A stretch of 64,000 nt of DNA. Origin: Candidatus Thiodiazotropha endoloripes. Lineage in GTDB: Bacteria > Pseudomonadota > Gammaproteobacteria > Chromatiales > Chromatiaceae. The notes under the pieces were generated by a model, which was not told the origin of the DNA, made no database searches, and was given only the letters and a program-made list of their open reading frames with translations. The first letter of the stretch is position 1. Each line of letters begins with the position of its first letter. The translations under genes were made by a program, and so were the position numbers. Below are positions 1 through 64,000 of the stretch, piece by piece. The DNA is taken from the NCBI RefSeq assembly GCF_001708965.1, contig NZ_LVJW01000003.1, positions 620,001 to 684,000 on the forward strand, in the 5' to 3' direction.

Positions 1-1
1 G

Positions 2-523
2 GCGAATCGCCTGTTCTCGCCATCCAGGCCGCGACTCAATCGATCGTTACGCGGGCTGATTATTTCAGCAGCCAGATCGCAGCTGTTTAACCAGGTTCTG
101 GCTACCCGAATCGAACAGGGAAACTGGAACAGTCCGATACCAGGTGACTATTTTCAACTGGATGGCAGTCGGGGCTGTTTTGCAGACCATGAAGAGGAGC
201 CCGATCGGCTGGTCAGCCGCTGTGCATCACTGGATATACATCCGACCGGTCCGCTCTGGGGGCGTGGCCGGAGTCTGGTCAAACAGGCGGCAGAGAGTCT
301 GGAAGGGCAGGTGCTGGCCCCCTTTGAGCTGTGGCGAAATGGCCTGGAACATGTAGGATTACAACAGGAGCGGAGGCCGATGAGAGTCGCTCTGAACGGC
401 TTGGAGTGGCAGTTTCTTGAGGAGGGGGATCTGGAGCTGAGGTTCTTTCTGCCAGCCGGTTGTTATGCCACAGCCATGTTGCGTGAACTGCTTGTCTACG
501 AACTTCCTGCAGTCCAGGAGTAA
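2..523 (+). CDS. truD: tRNA pseudouridine synthase D, 3' part
   Basis: This is the C-terminal 173 residues of TruD, which makes pseudouridine-13 in tRNA-Glu. The reading frame is open from base 2, so the gene is cut by the window edge and no start is visible. Family signatures seen are RSQLFNQVLATRI near the start, then LDGSRGCFADHEE, DIHPTGPLWGRG, and the C-terminal FFLPAGCYATAMLREL, all in the usual TruD order. In gammaproteobacteria truD normally sits beside ispF and surE. Here surE lies about 44 kb away, so that cluster is split. The 128-bp gap that follows suggests the next gene has its own promoter. Confidence 0.93.
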   Translation, partial: ANRLFSPSRPRLNRSLRGLIISAARSQLFNQVLATRIEQGNWNSPIPGDYFQLDGSRGCFADHEEEPDRLVSRCASLDIHPTGPLWGRGRSLVKQAAESLEGQVLAPFELWRNGLEHVGLQQERRPMRVALNGLEWQFLEEGDLELRFFLPAGCYATAMLRELLVYELPAVQE

Positions 524-651
524 CTACAGATTTAGTTTGAATAACAAATAGTTGCAGTCATTCATTAAGTCTGTATTACCCTGAATACTCGGGGGTGGTA
601 AAAGAGGTTCTAAAATATAGGATTGTTAACAGGCCCTAAGAAGGTGATTCG

Positions 652-1695
652 ATGAAAGGTACACTCAGGCAACTCTGTTGCACGGTACAACGTAATTGCC
701 ATATCTCTGATGCCCGTCATGGCACCGATTATGGTCTCTGTACCTACCTTTTAAAGATGCGGGAGTACTACCGCTGGGAGAACGGACTCGACTACGAGGC
801 CTCTCTGACCAATGAATCCGTCGGCGATTGGCTTACAGCGCGGGAAGCGCTCTGGGAGTCCCTGGTGGATGACAACTTCGACTCCCTGCCGATCGATGGC
901 CAGGTCTACGATCCTTTCGATGTGGAAGCCATCAACCAATCACTTGAACCCCTGGGGCTGGTCTACAGCGCGGGCTATGGTGCGAAAAACAAACCGCTCT
1001 TTTTTCTTGGGCACCTGGAACGTCGTGAGGAACCGGAGGGTATCTCGGTCTGGGTTGCCGGACGTGAGCTCGCCAGAGATTTATCCGCTCCAGCGGCGAT
1101 GAATCAGGGGGGACGCATCTATATCAGACGGGAGTCCTTTCGCCGGCTGCTGTGGGAGAAGTTTGAGAATTGGCGATGGCAGCGGGCCGATAATGCCCTG
1201 GGGCGGGCCTTCTCTCACTACGATTTTGAAAGTCAGCTTCAAAGCTCCCTTGATCTGATGGTGGAAAAAGAGCTGGCGGCCGTGTTGCTGCATGAGAAGG
1301 GAGAGTATCAGGCGGGACGGATACTGGGGGATCAGTGGAATGAGATGGTTCTGGAGCTCGGTCATTCCGTTGCCGAGCTGATGGTTCGTGCAGTCAGGGA
1401 TCATTGGGCCGATTGTCAGGTGACACTGCCTCAATTGCTGGAAGATGAGGATGTGGCCTCTCTGCATTTCTATATCGGCGGGTTGACCGGGATGCGTAAA
1501 TCCCTCTTCCCGGCGTTGATCTCAGCCTATGAAGGCTGGTATCAGGATAGAGACTGGCAACGTTTCTATCAGCTGGTATCCGAGGGACAGGCCCACTGGT
1601 CTGGATTGGCGACCCGACTGCTCGACTGTTACCGGAGTCGACCAGTCGATACCCGCTCTGCGATCAAACAGATGGTGGAAGAGAGTATTTTCTGA
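652..1695 (+). CDS. conserved hypothetical protein, Sfum_1244-like
   Basis: This is a soluble 347-residue protein with no signal peptide or membrane segment. The N-terminus, with CTVQRNCHISDARHG, then YGLCTYLLKMREYYRWE, resembles a conserved family that I recall under the name Sfum_1244. No catalytic motif is recognisable. An AAGAAGG ribosome site lies just upstream of the ATG. It stands alone between truD and an ankyrin gene on the same strand, with gaps of 128 and 255 bp, so it is probably monocistronic. The gene is real by length, codon use and family resemblance; the function is unknown. Confidence 0.8.
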   Translation: MKGTLRQLCCTVQRNCHISDARHGTDYGLCTYLLKMREYYRWENGLDYEASLTNESVGDWLTAREALWESLVDDNFDSLPIDGQVYDPFDVEAINQSLEPLGLVYSAGYGAKNKPLFFLGHLERREEPEGISVWVAGRELARDLSAPAAMNQGGRIYIRRESFRRLLWEKFENWRWQRADNALGRAFSHYDFESQLQSSLDLMVEKELAAVLLHEKGEYQAGRILGDQWNEMVLELGHSVAELMVRAVRDHWADCQVTLPQLLEDEDVASLHFYIGGLTGMRKSLFPALISAYEGWYQDRDWQRFYQLVSEGQAHWSGLATRLLDCYRSRPVDTRSAIKQMVEESIF

Positions 1696-1950
1696 AATAA
1701 GCAATAGCCACTTCAGCTGTGCAGAATCTGTTGTGCGTTGAGCTGGGCCGCCCTGTTTTATGAAACTTGTGAATCAGGTCATGCTGATTGAGGTGTTAAT
1801 TTCCCAAGTCAATCCGAATTTCATTGTATATGTCTTTACTACCTGGACAGCATCGATTTCAGATCGTTTTGTATTGGTTATTGATCACAGTGAGGTAGAT
1901 GCAATCCAAGGTTGATTAAAGAGAGCAGGATAGTGCTAAAAGGGAGCAGC

Positions 1951-2544
1951 ATGAGTCAGGTCAATCCAAAATTACTGATCGCTTTGGCAGTAGTCATACT
2001 GTTTGCGGTTTATCTGAAAGTTTCCAATCCACATCGAAAATTCAGCACTCAGAAGTACTGGGCCGACGCAACGCTTCACTCCGTTGCCGAGGTGCCCGAT
2101 GAGGCCCTGGAACCAGGCAATAAAAATGGTGGTGTGCTGATGTGGGCGGCAATGGCTGTGGAGGATCCGCAGATCATCGAGGCGTTGGTGGCGCGCGGTG
2201 CGGAGGTCAATGAGGCCGATACGATTTTCAAAGGTACTCCATTGACCGGTGCGGCGGGTTACAGCTCGAATCCGGCGGTGATCGATAAACTGATCGATCT
2301 GGGTGCGGATATCAATCAGCTGGTGAACAATGGTGAGGATGCTCTGATGATCGCTGCTCAGTATAACCATCATGGGCCTGTTGTTGAGCGCTTGATCCAT
2401 CATGGCGCCGATACCGAGAGGAAAAACAGTCGTGGCATGCGTGCTGAGGATCTGGCGATAAAGAACAACAATCAACCGGCCATCAAGGTTTTTCAGGCCC
2501 GTTCCGACAAAGCGGGACAGGCTGGCCAACGGTATGGTTTGTAG
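1951..2544 (+). CDS. membrane-anchored ankyrin repeat protein
   Basis: A 197-residue protein with one N-terminal hydrophobic segment (about residues 6-22, LLIALAVVILFAVYL), followed by four or so ankyrin repeats carrying the usual A-x-E-V-N and GADINQLVNNGEDALMIAA patterns. It is probably anchored in the inner membrane with the repeats in the periplasm, acting as a protein-binding scaffold. A longer reading frame opens 39 bases upstream, but the ATG at 1951 follows an AGGGAG ribosome site and puts the hydrophobic segment at the N-terminus. No partner is evident from the neighbours. Confidence 0.82.
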   Translation: MSQVNPKLLIALAVVILFAVYLKVSNPHRKFSTQKYWADATLHSVAEVPDEALEPGNKNGGVLMWAAMAVEDPQIIEALVARGAEVNEADTIFKGTPLTGAAGYSSNPAVIDKLIDLGADINQLVNNGEDALMIAAQYNHHGPVVERLIHHGADTERKNSRGMRAEDLAIKNNNQPAIKVFQARSDKAGQAGQRYGL

Positions 2545-2752
2545 GTGGTCAAATTACAGTGATCATCTAAAAAGTCTTTATTTCCAGGGGGTACTCTGCC
2601 TGGTTGGTCTATACTTCTAAGCTGTGAATTCAGATAGTGTCATTGGTTGAATTTCTGCCTCTGTCGCTTGCAAAAAGCAGCTGATGGTTTTCCTGTGACA
2701 GGTCTTAAATTCCAGTCAATCGACATTGAGAACAACGACAGGGAGTACCACA

Positions 2753-2938
2753 ATGCAATTCATGGATGCCAAGGCGATGTTCTTTTCTCAAAACTGGGAA
2801 GATGCTGCCCGCTCCTCTCTGAAAAAACACAGGTTTCGGACGCATACCAAACTTGAACTTGAGGCATTTGAAAGCAAATTCGGCAAAGGGGCAGGCTTGT
2901 TAAAGCGTTCACTTTTACTTATCAGAGGCAGTCGCTGA
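2753..2938 (+). CDS. small hypothetical protein, 61 aa
   Basis: The ATG at 2753 follows an AGGGAG ribosome site about 9 bases upstream, which supports real translation. The product is basic (many Lys and Arg), has no membrane segment, and starts MQFMDAKAMFFSQNWEDAARSS. I do not recognise a family. A longer version of the same frame begins at 2726 without a ribosome site. It is flanked by non-coding DNA on both sides, so it would be a single-gene unit. Confidence 0.4.
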   Translation: MQFMDAKAMFFSQNWEDAARSSLKKHRFRTHTKLELEAFESKFGKGAGLLKRSLLLIRGSR

Positions 2939-3103
2939 TCAAATCCGGCAGTCCGCAGGAGAGACCGAACCGGTTTGACAGATTTTACACTTCAATAGCA
3001 TGGGGTTTTGTAACCGAGTTTATGTCGATTGGTGCTGTCAATCTGGTGTGAGACTGAATCGATGGCCAATCGAGAGATTGATCCTGATCGCAAGATTGAT
3101 GGA

Positions 3104-3421
3104 TTACTGGAATGAGGTCTCTTCCGGCTCACCGGTGTTATCGATGACCACCTGCCTGACACCCTGCATACGGGAGACGATATAAGCCCCCATCATCAAT
3201 GCCAACTGTTCATTGTCGGTCTCCAGGGCGGTGAGCAGTTTTCCTGCAACCAATTGGCAGCGCTGGGTATTGTCCGGGTTTTTTACCCACTTCTGGCCAA
3301 TTTGCCAGCCCTTGTCCATATCCTGATCCATTTTTTCGAAAGACTCATTCATGGCGTCAATATAGCCATCAGGTATTTCAAGGTTCATTGACCAGTCATC
3401 GATAATAAGATTTAGTTGCAT
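3104..3421 (-). CDS. conserved hypothetical protein, 105 aa
   Basis: A small acidic soluble protein, divergent from the gene at 3530. It contains WSMNLEIPDGYIDAMNESF, then MDQDMDKGWQIG, a Cys in TQRCQLVAGKLLTALE, and ends with the acidic tail NTGEPEETSF. I have the impression of similar short proteins in other sulfur-oxidising gammaproteobacteria, but cannot name a family. The 108-bp intergenic region to 3530 would hold both promoters. Function unknown. Confidence 0.6.
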   Translation of the reverse strand: MQLNLIIDDWSMNLEIPDGYIDAMNESFEKMDQDMDKGWQIGQKWVKNPDNTQRCQLVAGKLLTALETDNEQLALMMGAYIVSRMQGVRQVVIDNTGEPEETSFQ

Positions 3422-3529
3422 GGTACAGATCGACGGTTTACAAAATACTAAGATCCAAAACAGAGAGCCTCGGCGTTCAATTCGTCCGGGGGCATTATAA
3501 TCGGGTCTCCGAAAGGTAAAATCAAGCGT

Positions 3530-3904
3530 ATGGAAGATCAGGAATTACTCGCCGTGGTTGAATTGGGTGGTTACCCGAATTTCATACCGCTCTATCAACG
3601 TCTGAACTTCAAGGTGGAGATGGTCAACTCGGTGCGCAAGGCCCAATCCTGGCTTAAGAAGCATCGTCCTCAGGTGGTTGTTGCAGAGTTCTATTCCGAT
3701 CCGCAGTTCAGGGATCGTATGAGTAATCTGGAATCCCTGTTGGCAACCCTGCAACGTTACGATATCGAAGCCGGGGTTGTTGTGCTGATTGACGCGAAAT
3801 ATCTGCAGCGTCTGGAAGAGGTCAAATCCCGTTATGCCGTACATGGGGTGTTGACATTTCCGGTCGACGAACAAGCGATGCAAACGGCCCTGGAATCAAT
3901 ATAG
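3530..3904 (+). CDS. conserved hypothetical protein, receiver-like fold
   Basis: A 124-residue soluble protein with alternating hydrophobic strands and helices (LLAVVELGG, PQVVVAEFY, AGVVVLIDAKYL, VHGVLTFPVD) that suggest a response-regulator-like alpha/beta fold. It lacks an obvious phosphoacceptor pattern: after the third strand it reads VVVAEFYSDPQF, with no canonical Asp at the strand end. It ends 9 bp before the hydroxylase gene at 3914 on the same strand, so the two are probably co-transcribed and may work together. Role unknown. Confidence 0.65.
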   Translation: MEDQELLAVVELGGYPNFIPLYQRLNFKVEMVNSVRKAQSWLKKHRPQVVVAEFYSDPQFRDRMSNLESLLATLQRYDIEAGVVVLIDAKYLQRLEEVKSRYAVHGVLTFPVDEQAMQTALESI

Positions 3905-3913
3905 GAGTTTCTG

Positions 3914-4588
3914 ATGTTGTTGGAAATTGAAGGTCTACTCGACTCAGCGCTGTTACAGAAAATCGATCAGATACTTGCCGATGCGGAGTTTGTCGATGGC
4001 AAGCTGACGGCCGGCATGGCCGCACAGAAAGTCAAAAACAACCAGGAGCTGAAAGGATCGCCAAAACAGATGGAGTTGTTGATCCGGATTCTGACCAGTG
4101 CCATGGGGCAGAATGGGACCTTTCGTTCAGCGGTTCTACCTTACCGGATGGCCGATCCGATCTTCGCCCGATACCACTCGGGGATGACCTATGGGGATCA
4201 TGTGGATGACCCCATCATGGGGTTGAGTGGTCAGCGATTTCGCAGTGATATCTCAATGACCATTTTCCTTCGGGAACCGGATAGCTATGAGGGGGGAGAG
4301 CTGGTGATTCGTACCACCTTCGGCGAAAAGAAGGTCAAGCTGGCAGCGGGCAGTGCGGTGATCTATCCCTCGTCGAGTCTGCATCATGTTGCCGAGGTGA
4401 CCCGGGGTGAAAGGTTGGTGGCACTGGCCTGGATACAGAGTTATGTGCGCGATCCGGCGCGGCGAGAGCTGCTTTTCGAACTTGATCAGGCGCGGGAGGA
4501 TCTCTTGATGAATCGTCCTGAAGAGTCGACTACCGGGTTGGTGGATAAGTCCTATGCCAATCTGCTGCGGATGTGGAGTGATGTTTGA
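3914..4588 (+). CDS. PKHD-type Fe(II)/2-oxoglutarate-dependent hydroxylase (PiuC/YbiX family)
   Basis: A 224-residue oxygenase of the PiuC/YbiX family, usual length about 225. Iron ligands are visible as the H-x-D pair at His96 and Asp98 (YGDHVDD) and a distal His at about 157 (SSLHHVAEV); the downstream Arg of RGERLVAL is the expected 2-oxoglutarate contact. Family blocks SDISMTIFLREP, YEGGELVIRT and AGSAVIYPSSSLH are present. In other bacteria such genes lie next to TonB-dependent siderophore receptors, but none is here. Its neighbour is the receiver-like gene at 3530. Substrate unknown. Confidence 0.88.
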   Translation: MLLEIEGLLDSALLQKIDQILADAEFVDGKLTAGMAAQKVKNNQELKGSPKQMELLIRILTSAMGQNGTFRSAVLPYRMADPIFARYHSGMTYGDHVDDPIMGLSGQRFRSDISMTIFLREPDSYEGGELVIRTTFGEKKVKLAAGSAVIYPSSSLHHVAEVTRGERLVALAWIQSYVRDPARRELLFELDQAREDLLMNRPEESTTGLVDKSYANLLRMWSDV

Positions 4589-4611
4589 CCACTCAAGGGG
4601 AGTGGGTTTGC

Positions 4612-4636
4612 GGGGGTAAGGGAGATCCTTACCCCC
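4612..4636. terminator. hairpin between convergent genes
   Basis: A perfect 10-bp inverted repeat (GGGGGTAAGG, 5-base loop, CCTTACCCCC) sits between the hydroxylase gene (+) and the dsrC-like gene (-). No T-run follows on either strand, so it is at best a weak or Rho-assisted bidirectional terminator, or an mRNA 3' end stabiliser. Confidence 0.5.
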
Positions 4637-4665
4637 ATTAAGCTTCAGTCGCTTAGCTGATCGAC

Positions 4666-5010
4666 TTAATAGCCACCTTTACGCTTGGTTTCAGGCAGGC
4701 CGGCAATCTTACTTGCCTGCTTCGCCGGACCTTTGGGGAAGTGGATATAGAGTGCTTTCGCATCCACCTTGCCCTCATCGGTCCAGACACCTTTGAAGTG
4801 CTTGACCATATTACGTTCGTTAGGCTGATTGCCACTATTGTTAATATACTCATCGCGCAGAAAGTTGATGATTTCCCATGCCTTTTCAGACAGGTTTACA
4901 CCTTCCTGCTCAGCAATGGCCTTGGCCACATCTTCACTCCAGTCGGTCAGATTGACCAGATAACCGTTCGCATCAGCTTCGATTGTATTACCGTTTACTT
5001 CATATGACAT
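4666..5010 (-). CDS. DsrC/TusE-family protein without cysteines
   Basis: A 114-residue DsrC-fold protein. It keeps GYLVNLTDWSEDVA, then EGVNLSEKAWEIINFLRDEY and the C-terminal ..KQASKIAGLP arm, but it has no cysteine anywhere. The penultimate Cys and the Cys 11 residues before it, which carry sulfur or form the trisulfide in true DsrC, are replaced (Ser at the inner position; a Lys/Arg-rich KRKGGY end). Cys-less DsrC homologs have been called RspA and proposed to be regulatory; that name is from memory. It cannot do DsrC or TusE persulfide chemistry. An AGGAG site precedes the ATG. It is the last gene of the minus-strand group beside dsrA, 153 bp after the Cas6-like gene, so it may also have its own promoter. 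Confidence 0.88.
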   Translation of the reverse strand: MSYEVNGNTIEADANGYLVNLTDWSEDVAKAIAEQEGVNLSEKAWEIINFLRDEYINNSGNQPNERNMVKHFKGVWTDEGKVDAKALYIHFPKGPAKQASKIAGLPETKRKGGY

Positions 5011-5163
5011 TGATCTCTCCTAACTAAATCACGAGATACTCTATCCCGTTAAATCAAATTTTGCTCTTGGAATTCTCTGTTCCGGTCAGTGCCTGGATCC
5101 TCTCCCAGGATCGTGGTGTCTCGAGAGAAACCTGGCCAACCGGTGAATTTGCAGCCTGTAATA

Positions 5164-5823
5164 TTAAACAGTCTTGTGTGGATTAAACAAGCCAAAGCCG
5201 CGAGTACGCAGTGGGCCAAGTCCCTCCTCCTGCAGTGTGACGGCATCGTCCAGGGGTAGGCCCGCAACCATCAGGCTTTTTGTCATCAGTGTGCCATCCG
5301 GCGTATCAAACTGTTCGCCTTTACCACAAAGCACCTTTTTAAACCTCAACTTAAGCGCTTTAAGTTGTTCGACGGAGTGCTGCAGAAACTCATCTTCAGA
5401 CTGATCCTCAACAGCGATCAGATGGCGGCAATAGAGGGTGGTCGTCATAGCGAGCAGACGGGTATGGCTTTTTCCGATTTCCAGACTGTGGCCATCGATA
5501 TCCAGGGTCTGACCGGTAAGCGCCCCTGCTTCCTCAACTCGACGGTTGGGTAGGCGCAGTATCAGCGGTGTTCGTCTCGACAGATAGAGTAACTGGTCAC
5601 TGCCCGAGGGGCGCTCCCAGCCGTTACCCGAATCCGCCCCGTAGATCAGATGCAGGCCGGCATTGGGTTCATCGGCAAACCAGGGCAGCGCCTGCTGGAT
5701 CGCCTGCGACAGAGCCCAGGCGTGGTCGATGGGTAGGGTGGGGCACTTGATTTTGAACAGCAGATCCAGCACGTTGTCCGGGACTACAAACCGTTCCTCG
5801 TCTTCCTCTTCCTGCCAGAACAT
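5164..5823 (-). CDS. orphan Cas6/Cmx6-like RAMP protein
   Basis: A 219-residue protein that resembles the Cas6/Cmx6 family of type I-MYXAN CRISPR systems. The matching features are TLPIDHAWALSQAIQQALPW near the N-terminus, LILRLPNRRVEEAGALTGQ, and a C-terminal glycine-rich loop LQEEGLGPLRTRGFGLFNPHK typical of RAMP RNA-binding folds. Cas6 proteins cut CRISPR precursor RNA at hairpins. The window shows no CRISPR array, no cas1, and no other cas gene, so the substrate here is unknown. The start at 5823 is chosen because a GGAG site precedes it; the frame stays open further upstream but overlaps the previous gene. It begins 13 bp after the 236-residue gene, so the two are co-transcribed. Family call from pattern memory; function inferred. 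Confidence 0.75.
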   Translation of the reverse strand: MFWQEEEDEERFVVPDNVLDLLFKIKCPTLPIDHAWALSQAIQQALPWFADEPNAGLHLIYGADSGNGWERPSGSDQLLYLSRRTPLILRLPNRRVEEAGALTGQTLDIDGHSLEIGKSHTRLLAMTTTLYCRHLIAVEDQSEDEFLQHSVEQLKALKLRFKKVLCGKGEQFDTPDGTLMTKSLMVAGLPLDDAVTLQEEGLGPLRTRGFGLFNPHKTV

Positions 5824-5836
5824 ATTCAACTCCAGA

Positions 5837-6547
5837 TCAGGCTTCTGCGGGGATTTTGCGGCGCAGCGCTTCCCGGTCGTACCACCACTCCCCGTCAATG
5901 ATCACATCGAGTACCGTTGCCAGGCGGGGCAGGAATTTGGCGGGATCGTCCAGTTCCATGCGTTCCACCCAGAAATCGAAAATCTCCTGCTCTTCCACCT
6001 GGCTATGACGTCTGGCAACCTGGCCCATCAGCTGGTTGGTGAAAAACCTGAGGTCTTCCTGGGTCTGCCCCTCGGCACGCAGATCGACGATATAGCAGGC
6101 GGTTGCCGCTGCCACTGCAGCACCATCCGAGTTGTCCGGTGTTTCATCGATCAGATGCTGCAGCATGGCGACACTCAGCTCAGGATCGATGGGAAAGGTG
6201 ACCCCCAGCCAGATACCGTGAGCCAGCGCTTTGGCGCCATCTTCCTTCTCCGCCTGATAGAGCACATCACAGGCCTCCACCGCAGCCAGCCAGTGTTCTG
6301 ACGCAAGCGCCCGGTCAAACACGCTCTTGGCAATCTGCCAGGCTTCATCGTTGCGGTCCAGATCGAGCAGGATATAGCAGCTCTCAATCTCCAGTGAGAG
6401 GCGTTGCTCAGAGGCGCTGTCTCTATCCAGCTCCTCCAGCTGTTGACGGATCTCCTGCAGCTTTACCTCGAGAAGCTTGCTTGATTTGACAGCATCTTCA
6501 GCGCTTTCGCTGTCTCCGAGAAAGGTTTCTGATTCCAAATACTTCAC
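5837..6547 (-). CDS. hypothetical helical protein, 236 aa
   Basis: An acidic, largely helical soluble protein (LLEVKLQEIRQQLEELDRD is coiled-coil-like; then repeated helix pairs such as ESCYILLDLDRNDEAWQIA and WLAAVEACDVLYQAEKEDGAK that look TPR-like). No signal peptide, no recognised catalytic motif. It sits between the 58-residue gene and the Cas6-like gene with short gaps (48 and 13 bp) and so belongs to one operon with them. A role as partner or adaptor of the Cas6-like protein is possible but unsupported beyond position. Confidence 0.7.
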   Translation of the reverse strand: MKYLESETFLGDSESAEDAVKSSKLLEVKLQEIRQQLEELDRDSASEQRLSLEIESCYILLDLDRNDEAWQIAKSVFDRALASEHWLAAVEACDVLYQAEKEDGAKALAHGIWLGVTFPIDPELSVAMLQHLIDETPDNSDGAAVAAATACYIVDLRAEGQTQEDLRFFTNQLMGQVARRHSQVEEQEIFDFWVERMELDDPAKFLPRLATVLDVIIDGEWWYDREALRRKIPAEA

Positions 6548-6595
6548 AGATTTCTACCCTGAATAATATTTTACTTTGCCTATGCTTACCCGATA

Positions 6596-6772
6596 CTAGG
6601 TAAATGCCGCTTCAAGACGGTCTTCCCAATTCTCCGGGGTATCCGCAAAGGGTGGTTTGACGTCGATACGGAAGAATACCTCCGTTTTCGAACGCTCTTT
6701 GACAACACTCAACAGTTGCTCAAAATTCTCAACCTCTGGATGTTGCATCATGATCTCGCTCAGGTACAGCAT
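6596..6772 (-). CDS. small protein of 58 aa, first gene of the minus-strand operon
   Basis: A short frame beginning MLYLSEIMMQHPEVENFEQ and ending ENWEDRLEAAFT. The stop codon lies 48 bp ahead of the 236-residue gene. The codon pattern is protein-like (full of Glu, Val and Phe codons without rare ones) and the composition is globular, with a FFRIDVKPPF strand segment. An in-frame stop lies just upstream of the ATG, so this start is forced unless an internal one is used. The ribosome site is weak (GAG before an A-run). I do not recognise the family. It is the promoter-proximal gene of the unit that shares its upstream region with dsrA. Confidence 0.6.
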   Translation of the reverse strand: MLYLSEIMMQHPEVENFEQLLSVVKERSKTEVFFRIDVKPPFADTPENWEDRLEAAFT

Positions 6773-7225
6773 GTTTTTTTACTCATTTAAATACTTAGTA
6801 AAATGCTCGGATATTACTATTGAACAATATGCTTAAGTTGGGTTCAAGTCCTATCTGCAGTTATTGCGTGTAAATCTCACCCCTAAAGAAAAAATGGGAT
6901 ATTCACTTAATTGAGTTATTTGGGAATAGTTTATAACTCGCTGTGATTGCAGTAGTTATACTGCTAATGGTGTTTAAAAAATGGCTGTTGAACAGTGATT
7001 ATCTATCCCATTTGGGATAGATGTTTCTATCCCTGTCTCTCCCATCAGAAGGATATAGGTCTGCATTAGGAAACTCTAAACTTGCTGCCGAGTAGAAGCA
7101 GGCCCAGCCTGTGAGGTTAAGATTGCGGGTCGGTGGCCGGATTCTACAACTTGGTTTTCAGCCAAGAAAAATAGAATGTGTAAAATGCTGACGACCTCGA
7201 TAAACGACCATTGGGAGAAACAGTG
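6773..7225. promoter_or_regulatory. divergent promoter region of the Cas6-like operon and dsrA
   Basis: These 453 bp hold no gene. Moving from the minus-strand side, there is a small palindrome TATTG-AA-CAATA at 6818-6829, a TGGGATA half-site at 6895-6901, the strong inverted repeat at 7001-7022 and another CTATCCC half-site at 7027-7033. I cannot place -35/-10 boxes with confidence; TATACT at 6957-6962 is a possible -10 for dsrA. A GGGAGAA ribosome site precedes dsrA. Confidence 0.6.
7001..7022. promoter_or_regulatory. perfect inverted repeat, likely operator
   Basis: Arms ATCTATCCCA and TGGGATAGAT pair perfectly over 10 bp around a TT spacer, about 204 bp upstream of the dsrA start. Half-sites of the same sequence lie at 6895-6901 and 7027-7033. 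The arrangement suggests binding of a dimeric regulator. The regulator is not identifiable from this window. Confidence 0.6.
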
Positions 7226-8467
7226 ATGGCAAAACAGATGCATGATACCCCCATGCTTGATCAGCTGGAGAGTGGCCCATGGCCCTCATTCGTTACCGGC
7301 CTCAAGCGCCTCGCCAAAGACAACGATATGATGGTTGACCTGCTAGGTCAGCTGGAGACTTCTTACGAAACCCGCAAAGGCTACTGGAAAGGTGGTACTG
7401 TGGGCGTTATCGGCTACGGCGGTGGTATCATTCCCCGTTTTACCGAATTGAAAGGTGATGACGGCGTGGCTCTGTTCCCTGCCGCTGCAGAATTCCACAC
7501 CCTGCGTGTCATGCCACCTCCAGGCATGCACTATGACACCGACACCATTCGCAAGTTCTGCGATATCTGGGAAAAGTACGGTTCCGGCTTGATTGCTTTC
7601 CATGGTCAGTCTGGCGACATCATGTTCCAGGGTTGTACCACTGACAACGTTCAGCCTGCATTCGATGAGATCAACGAAATGGGTTTTGATCTCGGTGGTG
7701 CCGGTCCTGCGGTACGTACCGGTATGTCCTGCGTTGGTGCGGCACGTTGCGAAAACTCCTGCTTCGACGAGGGTCGTACCATGCGCATGCTGGTCAACAA
7801 CGCCCTTGACGATATGCACCGTCCGGCGCTGCCCTACAAGTTCAAATACAAAGTCTCCGGTTGCCCGAATGACTGCATGAACTCAGTACAGCGCGCTGAT
7901 CTGGCTACCATCGGTACCTGGCGCGATGACATGAAAGTCGATCAGGACGAAGTGAAAAGCTTCGTCGCTGAGAAAGGTCGCAAATATGTCATCGACAATG
8001 TGATCACCCGTTGCCCAACCCAGGCACTGTCATTGAATGATGACGACACCCTGGCGGTGGACAATCCCTCCTGTGTCCGTTGCATGCACTGCATCAACGT
8101 GATGAACAAAGCGCTCTCTCCCGGCGACGACAAAGGCGTTACCCTGCTGTGTGGCGGTAAGCGTACTCTGAAGATCGGCGACCTGATGGGTACTGTTATC
8201 GTGCCTTTCATGAAGCTTGAGTCTGATGAAGACTTTGAAACCCTGGAGGAGCTGGCTACCGAGATCCTCGACTTCTTCGCGGAGAATGCGCTGGAGCACG
8301 AGCGTACCGGTGAGATGATCGAGCGTATCGGCCTGGTCAACTTCCTCGAAGGCGTCGGCCTGGAGATCGATCCAAACATGATCGAGCGTCCGCGTATGAA
8401 TCCTTATGTCCGCATGGATGGTTGGGATGAAGAAGCGAGCAAGTGGGCTGAACGCAAAGCGCAATAA
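7226..8467 (+). CDS. dsrA: reverse dissimilatory sulfite reductase alpha subunit
   Basis: DsrA, 413 residues, the alpha subunit of the siroheme enzyme that in sulfur oxidisers runs in reverse, turning DsrC-bound sulfane sulfur into sulfite in the cytoplasm. It has the siroheme/[4Fe-4S] cysteines C-x5-C-x3-C from Cys169 and SGCPNDC at Cys213/217, and a ferredoxin-type insert with CVRCMHC (Cys283, 286, 289). The start at 7226 is chosen over an upstream TTG because a GGGAGAA site precedes it and the N-terminal HDTPMLDQLESGPWPSF matches the family. It opens the 13.8-kb dsr cluster. Codon use is strongly biased to GGT, CGT and CTG, as in highly expressed genes. Confidence 0.98.
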   Translation: MAKQMHDTPMLDQLESGPWPSFVTGLKRLAKDNDMMVDLLGQLETSYETRKGYWKGGTVGVIGYGGGIIPRFTELKGDDGVALFPAAAEFHTLRVMPPPGMHYDTDTIRKFCDIWEKYGSGLIAFHGQSGDIMFQGCTTDNVQPAFDEINEMGFDLGGAGPAVRTGMSCVGAARCENSCFDEGRTMRMLVNNALDDMHRPALPYKFKYKVSGCPNDCMNSVQRADLATIGTWRDDMKVDQDEVKSFVAEKGRKYVIDNVITRCPTQALSLNDDDTLAVDNPSCVRCMHCINVMNKALSPGDDKGVTLLCGGKRTLKIGDLMGTVIVPFMKLESDEDFETLEELATEILDFFAENALEHERTGEMIERIGLVNFLEGVGLEIDPNMIERPRMNPYVRMDGWDEEASKWAERKAQ

Positions 8468-8502
8468 TTCAGTTTTCTGCTGATTGACAGCAGGTTGAAA
8501 GG

Positions 8503-8529
8503 GGGGCATCGGGTTCGCCCGAATGCCCC
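8503..8529 (+). other. strong RNA hairpin between dsrA and dsrB
   Basis: GGGGCAT pairs with ATGCCCC and CGGG with CCCG around a TTCG loop, with one bulged A: about 11 bp, very GC-rich. No T-run follows, and dsrB begins 40 bp on, so it is not an ordinary terminator. A processing or stabilising element, or a partial attenuator, is more likely. Confidence 0.6.
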
Positions 8530-8568
8530 TTAAAACGAATCAATTACCCTATTTTTTTGGAGGTAGGT

Positions 8569-9639
8569 ATGTCGGAACCTCGTATGCCGATCGAGAGTGG
8601 CGTCCCAGAGATGGAGCCCTACTTGCACCCCGTCCTGAAGAAAAACTATGGCGAATGGGCCTGGCATGAGCGCCTGCGTCCTGGTGTCCTGCGTCACGTT
8701 GCCAAAAGTGGTGACAGCATCTGGACAGTGCGTGCCGGTACTCAGCGTCAGATGGACGTCTACACAATTCGCAAGTTGATGGATATAGCTGATGAATTTG
8801 CTGAAGGCTACGTCCGCTTCACCATCCGCTCCAACATCGAGTACATGGTCGGTGATGAATCCAAGGTTCAGCCACTGATCGACAAGTTGAACGAGGAAGG
8901 TTTCCCGATCGGTGGTACCGGTCCTTCGGTCTCCATGATCTCTCACACCCAGGGTTGGTTGCACTGCGACATCCCGGGTACCGACGCATCCGGTGCTGTA
9001 AAAGCGCTGATGGATGACCTCTACGACGAGTTCGTAAAGGAAGAGATGCCCAACCGTGTACGTATCACCACCTCTTGCTGCCAGATCAACTGTGGTGGCC
9101 AGGGCGATATCGCGATCAACATCCAGCACACCAAGCCGCCTAAGATTGACCACAGCCAGGTGGCCAATGTTTGTGAGCGTCCTTCGGTTGTTGCCCGTTG
9201 TCCGGTTGCTGCTATCCGTCCTGCGATGGTTAACGGTAAGCCTTCTCTGGAAGTCGACGAAAAGAAATGTATCTGCTGCGGTGCCTGCTTTCCGCCATGT
9301 CCGCCGATGCAGATCAACGATCCGGAGCACTCCAAGTTCGCGATCTGGGTGGGTGGTAAGAACTCCAATGCCCGTTCCAAGCCGACCTTCCATAAACTGG
9401 TAGCTGCCGGCGTACCGAACAACCCTCCGCGTTGGCCTGAAGTTTCCACCGTCGTCAAGCAGATCCTCAGCGCTTATAAAGAAGACGCCAAGGATTGGGA
9501 GCGCATCGGTGAGTGGGCTGATCGTATCGGTTGGCCAAAATTCTTCGAAAAGACCGGTCTGCCTTTCACCAAGTATCACATCGATAACTGGCGCGGTGGT
9601 CGTAGCAACCTGAATGCCTCTGCTCACATCCGTTTCTAA
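8569..9639 (+). CDS. dsrB: reverse dissimilatory sulfite reductase beta subunit
   Basis: DsrB, 356 residues, pairs with DsrA to form the alpha2-beta2 enzyme holding the catalytic siroheme. Cysteines for the cofactor-linked cluster are seen in TTSCCQINCGG (Cys170, 171, 175), with the later RCPVAAI Cys, and a ferredoxin insert CICCGACFPPCPP from Cys234. The start at 8569 has a GGAGG site 5 bp upstream; an upstream in-frame start at 8557 would begin inside the ribosome site region. 101 bp separate it from dsrA, with the hairpin in between. Confidence 0.98.
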   Translation: MSEPRMPIESGVPEMEPYLHPVLKKNYGEWAWHERLRPGVLRHVAKSGDSIWTVRAGTQRQMDVYTIRKLMDIADEFAEGYVRFTIRSNIEYMVGDESKVQPLIDKLNEEGFPIGGTGPSVSMISHTQGWLHCDIPGTDASGAVKALMDDLYDEFVKEEMPNRVRITTSCCQINCGGQGDIAINIQHTKPPKIDHSQVANVCERPSVVARCPVAAIRPAMVNGKPSLEVDEKKCICCGACFPPCPPMQINDPEHSKFAIWVGGKNSNARSKPTFHKLVAAGVPNNPPRWPEVSTVVKQILSAYKEDAKDWERIGEWADRIGWPKFFEKTGLPFTKYHIDNWRGGRSNLNASAHIRF

Positions 9640-9683
9640 CAGCGGCTGCAGTTATATAGGCGAATAACAGGAAGGTCATACTG

Positions 9684-10076
9684 ATGAAATTTGCGATTCA
9701 GGTAAATGAAGGTCCGTACCAACATCAGGCAACGGACTCAGCATACCAGTTCACCAAGGCTGCTCTGGAAGCCGGTCACGAAGTGATGCGTGTCTTCTTC
9801 TATCACGACGGTGTGAACAACGGTACCAAACTCACAACCCCACCACAGGACGATCGAAATATCGTCAACCGGTGGACTGAGCTGGCGAAAAAATACGACC
9901 TCGACATGGTTGTCTGCGTGGCAGCAGCCCAGCGTCGTGGCATCGTTGACGAAGGTGAGATGCAGCGTAACGGAAAGGACGCTGAAAACATCGCTGACAA
10001 CTTTCGCATCTCCGGTCTCGGTCAACTGGTCGAAGCGGGCATCCAGTCTGAGCGACTGATGGTTTTCGGTGATTAA
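9684..10076 (+). CDS. dsrE: sulfur transfer protein DsrE
   Basis: DsrE, 130 residues, subunit of the cytoplasmic DsrE2F2H2 hexamer that passes persulfide sulfur to DsrC. The sulfur-carrying cysteine is present as Cys78 in VVCVAAAQRRGI, the same position as in Allochromatium vinosum DsrE. An AGGAAGG site precedes the ATG. It sits between dsrB and dsrF with 44 and 16 bp gaps. The presence of DsrEFH marks the oxidative direction of the Dsr pathway. Confidence 0.97.
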   Translation: MKFAIQVNEGPYQHQATDSAYQFTKAALEAGHEVMRVFFYHDGVNNGTKLTTPPQDDRNIVNRWTELAKKYDLDMVVCVAAAQRRGIVDEGEMQRNGKDAENIADNFRISGLGQLVEAGIQSERLMVFGD

Positions 10077-10092
10077 AGCATAGAGGTTGATC

Positions 10093-10503
10093 ATGTCTGA
10101 GCAGATAAAAAAATTCATGTACATCAACCGCCGTGCACCCTATGGCACCATCTATGCCTGGGAGTCGCTGGAAGTTGTGTTGATTGGTGCAGCGTTTGAC
10201 CAGGATGTAAGTTTGGCTTTCCTGGATGACGGTGTGTTTCAGTTGGTTAAGGGGCAGGACACCGCCGAGGTGGATATGAAGAATTTCTCCCCCACATACC
10301 AGGCACTGGGTGACTACGATGTGACCAAGCTTTTCGTCGAGAAAGAGTCGCTGGAAGAGCGTGGTCTGACACTTGATGATCTGATGCCGCTCACCTATGA
10401 AGACGAAGACGATGATTGGGCTGAGAAGGATTCAATCAAAGTTGTGAGTCGTGCTGAACTGGCTGACATCATGGAAGAACAAGATGTCATGTTTAGCTTC
10501 TAA
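10093..10503 (+). CDS. dsrF: sulfur relay protein DsrF (TusC-like)
   Basis: DsrF, 136 residues, of the DsrF/TusC family. Conserved blocks are KFMYINRRAPYGTIYAWESLEVVLIGAAF and VSLAFLDDGVFQL. It has no cysteine in the position DsrE uses, as is usual for this subunit, and is a structural part of DsrEFH. The start at 10093 follows an AGAGG site; a TTG two codons earlier is less likely. It lies 16 bp after dsrE and 15 bp before dsrH, so the three are translated from one message. Confidence 0.96.
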   Translation: MSEQIKKFMYINRRAPYGTIYAWESLEVVLIGAAFDQDVSLAFLDDGVFQLVKGQDTAEVDMKNFSPTYQALGDYDVTKLFVEKESLEERGLTLDDLMPLTYEDEDDDWAEKDSIKVVSRAELADIMEEQDVMFSF

Positions 10504-10518
10504 TCCGGAGTATTGAAT

Positions 10519-10824
10519 ATGAGCACGCTACACACAGTCAATAAATCACCTTTCGAGAAGTCTTCTATGGATAGCTGCCTGGCCTATGCCAAACAGGGCA
10601 GTGCTGTGCTGATGTATGAAGATGGTATCTATGGTGCGATCAAGGGCACAGCGATTGCTGACAAGATTGCTGCGGCAAGCGGTGTCAGCTTCTATGTACT
10701 GGGCCCCGACCTGAAAGCGCGCGGTGTCGCTGAAGATAAGGTCGTTGATGGTATCGAAATCGTGGACTATCCCAAGTTTGTCGCCCTCGCTAGTGAGAAC
10801 GACAAAGTACAGGCTTGGGTCTGA
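10519..10824 (+). CDS. dsrH: sulfur relay protein DsrH (TusB-like)
   Basis: DsrH, 101 residues, third subunit of DsrEFH. It starts MSTLHTVNKSPFEKSSMDSCLAYA, the usual DsrH/TusB beginning, with the conserved Cys near residue 20 and VLMYEDGIYGAI following. A CCGGAG site lies 8 bp upstream of the ATG at 10519; an in-frame TTG two codons earlier is discounted. dsrC follows after 43 bp. Confidence 0.96.
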   Translation: MSTLHTVNKSPFEKSSMDSCLAYAKQGSAVLMYEDGIYGAIKGTAIADKIAAASGVSFYVLGPDLKARGVAEDKVVDGIEIVDYPKFVALASENDKVQAWV

Positions 10825-10867
10825 TTAGTTTACTGAACAACTCTGTAACGTAATTTGGAGAGAAAAT

Positions 10868-11200
10868 ATGGCTATCGAAGCAAATGGTAAGACCTTCGAA
10901 ACTGATGAAGAGGGTTACCTGACCAACCTGGGCGAATGGGAGCCTGCTGTTGCTGAAGTTATGGCGAAAGAGGATGACCTCGAACTGACCAGTGAGCATT
11001 GGGAGATCATCAACTTCCTGCGTGAGTACTATGAAGAGTACCAGATTGCTCCAGCCGTGCGCGTTCTGACCAAGGCTGTTGGTAAGAAACTGGGTAAGGA
11101 GAAAGGCAACTCTAAGTATCTGTATGCCCTTTTCCCATATGGTCCTGGTAAGCAGGCTTGCCGTTTCGCCGGTCTGCCTAAGCCTACTGGCTGTATCTAA
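10868..11200 (+). CDS. dsrC: DsrC sulfur carrier protein
   Basis: Canonical DsrC, 110 residues. The flexible C-terminal arm ends QACRFAGLPKPTGCI, giving the two essential cysteines Cys98 and Cys109, spaced by 11 as in the family. It receives sulfur from DsrEFH, delivers it to DsrAB/DsrL, and as a trisulfide is the substrate of the DsrMKJOP membrane complex. A TTTGGAGAGAAA ribosome site gives a strong start. A perfect 11-bp hairpin follows the stop codon, in line with a separately stabilised, abundant dsrC message. Compare the Cys-free homolog at 4666-5010. Confidence 0.98.
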   Translation: MAIEANGKTFETDEEGYLTNLGEWEPAVAEVMAKEDDLELTSEHWEIINFLREYYEEYQIAPAVRVLTKAVGKKLGKEKGNSKYLYALFPYGPGKQACRFAGLPKPTGCI

Positions 11201-11215
11201 GAGACCCATACACTT

Positions 11216-11243
11216 GGCGGGTGAATGCTGACATTCACCCGCC
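11216..11243 (+). other. RNA hairpin after dsrC
   Basis: A perfect 11-bp stem (GGCGGGTGAAT with ATTCACCCGCC, 6-base loop) begins 16 bp after the dsrC stop. No T-run follows and dsrM starts 36 bp later. It fits a 3'-end stabiliser or processing site that lets dsrC mRNA accumulate above the downstream genes. Confidence 0.65.
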
Positions 11244-11278
11244 GGTGAATCAGACCAACACTTGAGGAACGCAGGAAC

Positions 11279-12001
11279 ATGTCATCTGTCTACGCGTTGC
11301 TGTTTATCGTAGCGACCATCGTTCTGGTAATTGGCTTGACGAGAAAAATCGTCCAGTATGCCAAGACACCTGCACCACTAAAGATTCCCACGACTCCGGC
11401 GCCTGTGACACAGACCGGGGTTGTTTTCAGACTGTTTCGCGAAGTTGTGCTGTTTGAGAGTCTGTTCAAGAGCACCAAGTGGACCTGGATCTTTTCCTGG
11501 TTGTTCCACATGGGGCTTTTCCTGGTCCTACTGAGACATGTGCGCTACTTCATCGATCCTGTATGGCTGCCTATCCAGTTGATACAGCCCTTCGGTAAGT
11601 ATGCTGCCTTTGCCATGGTCGCAGGTCTGGCCGGTCTGCTGGTTCGACGCATTTTCGTTGACCGTGTTCGCTATATCTCTGCGCCATCCGACTACCTTTG
11701 GCTGCTGATTCTGCTGACGATCGGTATGAGCGGCGCCATGATGACCTTTGTCATCCACACCGATGTGGTGGCAGTGAAGCAATTTTTTACCGGATTCTGG
11801 ACCTTAAGCGGTGGTGAGCTGCCGATGGATCCGATCCTGTTGATACATTTGACTCTGGTTGCTGTGCTGATGATCTTGCTGCCATTCAGCAAGCTGCTGC
11901 ATATCCCCGGGGTCTTCTTCAGCCCAACCCGTAATCAAGTGGACAATCCGCGCGAGCGTCGTCACTTGGTCGAGTGGGCCAGAAAGTTTGAAGAGTCTTA
12001 A
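11279..12001 (+). CDS. dsrM: DsrM, heme b membrane subunit of DsrMKJOP
   Basis: DsrM, 240 residues, a NarI-like membrane protein with about five hydrophobic segments (first at residues 3-20). It binds b-type hemes and exchanges electrons with the quinone pool. Candidate heme His residues lie in WLFHMGLFLVLLRHVRYF and FVIHTDVVA/ILLIHLTLV. It ends 28 bp before dsrK, its direct partner. In this oxidative pathway DsrMK is expected to oxidise or regenerate DsrC at the membrane. Confidence 0.95.
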   Translation: MSSVYALLFIVATIVLVIGLTRKIVQYAKTPAPLKIPTTPAPVTQTGVVFRLFREVVLFESLFKSTKWTWIFSWLFHMGLFLVLLRHVRYFIDPVWLPIQLIQPFGKYAAFAMVAGLAGLLVRRIFVDRVRYISAPSDYLWLLILLTIGMSGAMMTFVIHTDVVAVKQFFTGFWTLSGGELPMDPILLIHLTLVAVLMILLPFSKLLHIPGVFFSPTRNQVDNPRERRHLVEWARKFEES

Positions 12002-12029
12002 GTCCACGCTTGGCCGATGAGGATTACTA

Positions 12030-13568
12030 ATGGCTGGAGCTGAATTCGAAACACCGGAACTGAGTGAACACATCGAAGTTCCTGAATTGGTCGAAGGTAC
12101 CATGGAGCATATCACTTGCTTTGTGGCTAAACCTGAACATCAGACAGATTTGGGATTTCCCGGTGAGAAAGTAGAGAACTGGAAAGAGGTCGCTATCGAC
12201 AAGATGGGCGATCTGCTGAGCCGCTATCGCTCATTCCAGGTTTTCATGGATGCCTGTGTGAAATGTGGTTCCTGCACGGATAAATGCCACTATTTTCTCG
12301 GTACCCAGGATCCAAAGAATATGCCTGTGGGTCGTCAGGACCTGTTGCGTAAAGTCTATCGTCGCTACTTCACCTTCGCTGGAAAGTACTTTCCGAAACT
12401 GGTCGGCGCTGTCGATTTGAGCGAAGAGATCATTGACGATTGGTACAGCTATTTTCACCAGTGTTCACAATGCCGACGCTGCTCTGTGTTCTGCCCTTAT
12501 GGCATCGATACCGCAGAGATCTCCATGGCTGCCAGAGAGATTCTCGATTCCATCGGTGTCGGTCAGAAGTACTGTAACGAGATCATCGGTAAGGTACACA
12601 AGATCGGTAACAACCTGGGTCTGCCAGGGCCTGCTATCCTCGACACCCTTGAAGGTCTGGAGGAAGATGTTTACGAAGAGGATGAAGTTGCCGTTAAATA
12701 TCCGCTTGATGTGAAAGGCGCCGACATTCTTCTTGTTACCCCTTCAGCTGACTTCTTTGCCGAGCCCCATGTGGATGGCTTGATCGGTTATGGAAAGGTC
12801 TTCCATGAAGCCGGTGTCAGCTGGACATTGAGTACCAAAGCCTCGGAAGCCGGTAACTTCGGCATGTTCATCGGCAGCTATGAAAATATGCGCCGGGTAT
12901 CGCTGAGAATCCGTGAAGCGGCTTTGGAGCTTGGTGTTAAACGCATCGTCTTTGGTGAGTGTGGTCACGCCTGGCGTATCGCCTACAGTTTCCTCAACAC
13001 CCTGGCGGGTCCCTTCGATTTCCTCGATCCGGACTATCCGGTACCACAGCATATCTGTGAGTTCACGCTGAATGAGATCGAAAAGGGTACCCTGGAGTTC
13101 GACAAGTCGGAAAATGATGACATGTCGATCACCTTCCATGATTCATGCAACGTGGCCCGTGCCTCCCGTATGGGTGACACACCGGGCGGCCAGTTTGAGA
13201 TTCCACGTAAAGTCATCAAGGCAGTCGTCAACAACTACCACGACATGGAGTGGGACACCATCCATGAGCGCACCTTCTGCTGCGGCGGTGGTGGTGGTCT
13301 GCTGACCGATGATTTGATGGAAGTGCGCGTCAAAGGGGCGAAGCCTCGGATGAGCGCCTTCAAGAATGTCATGGAAGAGAAAGGTGTTACCCATTTGGCT
13401 GCGATCTGCGCCATCTGCAAGAGTCAGTTCACCAAGGTATTACCTTACTACGGTATGGATATGTTCCAGATCGTCAGTGTTCACCAATTGGTCAGCAATG
13501 CCATTGTGTTGAACAGAAAAACGCCGCCCGAGGAAGCCCCGGGATATGGCGAAGATGATGATGAATAG
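12030..13568 (+). CDS. dsrK: DsrK, HdrD-like iron-sulfur subunit
   Basis: DsrK, 512 residues, cytoplasmic and related to heterodisulfide reductase HdrD. The N-terminal third carries two [4Fe-4S] motifs, CVKCGSCTDKC and CSQCRRCSVFC. The C-terminal half has CCG-type cysteines including RTFCCGGGGGLLTDD and ICAICKSQF, which form the special cubane cluster that acts on the DsrC trisulfide. With DsrM it forms the catalytic module of DsrMKJOP. Length and gene position match the family. Confidence 0.97.
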   Translation: MAGAEFETPELSEHIEVPELVEGTMEHITCFVAKPEHQTDLGFPGEKVENWKEVAIDKMGDLLSRYRSFQVFMDACVKCGSCTDKCHYFLGTQDPKNMPVGRQDLLRKVYRRYFTFAGKYFPKLVGAVDLSEEIIDDWYSYFHQCSQCRRCSVFCPYGIDTAEISMAAREILDSIGVGQKYCNEIIGKVHKIGNNLGLPGPAILDTLEGLEEDVYEEDEVAVKYPLDVKGADILLVTPSADFFAEPHVDGLIGYGKVFHEAGVSWTLSTKASEAGNFGMFIGSYENMRRVSLRIREAALELGVKRIVFGECGHAWRIAYSFLNTLAGPFDFLDPDYPVPQHICEFTLNEIEKGTLEFDKSENDDMSITFHDSCNVARASRMGDTPGGQFEIPRKVIKAVVNNYHDMEWDTIHERTFCCGGGGGLLTDDLMEVRVKGAKPRMSAFKNVMEEKGVTHLAAICAICKSQFTKVLPYYGMDMFQIVSVHQLVSNAIVLNRKTPPEEAPGYGEDDDE

Positions 13569-13646
13569 AGATACGACTAACTAGCGCAACATGATTCCTA
13601 CCCTGTGTAGGGCACGACCAAGATAAGTTCTATAAGGAGACTGAAT

Positions 13647-15593
13647 ATGGCAACTCCTAGCGAAGAGATGAAAAAAGACGTTACTTGGCGTCGTTTTGAA
13701 GACGGCGACAATGAGTGGGATGATTGGGGTGATAAGATCTTCCAGGAAGATACATCCTACAAGTGCCCTACCTATATCAACCGTACACCTCCCTGTCAGG
13801 GTGGCTGTCCGTCTGGTCACGACATCCGTGGCTGGCTGGCAATCGTACGTGAGCAGGAAAAACCTTCCGAAGGTATGGAGTGGGAACAGTATGCGTTTGA
13901 GCGTGCTGTCGAGGCCAACCCTTTTCCCTCTATGATGGGCCGTGTCTGCCCGGCACCCTGTCAGGATGGCTGTAACCGTAACGAGGTTGAAGACTTTGTC
14001 GGCATCAACTCGGTTGAGCAGTACATCGGTGATACCGCCATCGAGAAAGGTTTCAAATTCACCCCTGGCGCCGATACCGGTAAAAAAGTCGCGGTAATCG
14101 GTGGTGGTCCGGCTGGTATGGCTGCTGCCTTCCAGCTGCGTAAAATGGGTCACGGGGTTACCGTATTTGAAAAGGATCCGGAGCTTGGCGGTATGATGCG
14201 TTACGGCATCCCCAACTATCGTATTCCACGCGATAAGCTGCAGGCTGAGATTCAGCGTATTCTGGATATGGGCGTTGAAACCCGCGCAGGCGTCAAAGTC
14301 GGTTCCGATGTTCCGGTTGCCGAACTCGAAAAAGAGTACGATGCCATTCTTTGGGCTCTGGGTTGCCAGAATGGTCGCGATCTGCCGGTTGACGGCTGGG
14401 TCGGTACACCAAACTGTGTCTCCGGTGTCGCTTTCCTCAAGGCCTTCAACGAGGGTCGCATGAAGGTCACTGCGAAGAACGTGGTCTGTATCGGTGGTGG
14501 TGATACCTCGATCGACGTGATTTCTGTCGCCCGCCGTCTTGGTACCAATGCCGCGGCTGGTAATCCTGAAGATGTGGTTCTCGATATCGCAATGAATCAG
14601 GATGATGCACTTGCTGAAGGTGCTGAGCCTGCAGCTGCAACCCTGACCTCTCTGTTCACCAAGGACAAGATGTTTGCTGCACAGCACGAAATTCACGATG
14701 CACTGCATGAAGGCTGTGAGATTCTGGATGGTGTGATGCCTTTGGAAGTGATTCTCGGTGCTGATGGTCGTGCAACCGGACTGAAGGTTTGTGATTGTAC
14801 AATGGACGGTATGACCCCGGTTCCAACTGAAGGTACCGAACGTGTACTGGAAGCTGATCTGATCGTCTCCGCGATTGGTCAGAGTGCCGATATGGATGGT
14901 CTGGAGGATATGGCCAATGACCGCAACCTGATCGATGCGGACAAGTTCTATCAGGTACCCGGTAAAGAGGGTCACTTCGTCGCTGGTGATATCGTTCGTC
15001 CTCATCTGCTGACCACCGCGATTGGTCAGGCATCCATTGCCTGTGAAAGCATCGATGCCTATATGACTAAGAAAGCGATGGCCAAGCGTCCCAAGGTAGA
15101 TGTACACCACTTCGACCTGCTGGAGAAGCTGAAAGAGGCCGATATGGCGCCCGAAGCCTTCGATAAGAATGAAGGTGATCTGCGTGGTACCAACTCTGCG
15201 AAATTTGCTGTCCACAACTATGAAGATCGTTCCCGTCAGGAGGTTATTCCTGCCAACGATCTGTTCCTCGGCCACTTCGAATTCACACCGCGTCTGCTGC
15301 GTTCAGAAGATGTTCCTACTGCGGATGAAGTATTACACCACTTCAAAGAGCGTATGAATGGTCTTAACCAGGAACAGGTGCAGGAAGAGGCCAAACGATG
15401 CATGAGCTGCGGCATGTGTTTCGAGTGTGACAACTGCGTGGTTTTCTGTCCTCAGGATGCGGTATTCCGTGTCAAGCGCAATGAGACCACCACAGGACGT
15501 TATGTGGACACAGACTACAACAAGTGTATCGGTTGTCATGTTTGTACCGATGTCTGCCCAACTGGTTATATCCAAATGGGGTTAGGTGAATAG
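13647..15593 (+). CDS. dsrL: DsrL, NAD(P)H-linked iron-sulfur flavoprotein
   Basis: DsrL, 648 residues, related to the GltD small subunit of glutamate synthase. It has N-terminal cysteines (PPCQGGCPSGHDIRGW; CPAPCQDGCNR), an FAD motif GGGPAGMAAAFQLRKMGHG near residue 150, a second dinucleotide motif CIGGGDTSIDVISVARRLG, and a C-terminal ferredoxin pair CMSCGMCFECDNC and CIGCHVCTDVC. It binds DsrAB and couples it to NAD(P). An AGGAG site precedes the ATG. dsrJ follows 8 bp after the stop. A long antisense frame here is a shadow. Confidence 0.97.
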   Translation: MATPSEEMKKDVTWRRFEDGDNEWDDWGDKIFQEDTSYKCPTYINRTPPCQGGCPSGHDIRGWLAIVREQEKPSEGMEWEQYAFERAVEANPFPSMMGRVCPAPCQDGCNRNEVEDFVGINSVEQYIGDTAIEKGFKFTPGADTGKKVAVIGGGPAGMAAAFQLRKMGHGVTVFEKDPELGGMMRYGIPNYRIPRDKLQAEIQRILDMGVETRAGVKVGSDVPVAELEKEYDAILWALGCQNGRDLPVDGWVGTPNCVSGVAFLKAFNEGRMKVTAKNVVCIGGGDTSIDVISVARRLGTNAAAGNPEDVVLDIAMNQDDALAEGAEPAAATLTSLFTKDKMFAAQHEIHDALHEGCEILDGVMPLEVILGADGRATGLKVCDCTMDGMTPVPTEGTERVLEADLIVSAIGQSADMDGLEDMANDRNLIDADKFYQVPGKEGHFVAGDIVRPHLLTTAIGQASIACESIDAYMTKKAMAKRPKVDVHHFDLLEKLKEADMAPEAFDKNEGDLRGTNSAKFAVHNYEDRSRQEVIPANDLFLGHFEFTPRLLRSEDVPTADEVLHHFKERMNGLNQEQVQEEAKRCMSCGMCFECDNCVVFCPQDAVFRVKRNETTTGRYVDTDYNKCIGCHVCTDVCPTGYIQMGLGE

Positions 15594-15601
15594 GAGCTGA
15601 G

Positions 15602-16078
15602 ATGCGTAGTTCTCTCATCAGCAACAGGTCTCTCTTGATCCTGCTGGCGGCGCTGTTGGCGCCTGCCATGCAGGTGTTCGCTGAGAGTCGCTTTGTGACC
15701 GAAAATTCGAAAGCCGCTTCGCTCAAGAGTTGCGTGGCACCAACGGATCAGATGCGCAGGAATCATATGGACTACCTGCAGCATGGCAGAGATGACACCG
15801 TACTAGATGGTATCCGTGGCATCGATTACAGTCTGTCGGAATGCATCGACTGTCATGCTTCAAAGAACCCACAAGGTCAAGCGGTATCTGTAACCGATGA
15901 GGGTCAATTTTGTCAGGCTTGTCACGAGTATGTTGCGGTGAGTCCTGCCTGTTTTCAGTGCCACAGAACAACGCCCGACACACAGGCCGGAGCTGCCAAA
16001 TTAGGACATCATAGTGGTGACTCCGATCCGCATGAAGGCCTTGATATTCAACTGCCAGCCGGGATTCAGAGAGACTGA
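15602..16078 (+). CDS. dsrJ: DsrJ, triheme cytochrome c
   Basis: DsrJ, 158 residues, the periplasmic triheme cytochrome of DsrMKJOP. A signal segment spans about residues 10-27 (SLLILLAALLAPAMQVFA), probably kept as an anchor. Three heme sites are seen: CIDCH, CQACH and CFQCH. Cys44 in KSCVAPTDQMRRNHM matches the unusual cysteine that ligates one heme iron in the Allochromatium protein. It starts 8 bp after dsrL and ends 2 bp before dsrO, so translation is coupled. Confidence 0.97.
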   Translation: MRSSLISNRSLLILLAALLAPAMQVFAESRFVTENSKAASLKSCVAPTDQMRRNHMDYLQHGRDDTVLDGIRGIDYSLSECIDCHASKNPQGQAVSVTDEGQFCQACHEYVAVSPACFQCHRTTPDTQAGAAKLGHHSGDSDPHEGLDIQLPAGIQRD

Positions 16079-16080
16079 AG

Positions 16081-16833
16081 ATGAGTAATAAGTGTGACCA
16101 GCCGAATATGGATCGCCGCAAGATGATTGGCGGTGCCATTGCTGCAACCGGTGCCATGACCATCGCACCCGGCGTTATTCTGCATGCTGCTTCTGTCAGT
16201 GATGAGGCTTCTTCCGGAGCTGATGCTAAGCATCGTTGGGGCATGCTGATCGACAGTAACAAATGTGCTGACGGCTGTAGTGCCTGCGTCGACGCCTGTA
16301 ATACAGAGCATGGCCTGAAAGGCCATGGCAGACCGGCAACCGACGCTGTCTGGATTCGTCCGGTAAAACTGAAAGACAAGCAGACCGGCCGTGAAAACCG
16401 CCTGGTCATGATGTGTCAGCATTGTGAACATCCACCCTGTGTCGATGTCTGTCCGACCAACGCCTCATTCAAACGTGTCGACGGCATAGTGCTGGTGGAT
16501 CGCCACCGCTGCATCGGTTGCCGTTACTGCATGATGGCCTGTCCGTATAAAGCCCGGTCATTCATCCATGAAGCTCTGACTGAACAGTCGGTCAATGCGC
16601 CACGTGGTAAAGGTTGCGTTGAGTCCTGCACGCTCTGTGTGCATCGTGTCGATGATGGGGTCATGCAGACGGCCTGCCAGGAAGCCTGTGCCGAAGAGGG
16701 CCATGCCGCCATTCTATTCGGTGACTTGAATGATCCGAACAGCGAGATCAGCAAGACACTTAAATCCACCAACTCAGTACAGATCCGGGCCGACCTCGAG
16801 TTGAATACCGGCGTGCGTTATCTCAACCTGTAA
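16081..16833 (+). CDS. dsrO: DsrO, periplasmic ferredoxin-like subunit
   Basis: DsrO, 250 residues, exported by the Tat route: the N-terminus has MDRRKMIGGAIAATGAM, with the twin arginines. Four cysteine groups follow for [4Fe-4S] clusters: CADGCSACVDAC, CQHCEHPPCVDVC, CIGCRYCMMAC and CTLCVHRV with QTACQEAC. It would carry electrons between DsrJ and DsrP on the periplasmic face. It is set 2 bp after dsrJ and 23 bp before dsrP. Confidence 0.97.
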   Translation: MSNKCDQPNMDRRKMIGGAIAATGAMTIAPGVILHAASVSDEASSGADAKHRWGMLIDSNKCADGCSACVDACNTEHGLKGHGRPATDAVWIRPVKLKDKQTGRENRLVMMCQHCEHPPCVDVCPTNASFKRVDGIVLVDRHRCIGCRYCMMACPYKARSFIHEALTEQSVNAPRGKGCVESCTLCVHRVDDGVMQTACQEACAEEGHAAILFGDLNDPNSEISKTLKSTNSVQIRADLELNTGVRYLNL

Positions 16834-16856
16834 TCTGAGGGGAGCTAGGATTCAAA

Positions 16857-18044
16857 ATGAGTAAGATGTATTACCGCGAACTCTATTGTGGCACGCCGGC
16901 AAGATACTGGTCCGGGCTGGCCCTGTTGGGCGTGATCATCGCGATTGGCCTGGGTGCCGCCTACTACATGGAGCACAATGGCCACTGGGTTACCGGCATG
17001 TCGAACCAGATTGTCTGGGGACTGCCTCATGTATTCGCCATATTTCTGATTGTCGCCGCTTCCGGGGCACTGAATGTGGCTTCCATCGGCTCAGTCTTCG
17101 GTGGACCGCTGTATAAACCACTGGGTCGTTACTCCGGCTTGCTGGCTATCGGTCTGTTGGCTGGCGGCCTGATGGTACTGGTACTCGATCTGGGACGTCC
17201 CGACCGACTGATCGTTGCCATGACCGAGTATAACTTCAAATCGATATTCGCCTGGAACGTCATTCTCTATACCGGTTTCTTTGCGATTGTCGGTATCTAT
17301 CTGTGGACCATGATCGATCGTAGCGTAAATAAATACAATCGCACCGTCGGTTTTGCCGCCTTCTTCTGGCGTATTGCCCTGACCACCGGTACCGGTTCCA
17401 TCTTCGGTTTTCTGGTCGCCCGGGAAGCCTACGATGCAGCGATCATGGCTCCGATGTTCGTTATCATGTCGTTCAGCTATGGTTTGGCATTCTTTATCAT
17501 TACCCTGATCGCCGCCTATATCTGGGGTGACCGTGAACTGGGTGACTTCCGTCTGACCAAATTGAAAAACCTGTTGGGGGTTTTCGTTGGTGCGGTGTTC
17601 TACTTCACCCTGGCGTACAATCTGACCAATCTCTACATTACCCAGCATCATGGTATCGAGCGTTTCATTCTGCTCGATGGTGGTGTCTATACCCAGATGT
17701 TCTGGATCGGTCAGATCTTCATCGGCAGTATCATTCCGCTGTTTCTGATCTACTCCCCGGCATTCGAAAAGTCCCGCTGGGCGATTGCTGCGGCATCTGT
17801 TGCCGTGCTGATCGGTGGTTTCTTCCAGATCTATGTGATTGTGATCGGTGGACAGGCCTATCCGATGAATCTGTTCCCGGGTAAAGAGGTTGTGGAGAGC
17901 GGTTTCTACGATGGACAGGTGATGAGTTATGTGCCTACCCTGCCTGAAGCAGCACTCGGTGTTGCAGGTATTGCTGTTGCACTGACCATGGTTGCGGTTG
18001 GCGCCAGGGTATTCAAGGTCTTTCCGGAGACTCTGGAAGATTAA
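16857..18044 (+). CDS. dsrP: DsrP, NrfD-type membrane subunit
   Basis: DsrP, 395 residues, an NrfD/PsrC-like integral membrane protein with about ten hydrophobic segments, the first being GLALLGVIIAIGLGAAYYM. It is the quinone-reactive partner of DsrO in the periplasm-facing part of DsrMKJOP. The start follows a GGGGAGCTAGG ribosome site. An intrinsic terminator 40 bp after its stop closes the transcript from dsrA to dsrP. Confidence 0.96.
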   Translation: MSKMYYRELYCGTPARYWSGLALLGVIIAIGLGAAYYMEHNGHWVTGMSNQIVWGLPHVFAIFLIVAASGALNVASIGSVFGGPLYKPLGRYSGLLAIGLLAGGLMVLVLDLGRPDRLIVAMTEYNFKSIFAWNVILYTGFFAIVGIYLWTMIDRSVNKYNRTVGFAAFFWRIALTTGTGSIFGFLVAREAYDAAIMAPMFVIMSFSYGLAFFIITLIAAYIWGDRELGDFRLTKLKNLLGVFVGAVFYFTLAYNLTNLYITQHHGIERFILLDGGVYTQMFWIGQIFIGSIIPLFLIYSPAFEKSRWAIAAASVAVLIGGFFQIYVIVIGGQAYPMNLFPGKEVVESGFYDGQVMSYVPTLPEAALGVAGIAVALTMVAVGARVFKVFPETLED

Positions 18045-18082
18045 TCGATCTTTCGTCCTCGACAATCGAGCAGGCACTAAGA

Positions 18083-18114
18083 TCCATCACCGCTTTGCGG
18101 TGGTGGATTTTTTG
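18083..18114 (+). terminator. intrinsic terminator after dsrP
   Basis: The stem CCATCACCGC / GCGGTGGTGG (one G-T pair, 3-base loop) is followed by ATTTTTTG. Strong Rho-independent form. It separates dsrA-dsrP from dsrNRS, which then need read-through or their own promoter. Confidence 0.85.
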
Positions 18115-18164
18115 TTTACAGCGTAGGATGTAGTCAGCTTATTTGAGAAACACCCCCATCAGCC

Positions 18165-19550
18165 GTGCCTTCAATCTACATATCAGCCGCCCATAAATCG
18201 TCCGGTAAGACCACACTCTCGATTGGACTTGTGCGTGCACTGGTGGACAGAGGGGTGCGGGTCCAACCCTTCAAAAAGGGGCCGGACTATATCGATCCCC
18301 TGTGGCTGAGCGCGGCGGCAGGCAGAGCGTGCTATAACCTGGATTTCTACACTCAGAGTCGGGAGGAGATTACCGAGCGCTATATCAATCAGCAGCAGGA
18401 TTGCGATCTGGGGCTGATTGAGGGAAACAAGGGATTATATGACGGTGTTGATGTGGCTGGTTCCAACAGTAACGCAGCGATGGCTGTTCATCTCGGGACT
18501 CCGGTTGTATTGGTCATCAACTGCCGGGGGATGACCCGGGGGATTGCCCCGCTGTTGCTTGGCTATCAGGCATTCGATCGGGATATACGGATCGCCGGGG
18601 TGATTCTCAATCAGGTGGGCGGCAGTCGCCACCAGTCAAAACTGATTCAGGTGGTGGAGCACTACACGGATATTCCGGTATTGGGTGCAGTCCAGGCGGA
18701 TCCGGAATTGCAGATCGTCGAACGCCACCTGGGCCTGATTCCGAGCAATGAGGAACTGAGCTCGGACAAGCTCATCAACAAGCTGGCGGAAACGGCCAAA
18801 ACCAATGTGGATCTTGATCGTTTTCTCGAAATCGCCGATGGTGCTGAGCCGATTGGCCACGCATCCACAAAAACTTCATTGAATTCAGATCGGCCATATC
18901 AGGGGCTTAAAATCGGTCTGGCCAGGGATGAGGCATTTGGCTTCTACTACCCGGATGACCTGGACAGATTCCGGGAACTGGGTGCGGAGCTGATTGAATT
19001 CAACACCCTGAAAGACAGGGAACTACCTGATGTGGATGGTATTTTTCTTGGTGGTGGCTTTCCGGAAACGACCATGGAACAGATCGAGAGCAATCCGGGT
19101 ATGCAACAGGCCATTGTCGGTTTCATCGAGCGGGGTGGGCCGGTATATGCTGAATGTGGCGGCTTAATCTATTTGACCCGGAGTCTGTCCTGGCAAGGGA
19201 AAAAATGTAGAATGGCAGGGGTGATACCGGCCGATACGGTGATGCATGATAAGCCCCAGGGAAGAGGCTATGTGCGACTGAGTGAAACCGGCAGGAGCCC
19301 ATGGCCTAACCTCGGAGTGGGGCTACAGGAGATCTATGCCCATGAGTTTCACTACTCATCTCTGATTGGATTGAAGGCGCAACAGGATGACTACGCCTAC
19401 CGGGTGGAGCGGGGCTTTGGTATCGATGGTAAAAATGATGGTTACGTCTATAAAAATCTGCTGGCAAGTTATACCCACAGACGCAGCGTAGGCGGTAACA
19501 ACTGGGTGGCGCGTTTTCTGGCGCTGGTGGCGTCAGTGAAAAACGTTTGA
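18165..19550 (+). CDS. dsrN: DsrN, siroheme amidase (CbiA-like)
   Basis: DsrN, 461 residues, homologous to cobyrinic acid a,c-diamide synthase. In Dsr organisms it amidates siroheme to the form used by DsrAB. The N-terminal P-loop reads AAHKSSGKTTLSIGL; the C-terminal glutamine amidotransferase domain has the nucleophile Cys in YAECGGLIYL and the later HEFHYS. The start is GTG at 18165 with only a weak ribosome site, so expression is likely low compared with dsrABC. It follows the terminator and leads dsrR and dsrS. Confidence 0.94.
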   Translation: MPSIYISAAHKSSGKTTLSIGLVRALVDRGVRVQPFKKGPDYIDPLWLSAAAGRACYNLDFYTQSREEITERYINQQQDCDLGLIEGNKGLYDGVDVAGSNSNAAMAVHLGTPVVLVINCRGMTRGIAPLLLGYQAFDRDIRIAGVILNQVGGSRHQSKLIQVVEHYTDIPVLGAVQADPELQIVERHLGLIPSNEELSSDKLINKLAETAKTNVDLDRFLEIADGAEPIGHASTKTSLNSDRPYQGLKIGLARDEAFGFYYPDDLDRFRELGAELIEFNTLKDRELPDVDGIFLGGGFPETTMEQIESNPGMQQAIVGFIERGGPVYAECGGLIYLTRSLSWQGKKCRMAGVIPADTVMHDKPQGRGYVRLSETGRSPWPNLGVGLQEIYAHEFHYSSLIGLKAQQDDYAYRVERGFGIDGKNDGYVYKNLLASYTHRRSVGGNNWVARFLALVASVKNV

Positions 19551-19570
19551 GAGCAAAAAACGGGTGAGCG

Positions 19571-19891
19571 ATGTTTAAAATTACACCTCGAGCAGCTGAG
19601 CAGATTGTACAGGCCGCGAAAATGGGCGGTACGGAAGGTATGGCGTTACGTTTCGCTGCTCAGCAGAAGGACGACGGCAGCTTTGATTATCTGATGGGGT
19701 TCGATGACGCCAGCGAAGAGGATATTCAGTTCGACTCGGAAGGGATCAGTATCATTATGACGCCTGAGTACTATTCATTGCTGGATGAGACCACGATGGA
19801 TTATACCGAGCTGGATGATGGTGAGAGCCAGTTTATCTTTATCAACCCCAAGGACAGCAACTACTCACCACCTAAAGAGCCTGTACAGTAG
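19571..19891 (+). CDS. dsrR: DsrR, A-type-like scaffold protein
   Basis: DsrR, 106 residues, has the IscA/ErpA fold (FKITPRAAEQIVQAAKMGG, GMALRFAAQQKDDGSFDYLMGF) but lacks all cysteines that bind Fe-S in IscA. In Allochromatium it is needed for normal dsr expression at a post-transcriptional level. An AACGGGTGAGCG stretch precedes the ATG. It begins 20 bp after dsrN and ends 26 bp before dsrS. Confidence 0.94.
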   Translation: MFKITPRAAEQIVQAAKMGGTEGMALRFAAQQKDDGSFDYLMGFDDASEEDIQFDSEGISIIMTPEYYSLLDETTMDYTELDDGESQFIFINPKDSNYSPPKEPVQ

Positions 19892-19917
19892 GTCATACCC
19901 CGCTGTCATCTGCTGAT

Positions 19918-21018
19918 ATGGATCTTTCAAGTGAAGATGCGCTACGTCTGAATGTTTTGTTGGCGAATAAGCCACAGGCAATCCGCATTGATGAATCATC
20001 CATGATCCTGCATGCCTTGACGGAAAAAGGTGAAAGCTCCCTCTCACTGAATCCCAACTGCCGGGAAGATCTCTATATTCGCAAGGTGAGGGAAACCCTG
20101 TCGGGCCATGTTCTGGGTTCACCCGGGGGCTATCCGATCTATCTCAAACGTTGGAGCCGCATGGGGCAGACCCGGGACGACAACCTGGAACAGTTGCTGT
20201 TGCTCGGGGAGCCGGAAGCGGTGGTCGCCATCACCTCCGCCAAAGGCCTGACCAACGAGGTCGCCAGACGTGCCTGGTGGACCTCTCAGGAGCCGGATAA
20301 TGCCAGAAGGATGTTGCAGAATCCTCAGGTTACTGCCGGGGAGATGGGACCCGAACTGGCCCATTTTCTGATTGAATACCTGCCTTTCGAGACAGAGCCT
20401 CTGAGTATCGTCGAGAGTCTTCGACTGGTGCTGCAGCCCGGATTGATCAGTGAGGATGAGCGACAGGATCTGTGGCGGCGCTGCGGTCGAAAGCCCACCT
20501 ACTATCTGGGATTCCTTGCCAGCATTCCGGATGATCTGCCCCAGCTGCCAGCACCCAGGGAACTCGCTGAGGATGAGAGGTCAGCCTGGCAGAATCTGGC
20601 TGATCGTGGCAATACCTACGCACACCTGATGTTACGCATCAACAGCCCTCAGGGTCAGGGTTTTATAGGAACTGTCCTGAAGGTGATGGAGAAGCCGGCC
20701 AATCAGGATGTGGTGACCCTGCTGCTGGATGTTCTGCAGGACTATTTTTCAGCACTACGTCCGGATGGGGATCCGGATCTGACCCTGCAACAGTTACAGC
20801 AACAGGCCGACACTCTGGTTGATCAGCAACTGGATGCCTGTGTTACTGAAACAGAAGGCCGGGAGCAGGAGCTTCGCACGCTCTATCTTCTATCCGGCAT
20901 GGGGTACGGTGTGGTACGTCCGGTGTTTTGCAAAACGGACGCAATCGGTAGTCTGATGCGAAAAAAACTCGCACCGGTATTCGACCCGTTAAAGCTGCAA
21001 TTGCAACTATTCCTGTGA
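19918..21018 (+). CDS. dsrS: DsrS, cytoplasmic sulfur oxidation protein
   Basis: DsrS, 366 residues, soluble, with the usual opening LNVLLANKPQAIRIDESSM and a long alpha-helical body. It shows no cofactor motif. It is known only as the last gene of the dsr cluster, and loss of it mildly lowers sulfur oxidation in Allochromatium. No ribosome site stands out upstream of the ATG. An inverted repeat (AATGGCATG at 21048, CATGCCATT at 21083) follows it and may act as the 3' boundary. Confidence 0.9.
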   Translation: MDLSSEDALRLNVLLANKPQAIRIDESSMILHALTEKGESSLSLNPNCREDLYIRKVRETLSGHVLGSPGGYPIYLKRWSRMGQTRDDNLEQLLLLGEPEAVVAITSAKGLTNEVARRAWWTSQEPDNARRMLQNPQVTAGEMGPELAHFLIEYLPFETEPLSIVESLRLVLQPGLISEDERQDLWRRCGRKPTYYLGFLASIPDDLPQLPAPRELAEDERSAWQNLADRGNTYAHLMLRINSPQGQGFIGTVLKVMEKPANQDVVTLLLDVLQDYFSALRPDGDPDLTLQQLQQQADTLVDQQLDACVTETEGREQELRTLYLLSGMGYGVVRPVFCKTDAIGSLMRKKLAPVFDPLKLQLQLFL

Positions 21019-21123
21019 ACAGAGCAGCCGTTTAAAAAATGGGTTCCAATGGCATGGCAGTCATATGAGGCCACTCACATCACATGCCATTCATACAGAG
21101 TCTGCATGAGCCAATGGTATGGA

Positions 21124-21573
21124 TCATCTGAGCCGGCGACGACCCTGATAGGCGGAGACATGTTGGATCAGTGTCTGGAAAGGCAGATTATCCAGGCTGT
21201 TGAATTCAGCCTTGGCACGGCTGATCAACTGAAACACATCCTCGATGACTTCCGGGGTTGTCTGATCCGGATAGAGTACAGAGAAGAGCCCACGCAGGCC
21301 ACCCACCTGGAGCCGCATCGCCTTGCCGTGGGGCAGCACCTCATTGTCATTGTTTGATTTCAGCGCAAAGCGGGCCTGGTGGCGCAGATTCTTCAGCAAT
21401 TCGAGACATTGGGCGTTGGCTTCATCAGAGATACAGTGAACACCCTCTCTCTCAGCAATACAGATCTTTTTTGCCTGGCTGCAGTTGCAGTGGCGGGAGA
21501 GCAGGCTTTTCTCATAGGCACAGAAACGCTCGTTCATCTCCCGATATGTACGACGGAAAGCGTCCTGGTCCAT
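21124..21573 (-). CDS. conserved hypothetical protein with N-terminal cysteine group
   Basis: A soluble 149-residue protein. The N-terminal half carries five cysteines in a tight group (RHCNCSQAKKICIAEREGVHC, then AQC), which could bind a metal or an Fe-S cluster. The C-terminal half is helical (VIEDVFQLISRAKAEF). No signal peptide. It is convergent with dsrS and stands 2 bp after hslR on the same strand, so it belongs to the grxC-hslR transcript. I do not recognise the family. Confidence 0.7.
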   Translation of the reverse strand: MDQDAFRRTYREMNERFCAYEKSLLSRHCNCSQAKKICIAEREGVHCISDEANAQCLELLKNLRHQARFALKSNNDNEVLPHGKAMRLQVGGLRGLFSVLYPDQTTPEVIEDVFQLISRAKAEFNSLDNLPFQTLIQHVSAYQGRRRLR

Positions 21574-21575
21574 GA

Positions 21576-21980
21576 TTATCCCGATTTATTGGTGAAACGG
21601 TGAATCATACGCCGGTCCCGTTTGGAGGGTTTGCCATGGGTTGGCTGCGGCATGCTGGCGCGTTCCAAGCGCTGAGCTTCAATCACCTTCTCCCGCCTGG
21701 CGACGCTCTCCGGGGTCTCTTCATAGAATAGTCGGGCCTCGGTTGCAGGTCGCCTTCGGTCTGCAGGTACACTCACCTGGATATCCCACTCCAGGGAGCC
21801 TTTATGAATTCTCAAGTGGCTTCCAGCCTTTACCTCTTTACCGGGCTTGGTTCGCTGTCCATTGAGGTGTACCTTGCCACCGTTGATCGCTTCGGCAGCG
21901 ATCTGACGGGTCTTGAAAAAGCGTGCTGCCCAGAGCCACTTGTCGAGCCGCACGGTTGCTGTCAGATCAAAGTTCGTCAT
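21576..21980 (-). CDS. hslR: ribosome-associated heat shock protein Hsp15
   Basis: Hsp15, 134 residues, with an N-terminal S4 RNA-binding domain (VRLDKWLWAARFFKTRQIAAEAINGGKVHLNGQ) and a basic C-terminal tail (KPSKRDRRMIHRF). It binds stalled 50S subunits carrying nascent chains. The start at 21980 overlaps the end of grxC by 14 bp; a longer frame begins far inside grxC and is not used. grxC, hslR and the Cys-rich gene form one unit. Confidence 0.92.
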   Translation of the reverse strand: MTNFDLTATVRLDKWLWAARFFKTRQIAAEAINGGKVHLNGQRTKPGKEVKAGSHLRIHKGSLEWDIQVSVPADRRRPATEARLFYEETPESVARREKVIEAQRLERASMPQPTHGKPSKRDRRMIHRFTNKSG

Positions 21981-22236
21981 CCGCAATTCCCAGCAGCTGG
22001 TTGAGCTGCCCAGAGATCTCCATCGATGCCAGATCGTCATACCCACCCACATGAAAGTCATCGATGAAGATCTGCGGTACGGTATGTCGATTGCTGCGGC
22101 GCATCATTTCCTGCATGATTTCCTGATCATGATCGATCCGGATCTCCTCATAGGTGACGCCTTTGTTCTCCAACAGATGTTTGGCGCGAACACAGTATGG
22201 ACAGATCGCAGTGGAATACATGACGACTTGTGGCAT
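21967..22236 (-). CDS. grxC: glutaredoxin 3
   Basis: A small dithiol glutaredoxin, 89 residues, with the CPYC active site at Cys12-Cys15 and the glutathione-binding TVPQIFIDD and GGYDDL motifs. It reduces disulfides and mixed glutathione disulfides in the cytoplasm. The GGAG-containing leader lies just upstream (AGGAGCCTGTTAATG). It is the first gene of the minus-strand unit grxC-hslR-unknown, and the 374-bp region to pepN contains its promoter. Confidence 0.95.
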   Translation of the reverse strand: MPQVVMYSTAICPYCVRAKHLLENKGVTYEEIRIDHDQEIMQEMMRRSNRHTVPQIFIDDFHVGGYDDLASMEISGQLNQLLGIADDEL

Positions 22237-22610
22237 TAACAGGCTCCTAATGCTAACTGATTGTAATAACGATAAAAATAGTTTTTTATAATGGAGTAGT
22301 ATCCTAACAGCAGGCCGATCACACTTCTACCGGAGGATAGCCTGTATCGGTTGATATGCCATGAAATCTACTGGGTTGCTGAGTTCGTCACAACAAGCTA
22401 TTTGATCTAATTGGAGATATTTGATCCGCTCAGCCGTCTCTCTAGCAAGGGCTGATTTGAAGCCCTGAGCAGGATTTGCTCAGTCACCTGGTGAATGGCA
22501 TGAGACAATTGTGGAACATCATTGTTGGATGCAACTGGCGGCTTTAGACTGCTCAAGATAAACGATCAATAGCCAACACCGGGGCTGTTTAACAACAGAC
22601 AGGAATTTCG
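22237..22610. other. intergenic region between grxC and pepN, with paired hairpins
   Basis: No gene is seen in these 374 bp. Two adjacent stems lie at 22449-22483: GGGCT/AGCCC, then CTGAGCA/TGCTCAG with a 5-base loop. They share one base and so could be mutually exclusive folds in a pepN leader RNA. No T-run follows the second one. Confidence 0.4.
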
Positions 22611-25259
22611 ATGCGAACAGATAACGCCAAGTCCATCTATCTCAAAGACTATCAGCCGCCACACTTTCTGGTCGATCAGGTCTCCCTGGCGTTCGATCTG
22701 CAGCCGCAGAGGACGCTGGTTACCAGTCACCTGAAGATGCGTCGCAATCCTGCCTCGACTGAGCAGAGTCCGGAACTGGTGCTGGATGGTGAGAAGTTGA
22801 AACTCCTGCGGCTCGCCATTGATGACCAAGAGTTGCATGAGGCGGCCTATCAACTTGATGATCACACGCTGACCATTGCTGAGGTTAAAGAGCGATTCAC
22901 CCTGTCGACCCAGGTAGAGATCAGGCCACAAGAGAATACCGCACTGGAAGGGCTCTATCAGTCGGGAAAGATGTACTGTACCCAGTGTGAGGCGGAAGGA
23001 TTCAGGCGGATCACCTATTTTCCCGACCGACCCGATGTGATGGCCAGCTTCGAAACAACCATCATTGCCGATAAAGCGGCCTATCCGGTACTCCTCTCCA
23101 ACGGTAACTGTGTCTATCAGCAGGATCTGCCGGAGGGGCGCCATCTGGTTCGTTGGGAGGATCCTTTTCCAAAACCCTGTTATCTGTTTGCCTTGGTTGC
23201 CGGCGATCTGAGGTTTCAGCAGGACAGCTACACCACCGGTTCCGGCCGCCAGGTCGATCTGCGTATCTATGTGGAACCGGAAAACATCGATAAGTGCGAC
23301 CATGCAATGGTTTCGTTAAAACACGCCATGGCCTGGGATGAGGAGCACTATGGCCGGGAGTACGATCTCGATATCTTCATGATCGTTGCTGTCAACGATT
23401 TCAACATGGGGGCGATGGAGAACAAGGGGCTGAACATCTTTAATTCGAAATACGTGCTTGCCCGTCCCGATACGGCCACAGACAGTGATTTTCAACATAT
23501 CGAGGGGGTGATCGCCCATGAGTATTTTCATAACTGGACCGGAAACCGCATCACCTGTCGGGATTGGTTTCAACTCAGTTTGAAAGAGGGATTGACCGTC
23601 TTCCGGGATCAGGAGTTTTCCGCCGACATGGGCTCCCGTGGGGTAAAACGGATTGAGGATGTGCGGCTGCTGCGCAGTCATCAGTTTGCCGAGGATGCAG
23701 GGCCGATGGCCCATCCGGTGCGCCCGGAGAGTTACATCGAGATCAACAACTTCTATACCGTCACGGTCTATGAAAAAGGTGCGGAAGTGGTCAGGATGCA
23801 GGCCAATCTATTGGGTGCCGAAACCTATCGCAAGGCAACTGATCTCTATTTTGAGAGACACGACGGTGAGGCGGTGACAACCGATGATTTCGTCAGATGC
23901 ATGGAGGATGCGAGCGAGCGGGATCTGAGCCAGTTTCGTCTCTGGTACAGCCAGTCCGGTACACCTCAGGTTAGGGTGTCGACAAGCTACGACGAGCAGC
24001 AGGGGATACTGGAAATCACATTCAGCCAAACGACACCGGAAACCCCGGGACAGAAACAGAAACAACCCTTCCATATACCCATCGCACTGGCGCTTTTGGA
24101 CAGTCAGGGAGAGTCGCTGCCGCTAAAGACCAGTGCGGCTGCAGCTGGCGCGTCCAGGGAGCAGGTGTTGGAGCTGACCGAAGCGACGCAGACTTTTGCC
24201 TTCCATGATCTTGTGCAACAGCCGGTGCCTTCGATCCTACGGGGTTTCTCTGCCCCGGTTAAGCTGGAGTATGACTACAGCGACGATCAGCTGATGTTCC
24301 TCATGGCAAGGGAGTCGGATGACTTTAACCGTTGGGATGCCGCGCAGACGCTGGCCAGACGTACCTTGTTGAAACTGGTTGCAGCCTGTCAACAGGGTTT
24401 GCCGCTGGCATTGCCGGGGGGATTCGTTGAGGCGTATCGTCTGGCGCTGACCGATCAGCAGGCCGACAAGGCGCTGTTGAGTGAATTGCTGAGTCTGCCT
24501 TCGGAATCGAACATCGGTGATCAGATGACGCAGGTGGATGTGGAGGCGGTACATCAGGCCCGCCAATGGCTGAAGCGGGCCCTGGCAGAAGCGTTGCGGG
24601 ATGATTTTGCAGCTGTCTATGAACAGAATCAGTCAGATGCTTATGAGATTACCTCCGCGTCGATCGGGCAAAGACGACTCAAAAACCTCGCCCTGAACTA
24701 TCTGATGAGTCTCGAAGCGCCACAGATCGACCGACTCTGCATGGCTCAGTTTGAAACAGCCGATAACATGACCGATGTGATGGCGGCTCTGCATGGGTTG
24801 GTCAATCGCGATATCCCGGAGCGGGATCGAGCGTTGAGCGATTTTGAAGCCAAGTGGCGGAAGGATCCCCTGGTCATGGATAAGTGGTTTGCGGTTCAGG
24901 CCGGCTCCAATCTGCCCGGAACCCTCTCCGGAGTGAAGGCGTTGATGGAACATCCGGCCTTTTCAATCCGCAATCCCAATAAGGTACGCAGTCTGATCGG
25001 TGCTTTCTGCTCGACCAATCTTTTTGCCTTTCATGCGTCCGATGGTTCGGGTTATGAGTTTCTCACCGATCAGGTGATCACTTTGGACACCCTGAATCCA
25101 CAGATCGCTGCCCGCCTGCTGCGTATCATGAGTCGCTGGCGGCGTTATGATGAATCGCGCCAGCAATTGATGCGAAAAGCGTTTGAGCGGGTATTGGCGC
25201 AAACGGATATCTCTAAGGATGTGTTTGAGATCGCCAGTAAAAGTGTTGCTGAGGAGTAG
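22611..25259 (+). CDS. pepN: aminopeptidase N (M1 family)
   Basis: PepN, 882 residues, close to the usual 870-890. The GAMEN exopeptidase motif (FNMGAMENKGLNIFN) and the zinc site HEYFHNWTGNR with the downstream Glu of LKEGLTVFRDQEFS are intact. It is a cytoplasmic broad-specificity zinc aminopeptidase. The start at 22611 follows a CAGGAATTTCG leader and matches the family N-terminus (IYLKDYQPPHFLVDQV). It is monocistronic, with 299 bp before the CHAD gene. Confidence 0.97.
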   Translation: MRTDNAKSIYLKDYQPPHFLVDQVSLAFDLQPQRTLVTSHLKMRRNPASTEQSPELVLDGEKLKLLRLAIDDQELHEAAYQLDDHTLTIAEVKERFTLSTQVEIRPQENTALEGLYQSGKMYCTQCEAEGFRRITYFPDRPDVMASFETTIIADKAAYPVLLSNGNCVYQQDLPEGRHLVRWEDPFPKPCYLFALVAGDLRFQQDSYTTGSGRQVDLRIYVEPENIDKCDHAMVSLKHAMAWDEEHYGREYDLDIFMIVAVNDFNMGAMENKGLNIFNSKYVLARPDTATDSDFQHIEGVIAHEYFHNWTGNRITCRDWFQLSLKEGLTVFRDQEFSADMGSRGVKRIEDVRLLRSHQFAEDAGPMAHPVRPESYIEINNFYTVTVYEKGAEVVRMQANLLGAETYRKATDLYFERHDGEAVTTDDFVRCMEDASERDLSQFRLWYSQSGTPQVRVSTSYDEQQGILEITFSQTTPETPGQKQKQPFHIPIALALLDSQGESLPLKTSAAAAGASREQVLELTEATQTFAFHDLVQQPVPSILRGFSAPVKLEYDYSDDQLMFLMARESDDFNRWDAAQTLARRTLLKLVAACQQGLPLALPGGFVEAYRLALTDQQADKALLSELLSLPSESNIGDQMTQVDVEAVHQARQWLKRALAEALRDDFAAVYEQNQSDAYEITSASIGQRRLKNLALNYLMSLEAPQIDRLCMAQFETADNMTDVMAALHGLVNRDIPERDRALSDFEAKWRKDPLVMDKWFAVQAGSNLPGTLSGVKALMEHPAFSIRNPNKVRSLIGAFCSTNLFAFHASDGSGYEFLTDQVITLDTLNPQIAARLLRIMSRWRRYDESRQQLMRKAFERVLAQTDISKDVFEIASKSVAEE

Positions 25260-25558
25260 TCTCAACCGCTCCGGCAGGCGCAGGGCTCAGCCCCCCTTAG
25301 CCGGTTATGAGCCATTTGGTTCCAGGCAATCTTTACGACGCTATCGACCCGGTGGGCTTCTGTCGGTATTGCCGCAGGTTTCCCGTTTTGTTGACCGGAT
25401 AGAACCGGGTTGAGTCGGGTTCCAGCAGCCGGTTTGATTGCTCAATATCAATACCAAGCTGGAATTTCTCGTCTATGATCAACCCTATAGCTGATTTGGC
25501 ATTTGTTTCACAAGGTCAGGTCAGTTAATCTTCATGGTTTGGTAATAGAGACGACAAT

Positions 25559-27112
25559 ATGCCCTTACACCCGATATCCTACCTGTTACCGGACGATTTC
25601 GATCTGCAGCAGTTGAAGAGTAGTTTCAAGGAATCCCATGGTTTACGGGAAGAGGTGCCCTCCAAACTAAAACTGACTTACTACGACAGTTTTGACTGGA
25701 GAGTCTGGAATGCGGGTGGTGAACTACACGAGGAGCAGGGCAGCCTCAACCGGCTCTGCTGGCACTCTATAAAAGGCCGTAAGGAACCGCTCGTCCAGGT
25801 CATCGATCAATCTCCCGGGTTTGTCAAAGATCTGCCTGCCGGTGCTCTGGCCGATCAGCTGGCATCCGTACTTGAAATGCGTGTCTTGCAACCCAAGGTC
25901 CATGTGATACAGCAGCAGCAGACACTGGCGCTGCTCGATTCTGAAGAGAAGACCGTGGTGAGAGTGGTGCTGGAACAGAACAGCTATGCCTCCATTGACG
26001 GCAAGCAGTCGGGTCGGTTGGAAGGCCGCATTGTGTTGAAGCCGCTGAAGGGCTATCTCAGCTATTTCGAGAAGATCGTCGAATACCTGAAGACGATGAA
26101 GCTGCGCAACTGCGGGCAGAGCCTCTACCAGGATGCACTGCAGGGTGCCGGTATCAAGCCGGGCGACTACAGTTCCAAGTTGAACTATCGTCTGGATCCC
26201 TATGCCAGTGCAGACGTTACGGCCAGGCAGATCATGTTGGATCTGCTGAATACCCTGGAGGCCAACGTTGCCGGGACCAAAGCGGATCTCGACAGTGAGT
26301 TTCTGCACGACCTTCGGGTTGCGACCCGGCGTACCCGCTCTGCGATGAGCCAGATCAAAGGGGTTTTTGATCCCCAGCAGCTTGAGCCGTTCAAGCGGGG
26401 ATTCGGCTGGATCGGCCAGGTGACCGGGCCGACCCGCGATCTGGATGTCTATCTGTTGAAGTATGATCAGTATCGGGCCAGCCTGCCTGAAGCGCTGCAG
26501 GGGGATCTCGATCCTTTCTACAGCTATCTGTTGAATCACCATAAAACGGAACAGGCAAAACTGGTCAAGAAGCTCAACTCTCCCCATTTCCGCAAACTGG
26601 TCAAAACCTGGCGTGAGTGGCTCGAAGAGAGTAGAGCCGATCAGGAGAATGCCCCCAATGCGTCCAAGGCGACCGCCAAATTGGCTGACAAGCGGATCAG
26701 TAAGCTCTACGCCCGGGTCTTGAAAGATGGCTTGGCGATCGGCCCGGACTCGCCAGCCGAAATGTTGCATGAGCTGCGCAAGGATTGTAAGAAGCTGCGC
26801 TATATGATGGAGTTTTTTCAGAGTCTCTACCCCAAGCCGGCAATCCGTGAGTTGATCAAAGCAGTGAAGGTGATCCTCGATAATCTGGGGGAATTTCAGG
26901 ACCTGGAAGTCCAGGCACACTCACTTGAGGATTTTGGTAGCGAAATGCTCAAAGAGGGGGCGCCGGCCAGTGCGTTGATGGCGATGGGGGTACTGGTGGG
27001 ACGCCTGTTCGAACGGCAGGCAAACGCTCGAGAGGAGTTTGCCAATCTGTTTGCTGCCTTCAGCAGCGAAGGGAATCAAAAGGCCTTTCGAAAACTGTTT
27101 GGAGGGGCTTGA
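25559..27112 (+). CDS. CHAD domain protein, predicted polyphosphate-binding
   Basis: A 517-residue protein. The N-terminal half resembles a CYTH/triphosphate-tunnel fold (LKLTYYDSFDWRVWNAGGEL and repeated charged strands). The C-terminal half is a CHAD domain with the conserved basic helices LHDLRVATRRTRSAMSQ and LHELRKDCKKLRYMMEFF. CHAD domains bind inorganic polyphosphate and locate to granules; that is family knowledge, while polyphosphate binding here is inference. Its TGA stop overlaps the ATG of the ParA gene (TGATG) with a GGAGG site inside its last codons, so the two are translationally coupled. Confidence 0.9.
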   Translation: MPLHPISYLLPDDFDLQQLKSSFKESHGLREEVPSKLKLTYYDSFDWRVWNAGGELHEEQGSLNRLCWHSIKGRKEPLVQVIDQSPGFVKDLPAGALADQLASVLEMRVLQPKVHVIQQQQTLALLDSEEKTVVRVVLEQNSYASIDGKQSGRLEGRIVLKPLKGYLSYFEKIVEYLKTMKLRNCGQSLYQDALQGAGIKPGDYSSKLNYRLDPYASADVTARQIMLDLLNTLEANVAGTKADLDSEFLHDLRVATRRTRSAMSQIKGVFDPQQLEPFKRGFGWIGQVTGPTRDLDVYLLKYDQYRASLPEALQGDLDPFYSYLLNHHKTEQAKLVKKLNSPHFRKLVKTWREWLEESRADQENAPNASKATAKLADKRISKLYARVLKDGLAIGPDSPAEMLHELRKDCKKLRYMMEFFQSLYPKPAIRELIKAVKVILDNLGEFQDLEVQAHSLEDFGSEMLKEGAPASALMAMGVLVGRLFERQANAREEFANLFAAFSSEGNQKAFRKLFGGA

Positions 27113-27855
27113 TGCATATTCTCGGTGTTTACAATATCAAAGGTGGTGTGGGCAAGACGGCCACCGCAGTCAATCTGGCCCATCTGGCGGCCACGGAGGG
27201 CTATCGCACTTTGATCTGGGACCTGGATCCCCAGGCCGCCGCCACCTACTATTTTCGCATCAAACCCAAAGTCAAAGGCAGTAATAAACGTCTGATCAAA
27301 GGCAAGCTTGATCTCGATGAAGTGGTCAAAGCGACCGACTTCGAAAATCTGGATATGCTACCGGCAGACTTCTCCTATCGGAATATGGATCTGCGGCTGG
27401 AAGAGGCGAAGAATCCGACCAAGCAGTTGCTGAAACTGTTGCGACCACTGTCGCAAGCCTACGACTACGTTTTCCTCGACTGCCCGCCCAGTATCTCTCT
27501 GGTATCAGAGAATATCTTTCGAGCGGCAGAGGGATTGCTGTTGCCTTTGATCCCGACAACCCTGTCGCTGCGCACCTACCGGCAACTGCTCGATTTTCTG
27601 GAAGGTCATCGGATCACCGGATTGGAACTGATGCCTTTTTTCTCCATGGTCGACAGACGCAAACGAATGCATCTGGATGTGATGAAAAGCCTGCCTGACG
27701 AGCATGGAGAGCTGTTGAAAGCACAGATTCCCTATGCCAGTGATGTGGAAAAAATGGGTATCCACCGCATGCCGGTGCAGGCATTTGCGCCGAAAAGTGT
27801 TGCCGCCAGCTGCTACCAGGCGCTATGGCTTGAGATGCAGCGCCGATTGGGCTAG
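27112..27855 (+). CDS. orphan ParA/MinD-type ATPase
   Basis: A 247-residue ParA-like ATPase with the deviant Walker A motif KGGVGKTATAVNLAHLAA near residue 12, WDLDPQAAATYYF and the Walker B-like FLDCPPSISLV. No parB or chromosome-partition genes are adjacent, so it is not the chromosomal Par system. It overlaps the CHAD gene by one codon. Relatives position chemoreceptor arrays, carboxysomes and other bodies by forming moving gradients; a role in placing polyphosphate granules would fit its partner but is unproven. The ATG at 27112 is preferred over a TTG one codon earlier. Confidence 0.9.
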   Translation: MHILGVYNIKGGVGKTATAVNLAHLAATEGYRTLIWDLDPQAAATYYFRIKPKVKGSNKRLIKGKLDLDEVVKATDFENLDMLPADFSYRNMDLRLEEAKNPTKQLLKLLRPLSQAYDYVFLDCPPSISLVSENIFRAAEGLLLPLIPTTLSLRTYRQLLDFLEGHRITGLELMPFFSMVDRRKRMHLDVMKSLPDEHGELLKAQIPYASDVEKMGIHRMPVQAFAPKSVAASCYQALWLEMQRRLG

Positions 27856-28048
27856 GTCCAGTGTGGCTGTGTTGTGACCTTCACAGCCGCAAATGGACGC
27901 TGATCACAGCTAGGGCTGATTGGATATTTGCTAACAGGTCCGATAACTCACAAATCAATCCCCGCTACAGATTACTTGGTATCTGCCAACCAGGACATAA
28001 GAATTAAGGCTTATGGCCGGGTCAGTAAGCCTCGTAAGGTTGCAATTT

Positions 28049-28097
28049 GCTGTAACTGCCCCCATTACAGCTGGACGAAAAGGAGTATGATACTCCT
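28049..28097. promoter_or_regulatory. two inverted repeats upstream of the ABC exporter
   Basis: GCTGTAA (28049-28055) pairs with TTACAGC (28065-28071). Ten bases later, AGGAGTAT and ATACTCCT form a near-continuous palindrome around one G (28081-28097). Both lie 36-84 bp upstream of the ATPase start, in the place expected for operators or a leader structure. Confidence 0.45.
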
Positions 28098-28132
28098 CCG
28101 CTTGGCGCTATGAGTCTGTAGGACCGAAAACA

Positions 28133-29065
28133 TTGTCTGCACTGGTAATCGATAATCTTCACAAGACCTACCGTAACGGTTTTGAGGCGTTGAAAGGTAT
28201 CAGCCTGAATGTGGCTGAAGGGGATTTTTTCGCCCTGCTGGGCCCCAACGGTGCTGGTAAGTCCACGGCGATCAGCATTATCGCTTCACTGACCAACAAA
28301 ACAGCCGGACAGGTGAGCATCTATGGCAAGGATCTGGATCGGCAGAAGAACGAAGCCAAATCGATGATTGGGCTGGTTCCCCAGGAGTTCAACTTCAATA
28401 TGTGGGAGCCGGTGGTTGAGATCCTGGTGAATCAGGCCGGCTACTATGGTATTCCCAGAAAAGCCGCCTTTCAGCGGGCTGAAGAGAGTTTACGTCAACT
28501 CGATCTGTGGGATAAACGGCATACCCAGGCACGTTGGTTGTCTGGCGGGATGAAACGTCGTCTGATGATTGCCAGGGCGCTGGTACATCGACCCAAACTG
28601 CTGATTCTGGATGAACCTACGGCCGGTGTCGATATCGAAATCCGCCGTGCCATGTGGCAATTCATGAAACAGATCAACAGCCAGGGTACAACCATCATCC
28701 TCACCACCCACTACCTGGAAGAGGCGGAAAGTCTGTGTCGCAATATTGCCATTATCGATCATGGCAGGATTGTCGAGCAGACCAGTATGTCCCATCTGCT
28801 GAGTCAGCTGAATACCGAACATTTCGTGCTCGATATCAGTAAGCCGCTGACTACGGCACCAGAGTTGCCGGGTTATAATCTGCAGCTGGTCGGTGATAAA
28901 ACCGTTGAAGTCACGGTACAGCGCGAACAGAGTATGAACAGCCTGTTCGAATCCCTGACTCAGCAAGACATAGCAGTCATGAGTATGCGCAATAAACAGA
29001 ATCGACTTGAGCAGTTGTTTATCGATCTGGTGGCTCAGTCGAAAAGCGAGGAGCAGAGCTCATGA
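28133..29065 (+). CDS. yadG: ABC exporter ATP-binding protein (YadG family)
   Basis: A 310-residue ATPase closely similar to Escherichia coli YadG over its whole length. Walker A GPNGAGKST, signature LSGGMKRRLMIARAL, Walker B LLILDEPTAGVDIE and the H-loop ILTTHYLEEAE are all intact. The start is TTG at 28133, with an AGGA site about 11 bp upstream; an ATG at 28110 in another frame meets an early stop. Its stop overlaps the ATG of the permease by four bases. The substrate of YadGH is not known. Confidence 0.93.
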   Translation: MSALVIDNLHKTYRNGFEALKGISLNVAEGDFFALLGPNGAGKSTAISIIASLTNKTAGQVSIYGKDLDRQKNEAKSMIGLVPQEFNFNMWEPVVEILVNQAGYYGIPRKAAFQRAEESLRQLDLWDKRHTQARWLSGGMKRRLMIARALVHRPKLLILDEPTAGVDIEIRRAMWQFMKQINSQGTTIILTTHYLEEAESLCRNIAIIDHGRIVEQTSMSHLLSQLNTEHFVLDISKPLTTAPELPGYNLQLVGDKTVEVTVQREQSMNSLFESLTQQDIAVMSMRNKQNRLEQLFIDLVAQSKSEEQSS

Positions 29066-29838
29066 GCTCAGGCCATGTAAAGCGTATCGCGTATCAGACC
29101 ATTGTCACCAAAGAGGTGTTGAGGTTTGCCCGGATCTGGGTGCAGACCATCCTGCCGCCGGCCATTACCACCACCCTCTATTTTATTATTTTCGGTAAAC
29201 TGATCGGCGAGCGTATCGGAATGATGGAAGGCTACAGCTATATCGAGTTCATCGTTCCCGGGTTGATCCTGATGTCGGTCATACAGAACTCCTATGCCAA
29301 TGTGGTCTCCTCGTTTTTCAGTACCAAGCTACAGCACTACATTGAAGAGCTGTTGATCGCACCGGTGCCGAATTGGGTTGTGTTGGCCGGCTATGTGACC
29401 GGAGGCATGGCCAGGGGCTTGATCGTGGGCACGGTGGTAACCGGGATTTCACTGTTTTTCACCGACTTGACGATCAACAGTTACAGCCTGACCCTACTGG
29501 TATTTGTACTGACTTCAATCCTGTTCTCCCTGGCCGGATTCATCAATGCCGTCTACGCCAAGAGTTTTGATGATATCGCCATCGTCCCCACCTTTGTATT
29601 GATACCGCTGACCTATCTTGGGGGCGTGTTCTATTCGATACAGCTTCTGCCGGAGTTCTGGCAGAAGGTCTCCCTGGCCAATCCGGTCCTCTACATGATC
29701 AATACCTTCCGCTACGGACTGCTGGGGGTATCGGATATCGATGTACGGATCGCGCTGGTCATTATCATAGCCTTCATAGCCGTGCTGACATGGTACAGCT
29801 TGAGGCTATTATCCAGAGGCGTAGGTATCAAGGAGTAA
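29062..29838 (+). CDS. yadH: ABC-2 type permease (YadH family)
   Basis: A 258-residue inner membrane permease with six hydrophobic segments, similar to Escherichia coli YadH along its length (RIWVQTILPPAITTTLYFIIFG; FIVPGLILMSVIQNSYANV; FDDIAIVPTFVLIPLTYLGGVFYS). It pairs with the ATPase through an ATGA overlap. The exported substrate is unknown; a lipid or surface-polysaccharide role has been suggested for the ABC-2 class in general. Confidence 0.93.
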   Translation: MSSGHVKRIAYQTIVTKEVLRFARIWVQTILPPAITTTLYFIIFGKLIGERIGMMEGYSYIEFIVPGLILMSVIQNSYANVVSSFFSTKLQHYIEELLIAPVPNWVVLAGYVTGGMARGLIVGTVVTGISLFFTDLTINSYSLTLLVFVLTSILFSLAGFINAVYAKSFDDIAIVPTFVLIPLTYLGGVFYSIQLLPEFWQKVSLANPVLYMINTFRYGLLGVSDIDVRIALVIIIAFIAVLTWYSLRLLSRGVGIKE

Positions 29839-29883
29839 AAAAGCTTCAGGATTAAAAGCGTTGTTTTGCGAACCGCAAACAAT

Positions 29884-30873
29884 TCAACGCTTGATCTTGC
29901 GTAAAGTCTTTTCAGTCCAGAATGAGTTTCTGCGCTTTTTATTGTAACTGACCACTTTTTGTGGAATTACTGCCCAACTCTCCTGGCCGGTTCGCAGGTC
30001 GAGACCATACCAGTATTTCCAGAACAGTGCCCGTGGATCGCTGTCCCTATCACTGTCCACCAGTCCCCAGTCTCTGTCGATGACTTTGATCAGTTCGCCA
30101 TCCTTGAAATAGAGGGTGCGATAGTCGGCAAAGCTTGAGGTGTCGATGTAACTGATCCGATGGTCGTACCACCAGTAGTCAAACCTGGTGGTACTCTTTA
30201 AACCATAAACCTCTTTGTTGATATGGCGGCAGCTACGTTCCGGGAGTTCCCCGACGTAGCGATAGTGCTTGCCTTCGAGGTCGTCGATGGTGCCCAGGCA
30301 GGTACGCAGTTTTTTCTTGCCGATCAGTTCATGCTCCTCATCTTCAGGCTTTCTCAAGGTGACATCGCCGAATGTAAAGACACTGCCTCCCCAGGCATCA
30401 TCGTGTTGGGGTTGTGCGAATCTCCTGACCTTCCTCAGGGCGGGCAGCCAGATCATATAGTCTTTGTTTTTCTCTTCATCTTTGTATTCGGTAATCAACA
30501 TTCCGGTGCCCCGCAATTTGCCGGAATGGAAGATTGCCAGGTCTCGTGATTGAATCGCTTCGTCTTCGGCCGATAGGTAATTGTTGTTCAGATGACGTTC
30601 CAATGCGGTGGCAGTGACTTTACCGCTGGAGGAGCGATTGATCAGTACGGTCATTGTGCGACCACGGCGCTCAATGGAGAAGTTCTTAAAAGCGTAAAAG
30701 TGATTGGCAAAGTAGACCTGTCTGGCGATCTCTTCAGCGTTGGGGATTTCATTTTCTACTGGTAACTCCAACGTGCTATCGACGTCTCCAAAGGCTGTTG
30801 TAGCAATAAAAAAGGAGATCAATAATACGCAAAGGCAGCTTAACCATTTGCCTGGCTTAAATAGAATGTTCAT
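29884..30873 (-). CDS. LolA-like outer membrane lipoprotein-sorting family protein
   Basis: A 329-residue exported protein: a signal peptide covers about residues 10-29 (WLSCLCVLLISFFIATTAFG). The rest belongs to the family often annotated as outer membrane lipoprotein-sorting protein, with IWLPALRKVRRFAQPQHDDAWGGSVFTFGD and a C-terminal aromatic strand region (DYWWYDHRISYIDTSSFADYRT). The fold is that of LolA/LppX, which carry lipid chains. It forms a minus-strand pair with the gene at 30909, 35 bp upstream. Confidence 0.8.
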   Translation of the reverse strand: MNILFKPGKWLSCLCVLLISFFIATTAFGDVDSTLELPVENEIPNAEEIARQVYFANHFYAFKNFSIERRGRTMTVLINRSSSGKVTATALERHLNNNYLSAEDEAIQSRDLAIFHSGKLRGTGMLITEYKDEEKNKDYMIWLPALRKVRRFAQPQHDDAWGGSVFTFGDVTLRKPEDEEHELIGKKKLRTCLGTIDDLEGKHYRYVGELPERSCRHINKEVYGLKSTTRFDYWWYDHRISYIDTSSFADYRTLYFKDGELIKVIDRDWGLVDSDRDSDPRALFWKYWYGLDLRTGQESWAVIPQKVVSYNKKRRNSFWTEKTLRKIKR

Positions 30874-30908
30874 AGACTTTCGCTACAGCTAAATTGATGA
30901 GCAGAAGC

Positions 30909-31310
30909 TTAGTTGGGATTCTGCTTTTTGATTTCACTTGAATATTTGAAAATGTCCTTTTTGATCTCGTCCAGGTTGCCCGTCTTAAGATACTGCTGAT
31001 GCAACTGATCCTTATATTGGTCAGGTAATTTGTTGTAGAAGATGAAGCTGCCTGGAGAGGCTTTCTTTAGAAACAGGGAAAAGTCTTGCAGATTTTCGTA
31101 GGTGAGACCGGCGTTACTGGTATCTGTACTGACTGTGCCGACCCAGGTTGATTCCGGTGGTGGTTCAAATATTCCGCTGTTGAACTCTCTGTAGTCAGCT
31201 TTTATCGCATCCAGATAACCGCTCTGCATGGCATGTAACTGATTGCCTATGGATAGACTGCTCAAGAGAGAAAGTAAGAATAGAGACTGTATGAGTTTTA
31301 TCTGTCGCAT
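30909..31310 (-). CDS. small exported hypothetical protein, partner of the LolA-like gene
   Basis: A 133-residue protein with a signal peptide (residues 6-28, ending NQLHA). The mature part is polar and contains FSLFLKKASPGSFIFYNKLPDQYKDQLHQQYLKTG. I recall similar short exported proteins beside LolA-like genes but cannot name the family. It is transcribed before the LolA-like gene with a 35-bp gap. Confidence 0.6.
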   Translation of the reverse strand: MRQIKLIQSLFLLSLLSSLSIGNQLHAMQSGYLDAIKADYREFNSGIFEPPPESTWVGTVSTDTSNAGLTYENLQDFSLFLKKASPGSFIFYNKLPDQYKDQLHQQYLKTGNLDEIKKDIFKYSSEIKKQNPN

Positions 31311-31697
31311 TGAAAACCTCCCTGTGTTTCTTTGCTAAGCCTTTCGATCGCTTTTTTGATTCCATCTGTGGTCTAAACAAATTTTCCTCAGCTAGTACGA
31401 TGCTGCCAAAAACCTGATGACCGAACAGTTTGCTCTTCCCTGTTGCAATACTGTCTATCCAGCAGAGTGATATTTACCACATCGATGCAGGAAAATCCCC
31501 TCTTTTGATTAAATACCATTCTAGTAATTGCTGTTACTGATCCATGTTCAGTGTATCCAATATGATACGTTTTGATACCTGGCCAGGAGATTGTTACACA
31601 CAAAAGTAGCCGTTGATAGTATCCCGGGGCCTGTGCACTAGGTGGTTCCGCACCCGACCTTCAGGTCAACCCGGTGCAGAGGGTCCGATTGATTGTC
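31311..31697. other. intergenic region with a nested inverted repeat
   Basis: These 387 bp lie between two minus-strand genes. A nested fold is visible at 31650-31677: GCACC/GGTGC outside, GACCT/AGGTC inside. It follows the rhodanese gene and could mark its 3' end, although no T-run follows. No convincing gene was found; a 71-codon minus-strand frame here has no ribosome site. Confidence 0.35.
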
Positions 31698-32126
31698 TCA
31701 ACACTGTTCCCAGGGTAGGCCGTGAAAGCGCCAACCTCCCAAGGTGCTACGTTGATGATCCTCATCAAGATCACCTTCAAATCCTTCATCGATATGGAAG
31801 ACCCGAAAAAATCCTGCGTCGAGCAGTGCTTTTCCTGCTTCCAGTGAGCGCTTGCCGCTGCGACAGATCAGTATCACTGGTGCGCAACCCTCATCAATGG
31901 TGCAGATACTCCCCCCTAGCAGCAACTTTCGGATCTCGGTTACGAAATGGGGATTGACTGTCCACTCCGGTTCATCGATCCAGGGTACATGAACCGCGCC
32001 TTTGGGATGTCCGACAAACAGAAACTCCATGGTGGAGCGGATGTCCACCAGTACGGACCTGGAGTCATCCTGTATCATTTGCCAAGCCTGCTGTGGCGTC
32101 AGATTTTGTAGTTTTTGGTCGCTCAT
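31698..32126 (-). CDS. single-domain rhodanese
   Basis: A 142-residue rhodanese. The active-site loop reads CRSGKRS, with the sulfur-carrying Cys; the front part has the family VLVDIRSTMEFLFVGHPKGAVHVPW. The start at 32126 is chosen because GAGGAGG lies just upstream. No signal peptide, so it acts in the cytoplasm. It stands alone, so a link to sulfur oxidation rests only on the general chemistry of moving sulfane sulfur. Confidence 0.9.
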   Translation of the reverse strand: MSDQKLQNLTPQQAWQMIQDDSRSVLVDIRSTMEFLFVGHPKGAVHVPWIDEPEWTVNPHFVTEIRKLLLGGSICTIDEGCAPVILICRSGKRSLEAGKALLDAGFFRVFHIDEGFEGDLDEDHQRSTLGGWRFHGLPWEQC

Positions 32127-32304
32127 GAGAGCCTCCTCTGTGGTATATCTTATTCTCAATATGTTAGATGCTTTATGGATGAAAACAATCTATGGGTTTT
32201 ACAGGGCCATTGAAAAGGGAAGTTTTCCCGGTTAATTCGGCAGACTCAGTCGACGGGTTAATAGTGATAAGCTAATGCTGCGATTTTGTGTACAATCCAC
32301 GGTC

Positions 32305-33192
32305 ATGTTAGAGCGGATTCTTTTCAAACTCTGGTACTCCCTGCATCGTCTGCCTCTCACCTGGTTGCATGCTTTGGGTCGGATGCTGGGCAGACTCTAT
32401 ACCCTGATTCCCAATCGGGAGCTGCGCATAACTGAAATCAATCTGGGTCTCTGCTACCCCGGGATGGATGAGGTCGAGCGGCATCAATTGCGTAATCAGA
32501 CAATGCAGCAGATCGGCTGTACTCTGATGGAGATGAGTGCCATCTGGTTTCGACCTCTGGATGATGTGTTGGCAATGATCAACACGATTCATGGCGAGGA
32601 GCACCTAATACGGGATGAAGGGCAGGGGTTGATCATACTTGCACCCCATATCGGTTGTTGGGAAATCGTCGGCGTGGAACTGCAGCGTCGGGGCAGATTG
32701 ACCAACCTATACCGTCCACCGAGAAAGGAGTCCTTCGGTGATTTGGTCAAACAAGCCAGAGAGCGGGGTGGGGCTGAACTCGTGCCGACCGACAATCGTG
32801 GTGTGAAGCGTATTCTGCAGGTGCTGAAAACGGGCGGCATGACGGGGATTCTGCCTGACCAGCAACCGAAATCCGAACGGGGTGCTGCGTTTGCGCCTTT
32901 TTTCGGCCACCCGGCACTGACCATGTTGCTGACCAACAAACTTGCCAGAAAGACCGGGGCAAAGGTGATCCTTGCCTGTGCTGAGCGCCTGTCGGGTGGG
33001 CGAGGCTACGATATTCATTATCTGCCAGCTCCCGAGGGAATTGCGGATGCTGATCCGCTACGAGCCGCCAGAGCCTTGAACCAGAGTGTGGAAACCCTGA
33101 TCAACATGTTCCCGACCCAGTATCAATGGTCCTACAAGCGGTTTGCCAAACAGCCTGATGGGATCCCCTCACCCTATAAAATACAGCCCTGA
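32305..33192 (+). CDS. LpxL/HtrB-type acyltransferase
   Basis: A 295-residue membrane-bound acyltransferase of the lipid A late acyltransferase family. The catalytic HxxxxE motif is seen in LAPHIGCWEIVGVEL, followed by LYRPPRKESF and GILPDQQPKSERGAAFAPFFG. An N-terminal hydrophobic stretch begins at LWYSLHRLPLTW. The start at 32305 matches family N-termini (MLERILFKLWYSL); an in-frame ATG at 32275 adds ten residues. No clear ribosome site helps choose. It should attach a secondary fatty acid to lipid A. Confidence 0.9.
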   Translation: MLERILFKLWYSLHRLPLTWLHALGRMLGRLYTLIPNRELRITEINLGLCYPGMDEVERHQLRNQTMQQIGCTLMEMSAIWFRPLDDVLAMINTIHGEEHLIRDEGQGLIILAPHIGCWEIVGVELQRRGRLTNLYRPPRKESFGDLVKQARERGGAELVPTDNRGVKRILQVLKTGGMTGILPDQQPKSERGAAFAPFFGHPALTMLLTNKLARKTGAKVILACAERLSGGRGYDIHYLPAPEGIADADPLRAARALNQSVETLINMFPTQYQWSYKRFAKQPDGIPSPYKIQP

Positions 33193-33478
33193 ACCACCCA
33201 TCCTGCCGATTATTCACTTTGTCTGATCGAGATTTCACCCAGCCGGGTGATTAGGAATTAAAGAGCTACCCTGGTTAGCCGTTAAAGTGATAGGGCTTTG
33301 TATTTGACTCTTGGCCGGGTTGACAGGGTAAGTGTCCCTGCATCTCCTGGGAAGAGCCGGTAACCAACAGAAACAGAAGATCCGGCAAAGCTACATAAAA
33401 GGATTGGGCTGAATTGAGTCTCAACAGCCAGTTTGTCCTCAGTACGGCGGGTAATAGAGTCGGGGTTTCTCCAGAATG

Positions 33479-35350
33479 ATGAAAGGAATTGCTAAAAGAG
33501 TTCTCATTGCCACACTGGTTTTATCCGTTATATCGGTACCGGCGGCTGTGGCCAAGACATCGGCTGAGAAGGCCGATGCACGCATTCTGATCGATGTTTC
33601 AGGGAGCATGAAGAAAAATGATCCGAAAAACCTGAGACGGCCGGCGCTTCGTCTGCTGGTAGGCCTGTTGTCATCAGAGACGCGTGCCGGGGTCTGGACA
33701 TTCGGTCAATATGTGAATATGCAGATCCCCCTTGGACAGGTGGATAAAGCGTGGAAGCAGAAAGCCAGAAAAAGCTCAAAATCGATCGGTTCCCCTGGCC
33801 AGTTCACCAATATTGAGGATGCGCTCAAACGATCCACTGAAGATTGGAGTGGTCCCCCGGGGCCCTATCGTCGGAGTGTCATTCTGCTGACTGACGGTAT
33901 GGTGGATATCTCCAAAGATAAAAAGAAGAATGCCGCCTCCAAGCAGCGAATTCTGAAGAAAATACTACCCAGACTGAAACAGCATCAGGTTACCGTGCAT
34001 ACCATCGCTCTGTCGAAAAATGCAGATCACGAATTGATGCAGGAGTTGGCAGGTCAGACTGGCGGCTGGTATGAACAGACCGAGACGGCGGATCAGCTGC
34101 AAAAGGTCTTTTTGAGAATCTTTGAGAAGGTTGGCAAACCCGATTCCGTACCCCTGAAAGACAACAAGTTCACCATTGATCCAAGCATTACCGAAGCGAC
34201 CCTGTTGGTTTTCCATAAACCGGGAGCCAAGCCGACAGAAGTCATTCCCCCCGAAGGTCAGTCATACAATGCGGAAAATGCACCGGCGAATGTCAGTTGG
34301 CATCGGGATGAGGGCTACGATATGTTGACCATATCCGACCCTAAATCAGGTGAATGGCGAATTCGGGCTGAAGCGGATCCGGACAATCGGGTGATGGTGG
34401 TGACTGATCTGAAAATGGTGACCACCGATCTTCCCAACCGGATCATTCACGGATCGAGTCTGGACTATCAGGTAAGTTTTACCGATCACGGCAAGACCAT
34501 TAGTAAACAGGAGTTTTTGCAGAAAGTGAATATCGCTGCCAACAGAAGCGATATTCTTGGTGACTCTGAGCCAAGGCCACTCGCGGATGATGGGCGTGTG
34601 CCGGATGCAAAGGCTGGAGATGGTTACTTCACGATGACTTTTGGTGGGGAAGCTCTGAACAGCGGTGTCGGTGAGTTGATCATCAATGCCCGGGGAGCAA
34701 CATTCAACCGGGAGCGGCGCACCACCTATCAGGTCGTGCCTCCGCTGGAGATGAATCTGCAACCCCGTGAAGATGGCAAGACACTGGATCTGCAATTGAG
34801 TGCCGATGCCAAATTGATCGAACCCGGTTCGCTGCAGGTGGAAGCCTGGCTGGAGGATCAATCAGGGAATGAGCTGCCGCTCTCGCTGCAGTCATCCTCT
34901 GCGGGTGGGGAAGCGGTCGGTGTGATCGATCTGATGGGTTTTTCCGGTTCCAGAAAGGTTACCCTGAAAGCTCAGGCACGTACCCTGGATGGCGCAGTGG
35001 TTGACTATATAGACAGTCCGGCTGAGGTTGAAGGAATGAAACCACCGGAGCCGGAACCGGTGCCAACACCTCCTGAACCGGTACCTGAGCCTGCACCTGT
35101 CGCTGAACCGGTGCCGGAACCGGAAACGGAACCGGAACCGGAACCGGAACCGGAACCAGATCCTGCGCCTGAAGAGGAGCAGGGGTGGCTGGGAGCTGCA
35201 ATCTGGTTCGGTGTTATCAATCTGCTGTTGATCATGATTGGTGGTGGTGTCTTCTGGTGGATCCGCAGATCAAATCGGAACAATCAGATCAGTCTGGTTG
35301 AGGCGTCTCCCGAGGCATCAGCTGAAGCTGAGCAGGAGAAAGCAGAATGA
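33479..35350 (+). CDS. VWA domain envelope protein with Glu-Pro repeat
   Basis: A 623-residue protein. A signal peptide (residues 7-25) is followed by a von Willebrand A domain with an intact MIDAS (DVSGSMK; then LLTDGMVD). The middle part is made of beta-rich domains. Near the C-terminus comes a Glu-Pro/Val-Pro repeat (EPEPVPTPPEPVPEP...), one transmembrane helix (WFGVINLLLIMIGGGVFWW) and a short cytoplasmic tail. Large periplasmic part, anchored to the inner membrane, is the likely layout. It resembles the family TIGR03503 in my memory, not verified. It overlaps the next gene by ATGA. Confidence 0.8.
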   Translation: MKGIAKRVLIATLVLSVISVPAAVAKTSAEKADARILIDVSGSMKKNDPKNLRRPALRLLVGLLSSETRAGVWTFGQYVNMQIPLGQVDKAWKQKARKSSKSIGSPGQFTNIEDALKRSTEDWSGPPGPYRRSVILLTDGMVDISKDKKKNAASKQRILKKILPRLKQHQVTVHTIALSKNADHELMQELAGQTGGWYEQTETADQLQKVFLRIFEKVGKPDSVPLKDNKFTIDPSITEATLLVFHKPGAKPTEVIPPEGQSYNAENAPANVSWHRDEGYDMLTISDPKSGEWRIRAEADPDNRVMVVTDLKMVTTDLPNRIIHGSSLDYQVSFTDHGKTISKQEFLQKVNIAANRSDILGDSEPRPLADDGRVPDAKAGDGYFTMTFGGEALNSGVGELIINARGATFNRERRTTYQVVPPLEMNLQPREDGKTLDLQLSADAKLIEPGSLQVEAWLEDQSGNELPLSLQSSSAGGEAVGVIDLMGFSGSRKVTLKAQARTLDGAVVDYIDSPAEVEGMKPPEPEPVPTPPEPVPEPAPVAEPVPEPETEPEPEPEPEPDPAPEEEQGWLGAAIWFGVINLLLIMIGGGVFWWIRRSNRNNQISLVEASPEASAEAEQEKAE

Positions 35351-36603
35351 TCGAAATCAGTTCATTGAGCGCAATGATCATTGCCGAAGTCATGCTCGGG
35401 CTGGTGATTCTGAGTGGACTTTTACTGCTGTTTACACTGCTTCGCAAACAACGGATACGGAAAGCGGCAAATCATCTGGCAGAGCGGGTGCAGAGTGATA
35501 AGGAGAAACGTTCCGAGCGGTTGAAAAAACTGTTGGAGGAGCAGTATCAGTTGCAGAGTCCCCAGCTTGACCAGACGCTGCATGGCATCATACAGACGGA
35601 GATGACGCTCTATCAGAATATGCTAAACGGATTTCTCAAAGATGATCAGGTCTATCTGCAACAGATCGATGTGGATGTGGAGAATCTGGTACTGGCCTAT
35701 CAGGCGCTGGCTGGCAATGTCAGTGGTGGCGGTGGTGCGGACGATGTCAGCAGTGACGAGGTTGAAGCGCTGAAAGCAGAGAATGAGCGACTTGCGGAAG
35801 AACTCAAAGTGACCATGGATACCATGGGTCGTATGCTGAATGAATACTCAACAATGTTTGCTGATGGTGATGGCGGTTTTCCAGTGGAAGCGACAGCGGT
35901 TGCCGGTCAGGAGGCCAATGCGCCGTCTGATCAGGCTCAATCCGTAGCTGCTGAAGTGGCAGCGGAGCCACCTCCGGCAGAAGCAGCAGTAACTGGCACA
36001 GAACCCGACAGCGATGATGATATGGTCATCCCGGATATGACTGAGGAGGAGTTAACCGAATCCTCTCTATCAGAGCTGGAAGAGGAGAGTGTCGAGACAG
36101 AGATTGAACAACCGGTTGTAGCTGAAGCTGACTCTGATATTCCAGATCAGAGTGTGCCGGATGTGGAGATTCCAGATGTGGAAGCCTCTGATACGGACGT
36201 CTCTGATATTGAAGTGCCGGATGTGGAAATACCGGATGTGGAAATACCGGATGTGGAATCGGTGGCTGCGGACTCTGCCAATGTGGATGAAGAGGTCTCA
36301 GAGATCATCGATGAAGTGATGGAGATTGCTGATGATATGATGCACGAGACCGTTGAAGCCGAGGGGCAAACCGCCAGTGATGTAACATCAGAGGCCGAAG
36401 CGGAAGTTTCTGCTGAAAGCAGTGAGGTAACCGGGCAGAGCGGTGAATCGATGGTGGACGACCTCAACTCCATCGATATCGAAATACCTGAAATGGATAG
36501 CTCGGAAGTGGAGCAAGCGGAATTTGAGCCAGGCTCGCTGGAAGAGGAGTGGGCGAAATTGCTGGAAGAGGAATCTTCCGATGAGGAGAAAAAAGAGAGT
36601 TAA
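35347..36603 (+). CDS. acidic membrane-anchored protein with tandem PDVEI repeats
   Basis: A 418-residue protein with one N-terminal transmembrane segment (residues 10-29, IIAEVMLGLVILSGLLLLF), a basic stretch, a coiled-coil region (VEALKAENERLAEELKVTMDTM near residue 140) and then a highly acidic, low-complexity C-terminal half with repeats of the type VPDVEIPDVE. The tail is expected in the cytoplasm. It is coupled to the VWA gene by the ATGA overlap, so the two likely form a complex across the inner membrane. A bidirectional terminator follows. Function unknown. Confidence 0.75.
   Translation: MIEISSLSAMIIAEVMLGLVILSGLLLLFTLLRKQRIRKAANHLAERVQSDKEKRSERLKKLLEEQYQLQSPQLDQTLHGIIQTEMTLYQNMLNGFLKDDQVYLQQIDVDVENLVLAYQALAGNVSGGGGADDVSSDEVEALKAENERLAEELKVTMDTMGRMLNEYSTMFADGDGGFPVEATAVAGQEANAPSDQAQSVAAEVAAEPPPAEAAVTGTEPDSDDDMVIPDMTEEELTESSLSELEEESVETEIEQPVVAEADSDIPDQSVPDVEIPDVEASDTDVSDIEVPDVEIPDVEIPDVESVAADSANVDEEVSEIIDEVMEIADDMMHETVEAEGQTASDVTSEAEAEVSAESSEVTGQSGESMVDDLNSIDIEIPEMDSSEVEQAEFEPGSLEEEWAKLLEEESSDEEKKES
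36217..36261 (+). repeat. 15-bp tandem repeat inside the acidic protein gene
   Basis: About three copies of a 15-bp unit (CCGGATGTGGAAATA) run head to tail, coding PDVEI. Copy number could vary by slippage without shifting the frame. Confidence 0.8.
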
Positions 36604-36629
36604 CGCTGTTGGTTGGCAAACCTGCGAAT

Positions 36630-36657
36630 AAAAAGGGCGCGTAATGCGCCCTTTTTA
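36630..36657. terminator. bidirectional intrinsic terminator
   Basis: AAAGGGCGC pairs with GCGCCCTTT around a GTAAT loop, with T-runs on both strands (TTTTTA on plus, TTTTTATTC on minus). It serves the acidic protein gene and the convergent soxYZ unit. Confidence 0.85.
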
Positions 36658-36704
36658 TTTTATCGAATCGATACGATATGAACAGCCGTTACTGCAGCAG
36701 ATCG

Positions 36705-37019
36705 TTATTTGATCTTGCTGGTCATGCTGTCGCTCTTACCGGTGTTGTCGGTCCAGCCGAGTTCGATATCATCCCCTTTGGCCGCACCGGAGAACTTGAA
36801 GGAGATGTAGGGGTTCTTGGAAACACCACCACTCCATTCAGCCATCATCACGGTATTGCCTTTGTGCTTGCAAACCACTTCCTGGATGAAGTGAGCCGGA
36901 ATGGTTTTACCGGTCTTCTTGTCTTTACGGCCACCTGTCTCCATTGGATGGGTCATCAGGGCCTTAACTGTGGTTACACCACCTTTCTCTTTGGCGCGGA
37001 TCTTGATCGATTTAGCCAT
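36705..37019 (-). CDS. soxZ: SoxZ, sulfur carrier complex subunit
   Basis: SoxZ, 104 residues, forms the SoxYZ heterodimer that carries sulfur intermediates in the periplasm. Typical features are IKIRAKEKGGVTTVKALMTHPMETG, KTIPAHFIQEVVC and the Ig-like strand NPYISFKFSGAAKGDDIELGW. It has no signal peptide of its own and is exported with SoxY. It lies 46 bp after soxY. No other sox genes occur in the window. Confidence 0.97.
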   Translation of the reverse strand: MAKSIKIRAKEKGGVTTVKALMTHPMETGGRKDKKTGKTIPAHFIQEVVCKHKGNTVMMAEWSGGVSKNPYISFKFSGAAKGDDIELGWTDNTGKSDSMTSKIK

Positions 37020-37065
37020 GCTCTATACCTCGTATTCGTTATGTGCTTGACGGAATCAGCTGCGA

Positions 37066-37542
37066 TCAGCCGCCGCAACCACCAATGGTGACTTTGACTT
37101 CTTTCTTGGCGCTGTAGAGCTTGCCGCCCGCTTTGACAACACCAACGACATCGCCAGTTTTACCCATTTTGATACGGGTAGAGACAAAACCGGTTGCACC
37201 TGGTCCCATGACGAAATTGGCAACCAGAGGCACTGGATTATTGGAAGCAATGATTGCGATTGATTCGACGCCATCAATGCTGGCATCAACTGTGATTGGT
37301 ACTACGGCACCATTTTCTGCGATATCCGGTGCTTTGACTTTAATGTCTGCAGATTCTGACATGTCAGAACTGCCCAACAGTGCGTCCAGTGCACCAGAGA
37401 GCTCCTTAGCTTCAAAAGCGGCCTTGTTCCAGGCAGCCAGAACCTGCTGAGGAGCCAAAAGTCCGGTAGCGGCAGCGACACCTACCGAGCCAGCTGCGAG
37501 TGATCTTTTGAGGAAGATCCTGCGTTTCATTTCATTGCTCAT
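37066..37542 (-). CDS. soxY: SoxY, sulfur carrier protein
   Basis: SoxY, 158 residues, Tat-exported: the N-terminus has RRIFLKRSLAAGSVGVAAATG. It ends with the GGCGG swinging arm, Cys156 being the site to which thiosulfate and other sulfur species are bound. A GGAGAG site precedes the ATG. In Dsr-containing bacteria without SoxCD, the sulfane sulfur on SoxYZ is moved to sulfur globules or to the Dsr pathway, which fits the dsr cluster here. Upstream there is a long non-coding stretch. Confidence 0.97.
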   Translation of the reverse strand: MSNEMKRRIFLKRSLAAGSVGVAAATGLLAPQQVLAAWNKAAFEAKELSGALDALLGSSDMSESADIKVKAPDIAENGAVVPITVDASIDGVESIAIIASNNPVPLVANFVMGPGATGFVSTRIKMGKTGDVVGVVKAGGKLYSAKKEVKVTIGGCGG

Positions 37543-38352
37543 TCATTCTCTCCAGACTGAGAAAGGTTAGTGATTAACGTTTGTTTTATGAAACTGAATG
37601 GGTTGGTCAATTTCATTGCCCAGTTCTCTGTGACAAAATTTGGTCGGGATTTATCCCTCAACCGTTGCAATCAGATTTGCCGGGTCATTGGCATTAATAA
37701 AGCTGTCGTCTTGAATTATTGTGCCTCGCAAGACATGTTGTTTCCGCTATGAAAAATCAACTGGATCACCATCAACTACCGGTTCGGTATTGGGATCACT
37801 CACGGTCACTCATGTTTGTCAGTGGCTTAGAACAACTTTTACAGTAAAAAGTTGCGACAGCTGTGCACCATGTCCTCCAGTGTTTATTTCGTTATCGAGG
37901 ATGCATTCTTACCGGCTTCTTTTTATTTAAACGGATTTGCCGATAAACATTACCTTTACAGGTAGATCGTAAGAATACCGAATCAGAGAGCGATATCAAG
38001 CAAAAAATTTTGAAATATTAGTGCTTTGTGATGTTAGCAGCAGGGCACCCTTATGAAAGGCTTGGGTTTATTCTGCTTCGGGTAGGGGTTTTCCGGAATT
38101 AGAGTTATATGCTATCCCAACCACGGGTTTTACGGGGTATGGCATGGTTGATGGCTCAAACCCAGCCGATTTGGCCTGAAGATTGTGAAATGGCTGGGGT
38201 GACGCTCGAAATCGGGCCTGATTAGGCCATGAACTGTGGCAGCGGCAAGCCGGTATGGTTTTTTATCTGGGGCTGGCCTGGAATGGGTGAGATTCCGATC
38301 GATCTAGCGAACTCCTGGTGAGTTGGATTGGTGTTATCAAACCCAGGTCGGC
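37543..38352. other. 810-bp non-coding region upstream of soxY
   Basis: No gene is supported here: the short frames lack ribosome sites. It must hold the soxYZ promoter. Visible structure includes GGGAT-TT-ATCCC at 37646-37657, a hairpin CAACTTTT/AAAAGTTG with 6-base loop at 37833-37854 and a CTATCCCA motif at 38112. The downstream end is the 3' side of bepA. Confidence 0.45.
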
Positions 38353-39813
38353 TTACTGCTCTTTTTTGACCAGATCGCGAAGTTTTTGCAGCCGCGATTC
38401 GATTCTGGAAGTCTGATAGAAATCGCTCTGTTCCGCCTCTTTCAATGCAATCTCCAGCTGTCGGATGGCAGGGTGATACTCTCCTCTGGCCACATAGGAC
38501 TCTGCCAGCATGCGGTGGGATTCAGCTTTCCGGCCGGCCTTTTGCTCAATCTTGCTGAGTAAGCGATAGAGCCTGGGATCCCTGTCGTGGAGCGTTAGGG
38601 TCTGCTGGGCCACGGATTTTGCCTCTGCGAGACGCTTGTTATCCGTCAGGTCCTCAATATAGGCGATTGAGATCGGGTAGCTTTCGGGCATCAGTTGATA
38701 GTAGGTCTCAAGCATTTTCAGCGCTTTTTCCGTCTCATCCTGATGCTTGGCGATTTCAGCGGAGAGCAACACATACTCCGGTTGCTGTGGTGCTTTATTG
38801 AGCAGTTTTTCAATCGCCTTTTCTGCCTTGTCATACTGATGGTCGGCCTTCAGCGCCAAGGCGTAGCCGTAACGATGCGCCTCCTGATTCAGATGGCGGC
38901 CTTCCTCCAGTCCTGTCGCAAAATGCTTTACCGCAGCCTTAGTATCCTTGAAGGATCTGACCCTGAGCGTTTCACGGGTGAGGAAATAGGTCAGATCACC
39001 AGGGTACTGTTTATAGGGGTAGGTCTCCGCTCTTCCGAGGGCGTCAGCAATGCGATTGGTGGTGACCGGATGTGTGCGCAGAATCTCCGGTATCCCCGAA
39101 TCATAGAGGCGGCTGGCGTGGGTCAGTCGCTCGAAAAAAACCGGCATGGCACGGGGATCGAAGTTTGATTTAGCCAGAATCTTGATACCCACCGTATCAG
39201 CCTCTTCTTCATTGCTCCGGGTGAAGTTGATCTGCTCCTGTACGGCACTGGCCTGAACGCCGGTGGCCAGGGCAATCCCGGCATCCGGTGACGTGGCGGC
39301 GCCGACCAGGATGGAGGCGAGTAGCAGGGCGGCTGTCTTGCCGCTCATCTGATTTGCCGCATCAAAGGCCCGCAGCAGATGTTTTTGAGTGACATGAGCG
39401 ATTTCATGAGCGATCACAGAGGCCAGCTCACTCTCGCTCTGGGTAGCGAGTATCAGTCCACTGTAGATACCGATATGACCGCCTGGACCGGCAAAAGCAT
39501 TGACTTCAGGGCGCTCGATGACAAAAAAGTTAAACTCCTGACCGATGGCTTCACTCTGCTTGAGCAGTTTTTCACCCAGGGTTTGAATGTATTCCGCAAT
39601 CAACGGGTCATCCATTACCGGGCTTGTTTTTCTGACGCTCTGCATGAATTCACGGCCAAGCCTGATCTCATCCGCAGGTGTCAGGTATTGATCTGATGGG
39701 GAGCCCAGTTCAGGCAGTTTGATGCTCTCTTCTTCTGTGACGGCGCTGGCTGTGGGAAGTATCAATGCCAGCAGGAGGAGCGTGATTCGGATATTCAGTG
39801 GTGTTCTTGCCAT
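38353..39813 (-). CDS. bepA: periplasmic M48 metalloprotease/chaperone BepA
   Basis: BepA (YfgC), 486 residues, one fewer than the Escherichia coli protein. The zinc motif HEIAH falls at His136-Glu137-His140, the same numbering as in E. coli, followed by the third ligand in NEEEADTVG. A signal peptide covers about residues 10-24. TPR helices fill the C-terminal half (AVKHFATGLEEGRHLN; QPEYVLLSAEIAKHQ). It helps outer membrane assembly and LptD maturation. The start at 39813 is chosen because it gives a normal signal peptide; the frame is open 40 codons further upstream. Confidence 0.93.
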   Translation of the reverse strand: MARTPLNIRITLLLLALILPTASAVTEEESIKLPELGSPSDQYLTPADEIRLGREFMQSVRKTSPVMDDPLIAEYIQTLGEKLLKQSEAIGQEFNFFVIERPEVNAFAGPGGHIGIYSGLILATQSESELASVIAHEIAHVTQKHLLRAFDAANQMSGKTAALLLASILVGAATSPDAGIALATGVQASAVQEQINFTRSNEEEADTVGIKILAKSNFDPRAMPVFFERLTHASRLYDSGIPEILRTHPVTTNRIADALGRAETYPYKQYPGDLTYFLTRETLRVRSFKDTKAAVKHFATGLEEGRHLNQEAHRYGYALALKADHQYDKAEKAIEKLLNKAPQQPEYVLLSAEIAKHQDETEKALKMLETYYQLMPESYPISIAYIEDLTDNKRLAEAKSVAQQTLTLHDRDPRLYRLLSKIEQKAGRKAESHRMLAESYVARGEYHPAIRQLEIALKEAEQSDFYQTSRIESRLQKLRDLVKKEQ

Positions 39814-40194
39814 GCCAATTACTGATACCTGTGAATGCAGAATAGTTCCTGAATCAGAACTCTTATGGGGAGTGCCCATAATCGGACACGTCCATTGTAT
39901 CGAGTTATCGAGTCCATGCCATCTTAGCGCCATATCTGTAGCGGTGATAGTCGGCCCTGGGTTGCTGGACGGATGAAATAAAATTATGGGTGGATTGAGT
40001 CATTGGTCTCTTTTGCGGCTTAATGGGTCAATGTTCGGTTTTACCTAAAACTCAATAAATCTTTAAGAATGAAGAGGTTGTCTTTTTGGGTAATTGCTTT
40101 AATCTAGCGCCTCACGACCAACCGGCCGGCTGGGAGTCGTGTGGATTTTGATCCCGACCGGTTTACATTGGGTATCAATTAACGGAGTTCCATG

Positions 40195-40761
40195 ATGAAG
40201 AAAAGTGTAGTTTTATTTCTGGCATCCATTTTCCTAAGCGGAGGCGTTCAGGCAGATCAGGCCATGCAGGCCAATATCAAAGAGGGTAAAGGGGTGATCA
40301 AAGCCTATTTCGGTGATCTGAAAGGTGAACTGCAGAAGGGCATGAAAGAGAATGGCCCGGTCGCAACCATCTCAACCTGTAATACCGTTGCTCCCAGTCT
40401 TACAGAAGCCCACTCCCAGATGAGTGGTTGGGTTGTGGCTCGGACCAGTCTCAAGGTGCGTAATCCTGAGAATCGTGCCGATGCCTGGGAAACCGCTGTA
40501 TTGAACGAGTTTGAAAACCGTAAAAGCGACGGTGAAGATCCGATGAAGATGATCAAAGCGGAAGTGGTTGAAGAAGACGGCCGTAAGGTTTTCCGTATGA
40601 TGAAGGCAATTCCGACCGCTGAAGTCTGCACCAAGTGTCACGGTGCTGAACTTGCCGAGCCGGTCAGCGCTAAGCTCAAGGAGCTCTATCCCGCAGATGA
40701 GGCGCGTGGTTACAAGCCTGGTGATCTACGTGGTGCCTTCACACTGAAGAAAGCACTGTAA
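40195..40761 (+). CDS. Tll0287-like (DUF3365) one-heme periplasmic protein
   Basis: A 188-residue protein with a signal peptide (residues 3-20, ending VQA) and a single heme c site CTKCH near residue 148. The body matches the Tll0287/DUF3365 type, a PAS-like fold thought to sense redox or small ligands: CNTVAPSLTEAHSQMSGWVVARTSLKVRNPENRADAWE. A GGAG site lies 7 bp before the ATG at 40195; an ATG one codon earlier is also possible. It is alone on its strand. A role in sulfur or nitrogen oxide sensing is only a guess. Confidence 0.85.
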   Translation: MKKSVVLFLASIFLSGGVQADQAMQANIKEGKGVIKAYFGDLKGELQKGMKENGPVATISTCNTVAPSLTEAHSQMSGWVVARTSLKVRNPENRADAWETAVLNEFENRKSDGEDPMKMIKAEVVEEDGRKVFRMMKAIPTAEVCTKCHGAELAEPVSAKLKELYPADEARGYKPGDLRGAFTLKKAL

Positions 40762-40812
40762 TCAAATCCCGACATCGTCCTGGGTTCACGGCACGACACT
40801 TTGCTGCAGACA

Positions 40813-42045
40813 TCAGTTGAGTTGGATGCGCTGACCCCAGGGGGTCTTCTGCTTGCCTTTGACCAGCCAGATGACCGGGTAGTAGGGTGCATGGGGGGGG
40901 AAGGCCCCCTCCGCATCGGTAAAATAGACTACCAGATCGGGGCTCTGGTCCTGCTCCGCGATCCACTCGAAAACCGGATTGAAACTGGTACCACCACCCC
41001 CGGTGATTTTTTCAGGCAGTTCGAACTCCTCCCAGGATTCGTAGACCCAGGGAGCCTCTTCGGCAATGGCTGAATCGCAGGCGAGCAGGGTGACTCGGGC
41101 CCGCATCTGGCCTTTGAGTGCATTGATCTCGGCCAGAAACTCCCCCATCTCCTGATCCTGTATCGAGCCACTGGTATCCAGGGCAACCACCAGTTCCAAC
41201 TGATTGCTGCGCAGGCTCGGTAATATGAATTCTCCCTCTCGACGTGAGGGTCTTTGATAACTGAAGTCATCCCTTGCCAGTGCGGTCATATACCGCGCCA
41301 GCAGCAGTCGCCATGGAAGCTGGGGTTGCAACAGATGGTCGACCATTCGGGCAATTGCACCATCCAGCTTGCCTGCCTGCATCGCCTGTTGGGCTGCCCC
41401 GGCCATTCGTTGCTGCCACTGGATATTCAGGGTCTCAGCCTCATCCGGAGACAGGGGAGGGGGTTGTGAGGCGGCGTTGCCTGAACCGCTGTTGGGATTA
41501 TCAGGCTCGTCACCCTCTTGTTCGTTATGGTTCTCCTGCTGGCTGTTGGCCATATCCTTTTCTGTTTTGCCGCTGCCGGACTGTTTGGTGTTGTCCTGGT
41601 CATAGACATGATTGTCCAGTGGTTGGTCGTCATTGTTTTCATCCAGGCAGGGGTAGATCTCTTCAGCGGTCATGCCGCTGAACTGGGGTAGCATCAAGGA
41701 TCCCGGTGGTGGCTTCAGCCCATCCTCGGTGAGCAGGGGATTGATCGCATAGTCACAGGCCATATCCCAATGCAGCTTGGTTCGATGCTGTCGTCGGGCA
41801 AAATGGGAGAGGGCGCAGTGCAAGGCCTCATGGGCAAGCATGAACTGGGTTTCATCGAGGGTGAGCTGATCGATGTACTCGGGATTGTAATAGAAGGATT
41901 TGGCGTCAGTGGCGGTGGTCGGACACCAGTCTGAATTGGCTTCCTGCATGGGAAGCCGCATCACCAGTGCGCCGAGGAAAGGTTTATCAAGAATCAGCTT
42001 GGTCCGTGCGGCGGCCAGTTTGGTCTCGATCTCATCTTGATCCAT
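40813..42045 (-). CDS. VWA-like metallopeptidase-type protein (DUF2201)
   Basis: A 410-residue soluble protein. The N-terminal part has a zinc-protease-like HEALHCALSHF motif; the centre is a Gln/Asn/Glu-rich linker; the C-terminal part is a VWA-like domain with the metal site VVALDTSGSIQDQE and later VVYFTDAEGAF. This pairing with a MoxR ATPase is a common bacterial layout, thought to be a chaperone or metal-insertion machine. AGGAG stands 5 bp before the ATG at 42045. The MoxR gene ends 45 bp upstream. Confidence 0.88.
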   Translation of the reverse strand: MDQDEIETKLAAARTKLILDKPFLGALVMRLPMQEANSDWCPTTATDAKSFYYNPEYIDQLTLDETQFMLAHEALHCALSHFARRQHRTKLHWDMACDYAINPLLTEDGLKPPPGSLMLPQFSGMTAEEIYPCLDENNDDQPLDNHVYDQDNTKQSGSGKTEKDMANSQQENHNEQEGDEPDNPNSGSGNAASQPPPLSPDEAETLNIQWQQRMAGAAQQAMQAGKLDGAIARMVDHLLQPQLPWRLLLARYMTALARDDFSYQRPSRREGEFILPSLRSNQLELVVALDTSGSIQDQEMGEFLAEINALKGQMRARVTLLACDSAIAEEAPWVYESWEEFELPEKITGGGGTSFNPVFEWIAEQDQSPDLVVYFTDAEGAFPPHAPYYPVIWLVKGKQKTPWGQRIQLN

Positions 42046-42090
42046 CAGCACTCCTGGTTAGCATGAGACAGTGCACTTGTAGTGGGGTTC

Positions 42091-43134
42091 TCACTCATAC
42101 AGCATCACATCGGACACCGCCTGTGCCCAATCATTGAACTGTGGAACGCTGAACAGGGTTTCACCGATCGCGCGGTGCATATCGGAAACCAGCATCACAC
42201 CCATCTCCCGTTGCGGAAAACGGCCGGCATATTCGAGTATGCGGCCATGCACCTCAAGTCCATTACCCGACTCGTTTGCCCGGATGGCGCGACCGACCAG
42301 TGCGGAGGCAACCGCATACTGCAGATCGATCTCATTGGGTATCGAGACCTCTTCGCCGCGTAATATCGCATCCAGATCGGGCATCTTGTCCAGGCTGTTG
42401 ACGAAGGCATGAAGCTCTATCCCGGCGGCCGGTCCAACACAGGCTTGCAAGGCACCTTGAAGCAGTTGTGGGTGGTCGATGAATTTCTGCAGTGCCCGAT
42501 GAGCAAATTCCCAGGAGCGTGGCGACGGAAAGGCCACCGGGTTATGCGCCGGGTCGAAATCGAACAGCAGTTCAGGGCGGAAACGCAGAAAGGCGATGAT
42601 CCGTTCATCAATCTGATTACGGTAGGCCCAGGCGACCCAGTCATCCAGATTGGTCTCTACCTCAAAATGGGAGAAGCGGTTGGCCAGAGGTGCGGGCATA
42701 CTGTAGGTAACCCCCCGGTCACCCTGGCGGTTGCCTGCAGCGAAGATGGCCCAGCCTTCCGGAACCTGATATTCGCCCAGGCGTCGATCCAGTATCAGTT
42801 GATAGGCTGCGGCTGAAACCGTGGGCGGGGCGGAAGTGATCTCATCGAGAAACAGGATACCCTCGCTGCCATGGCGCTGTTCATCGGGCAACAGAGAGGG
42901 AATCGCCCATTCGACGCTGCCGTTGGTGCGGAAGGGTATTCCGCGCAGATCACTGGGCTCCATCTGTGAGAGTCGGATGTCGATCACCGGAGCCTGATGC
43001 TTATGCGCGACCTCACGAACCATGTCCGATTTGCCCACACCGGGCGGACCCCAGAGCATCACCGGGGTGTGGTGGCCGGCACGGGTACTGATGAACTCTT
43101 GCTCAAGAATGGTAAGTAGCTGGATGGGACGCAT
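42091..43134 (-). CDS. MoxR-family AAA+ ATPase
   Basis: A 347-residue AAA+ ATPase. Walker A GPPGVGKSDMVREVA, Walker B GILFLDEITSAPP, and the sensor-like AAGNRQGDRGV and PAPLANRFSHFEV are all present. The start at 43134 puts the N-terminus at MRPIQLLTILEQEF, which fits; the open frame runs 30 codons further into the upstream gene. It sits between the conserved gene at 43163 and the VWA gene; together they are one unit. Likely substrate is the VWA protein or a partner. Confidence 0.9.
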   Translation of the reverse strand: MRPIQLLTILEQEFISTRAGHHTPVMLWGPPGVGKSDMVREVAHKHQAPVIDIRLSQMEPSDLRGIPFRTNGSVEWAIPSLLPDEQRHGSEGILFLDEITSAPPTVSAAAYQLILDRRLGEYQVPEGWAIFAAGNRQGDRGVTYSMPAPLANRFSHFEVETNLDDWVAWAYRNQIDERIIAFLRFRPELLFDFDPAHNPVAFPSPRSWEFAHRALQKFIDHPQLLQGALQACVGPAAGIELHAFVNSLDKMPDLDAILRGEEVSIPNEIDLQYAVASALVGRAIRANESGNGLEVHGRILEYAGRFPQREMGVMLVSDMHRAIGETLFSVPQFNDWAQAVSDVMLYE

Positions 43135-43162
43135 ATTGACTTCCTGGGTCGTATTAACAGGC

Positions 43163-43726
43163 CTAATCGAAGAGGTTTCTGATTGCACGGGAGAGCTGTT
43201 TATAGACCTCCGGCCCATCCACATCCATGACCTGATCGATCACCCAGCGGTTGTCGTGCTCATCGCTGGTCATCACCTGCTGTATCTCATACCCCAAATG
43301 GCGCAGGAATGGGTAGCTGGGTCCCTGATCGCCGAAGTTGAACTCGGCATACTCGGCAGATCGCTCGTTGTAGAGGGCGATCAGATGGTTGGCATGGTCA
43401 CCGGATCCGAGCAACTCGTTGGCGTTTTCGTGATAGTGGTCGGCCAGCTTCATCACCAGGGCAGTAATCGTCGCCACCCGGTTTTCATCGTCTCCCATCT
43501 GGTGGATCAGACGATCAGCGATCTGAACCTCGTAGATCAGATACTCGGCAATCACCGCCAGGCGCTGTTGATCATTGTGATAGACAAAGTTCTCCCCATG
43601 CAGGGTGATCGCCTTGTCCAGTGCGATACGCCAGGCAATAAACGCAATTGCACCACCAATCTCATCAGCTGAACGTGCGGCATCCTCATCGTGCCATTGA
43701 CTCTTGATTCTGATGGCCAAGTTCAA
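43163..43726 (-). CDS. conserved hypothetical protein of the MoxR/VWA unit
   Basis: An acidic helical protein of 187 residues, with SQWHDEDAARSADEIGGAIAFIAWRIALDKAI and RLAVIAEYLIYEVQIADRLIHQMG. Cytoplasmic, no motif recognised. It is the first gene of the MoxR-VWA transcript, 28 bp before the ATPase start. The start codon is a TTG: 43726 gives a 3-bp ribosome-site spacing and 43720 a 9-bp spacing, so the shorter form may be the true one. Confidence 0.7.
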   Translation of the reverse strand: MNLAIRIKSQWHDEDAARSADEIGGAIAFIAWRIALDKAITLHGENFVYHNDQQRLAVIAEYLIYEVQIADRLIHQMGDDENRVATITALVMKLADHYHENANELLGSGDHANHLIALYNERSAEYAEFNFGDQGPSYPFLRHLGYEIQQVMTSDEHDNRWVIDQVMDVDGPEVYKQLSRAIRNLFD

Positions 43727-43927
43727 TTTCTCCTATTGATCTCAATCGGTCCGGTGTTTACCGGAGTCGGCAGTCAAGTCGCGGGTCTGGGGGGAGGCGT
43801 CATCGGATAGTGATGTTACTTGTACTGCATTATAATAACCTAGCATTTTACTCGGTTTAAGCTGAATTTCAATGCCTGTGGCGCATAATCACCGAAATCG
43901 ATTCATCCGCCTGCTTCTGAGCGGTTA

Positions 43928-44473
43928 TCAGCGACTGCTCTTATCCGGATTACGCAGTAAAACATAGGCTGCGCCGGTTCCGCCATCCCGGCGGGGTGCC
44001 GATGTGAAGGCCAGGACATCGTCTCTTTGGCGTAGCCAGATGTTGAGTTTGTGCTTAAGAATGGGCTGTCTGCCTTCCGAGCCATAACCCTTGCCGTGTA
44101 TGATCCGGACACAGCGAATCCGCCGCTCATGACACTGCTTCAGAAAACCATCCAGGTCAGCTCTGGCATAGCGAACCGTCAATCCATGCAGGTCCAGTTC
44201 CCCGCCAATCTCCAGATACCCCCGCTGCAGGTCGTGCATCAGGCGGTTTTGTACGCCGGGCCGGGCAAAATAGAGTACCTCCCCGGTTTCGATCTCGTGA
44301 TCCGAATAGTGGTCCTGTGAGGACTCCTCCTCATCCCCAACCGGTAGATTCAGCGGTCTGGGCGTCAGACGGCGGCGATAGGGTTCCGCGCGTGACTCAT
44401 TGAGTGGCACAGCATCCCCGAGTTGCTCGTGGAAGAGTGCTTTGTCATCGGATTTGTCGCTGTTTTTGCTCAT
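43928..44473 (-). CDS. Smr domain protein (SmrA/SmrB type)
   Basis: A 181-residue protein with a C-terminal Smr domain: ELDLHGLTVRYARADLDGFLKQC and IIHGKGYGSEGRQPILKHKLNIWL, ending GAAYVLLR. The N-terminal part is disordered and acidic. SmrB-type proteins cleave mRNA in front of collided ribosomes; SmrA-type ones have other nuclease roles. The DLHG and HGKG motifs are intact, so it is likely active. It is divergent from surE. Confidence 0.9.
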   Translation of the reverse strand: MSKNSDKSDDKALFHEQLGDAVPLNESRAEPYRRRLTPRPLNLPVGDEEESSQDHYSDHEIETGEVLYFARPGVQNRLMHDLQRGYLEIGGELDLHGLTVRYARADLDGFLKQCHERRIRCVRIIHGKGYGSEGRQPILKHKLNIWLRQRDDVLAFTSAPRRDGGTGAAYVLLRNPDKSSR

Positions 44474-44614
44474 CTTCAGGTTGAGGGTTCAGTGTCTCGT
44501 CATTTAATGTTAACAGGCCCTGTGAGCAGTTGAGAAGAATCTCAATCCCGCTGTTCACCCGCTGGGGATTTGGAGGGTGAGACTGATCAATATTTACAGT
44601 ATATTGTGCCCCCT

Positions 44615-45358
44615 ATGAACATCCTTCTGAGTAATGACGACGGCTATCAGGCCACTGGACTGATGATGCTGGCCGAGCAGCTGTCTGAAGTCGGCAATAT
44701 TGTGGTTGTGGCCCCTGATCAGGATCGCAGTGGCGCCAGCAACTCCCTGACTCTGGTCAATCCGTTACGTGCCCTGACCATGGAGAATGGCTTCATTCGG
44801 GTGGATGGCACACCGACGGACTGTGTCCATCTGGCGATCACAGGATTACTCGAGCAGGAGCCGGACCTGGTGGTTTCCGGCATCAATGCCGGACCGAATA
44901 TGGGGGATGACGTGCTCTACTCGGGTACAGTTGCTGCTGCTACCGAGGGCCGCTTCCTCGGTCTGCCTGCAGTTGCTATCTCTATGAACTCCCACAATCC
45001 GCAACATTTCGAGACGGGTGCACAGGTTGCCGAGATTCTGGTCAGAAGACTGATCGAGGCACCGTTGAGTGAGAGTGTCATTTTGAATGTGAATGTGCCG
45101 GATATTGCCTATTCGGAGTTGCAGGGTATTGTCTCCACCCGACTCGGGCATCGTCATAAAGCGGAGCCGGTGATCAAAAGCCAAGATCCAAGAGGCAGAA
45201 CCATCTATTGGGTAGGCCCTGCCGGGGCTGAGCAGGATGCGGGACCCGGTACCGATTTTCATGCTGTCAGGCAGGGATATGTCTCGGTAACGCCTCTGCA
45301 TGTGGATCTGACCCGCCACAGTGCATTACCGATCCTAGATGAGTGGCTGAAAACATGA
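44615..45358 (+). CDS. surE: 5'/3'-nucleotidase SurE
   Basis: SurE, 247 residues, a metal-dependent survival nucleotidase. The N-terminal metal site [16 protein letters not shown] and later [23 protein letters not shown] are typical. The ATG at 44615 starts exactly at the family N-terminus; the frame extends 15 codons upstream without support. Its stop overlaps the pcm ATG (ATGA). It heads the surE-pcm-yqaA-nlpD-rpoS block, the conserved gammaproteobacterial stationary-phase locus. Confidence 0.97.
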
Positions 45359-46020
45359 TTATCAGTGGCGATCACCAGGGTATCGGCATGACCTCCCAGC
45401 GAACCCGGGAAAGGCTGGTGGAGCGTTTACGCACCAAGGGAATCCGCAATCTGGCGGTACTGGAGGCGTTACGTAATACGCCGCGACATATTTTTGTCGA
45501 TGAGGCGCTGGCCAGTCGTGCCTATGAGGAGACGGCACTGCCAATCGGCCATGGCCAGACCATATCACAACCCTATACGGTGGCGCGGATGACCGAGGCA
45601 CTGCTGGAAGGTGGTACGCCGGAGAGCGTATTGGAAATCGGTACTGGATCAGGCTATCAGTGTGCAATTCTCGCTCAGCTGGTTCGACGGGTTCACAGTG
45701 TTGAACGAATCTCTGCGCTGCTTGATCAGGCGCGGGCCAGGTTCCGGGAACTTGGACTGCGCAATATCCGTCTCAAGCATAGTGACGGTGGAGTTGGGCT
45801 TCCCGAGTATGCACCCTATGACGGCATACTCGTTACGGCCGCAGCGGAGGCTTTGCCTCAGAGTCTGCTGCGACAATTGGCCGTGGGCGGGCGTTTGATT
45901 CTGCCGGTAAAGAGTAATCAGGGACAAGTGATGTTACGTATTATCCGGACCGAAGATGGTTTTCAACAGCAGACATTGGAGTCCGCAAATTTCGTACCCT
46001 TGGTTGGAGGGATGATTTAG
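45355..46020 (+). CDS. pcm: protein-L-isoaspartate O-methyltransferase
   Basis: Pcm, 221 residues, repairs isoaspartyl residues in aged proteins using S-adenosylmethionine. The SAM motif I reads [18 protein letters not shown], and the family [21 protein letters not shown] is present. It starts at 45355 by an ATGA overlap with surE; an earlier in-frame start would lie 12 bases inside surE. Its TAG stop overlaps the GTG of yqaA by one base. Confidence 0.96.
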
Positions 46021-46595
46021 TGAGACTCTTTTCATCCCTCTATGCCCGTACGATGAAATGGTCCAGACACCCCCATGCGCCTCGCTATCTTGCCGGGTTG
46101 AGTTTTGCTGAATCCTCATTTTTTCCGATTCCCCCGGATGTGATGCTGGCGCCGATGAGCATGGCGGAACCATCGAGGGCCTGGTTTTATGCCGGTTTGA
46201 CCACCGTGGCCTCTGTCGTCGGGGGCATTCTGGGGTATTTCATCGGTCTGTTTGCCTTCGATCTGATCGAGCCGTTACTCAGGGACTGGGGCTACTGGGA
46301 TGGCTATCTCGCCGCTAAGGATTGGTTTGGTCGCTGGGGCTTCTGGGCGGTTTTTCTGGCGGGGTTTTCACCGATTCCCTATAAGATTTTTACCATCACA
46401 GCGGGTGTTGTGGCGATGTCGTTCATCCCCTTTGTTATCGCTTCATTGATCGGCCGGGGAGCAAGGTTTTTCCTGGTGGCCGCATTGATGGCCTGGGGTG
46501 GGGCCCGTATGGAAAGGGCATTGCATCGCTATGTGGACCGGTTGGGGTGGATCATGGTGGTGGCATTTGTGTTGTTGTTCATATTCCTGAAATAA
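46020..46595 (+). CDS. yqaA: DedA-family membrane protein YqaA
   Basis: A 191-residue inner membrane protein of the YqaA branch of the DedA/SNARE-associated family. Typical blocks are AESSFFPIPPDVMLAPMSM, the re-entrant loop region GFSPIPYKIFTITAGV, and the final hydrophobic helix. The start is GTG at 46020, sharing a base with the pcm stop, so it is translationally coupled. DedA proteins move undecaprenyl phosphate or other lipids; the activity of YqaA itself is not established. Confidence 0.93.
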   Translation: MRLFSSLYARTMKWSRHPHAPRYLAGLSFAESSFFPIPPDVMLAPMSMAEPSRAWFYAGLTTVASVVGGILGYFIGLFAFDLIEPLLRDWGYWDGYLAAKDWFGRWGFWAVFLAGFSPIPYKIFTITAGVVAMSFIPFVIASLIGRGARFFLVAALMAWGGARMERALHRYVDRLGWIMVVAFVLLFIFLK

Positions 46596-46643
46596 CAGAG
46601 GGGTGCTGAGTGTGAGCAGAGCAAAACAGTCCCTGGGTTGCCT

Positions 46644-47549
46644 ATGAGAGACAACGGCAGTTCGACTGGCATATCCCTGTCACTCCCCGTGATGATGCTC
46701 TGTCTGCTGATCGGTATCAGCGCCTGTTCCACCAAAGGCAGTGCACCGGTATACAATCGTGCAGTCAGCCCTTCCCAGCAGGGGGTAGCCACAGCTTCGA
46801 ACAATAAGCCTGTCAGCCCATCGGCACACAGGTATAAATCCTCCAGGACATACTATCTCGTACAGCCTGGGGATACGCTCTATGCGATTGCCTGGCGACA
46901 CTATCTGGAACATGAACATCTGGCAGCCTGGAATGGTATTAAAGCCCCCAGCTATTCAATCTATCCGGGGCAGCGGCTGCGCCTGAAGCCGCCGGAAGTG
47001 CGAAAAAAGCGACAGAGGCAGCCGCTCGATACCACACCAGTGAAAAAGGTTGTAAAAATGCCTCAACCCACAACACCTGTTGTCAGACCTGTCACCAAGT
47101 CTCCGCCAAAACCAACAGTCGCTAAATCAGTACCGCTCAAAAAGAGTGTGGCCACAAATCAGAAAAAGCGCGTTAAGTTAGCCTGGCGTTGGCCGACCAA
47201 AGGAAGAGTGGTGCAGACTTTTTCATCCTCTGATCAGAATCGCAAAGGCGTCCGGATCGGTGGAGAGATCGGTCAGCCAATCAAGGCCGCTGAGGCGGGT
47301 CGTGTGGTCTACGCCGGTGGTGGATTGGTCGGTTACGGCAATCTGGTCATCATCAAGCATGACAAGAATTACCTGAGCGCCTATGGATACAATCGAAAAC
47401 TGCTGGTAAAAGAGGGTGATAATCTCGCCAAAGGCGATATAGTGGCGCACATGGGTTCGCCACACAGCGGTGGTCAACCGGTGCTGCATTTTGAGATCAG
47501 AAAACAGGGGAAGCCGATTAATCCCCTGCCGCTGTTACCAAGAAAATAG
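46644..47549 (+). CDS. nlpD: murein hydrolase activator NlpD
   Basis: NlpD, 301 residues, an outer membrane lipoprotein: lipobox LIGISAC. A LysM domain (YLVQPGDTLYAIAWRHYL) is followed by a basic Pro-rich linker and a degenerate LytM/M23 domain. The catalytic residues are missing (GVRIGGEIGQ in place of the H-x3-D site), as in other NlpD proteins that activate AmiC without being enzymes. The ATG at 46644 is used, two codons after a TTG. nlpD often carries rpoS promoters, so the gap to rpoS may matter. Confidence 0.93.
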   Translation: MRDNGSSTGISLSLPVMMLCLLIGISACSTKGSAPVYNRAVSPSQQGVATASNNKPVSPSAHRYKSSRTYYLVQPGDTLYAIAWRHYLEHEHLAAWNGIKAPSYSIYPGQRLRLKPPEVRKKRQRQPLDTTPVKKVVKMPQPTTPVVRPVTKSPPKPTVAKSVPLKKSVATNQKKRVKLAWRWPTKGRVVQTFSSSDQNRKGVRIGGEIGQPIKAAEAGRVVYAGGGLVGYGNLVIIKHDKNYLSAYGYNRKLLVKEGDNLAKGDIVAHMGSPHSGGQPVLHFEIRKQGKPINPLPLLPRK

Positions 47550-47646
47550 ATAATTACGATAGCTGGACTGGCTTTAGCGTTCGGATTTGGGAGTGACATG
47601 ACAGATCGATAACGCCTGGGCATGGTTCGACCAATGGAGATGAGTG

Positions 47647-48648
47647 ATGAGTAACAATCCTGATGAATCGGCAGAGACAGATAGTGATGCCGTTCTCGAA
47701 GATCTGGATGATCAGGATCTGAGTCTGAATGAAGACCAACCTGAGAGTGAAGCAGTACCGGAGAAACCCGATGTCACAGAGGCCCTGAAACCCAAGACGG
47801 CTGAGGCTGGGGATGCGCAAATGGATGCGACCCGGCTCTATCTCAATGAGATTGGTATCTCCAAACTGCTGACAGCAGAGGAAGAGGTTCATTTCGCCAG
47901 GCTGGCTCAGAAAGGGGACCAGTCGGCCAGGCAGCGGATGATTGAGAGTAACTTACGTCTGGTGGTAAAAATCGCCAGGCGCTATATGAATCGGGGGCTG
48001 GCACTGCTCGACTTGATCGAGGAGGGTAATCTCGGTCTGATCAGGGCGGTGGAAAAATTCGATCCTGAACGTGGTTTCCGCTTTTCAACCTACGCAACCT
48101 GGTGGATTCGGCAGACCATCGAACGGGCCATCATGAACCAGACCCGGACGATCCGTTTACCGATTCATGTGGTGAAGGAGATCAATGTCTATCTCAGAGC
48201 GGCGCGTAAGCTTGCCCAAACCCTGGACCATGAGCCCAGCTCCGAAGAGATTGCCGATCTGCTCGATCGACCGATCGACGAAGTCAAGCGCATGCTCGGC
48301 CTGAATGAGCGCGTCACCTCGGTGGATACACCATTCGGCAAGGATGCTGACAAGCCACTGTTGGATACCATTGCGGATGAAAAGAACCAGGATCCGACGG
48401 TGGATATTCAGAATGACGGCCTGAATGCCAATCTGGATCGTTGGCTGAGCAAACTGAATGACAAACAGAGAGAAGTGGTAGAGCGACGTTTTGGTCTGCA
48501 CGGTTATGAGAACTCCACCTTGGAGCAGGTTGCGAATGAGCTGGGGGTAACGAGGGAGCGGGTGAGACAGATACAGATGGATGCGCTGCGCCGACTCAGG
48601 GATATACTCGAGCGGGATGGATTCTCTGTGGAATCGATCTTCAAATAG
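47647..48648 (+). CDS. rpoS: RNA polymerase sigma factor RpoS
   Basis: RpoS, 333 residues, the stationary phase and stress sigma factor. Regions 1.2 to 4.2 are intact: [21 protein letters not shown], region 2 [18 protein letters not shown], region 4 with [27 protein letters not shown]. The N-terminus is acidic and somewhat longer than in Escherichia coli. A GGAG site lies 7 bp before the ATG at 47647. fnr starts 11 bp after the stop. Confidence 0.97.
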
Positions 48649-48659
48649 TATGGGTTAAG

Positions 48660-49397
48660 ATGCAAACCTGTTGTGAACAAACAGCGGTATATGATCCTTC
48701 CCGGCAGGAGGTGGCTTGCTGTGATTGTGGTTTGGATCCGCTCTGTCAGGTCGTCGATTACGGAGCGCGCGAGCTGGCTGACTCAAAGGTGGTATTGAGG
48801 CGCCGCCAACCGATGCAGCGTGGTGAGTTGCTGTTTTCCGCAAAACACTCTTTTTCCGCTCTGTTTGCGGTCAAATCCGGATCATTCAAAGCGATCAGTC
48901 TTGATATGTCCGGCAAAGAGCGGGTGGTGGGTTTCTACCTGCCAGGGGATCTGATTGGTGCAGAAGGGATCGCCAACCGGGTCCACTCCTTTACGGTCAG
49001 AGCGCTGGAGGAGAGCAGTATTTGCAGGATGGATCTGGATCAGATGCCTCAATCCGGCCGAGGAAATGAGATGTTGCAGGGCGCTCTGATCCGCATGCTC
49101 GGTCAGGAGGTCAACATCAACCATCTGGTGACCAGCTCCTTGATACAACAGAACGCAGATCAGCGATTGGCCGCCTTCATTCTGAATCTTTCAACCCGAT
49201 GCGGGATGCGTGGTTTGTCTCAGTACCAACTTGGTCTCAGCATGTCCAGGAGTGATATTGCCAGTTATCTTGGTTTGGCGCGTGAAACAGTCAGCCGAAC
49301 CCTTACCAGATTTCAAAATTATGGGTTGATCGGAATCAGTAAGCATGTCTTGAAGGTCGTTAATCCGGAAGGCCTTCAAAAAGTCACTTTGGCCTAG
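48660..49397 (+). CDS. fnr: oxygen-sensing regulator Fnr
   Basis: Fnr, 245 residues. The [4Fe-4S] cluster ligands are at Cys20, Cys23, Cys29 and Cys122, exactly the Escherichia coli positions, and the recognition helix has Glu209, Ser212 and Arg213 (ETVSR), which read the TTGAT half-site. It should therefore be a true oxygen-responsive Fnr. It lies 11 bp after rpoS, so it is probably also transcribed from the rpoS messages. The 611-bp region after it, upstream of ccoN, holds a near-perfect Fnr site. Confidence 0.96.
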   Translation: MQTCCEQTAVYDPSRQEVACCDCGLDPLCQVVDYGARELADSKVVLRRRQPMQRGELLFSAKHSFSALFAVKSGSFKAISLDMSGKERVVGFYLPGDLIGAEGIANRVHSFTVRALEESSICRMDLDQMPQSGRGNEMLQGALIRMLGQEVNINHLVTSSLIQQNADQRLAAFILNLSTRCGMRGLSQYQLGLSMSRSDIASYLGLARETVSRTLTRFQNYGLIGISKHVLKVVNPEGLQKVTLA

Positions 49398-49778
49398 CGC
49401 CTGTTAACATAAAACCGATCACTCTCCTCTGTTGAGTCAACAGCTGCGAATAGTTCTGAATCGCACCTCTCTGCGTTACTCATTGTCCATTTGGACTTAT
49501 CAAACTTCTCTTCCCGTAGCTTCATTTGGCTTTTTCAGGAGTGGTACACCCTATGGATAAATTTATGAGGGGATTAGTATTGATTATTAGATGGATGGCT
49601 TTCAGATCGATCTTAGATAAATTTCAAATCATCGTTTTTTAGTGAGAGTGATTATCAATCAATTTTTTGTTTTTAATTTTTTTTCATCCGCATGTAAAAC
49701 TTTTTCAAACAGGTTTGTCAGCAGCTGTATTAAAGAGTTCGTCTTGTAATTGCAGAATTTTGTTTATTTATGATTTCT

Positions 49779-49792
49779 TTGATCTGAGTCAA
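49779..49792. promoter_or_regulatory. Fnr/Dnr-type binding site
   Basis: TTGAT-CTGA-GTCAA fits the TTGAT-N4-ATCAA consensus in nine of ten positions, and fits the Dnr/Nnr variant (GTCAA) fully. It lies about 217 bp before the ccoN ATG. The neighbouring fnr product has the matching recognition residues. Confidence 0.65.
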
Positions 49793-49913
49793 TTAATCAC
49801 TATTGCAGATAATAACTAATTAAAACAAAAGGTTACGTAATATTCGCTTTGATGGGTTATAGGCTAATTCGTATTGACATCTGATTCAATTAAGAGTGAT
49901 ATATGTCACGCTG

Positions 49914-49937
49914 CAATTGTGTCATTTGACACAGTTG
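49914..49937. promoter_or_regulatory. CRP/FNR-geometry palindrome before ccoN
   Basis: Arms CAATTGTGTCA and TGACACAGTTG around TT pair in 10 of 11 positions. The core TGTG-N8-CACA has the spacing of CRP/FNR-family sites but the half-site sequence (GTGTC) differs from TTGAT and GTGAT. It lies 71 bp before the ccoN start. Confidence 0.5.
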
Positions 49938-50008
49938 TATCTGTTGGGAAAGTCTCAACAAAAAATCTTTAAAGTTTTGTTCAATTATTTGTTTTAAGAG
50001 GGGGGTAC

Positions 50009-51442
50009 ATGGACGCCGCAGCCGAGCAAAAATACAACTTCGATGTTGTACGCTGGTTTACCGTCATGGCCGTCGTCTACTTAGTAGTAGGCGCATTAGT
50101 GGGTGTGTATATCGCCGCCGAGCTAGCCTGGCCGGTTCTGAATTTTGATTCACCATACATTACATTCGGACGGCTTCGTCCGCTCCATACCAACGCTGTT
50201 ATCTTTGCGTTTGGTGGCTGTGCGTTGATGGCGACATCATATTACAGTGTCCAGCGAACTTGTGGCGTTAGACTCTGGAGTGACAAACTGGCCTGGTTTG
50301 TTTTCATCGGTTGGAACCTGATCATCGTATCTGCCGTTGTTACCCTGCCTCTTGGCCTTACCTCTGGTAAAGAGTATGCAGAGCTGGAGTGGCCGATCGA
50401 TCTGGCGATCGCGGTCGTCTGGTTGGCCTATTCATTCAACTTCATCATGACGCTGGCAACCAGAAAGTCATCCCACATCTATGTATCCAATTGGTTCTTC
50501 CTGGGTATGATGGTGATGATTACCTACCTGCATGTAGTCAACAGCCTGGCTATCCCGGTTGATCTGTTCAGATCCTACTCTGTCTTCTCCGGTGTTCAGG
50601 ATGCGATGGTCCAGTGGTGGTGGGGACATAACGCAGTAGGTTTCTACCTGACTGCCGGTTTCCTCGGTATCATGTACTACTTCGTACCCAAACAAGCTGG
50701 TCGTCCTGTCTACTCCTATCGTTTGTCAGTCATCCACTTCTGGGCGCTGATGTTCGGTTATGTATGGCTGGGTGCTCACCATCTGCAGTACACCGCACTG
50801 CCTGACTGGACCGGCTCTCTCGGTGCCGCTGTCTCTCTGGCAATGATCATTCCTTCATGGGGTGGTGCTGTAAACGGTATGATGACCCTGTCCGGTGCCT
50901 GGGACAAACTGCGTACCGACTATGTCCTGCGTTTCATGATCATGTCTCTGGCCTTCTATGCCATGTCCACCTTTGAAGGTCCGGTCATGTCGCTGAAGAC
51001 TGTTAACGCCCTCTCTCACTACACCGACTGGACCGTAGGTCATGTACACTCCGGTGCTCTGGGTTGGGTAGCCATGGTTGCTATCGGTGCGATCTACCAC
51101 CTGATGGTGCGTACATTCCACACCGAAATGTGGTCAACAAAGCTGATCAATGCTCACTTCTGGACAGCAACCATCGGTGCGGTTATCTACGTCGTTGCGA
51201 TGTGGGTCTCCGGTATCATGCAGGGCCTGATGTGGCGTGCCTATGATGAGTACGGCACTCTGGCTTACACCTTTGCGGAATCCGTTGAAGCAATGCATCC
51301 CTACTACGCCATGCGCGCGATCGGTGGTGCGATCTTCCTGCTTGGTGCTGTAATGATGCTGATCAACGTCCTTATGACTGTCTCTAAAGCATCGAGCGAA
51401 GGTAGTCTGCAACAAGCCCGCACCGCTGCGGCTACAGCTTAA
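50009..51442 (+). CDS. ccoN: cbb3-type cytochrome c oxidase subunit I
   Basis: CcoN, 477 residues, the catalytic subunit with low-spin heme b, heme b3 and CuB. About twelve membrane segments; histidine ligands are visible in [47 protein letters not shown] and [12 protein letters not shown]. It is a high-affinity terminal oxidase for low oxygen, the likely electron sink of the sulfur oxidation genes here. It leads ccoNOQP and the small gene at 53306. Confidence 0.98.
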
Positions 51443-51462
51443 TCTTAAGGGGGTTTCGCAAA

Positions 51463-52176
51463 ATGGCGAATGATAATAAATCTGTAAGCTTTCAGGAGAA
51501 GATGGAGAAAAACATCTGGCTGCTCCTGATCATTCTGGCTATATCCCTCTCTGTAGGTGGTCTGGTCGAAATCGTTCCGCTTTTCACCATGAAGAACACC
51601 ATGGAGCACAATGCAGCGCCTGAACTGCTCTGGCAGCGTCAGCCAGGTCAGACTCTGCATGACCACAAGCCGGGTGATGGTATGCGTCCGTATACTTCGC
51701 TTGAGCTGGCTGGACGTGATATCTATCTGAAAGAAGGTTGCTACACCTGCCATTCTCAGATGGTGCGTCCTTTCCGTGATGAGAAAGAGCGTTATGGTCA
51801 CTACTCACTGGCTTCCGAGTCCATGTACGACCATCCTTTCCAGTGGGGCTCCAAGCGTACCGGTCCTGACTTTGCCCGTCTCGGCGGCAAATATTCAGAC
51901 GACTGGCATCGCAAGCATCTGCGTGAGCCACGCTCCGTGGTTCCAGAGTCCGTCATGCCTAACTACCCTTGGTTGAAAGACAATCTGATCGAGGGCAAGG
52001 ATATGGCAAGTCGTTTCGAAGTCATGCGTCTGCTGGGTGTTCCGTACACCGATGAAGACATAGCCACTGCGAACGCAGAACTGGCTGGCAAGACTGAAGA
52101 AGATGCGATGGTGGCCTATCTGCAGGTTCTGGGCACCATGGCTACTTTGGACGAAAACAAAGTCTATCGTCAGTAA
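51463..52176 (+). CDS. ccoO: cbb3-type cytochrome c oxidase subunit II
   Basis: CcoO, 237 residues, a membrane-anchored monoheme cytochrome c. One N-terminal transmembrane helix ([20 protein letters not shown]), then the heme site CYTCH in [19 protein letters not shown] and the axial Met region VMPNYPWL. It passes electrons to CcoN. It begins 20 bp after ccoN, and its stop codon shares a base with the ccoQ ATG. Confidence 0.97.
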
Positions 52177-52382
52177 TGAAAGAGTACTTTTCTACAAATT
52201 GGGAGGCGATGACCACCAACGATTGGATCGGCATGATCATGACGGTGGTCACCTTCTTCCTGATGATAGGCGTATATTTCTACGCGCTACGTCCAAAGAA
52301 CAAGGATAAGCTTGAAAAGAATCGGTTTATCCCAATGGACGATGATGCAATTGATAGCGGAGATAAAAATGGCGGAAAATAA
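52176..52382 (+). CDS. ccoQ: cbb3 oxidase subunit CcoQ
   Basis: CcoQ (FixQ), 68 residues, one transmembrane helix (IGMIMTVVTFFLMIGVYFYAL) and a charged C-terminal tail (KNKDKLEKNRFIPMDDDA). It stabilises the oxidase core. Its start overlaps the ccoO stop and its end overlaps the ccoP start by 14 bp. A shorter form from an internal ATG at residue 12 is possible. Confidence 0.9.
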   Translation: MKEYFSTNWEAMTTNDWIGMIMTVVTFFLMIGVYFYALRPKNKDKLEKNRFIPMDDDAIDSGDKNGGK

Positions 52383-53220
52383 TCCTTTTCCGGGTGAAAA
52401 TAACACCGGACATATTTGGGACGACAACCTCCGGGAGCTGAGTAATCCTCCTCCACGGTGGTGGATGATCGCCTTCTGGGCATCAGTAATCTGGTGGATT
52501 GCCTATGGCGTTCTCTATCCCATGTGGCCAGTAGGTCAGGAGCCTACACAGGGCATCATGGGTTGGAGTCAGATGGATGAGTACAAGAAGGGTGTGGACG
52601 AGGTTGAAGCTGTACGTGCCGAGTTCGAAACCCAGATCAAGGGTATGTCAGCCAAAGAGATTCTGGCTACACCTGCTCTGACTCAATACACCATCGCTTC
52701 TGCGAAGGTACTGTTTGGTGACAACTGTGCGGCCTGTCATGGTGGCGGTGGTCAGGGTGGCCCCGGTTATCCTGTACTGGCTGACGACGATTGGCTCTAC
52801 GGCGGTAGTGTCGACAACATTTCGCAGACGATCACCATGGGTCGTAAGGGCATCATGACCGCACACGGCAAGATCCTCTCGGACGCAGAGATCGACAGCT
52901 TGTCCGAAGCCATCATGGCGGGTAACCCCACTTCTGATCCTAACTTCACTCAGAAGGGTTGTATCGCCTGTCACGGTATGGACGGTAAAGGTATGGCCGT
53001 ACTCGGTTCAGCCAATCTGACCGATGGCATCTATCGTTTTATGCCTGCTGAAGGTGAGACCCTGCTCGACAGCATCAAATACTCCATCAAGTACGGAGTA
53101 AATGACGCAACTGAGCCTAAGACTCGTGATGCTGTTATGCCGGCTTTCGGTGGTCGTCTGTCAGAAGATGACATTAAAAAGCTTGCTGTCTATGTCCACA
53201 GATTCGGTGGCGGACAATAA
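52369..53220 (+). CDS. ccoP: cbb3-type cytochrome c oxidase subunit III
   Basis: CcoP, 283 residues, a diheme cytochrome c with an N-terminal membrane region (WWMIAFWASVIWWIAYGVLYPMWP) and two heme motifs, CAACH and CIACH. The ATG at 52369 overlaps ccoQ and begins MAENNPFPGENNTGHIWDDNL, the family N-terminus; the open frame runs further upstream inside ccoQ. It accepts electrons from soluble cytochrome c. Confidence 0.96.
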   Translation: MAENNPFPGENNTGHIWDDNLRELSNPPPRWWMIAFWASVIWWIAYGVLYPMWPVGQEPTQGIMGWSQMDEYKKGVDEVEAVRAEFETQIKGMSAKEILATPALTQYTIASAKVLFGDNCAACHGGGGQGGPGYPVLADDDWLYGGSVDNISQTITMGRKGIMTAHGKILSDAEIDSLSEAIMAGNPTSDPNFTQKGCIACHGMDGKGMAVLGSANLTDGIYRFMPAEGETLLDSIKYSIKYGVNDATEPKTRDAVMPAFGGRLSEDDIKKLAVYVHRFGGGQ

Positions 53221-53305
53221 GGCTTTTTAAAGCCGACAGAGCATTTTTTTCACCATGGCCGTGTGAGCATGGAAACTCACACGGTTACAAGATAAGGGGA
53301 TTGCT

Positions 53306-53431
53306 ATGAACGGAGATGCAGTTTTTTGGGGTTCAATAGTCACCGTGGTGATTAGCGTGGTGATTGTCATCTTCTTGGGCTTCAAGGTCAGCAAACTCAT
53401 CAAGAGTGATGCAGAAAAGCATAACGGCTGA
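53306..53431 (+). CDS. single-helix small protein, CcoM-like
   Basis: A 41-residue frame with an AAGGGGA ribosome site 6 bp upstream of the ATG. It is one transmembrane helix (GSIVTVVISVVIVIFLGF) with a short basic tail (KVSKLIKSDAEKHNG). It lies 85 bp after ccoP and is followed at once by an intrinsic terminator, so it is the last gene of the ccoNOQP transcript. Position, size and shape match CcoM, the small stabilising subunit known from Pseudomonas stutzeri cbb3 oxidase; sequence identity to it is not established here. Confidence 0.65.
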   Translation: MNGDAVFWGSIVTVVISVVIVIFLGFKVSKLIKSDAEKHNG

Positions 53432-53453
53432 GCAAGATTCGCTCTAAGTTAAG

Positions 53454-53483
53454 AAAGGGGGGTATAGATACCCCCCTTTTTTT
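53454..53483 (+). terminator. intrinsic terminator of the cco structural operon
   Basis: GGGGGGTAT pairs with ATACCCCCC, flanked by AAA and followed by seven T. It ends the transcript after the CcoM-like gene. Confidence 0.9.
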
Positions 53484-53817
53484 ATGTAAGAAAAGTTACA
53501 GTCTCACGGCTTCTGCTGCGGTGTAATAACACTTGCTTTAATTAGGGATTTGCGTCTGTCGGGTGAGCTTTTTTCAGGCAGCTTATTCAAGCAGGTTAGG
53601 TAATTAAAACAGTATGTTACTGATTTAAGCTATTCAATATTTCCAGCATCGCGAAACCGCTGAAATCGTTTTGAGTCGTGGCATAATTCTGTAAAATAGC
53701 CATGGAGTGTTGTTTAATTGCTTCTAACTTATTGATAAATCGCATGGCTTGATGATAAGCCTGTCTATATCATTTTTTTCTTATTTACCCCCCCACTGCT
53801 TCAGAGGAGTAGAGCCA
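53484..53817. other. intergenic region before ccoG
   Basis: 334 bp without a gene. It must contain the ccoG promoter. A C/T-rich run at 53773-53795 precedes the GAGGAG ribosome site at 53804-53809. No Fnr-type site was found here by eye. Confidence 0.4.
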
Positions 53818-55254
53818 TTGAGCGCTAGTGATACGACTGCATCCAAACAACAGGTTGTGGATGACCTATACGCTGAATCCGCACATTGGCATCTGAATAC
53901 CGGTGAAGAGACGATTCATGCCAAACGTATGGGTGGTCACTGGCGAAACTTGAAATGGCTGGCGGCCTCTTTCTGGATCATCTATTTCATCGGTCCCTAT
54001 TTTCAGTGGGGTGATCGTCAAGCGGTACTGTTCGATATCCCGAACAGACAATTTCATATTCTTGGTGCAACCATTCTGCCTCAGGACTTCTGGATGCTCT
54101 CACTGACCCTGCTGTTTTTTGCCCTGTTGCTGGCTGTGGCAACGGCGCTGGCTGGCCGGGTCTATTGTGGCTTTTTCTGCTTTCAGACCGTTTGGACCGA
54201 TGTGTTCACTTGGCTGGAAGAGAAGCTCGAAGGTAATCCGGTCAAAAGACGTAAACTTGAAAAAGAGCCTCTTAATGGGAGAAAGATCAGAATCAAGATA
54301 ACCAAACACTTGATCTGGTTGCTGATCTCGGTTCTGACAGGCATCAGTTTTGTTGCCTGGTTTTATGATGCTTTTGACCTTTGGCGCGACATTTTCACCC
54401 TGCAGGCAGGCTCGGTGGCGTTTGGCACCATTGCGCTGTTTACGGTAGGAACCTATGTACTGGCTGGCTATATGCGTGAGCAGGCCTGCTTCTGGCTCTG
54501 CCCCTATGCCAGAATCCAAGGGGTAATGATCGATAAAACCACCGTCGTACCCTCCTATGATTTTCATCGTGGTGAGCCCAGAGGGCGCATCAAGAAGGGG
54601 CAACCGGAAGAAGAGCGGACAACCGGTGATTGCGTGGACTGCAAGCAGTGTATCGCTGTCTGTCCAACTGGTGTGGATATCCGTCATGGTCAGCAGGAAG
54701 GCTGCATCATGTGTGCACTCTGCATCGATGCCTGCGACGAGGTGATGGAGAAGGTCGGCCGACCCACAGGTCTGATTCGTTATGAGTCCTTTGAGTCTCT
54801 TGAGGCGAACAAGAAGCCGGTGCCACTCTACAAGCGCCCCAGAGTTTGGGTCTATTCCGCGATTATGACACTGGCGCTGGCCGGTATTGCCTATGGTTTG
54901 ACCTCACTTGCACCCTTGGAGATCAAGGTGATCCATGATCGCCAGCCACTCTTCGTATTGCAGAGTGACGGCAGCATTCAGAACAAATATACGGTCAAAA
55001 TCCTCAACAAAATGACCAATGACCTTCCGGTCACCATCAGTGCTGAAGGCCTGGATGGTCTGATACTGGTCGATGCGGACCAAGTCACCACAGCTCGCCG
55101 TGGCAAGGTCACACCTCGAACCGTGTTTGTTCGGGTGCCCCAGGAGAAGCTGACGGCTGAGAGTCTGCCGATCATCTTCAAAGTTCGGGGTGAACGGGAT
55201 GGTGAGGTGCTGGAAAACAGCCGAACGAGCGTTTTTATTGGCCCAAAACGCTAG
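53818..55254 (+). CDS. ccoG: cbb3 oxidase copper-reducing assembly protein CcoG
   Basis: CcoG (RdxA/FixG), 478 residues, a membrane protein that reduces Cu(II) for oxidase assembly. Five or so membrane segments; a CysCys-containing pattern GRVYCGFFCFQTVWTD and FWLCPYARIQGVM; two [4Fe-4S] groups CVDCKQCIAVC and CIMCALCIDAC; and a C-terminal Ig-like periplasmic domain. TTG at 53818 is chosen because GAGGAG lies 8 bp upstream; an ATG at 53749 would add 23 residues that include a spurious hydrophobic stretch. A terminator follows the gene. Confidence 0.92.
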   Translation: MSASDTTASKQQVVDDLYAESAHWHLNTGEETIHAKRMGGHWRNLKWLAASFWIIYFIGPYFQWGDRQAVLFDIPNRQFHILGATILPQDFWMLSLTLLFFALLLAVATALAGRVYCGFFCFQTVWTDVFTWLEEKLEGNPVKRRKLEKEPLNGRKIRIKITKHLIWLLISVLTGISFVAWFYDAFDLWRDIFTLQAGSVAFGTIALFTVGTYVLAGYMREQACFWLCPYARIQGVMIDKTTVVPSYDFHRGEPRGRIKKGQPEEERTTGDCVDCKQCIAVCPTGVDIRHGQQEGCIMCALCIDACDEVMEKVGRPTGLIRYESFESLEANKKPVPLYKRPRVWVYSAIMTLALAGIAYGLTSLAPLEIKVIHDRQPLFVLQSDGSIQNKYTVKILNKMTNDLPVTISAEGLDGLILVDADQVTTARRGKVTPRTVFVRVPQEKLTAESLPIIFKVRGERDGEVLENSRTSVFIGPKR

Positions 55255-55280
55255 CTCTTGGTAAAATAGCCGACAATCTC

Positions 55281-55317
55281 AGGGCGGGCAGCGATGTCCG
55301 CCCTTTTCATTTTTTTA
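55281..55317 (+). terminator. intrinsic terminator after ccoG
   Basis: GGGCGG pairs with CCGCCC, extended inward by three more pairs around a GCGA loop, followed by TTTTCATTTTTTT. It separates ccoG from ccoH. Confidence 0.8.
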
Positions 55318-55342
55318 TGCATAGTCGTTATAATTTGTAGCC

Positions 55343-55846
55343 ATGACAGAGAAAAAATCAGCTTGGAGAAGTCCCTGGGTAATCGGTTGGGTGGCCATGG
55401 TGGTGGTTTTCTTCACCATGAACATGATCATGATCTACCTGGCAACCCAGAACAACCCGGGTTTGGTTGTGGATGACTTCTATGACCGTGGCCAGGATTA
55501 TGAGAAAAACATGCTCAAACGCCAGGCAAGAGACCCAAAATGGGTGATGAAGATCAAACTGCCTTCTAAGATCGAGATTGGCCAGCCGGTAGTTTGCCAA
55601 TATACGGTAAAAGACCGCGAAGGCACCCCGATCGACCGTGATGAAGTCACTTTTCATGCCTATCGGCCGTCTGATGCCGGTCAGGATTTTTCTGTACCCA
55701 TGCAGCGGATCGGCCCTGGTCTCTACGAGGCGACAGTGAGTTTTCCTCTGAAGGGCGCCTGGGACCTGCTGGTCAGTATCCGCAACGGCGAGGATGAATA
55801 CCAGGTACCCAAACGTATCGGTGTGGGTATAGATTGGGTGCCTTAG
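55343..55846 (+). CDS. ccoH: cbb3 oxidase assembly protein CcoH (FixH)
   Basis: CcoH, 167 residues, with one N-terminal transmembrane segment (WVIGWVAMVVVFFTMNMIMIYLA) and a periplasmic Ig-like domain (FHAYRPSDAGQDFSVPMQRIGPGLYEATV). It takes part in cbb3 maturation with CcoI and CcoS. No clear ribosome site stands out. It is followed by ccoI after 135 bp, with an AGGAGAG site near the latter. Confidence 0.94.
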   Translation: MTEKKSAWRSPWVIGWVAMVVVFFTMNMIMIYLATQNNPGLVVDDFYDRGQDYEKNMLKRQARDPKWVMKIKLPSKIEIGQPVVCQYTVKDREGTPIDRDEVTFHAYRPSDAGQDFSVPMQRIGPGLYEATVSFPLKGAWDLLVSIRNGEDEYQVPKRIGVGIDWVP

Positions 55847-55981
55847 CAGCTGATCTTATAGGGTTAATTGAGTGATATTGAGCTGATTCAGGACAAAGCA
55901 GTGCCAAGGAATTCTGTCATCACAGAGCGCTTAATCCCGGTTTGACCGGACAAAGATCATTATCTCTTCGCAGGAGAGTCC

Positions 55982-58480
55982 GTGTCACATGTAGAGGCCT
56001 CTGAAGGCTGCTTCCACTGCCAACTTCCCATTCCCATTGAGGACGAAGTGATCGGCACGATCGAGGGCGAGGAGCAGCATTTCTGCTGTCTTGGCTGTAA
56101 AGCGGTCTGCGAAGCCATCTACGATGCCGGGCTGGAAGGCTTCTATCAGCGTACCCCTGACGGCACCAGTCTGGCGCCTCCACCGGAAATACCCACCGAA
56201 CTGGCATTGTACGATCTGGATGATGTGCAGGCTGAATTCGTCGGCGAACTGGGTGAAGAGCGGGATATCCATCTGTTGATTGAGGGGATACACTGCGCTG
56301 CCTGTGTATGGCTGATTGAACACACCCTGAATCCCGTAACCGGCATTATCTCCGCTCAGGTCAATCTCTCAGGCAAGCGGCTTCATGTCAGGTGGCACAA
56401 CAGTGCAATCTCTCTCTCCCAGATCATTCAGCGCCTCGGGCAGATCGGTTATGCGGCCGTTCCCTACGATCCCGAAGCCGCAGAGGGCGCGATAAAAAAA
56501 CAGAATCGCCATCTGCTCTATCGAATGGCCTTCGCCGCCTTCGGTATGATGAACCTGATGTGGATCTCCATTGCCCTCTACGCGGGGGCGAGTGAAGGGG
56601 AGTTTCGAAGCCTTTTCCATTGGATCGGCTTCGCCTTGGCGACACCGGTGCTGATCTATTCGGGGTATCCGTTCTATAAAGGTGCCTGGTCCGGACTGCG
56701 TAACATGCATCTGGGAATGGATCTGCCAATTGCGATCGGCGCCACCATTACCTATCTCTACTCTCTCTACATCACTCTGAGTGGCAGTACCGTGGGGGAG
56801 GTCTATTACGATACGGTGGTGAATTTTCTGTTTGTCATCCTGGTGGGGCGCTATCTGGAAGCAATGTCGAAGCGCCAGGCAGTGGCGGCCACCCAGCGTC
56901 TTCTCGATCTGCAACCGAGGGTAGCCACCCGTCTATCCCGGGATGGTGTCGAAGAGGTTGTGCCGATTCGTGCCATTGCAGTGGGTGAGCTGGTATTGGT
57001 CAAACCGGGTGAACGGGTGCCGGTGGATGGTATTGTGAAGATGGGCGAGAGCTCGATTGACGAAGCGATGCTCACCGGTGAGTCCCAGGCCATCGATAAA
57101 CAGTCTGGTGATTCAGTCTCTGCCGGAACCATCAACGGCGCCGGAGCTCTCCAGGTGGAGGTTTCCGGCCTGCTGAAGAATACCGCACTTGGGCGGATTA
57201 TCAGTCTGGTTGAGGAGGCGCAGGGTTCTAAGGCACCGATTCAGTGTCTGGCCGATCAAATCGTCCCCTGGTTCGTCGCTGTGACACTGGCGTTGGCGAC
57301 TCTGACCTTTCTCTATTGGGTCAACAGCGATTTTGAAATTGCCCTGCTGGCGGCAACCTCCGTGTTGATCATTACCTGTCCCTGCGCATTTGGCCTGGCA
57401 ACCCCCATGTCAATTGCCGTGGCCTCGGGGCTTGGCGCCAAATACGGCATTCTGGTCAAGAACGGTGAGGTGCTTGAAACCCTCTCCACCATTAACCATG
57501 TGGTGTTCGATAAAACCGGTACCCTGACAGAGGGAGGGCTCTCTGTCGTCGGCATCTATACCGATCGTGAGCAGTGGCAGGAGGGTGATGAGCAAGTATC
57601 GGATTCGCTGGTGGAATTAATGGCGCTGCTGGCCGCTGTTGAGCGGCAGTCAGAGCATCCTACGGCTGAGTCGGTGGTGAATTGGGATGAGACATTCAAT
57701 CACTTGCAGACCCGATATCGATGCACTGATTTCAAGGCCCTTCCCGGACTTGGTGTGACCGGGCTGGTCGATGAGCAGCAGCTGACCATCGGCAATCTCT
57801 CGCTGCTGGAGCGGCGGCAGTGCCAGATGTCCGACGGGCTGGAACAGCACGCCCGTCAGCTCGATGAACAAGGCATCGGCTGGTTCCGGGTGGCGATCAA
57901 TGACAAAGAGACGGCGCTGATTGCTGTCGAAGACCGTATCAGGCCGGATGCCAAAGCGCTGATTGGGTCATTGAAAGCTGAGGGCATTGCTGTGACGCTG
58001 CTCAGTGGTGATCGCCGGCGTGCTGCAGAAGCAATTGCTGAGCGCCTCGGTGGCATGGAGGTGATTGCTGAGGTGCTTCCCGAGGAAAAAGATCAAGTAA
58101 TCAGTCAGTTGCAGTCAGATGGGCATCGTGTGGCGATGGTAGGTGATGGGGTTAACGATGCCCCGGCACTGGTCCGGGCTGATGTGGGTATTGCCATGGG
58201 CTCAGGTACGGATGTCTCCATAGCCAGTGCCGATATCGTGTTGATGAGCAGTGAGCTGGAGCGGGTGCGTCTTGCCATCGGCTTATCCCGCAGGGCGTTG
58301 CTCACGATACGTCAAAATATCGGTATCTCAATAACCTACAATATTATTATGGTGCCATTGGCGATGGCAGCTGTGGTGACGCCATTGGTAGCCGCCATCT
58401 CTATGCCATTGAGTTCGCTGGCGGTTATCGGTAATTCTGCCCGTATCCGTACCCTGTTCAAAGGTGTTAAAGTAAACTAG
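55982..58480 (+). CDS. ccoI: copper-transporting P-type ATPase CcoI
   Basis: CcoI (FixI), 832 residues, exports copper for the CuB site. N-terminal CFHCQLPIPIED with a second CCLGCKAVC, then an HMA domain with CAACVW. Eight membrane segments; the transport site CPC lies in CPCAFGLATPM, the phosphorylation site is DKTGTLTEG, and GDGVNDAPAL closes the P-domain. The start is GTG at 55982, with AGGAGAG upstream. ccoS follows after 42 bp. Confidence 0.96.
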   Translation: MSHVEASEGCFHCQLPIPIEDEVIGTIEGEEQHFCCLGCKAVCEAIYDAGLEGFYQRTPDGTSLAPPPEIPTELALYDLDDVQAEFVGELGEERDIHLLIEGIHCAACVWLIEHTLNPVTGIISAQVNLSGKRLHVRWHNSAISLSQIIQRLGQIGYAAVPYDPEAAEGAIKKQNRHLLYRMAFAAFGMMNLMWISIALYAGASEGEFRSLFHWIGFALATPVLIYSGYPFYKGAWSGLRNMHLGMDLPIAIGATITYLYSLYITLSGSTVGEVYYDTVVNFLFVILVGRYLEAMSKRQAVAATQRLLDLQPRVATRLSRDGVEEVVPIRAIAVGELVLVKPGERVPVDGIVKMGESSIDEAMLTGESQAIDKQSGDSVSAGTINGAGALQVEVSGLLKNTALGRIISLVEEAQGSKAPIQCLADQIVPWFVAVTLALATLTFLYWVNSDFEIALLAATSVLIITCPCAFGLATPMSIAVASGLGAKYGILVKNGEVLETLSTINHVVFDKTGTLTEGGLSVVGIYTDREQWQEGDEQVSDSLVELMALLAAVERQSEHPTAESVVNWDETFNHLQTRYRCTDFKALPGLGVTGLVDEQQLTIGNLSLLERRQCQMSDGLEQHARQLDEQGIGWFRVAINDKETALIAVEDRIRPDAKALIGSLKAEGIAVTLLSGDRRRAAEAIAERLGGMEVIAEVLPEEKDQVISQLQSDGHRVAMVGDGVNDAPALVRADVGIAMGSGTDVSIASADIVLMSSELERVRLAIGLSRRALLTIRQNIGISITYNIIMVPLAMAAVVTPLVAAISMPLSSLAVIGNSARIRTLFKGVKVN

Positions 58481-58522
58481 GGCATGGTAATTGGCCCGAG
58501 TCATGTTTGATGGAGTGCATTG

Positions 58523-58732
58523 ATGGATGTGATATATGGCCTGATTCCAGGCATGATCTTCTTGGGGCTGGCCGCCGTGGGGGTGCTGTTCTGGGCCGCC
58601 CGCAGTGGCCAATTTGATGACCTGGAGGGTGAGGCCCATCGAATCCTGATGGATGACGATATCGCACCCGCGAAAAAGCCCAAAAAAGGTCTGCCAAAAC
58701 AGATGATGCCGGACGCAGAGGATCAGGATTAG
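58523..58732 (+). CDS. ccoS: cbb3 oxidase maturation protein CcoS
   Basis: CcoS, 69 residues, one N-terminal transmembrane segment (YGLIPGMIFLGLAAVGVLFWAA), then the conserved SGQFDDLEGEAHRILMDDD. It is needed to insert cofactors into cbb3 oxidase. A GGAG site lies 8 bp before the ATG at 58523; a TTG just before it is not used. It is the last gene of the cco set. Confidence 0.95.
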   Translation: MDVIYGLIPGMIFLGLAAVGVLFWAARSGQFDDLEGEAHRILMDDDIAPAKKPKKGLPKQMMPDAEDQD

Positions 58733-58749
58733 ACCTGCTTTCCAGCGTT

Positions 58750-59445
58750 TCAGCTGTTCTTCATTTTTTCTTCGTATTGAGCATTACTGTTTTTGATCTG
58801 CTCCACCAATCCTTGGATACGTTCCAGGGGCATATACTGAATAAGCTCCTTTCCCTCAGGATTGAGTCCGATGGTCATGCCTCGATCAGGATAGATCCAA
58901 TGGGTGACACCGGTTTCCGTTTCGACAATTTTGTCTGTCGGTTCACCGAACCGGCTGTTGATCAGCTCCTCATCCAGATTGGCAGCGGGAATGTAGTTGA
59001 TCAATTCGATCGGCAGTTGTTCGGCGATCTCTAAATCATCACTGCCGAGAACGATTTTATGGGTCGTATCCGATGTGCGGCTGATCCGGGAGCCACGATC
59101 AACCAATTCGTTCAATAGGGATTCATCCGCCTTCAGGGCGAGTATGAAGTCAGCCCTCAGTCCACTGAGAAAAACCCGTTCAAAATAGGCCTCAAGTGCT
59201 GGTTGTCCATCTGCACCGACAAACAGATTGACCTTGCCCTGGTTTTTGAATATCTCCCTCGCCTCTGGCAACAGGCTTTTGTTGAGGGTTAGGTCAAATA
59301 CTTGTATCTCGTTGTTGGCGGTCACCTGGATCTCCCAGGGTAGCTTTGGATCACTGTCAACCTTGCGTCCACCCGGAAGTAGAACGGCGAGGGCGACCGC
59401 CACTACCGAGAGGGAGATAACCCAAAAGATAATCTTCTTTTCCAT
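58750..59445 (-). CDS. membrane-anchored hypothetical protein, 231 aa
   Basis: One N-terminal transmembrane helix (residues 5-24, IIFWVISLSVVAVALAVLL), then a predicted periplasmic part with mixed strands and helices (LPWEIQVTANNEIQVFDLTL; YFERVFLSGLRADFILALK; THWIYPDRGMTIGLNPEGKELIQ). No catalytic motif. It is convergent with ccoS, with only 17 bp between stops. I do not recognise a named family. Confidence 0.7.
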   Translation of the reverse strand: MEKKIIFWVISLSVVAVALAVLLPGGRKVDSDPKLPWEIQVTANNEIQVFDLTLNKSLLPEAREIFKNQGKVNLFVGADGQPALEAYFERVFLSGLRADFILALKADESLLNELVDRGSRISRTSDTTHKIVLGSDDLEIAEQLPIELINYIPAANLDEELINSRFGEPTDKIVETETGVTHWIYPDRGMTIGLNPEGKELIQYMPLERIQGLVEQIKNSNAQYEEKMKNS

Positions 59446-59781
59446 TTAGTCTTTAACCTGCTGTCGTTACTTCTTGCACTGCATCGCGCCTCGGATATCA
59501 GGCATTGGTATGAGACAGTACACGAGTCACTGCCCCTCACTCTTTGTCGCCAAGCCTGTTCTCTGGCATTATTGCCAGGCTGGGAATCCATAAATCTGCC
59601 AGGCAAAACCGCTGTAGTTCTGCATCTTACCTGCTTTATCTCAGTTTCACAGAGTCTAATCATGAAACTGCGGGATTGTCATGATCAGTATGCTCGACAT
59701 GTTGCCTGGAATTGGCCTGAGTGGCGCCAATCATGGGCTATAACTTATCCGACAACTGAATCACCAGGGGAGGATTCTACA
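59446..59781. other. intergenic region before the small membrane gene
   Basis: 336 bp. A small fold CTGGCA/TGCCAG lies near 59563. An open frame runs through part of it in phase with the next gene, but the GGGGAGG ribosome site at 59767-59773 shows that translation begins at 59782. Confidence 0.4.
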
Positions 59782-59925
59782 ATGGGAAGCGGATTGTGGT
59801 TTATAACAATTCTCAAGGAGCAGCCATGGATCGGCTTGATTGTCGGTATCATATTGTTTTTATTGCTGTTTTTGGCGAAAAAATGGTTGGTGGCCAAGCT
59901 CATGGGAAGTGAAGGTGAGAGCTGA
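59782..59925 (+). CDS. small membrane protein, 47 aa
   Basis: Starts MGSGLWFITILKEQPWIGL and is mainly one transmembrane helix (IGLIVGIILFLLLFLAKKW) with a short tail ending GSEGES. The GGGGAGG ribosome site 8 bp before the ATG is strong evidence for translation. It is followed 139 bp later by another membrane gene on the same strand. Function unknown. Confidence 0.6.
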   Translation: MGSGLWFITILKEQPWIGLIVGIILFLLLFLAKKWLVAKLMGSEGES

Positions 59926-60003
59926 TTGGCTTATATCGCCTACGGGTTTAAACTTAACCCCCAGTTTTTATTGGCATTAATTGCTGTAACGACCGATGGA
60001 GAG

Positions 60004-60017
60004 TTGAATTTCATCAA
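60004..60017. promoter_or_regulatory. possible Fnr-type site
   Basis: TTGAA-TTTC-ATCAA differs from the Fnr consensus in one position. It lies 48 bp before the gene at 60065, a spacing close to class II activator sites if the start of transcription is near. Found by eye only. Confidence 0.35.
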
Positions 60018-60064
60018 CGGATGATGCCACCACATAGGTAACAGACCAGGTATAAAGAAACTCG

Positions 60065-60619
60065 ATGAAATTTGAGATCCAAGAAGAATTGGTACAAAAA
60101 GCCAAGATACCTCATGATGTTTTTCTGACCAATCTGATTGGCAATCACATTTTATGGTTTGTCGCTGCACTGGGTCTGGTGCGCTCCTTTTGGCAGCCAC
60201 TGGCGCTGGTGCCTGTTGTCTCTTTTGCCCTGCTTTTCTATACCCTCTGGCGAGCGAAGAAGTCGAAAGATCGCGATCAGTGGTATGTCTATGCCCATTG
60301 GCAGATTGCTGCCGAGCGAAGCCGTCTGTTTATCTATATGCTGCTGGCGGTACTGACTGTGTTTTTTCTCGGTTGGGCGGGTTACACCTATATGGGCATG
60401 CAGAAAGTTGCTGTCATGGCGATGATCGGTGGTATCGGCATTCTGCCGATCATGGTAACTGTTCTGATCCTGATTCTGATGGAGTCCGATGCCCTGCATC
60501 AGGCAGCTCAGGGTAAACTCGGCAAGCGGATGGTGGAAAAATATCCCTTTCCGGATGATATTGTGATCCTGGAGGATGACAGGGAAGAGGGCTCCGAAAC
60601 GGATACCCAGGCCAATTGA
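60065..60619 (+). CDS. conserved membrane protein of unknown function, 184 aa
   Basis: Four hydrophobic segments (ILWFVAALGLVRSF, PLALVPVVSFALLFYTLW, LFIYMLLAVLTVFFLGWAGYTYM, MAMIGGIGILPIMVTVLILILM) and an acidic C-terminal tail (DIVILEDDREEGSETDTQ). It opens MKFEIQEELVQKAKIPHDVF. I do not recognise a named family. It stands alone, convergent with the gene at 60700. Confidence 0.7.
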   Translation: MKFEIQEELVQKAKIPHDVFLTNLIGNHILWFVAALGLVRSFWQPLALVPVVSFALLFYTLWRAKKSKDRDQWYVYAHWQIAAERSRLFIYMLLAVLTVFFLGWAGYTYMGMQKVAVMAMIGGIGILPIMVTVLILILMESDALHQAAQGKLGKRMVEKYPFPDDIVILEDDREEGSETDTQAN

Positions 60620-60699
60620 AGAAGCTGTCTTAAAAATTAATCCAGCGCCAAATAGTTCACTTTCAGCCACCGGGTTAATAGTACTGCCAGTTGGCTGAT

Positions 60700-61077
60700 C
60701 TACTCTCCGATCATTATCAGAGCTGCAGCCACTCGTCGCCCTTCCGACATCAGAATGTTATAGGTCCGGCAGGCAGCATCGGTGGCCATCACTTCCAGTC
60801 CAATTTGATGTTCCAACAGCGGGCGGATCAGTTGATGATCAGGAAAATGCTGTTTGGAGCCGGTACCCAGCACAACGATCTCCGGGGTCAGGGAGGCCAG
60901 TTGGGCGAAGTCCTCCTGCTTGAGTTCCTGGAATCGGGCGGGACGCCATTCAGGGATGATCCGCTCCGGCATGATGACCAGGCTCTCCCGGTATACCTTG
61001 CCACTGATGGTTATCTCGAATGCCCCGTAGTTCTGGATGGCGTGGCCGCTGTTGTTGTCGTCAAGTATGAATTTCAT
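60700..61077 (-). CDS. Mth938-like domain protein (DUF498)
   Basis: A 125-residue protein of the Mth938/NDUFAF3 family (DUF498). Family features: YRESLVIMPERIIPEWRPARFQEL, PEIVVLGTGSKQHFPDHQL and MATDAACRTYNILMSEGRRVAAALI. The eukaryotic relative helps assemble respiratory complex I, but the role of bacterial members is not established. It is monocistronic and divergent from alaC. Confidence 0.9.
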   Translation of the reverse strand: MKFILDDNNSGHAIQNYGAFEITISGKVYRESLVIMPERIIPEWRPARFQELKQEDFAQLASLTPEIVVLGTGSKQHFPDHQLIRPLLEHQIGLEVMATDAACRTYNILMSEGRRVAAALIMIGE

Positions 61078-61321
61078 AGTCCGACCTTACCGCAAACGGT
61101 GATTGCAAAAAAGTGACCCTTTTTTCCGCTCTATGACAACTGCCGCTGCAGGCTTGAATCGCGGCATAAACAGGTGACTTCACAGCATGCTTGTGACCCT
61201 GAACAGAGAGAATTTCAAAAAAACGCTTTTATCATGCCGGATAAGTGTTTCCTGAATTGATCTTTTATTATGGGTCAGTTAACTTTGTACCTTTTCACCT
61301 AACAGAAAAGTCGAGGTATCC

Positions 61322-62527
61322 GTGTCCACGCAAGAGATGGAAGAGTTCCGCAGAATCAAGCGGTTGCCACCCTATGTGTTCGCTATTGTGAATGAACTCA
61401 AGGCGGCGGCGCGAGCGCGGGGCGAGGACATCATCGATTTTGGCATGGGTAACCCGGATCAGCCCACGCCACAACATATCGTGGACAAGCTTTGCGAGGT
61501 CGCAAACCGTAAAGATACCCACCGTTACTCCATGTCGAAAGGCATACCACGACTGCGCCGGGCGATGAGTAACTGGTATAAAAGCCGCTACCAGGTCGAT
61601 CTCGATCCCGAGACTCAGGTGATCGCCACGATCGGTTCCAAAGAGGGCCTGGCACATCTGGCGCTGGCCTGCATGGGGCCGGGGGATTCGGTGCTTGTCC
61701 CCAATCCGGCCTATCCCATACACCCATACGGATTCATCATTTCCGGTGCCGATGTGCGCCATGTGCCGATGGTTCCCGGAGTGGATTTCTTCGATGAACT
61801 GGTGAGAGCAATCAAGGACTCCTGGCCACGTCCGAAAATGCTGGTACTGAATTTTCCCGGCAATCCGACAACCCAATGTGTCGAGCTCGACTTCTTCGAA
61901 AAGATTGTGGAGATCGCCAAGGAGTACAACATCTGGGTGGTGCACGATCTGGCCTATGCGGATATCGTCTTCGATGGTTATGTGGCGCCCTCGATTCTGC
62001 AGGTGCCCGGGGCCGATGAAATCGCGGTGGAGTTCTTCTCCCTGTCGAAAAGTTACAACATGCCGGGCTGGCGGGTCGGCTTCATGTCAGGAAATAAGAC
62101 TCTGGTAGCCGCCCTGGCAAGGATCAAGTCCTATCTTGACTATGGAACCTTCACTCCGATTCAGGTTGCCGCCATTGCGGCGCTGGAAGGTCCCCAGGAT
62201 GTGGTGAGGGAGATCTGCGGCATGTATCAAAGCCGTCGGGATGTGTTGTGCGACGGTCTGAACAATATCGGCTGGCATGTGGAAAAACCGAAAGCAACCA
62301 TGTTTGTCTGGGCACCGATTCCTGAGCCCTACCGGGCCATGGGCTCCCTTGAATTTTCCAAGAAACTGTTGAGCGAAGCCAAGGTCGCTGTTTCACCGGG
62401 TATCGGATTCGGTGAACATGGTGATGATCATGTCCGCTTTGGTTTGATTGAAAATGAACACAGAACCCGCCAGGCAGTGCGGGGTATTCGCGATATGTTC
62501 CGTAAAGACGGACTGATCGAATCTTGA
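61322..62527 (+). CDS. alaC: alanine transaminase-type aminotransferase
   Basis: AlaC, 401 residues, a PLP fold-type I aminotransferase acting on alanine/pyruvate. The PLP lysine is in [18 protein letters not shown]; the family N-terminus [29 protein letters not shown] matches AlaC. The start is GTG at 61322, following a GAGGTATCC leader. It sits 25 bp before hom, so alanine and threonine synthesis share a transcript, an arrangement seen in other gammaproteobacteria. Confidence 0.94.
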
Positions 62528-62552
62528 GCAATCTATTGTAGGAGTAATTACT

Positions 62553-63866
62553 GTGAATCCAGTTAAAGTTGGTTTGTTGGGGCTTGGCACGGTTGGAGGC
62601 GGTACGCTGAATGTCCTGACCCGCAATGCCGATGAGATTGCCCGTCGTGCTGGTCGCGGTATACAGATTACCCATGCAGCAGCCAAGGCCTATGATCCCA
62701 GTAAATTGTCCGGCCTGGATAAGGTTGAGATCAGTGACGATGCCTTTGCGGTGGTGGACAATCCGGAAATCGAGATCATCATCGAATTGATCGGCGGCTA
62801 TTCCCCCGCACGAGAATTGGTATTGAAAGCGATTGAAAACGGTAAACATGTGGTCACCGCGAATAAGGCGCTGATCGCCATGCATGGCAATGAAATCTTT
62901 GCAGCGGCGCAGAAGCACGGGGTCATGGTGGCCTTCGAAGCCGCTGTGGCTGGTGGTATTCCGATAATCAAAGCGGTTCGTGAAGGGTTGGCGGCGAATC
63001 GTATCGAATGGATCGCCGGTATCATCAACGGCACAGGTAACTTCATTTTAACCGAGATGCGCGATAAGGGACGTGAGTTCTCCGACGTGCTCAAAGAGGC
63101 GCAAGCCCTGGGCTATGCGGAAGCGGATCCCACCTTCGATGTGGAAGGCATCGATGCAGCCCACAAGCTGACGATCCTGGGCTCAATCGCATTTGGCATT
63201 CCTTTGCAGTTTGAAAAAACCTATACCGAAGGCATTACCAAAATTGAACCCCAGGATGTGGAGTATGCCAACGATTTCGGCTACCGCATCAAACATCTTG
63301 GTGTCACCCGTATGACCGATAAGGGTATCGAGATGCGGGTCCATCCCACCATGATTCCCCACCGGCGCTTGATCGCCAATGTGGATGGGGTGATGAATGC
63401 GGTATTGGTCAACGGGGATGCCGTGGGGCCAACACTCTATTACGGCGCCGGGGCGGGATCCGAACCGACAGCATCTGCGGTGACAGCCGACGTGGTTGAT
63501 GTGGTGCGGGCACTGACCACCGACACAGAGAACCGGGTCCCCCATCTGGCATTTCAACCAGGAGAACTGGTCGATCTACCGATCCTGCCGATCGAAGAGG
63601 TCGAATCAGCCTATTACCTGAGAATGCAGGTTGAGGATAAACCGGGTGTGGTCGCCAGAATCGCAACCATCCTGGCGGATTCACAGATCAGCATTGAAGC
63701 GATTCATCAGAAAGAGCCCGCCGAAGGTGACAGTACCGTACCCCTGGTGATGATCACCCAGACCGTCGTGGAGAAACGCCTGAATGATGCGCTGGCTGCC
63801 ATTGAACAGCTGGAGAGCGTCTCAGGACAGATCATGCGGATCAGGATTGAGCGTCTCGATGGCTAG
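62553..63866 (+). CDS. hom: homoserine dehydrogenase
   Basis: Monofunctional homoserine dehydrogenase, 437 residues, reducing aspartate semialdehyde to homoserine. The NAD(P) site is GLLGLGTVGGGTLNVL, the central domain has GIINGTGNFILTEM and AQALGYAEADPTFDVEG, and an ACT domain ends the protein (YYLRMQVEDKPGVVARIATILAD). The start is GTG at 62553 after TGTAGGAGTAA. thrC follows 96 bp later, with a hairpin between them. Confidence 0.96.
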   Translation: MNPVKVGLLGLGTVGGGTLNVLTRNADEIARRAGRGIQITHAAAKAYDPSKLSGLDKVEISDDAFAVVDNPEIEIIIELIGGYSPARELVLKAIENGKHVVTANKALIAMHGNEIFAAAQKHGVMVAFEAAVAGGIPIIKAVREGLAANRIEWIAGIINGTGNFILTEMRDKGREFSDVLKEAQALGYAEADPTFDVEGIDAAHKLTILGSIAFGIPLQFEKTYTEGITKIEPQDVEYANDFGYRIKHLGVTRMTDKGIEMRVHPTMIPHRRLIANVDGVMNAVLVNGDAVGPTLYYGAGAGSEPTASAVTADVVDVVRALTTDTENRVPHLAFQPGELVDLPILPIEEVESAYYLRMQVEDKPGVVARIATILADSQISIEAIHQKEPAEGDSTVPLVMITQTVVEKRLNDALAAIEQLESVSGQIMRIRIERLDG

Positions 63867-63900
63867 TTGCCGATCGATATAGCAGAAAGTTTCTGACAGG

Positions 63901-63926
63901 TGGGGCTGAGAAATTATCAGACCCCA
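63901..63926 (+). other. hairpin between hom and thrC
   Basis: TGGGG-CTGA pairs with TCAG-CCCCA, with one bulged A and a 7-base loop. No T-run follows, so it is probably an intra-operon RNA structure and not a terminator. Confidence 0.4.
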
Positions 63927-63962
63927 TAAGATAAAGATAAAGATTTTTGAGGATTAAATATC

Positions 63963-64000
63963 ATGTCATTCCGTCCCCGATACACTGGATTGATCGACCG
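63963..64000 (+). CDS. thrC: threonine synthase, 5' end
   Basis: The first twelve codons read MSFRPRYTGLID, matching the RYTGLI opening of threonine synthase (EC 4.2.3.1), and the gene follows homoserine dehydrogenase as expected. A GAGG site lies just upstream. The rest is beyond the window edge. Confidence 0.75.
   Translation, partial: MSFRPRYTGLID

Follow-up and report, generated by a model that had tools for sequence, protein, structure and literature searches.

A Cas6 subfamily outside CRISPR, coupled to the oxidative Dsr system of Gammaproteobacteria

Analysis of a 64,000-nucleotide stretch of the Candidatus Thiodiazotropha endoloripes genome (hereafter the window) led to a Cas6-family protein encoded beside dsrA (Table 1). 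The evidence gives good support to a non-CRISPR Cas6 subfamily coupled to oxidative Dsr in Gammaproteobacteria, and we consider it nearly certain that the coupling to Dsr is functional. As a mechanism, binding and cutting of RNA to control dsr would be the most likely. Our best explanation overall, to which we assign a probability of roughly one half, is that an ex-CRISPR Cas6 subfamily within the oxidative Dsr set cuts a cellular RNA for dsr control. Since this Cas6 stands with dsr genes and without CRISPR beside it, the data suggest that an immune protein for RNA handling was recruited into energy metabolism.

Table 1. Features of the Cas6 unit and of the dsr region facing it (positions in the window).
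Feature	Position	Strand	Remarks
DsrC paralogue, 114 aa	4666..5010	-	Cys-free; C-terminal tail RKGGY
Cas6-family protein, 219 aa	5164..5823	-	putative catalytic His34; Gly-rich loop GLGPLRTRGFG at 201-211
p236, 236-aa all-helical protein	5837..6547	-	GTG start; TPR-like in model
p58, conserved 58-aa protein	6596..6772	-	without Pfam/NCBIfam/PADLOC match
Divergent intergenic region p58/dsrA, 438 bp	6773..7210	.	
dsrA	7211..8467	+	listed start TTG 7211; in-frame ATG at 7226
Strong hairpin, dsrA-dsrB gap	8501..8531 (about)	+	recurs by position, not by stem sequence
Strong hairpin, dsrC-dsrM gap	11211..11247 (about)	+	recurs by position, not by stem sequence

The four minus-strand ORFs (p58, p236, Cas6 and the DsrC homologue) have the coordinates given in the initial annotation. 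They share their upstream region with dsrA, as was also described there: the starts of p58 and dsrA lie face to face, with only the intergenic region of Table 1 between them.

Profile search matched the Cas6-family protein with PF09559 at 177.1 bits (cut-off 26.7, E-value = 4.9e-52), and the PADLOC Cas6 profile matched it as well (E-value = 1.1e-50). A remote sequence match was obtained with the Cas6 of a type I-B CAST (8fcj, E-value = 1.8e-20). The AlphaFold2 model (pLDDT 90.1, pTM 0.86) found its best PDB matches by Foldseek in the Cas6 chains of the same type of system (8fcu_B and 8fcj_B), with a TM-score of 0.81, and the titles of the top 39 PDB matches all name Cas6, Cas6-related, Cse3/Cas6e or Cascade chains. 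The resemblance to Cas6 noticed in the initial annotation is thus borne out by profile, PADLOC and fold alike, and the structure prediction proposed there as a check returned a strong structural match.

Motifs and charge were compared in 58 sequences, namely the window protein and 57 from the best 80 loci described below, after exclusion of 23 close copies or cut ones. A histidine corresponding to His34 is present in 58/58, preceded by Asp (51) or Glu (7). In the model it follows strand 1 directly and opens helix 1. A passage of Makarova et al. 2011 (PMC3150331) puts the catalytic histidine of Cas6 at this same point of the fold; how well that histidine is conserved is contested by a referee whose comments are printed with the paper. 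By its position, we assign His34 as the putative catalytic residue. The Gly-rich loop GxGx5GxG is found in 56/58 sequences, with K, R or H inside it in 55/58, and a passage of PMC3727216 gives G-phi-G-x5-G-phi-G with a basic residue as the Cas6 consensus. The DH pair is common to six cyanobacterial Cas6/Cmx6 proteins encoded on plasmids and is missing in one of four divergent dsr-linked Cas6 proteins of the same class (L147). The 58 sequences have a median pI of 5.9 (range 4.9-8.9) and a median net charge of -5, whereas the six cyanobacterial proteins are basic (pI 9.3-9.6); two members from small genomes (L153 and L154) are basic too. RNA binding may therefore be weak or lost in the acidic protein. 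Seven residues shared by all 58 sequences (W3, W48, G68, W69, R71, K163 and K217) are absent from the cyanobacterial six, and the dsr-linked proteins carry extra N-terminal and NGW motifs. In a tree of 17 rows the cyanobacterial proteins group together (100/99), with the window Cas6 across that branch, and five of these six relatives have annotated cas neighbours. The dN/dS of Cas6 lies between 0.075 and 0.111 in 5/5 close pairs, which is clear purifying selection.

Among the families searched, no other cas gene was found to accompany it in its own genome. The genome of origin (4.46 Mb, 12 contigs, 99.95% complete) contains exactly one PF09559 gene, and profile searches revealed no cas1, no DevR/Cas7 and no cas3_core above the cut-off; six weaker cas3_core matches (22-49 bits) were taken for general helicases. 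PF09559 and these three families made up the genome-wide search. A simple array finder, run on 177 sequences (2.4 Mb) including the window and the dsr-linked loci, detected no array-like repeats in the window and no CRISPR array in the fetched dsr-linked loci. The sole array beside cas genes, with 16 copies, is on plasmid L174, which served as a control. What the finder flagged at one edge of L088 is a plain tandem repeat, and the irregularly spaced repeats of L155 were taken for what is probably repetitive coding sequence. The initial annotation had described surroundings free of CRISPR and had asked for cas genes elsewhere in the genome; both the window and the genome, as far as cas1, DevR and above-cut-off cas3 go, agree with its description. 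Among 56 near and far relatives, cas1 was present in 17 of the 38 that bear Cas6, leaving 21 without it, vs 3 of the 18 non-carriers. This somewhat higher frequency of cas1 in carriers is counted against our best explanation; the 21 carriers that lack cas1 speak for a Cas6 independent of CRISPR.

At least 556 relatives emerged when 84,980 species genomes were scanned; the best 80 (L052-L131) were used, so that close relatives are over-represented in the counts that follow. By title these belong to Gammaproteobacteria, unspecified Proteobacteria or Muproteobacteria, and the Gammaproteobacteria named include Thiodiazotropha, Sedimenticola, tubeworm and Solemya symbionts, Thiomargarita, Thioploca and others. 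Within the 80 loci we found p58 in 76, a gene of the DsrC/TusE family (DsrC-like) in 68, dsrA in 64, p236 in 44 and a TauD-type dioxygenase within 4 kb in 39 (one of them confirmed by Pfam). Each of the 64 loci with dsrA has p236, TauD or both (28, 23 and 13, respectively), and Cas6 is divergent from dsrA in all 64, with starts 1.3-3.0 kb apart. The recurring unit consists of p58, Cas6 and the Cys-free DsrC paralogue. Eleven loci of at least 13 kb hold Cas6 without dsrA or dsrB, ten with Thiotrichales-type names and one of Arenicellales.

Neither p58 nor p236 matched any Pfam, NCBIfam or PADLOC family at E ≤ 10. The 236-aa protein, called helical in the initial annotation, is indeed all-helical in its predicted model; a function from the fold was dropped, since the fold search gave no PDB match at E ≤ 0.001. 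The idea of p58 as a partner of Cas6 only holds no more than partly: in four genomes of another class a TauD-p58 pair lies beside dsrA without Cas6, and four divergent genomes of the same class (G524, G542, G558 and G647) have Cas6 and no p58 match. Concerning the DsrC-like neighbour, 80 of 90 distinct loci encode a protein with zero cysteines and 10 one with a single cysteine, a C-terminal cysteine is seen in 0/94 loci, and the C-terminus reads RKGGY (86/90) or GKGGY (4/90), whereas true DsrC ends in GCV or GCI in 79/80. A functional DsrC is recognised by two C-terminal cysteines; the translation of the window paralogue contains no cysteine at all, as had been stated in the initial annotation. 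Cys-free DsrC goes by the label 'RspA'.

The co-distribution of Cas6 with dsrA is close. Among the 56 relatives mentioned above, with the genome of origin included, dsrA is present in the same 38 that carry Cas6 (in 35 it scores above the family cut-off, and in G023, G031 and G033 there are fragments only), and the other 18 have neither, weak dsrA matches of at most 56 bits in them not being counted. A larger set comprised 323 genomes of the same class (Gammaproteobacteria), at least 90% complete, in which Cas6 was called by alignment A1 and dsrA by E ≤ 1e-40. Cas6 was present in 107 and dsrA in 105 of them: 102 have both, 5 Cas6 alone, 3 dsrA alone and 213 neither. In the three dsrA-only genomes (G130, G142 and G220) the gene is at a contig end, as it is in four of the five Cas6-only ones (G095, G116, G146 and G314), and the fifth (G298) has it on a 7.4-kb contig. 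Both genes are on one contig in 78 of the 102 genomes and no more than 6 kb apart in 76 of these 78, so the neighbourhood that the initial annotation had wished to see surveyed is conserved in other sulfur oxidisers. In the remaining two (G129 and G320) the distances are 42 and 518 kb, with p58 elsewhere again, and all three genes are kept. Cas6 is also kept in five genomes of 1.0-1.1 Mb (G071, G160, G260, G288 and G339). The association of Cas6 with dsr is not due to chance, since both genes occur in 102 of the 323 genomes and one alone in only 8, and since dN/dS is low in every pair compared. A phylum sample of 348 genomes included 37 with dsrA, five of the same class and 32 of other classes; Cas6 accompanies dsrA in 5/5 of the former, the genome of origin included (the other four score lower, at 124-163 bits), and in 0/32 of the latter. 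A full oxidative dsr operon is present in five of those 32; 13 more of them were inspected, and dsrAB is accompanied by a dsrL-like gene in 12 and by dsrEFH in one.

The initial annotation had pointed to strong hairpins after dsrA and dsrC as possible targets of the protein. Both hairpins are real, and across many loci their position tends to be kept while their sequence is not. A structure z below -2 was obtained for the dsrA-dsrB gap in 46/74 and for the dsrC-dsrM gap in 52/70 gammaproteobacterial loci, a set that includes L047 and L059 (one place, counted twice) and L141-L143, where Cas6 is not seen because the contig ends. Divergent loci of the same class gave 2/3 and 2/4, respectively. 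The five full dsr operons of other classes, which have no Cas6, gave 4/5 and 3/5, and 14 dsrAB-type loci of other classes 3/14. As the hairpins are also present in operons without Cas6, they do not identify its target, and this part of the initial annotation was abandoned. Within genomes, the two hairpin regions initially appeared slightly more alike than expected (36/2000 permutations, 72 loci); the control pair, dsrA-dsrB vs dsrK-dsrL, was raised more (1/2000), so that the likeness is no evidence for a shared target, and no recognition sequence common to both hairpins was found beyond the control. A general role in stabilising or processing mRNA is more likely for them. As for other candidate regions, neither the gap between Cas6 and the DsrC-like gene (median z -0.31) nor the p58 leader (median z -0.29) is consistently structured, although the 100 nt downstream of the DsrC-like gene are (median z -1.84, 41/90 below -2), and Rfam gave no match at gathering scores within the window. 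The wider proposal made from the sequence, a Cas6-fold protein recruited to a cellular RNA, keeps its basis in the fold, the lack of cas genes and the conserved unit, and loses the hairpins as the target; simple CRISPR-like RNA binding is also weakened, because the protein is acidic.

From these data we infer RNA cleavage, a partnership with p58 and a role in dsr regulation. A Cas6 subfamily would have departed from CRISPR and joined the oxidative (reverse) dsr gene set of Gammaproteobacteria. It would keep its active site and bind, and probably cut, a cellular RNA, with p58 as its usual partner; together with the Cys-free DsrC paralogue it may form a unit that controls dsr expression and whose transcription diverges from that of dsrA. 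That Cas6 acts on RNA to regulate dsr is, taken by itself, slightly short of an even bet. Somewhat more tentative is the fuller picture, in which a domesticated Cas6 endoribonuclease, near-obligate with gammaproteobacterial oxidative Dsr, processes a dedicated RNA and, with its small partner and the Cys-free DsrC as a sulfur-state sensor, serves as a dsr regulator. A regulatory hint may be seen in Allochromatium vinosum: a passage of PMC5944118 cites the binding of its DsrC to DNA upstream of the dsr cluster. We also counted against the best explanation the acidic charge, a search that revealed no conserved RNA target, the missing DH pair of L147 and the disputed conservation of the histidine.

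The main rival, which we hold to be unlikely although by no means negligible, is that the Cas6 fold was kept and its RNA chemistry lost, the protein acting through protein contacts, for instance as a Dsr assembly or regulatory factor with p58 and the Cys-free DsrC. The acidic character in comparison with the basic cyanobacterial relatives, the seven residues common to the 58 sequences and absent from the cyanobacterial six, and the outcome of the search for an RNA target all fit such a role; it is opposed by the retention of His34 and of the Gly-rich loop with its basic residue in nearly all members, since a purely structural role would not require them. An RNA of another kind, tRNA or some other stable RNA in a modification linked to sulfur relay, is improbable as the substrate. 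It was proposed because TusE, a relative of DsrC, serves tRNA thiolation, and is favoured by the frequent DsrC/TusE-family neighbour and by the relation of TusBCD-TusE to DsrEFH-DsrC set out in a passage of PMC3397948. However, without a C-terminal cysteine the DsrC-like neighbour could not relay sulfur as TusE does, most copies have no cysteine at all, and the distribution of Cas6 tracks dsrA.

Two further readings are disfavoured. The protein might act in trans as the Cas6 of CRISPR arrays whose systems lack cas6, elsewhere in the genome, and the higher frequency of cas1 in carriers would agree with this; yet more than half of the carriers are without cas1, the genome of origin lacks cas1, DevR and above-cut-off cas3, both genes are present in 102 of the 110 genomes having Cas6 or dsrA, and the control plasmid holds the sole array beside cas genes in the 177 sequences scanned, which makes the reading very improbable. 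Hitchhiking, in which Cas6 lies near dsrA by chance or shared transfer with no functional link, we regard as the least probable of all. Over 64 loci, distances in Cas6 are correlated with those in DsrA (Spearman 0.68, compared with 0.85 for DsrA and DsrB), which fits shared inheritance, but the gene is kept where it is unlinked and in genomes of 1.0-1.1 Mb, and its dN/dS is about 0.1.

In the literature, among the matches listed and as judged by title and the start of the abstract, no paper links Cas6 with dsr, and papers mentioning dsrA, Cas6 and 'sulfur oxid' together deal with Cas6 and dsr separately in the passages concerned. The main texts of PMC11406059, PMC10504309, PMC11267869 and PMC13137333 contain zero mentions of Cas6 or CRISPR. 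As the matched families bear CRISPR names (PF09559, 'Cas6 Crispr'), the gene can be miscounted as a CRISPR remnant, while here it shows the behaviour of a core dsr gene and persists in genomes as small as about 1 Mb. Should it act on RNA, a CRISPR RNA processor would have taken up a permanent role in a globally important metabolic pathway, and the oxidative dsr system would gain a specific candidate regulator open to deletion and testing.

Compared with known systems, the window protein resembles the Cas6/Cmx6 of types I-MYXAN and I-B (PF09559, TIGR02807; 8fcj/8fcu) in profile, fold and Gly-rich loop. It narrowly misses the cut-off of the TIGR02807 cas6_cmx6 equivalog of type I-MYXAN (98.7 vs 98.85 bits), and differs from these systems in its dsr neighbourhood and in a genome that revealed no cas1, DevR or above-cut-off cas3. 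Its DH motif is common to the six cyanobacterial plasmid proteins, while the 8fcj chain has DN there; unlike those six it is acidic, lies across the 100/99 branch and carries the added N-terminal and NGW motifs. With PfuCas6 and Cas6e of other type I/III systems, whose Cas6, according to a passage of PMC3727216, processes the repeat RNA of arrays, it shares the Cas6 fold and the position of the catalytic histidine, at an identity of about 10-14%. Regarding the regulatory DsrC of A. vinosum (treated in a passage of PMC5944118), the paralogue that adjoins Cas6 in most of the best loci differs by its lack of C-terminal cysteines and its RKGGY or GKGGY end. Finally, DsrR, which a passage of PMC11406059 presents as an IscA-like accessory protein tied to oxidative Dsr and its regulation, differs from the window protein in family, the latter being a Cas6.

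The Cys-free DsrC paralogue of the window and its counterparts at 90 distinct loci end in a conserved C-terminal tail, RKGGY (86/90) or GKGGY (4/90), which replaces the active cysteines. The 100 nt located 3' of this gene showed a raised structure score across the 90 loci (median z of -1.84, with 41 of 90 below -2), and this structured region is perhaps a terminator. Concerning expression, PMC13137333 on Ca. Thiodiazotropha endolucinida transcriptomes lists a DsrC/TusE gene, peg.3252, among the highly expressed genes (Table 1); it lies 11 numbers from a second DsrC/TusE gene (peg.3241), which is located beside tusB (peg.3242). Judging by gene order, peg.3252 may be the DsrC paralogue of the Cas6 operon.

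Features of the window and of the compared loci
Feature	Locus	Position
Cys-free DsrC paralogue	Window	4666-5010
Counterpart of the 100-nt region 3' of the DsrC-like gene	Window	about 4590-4665
Second dsrAB pair	L140, own genome	G000:C3:2284471-2286728
TauD-type dioxygenase and p58 homologue	L135	14255-15346
Cas6/Cmx6 gene	L173, Gloeobacter morelensis plasmid pGMOR1	4977-5768

Four loci with complete dsr operons from another class, presumably Alphaproteobacteria (L135, L137, L138, and L139), are without Cas6 and harbor a TauD-type dioxygenase together with a p58 homologue, divergent from dsrA. Read by eye, a putative siroheme synthase gene lies farther along in L137, L138, and L139. Matches to p58 were detected in 96 of the 323 gammaproteobacterial genomes and in 4 of the 36 dsrA-bearing handles; p58 is a separate, unnamed family linked to dsr. 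Within the 19 kb around the second dsrAB pair, neither other dsr genes nor p58 or Cas6 were found.

On the Gloeobacter plasmid, no further annotated cas gene was found within 5 kb of Cas6/Cmx6, and a PAPS-reductase-family gene is located two genes away among hypothetical genes. This is perhaps another non-CRISPR use of Cas6.
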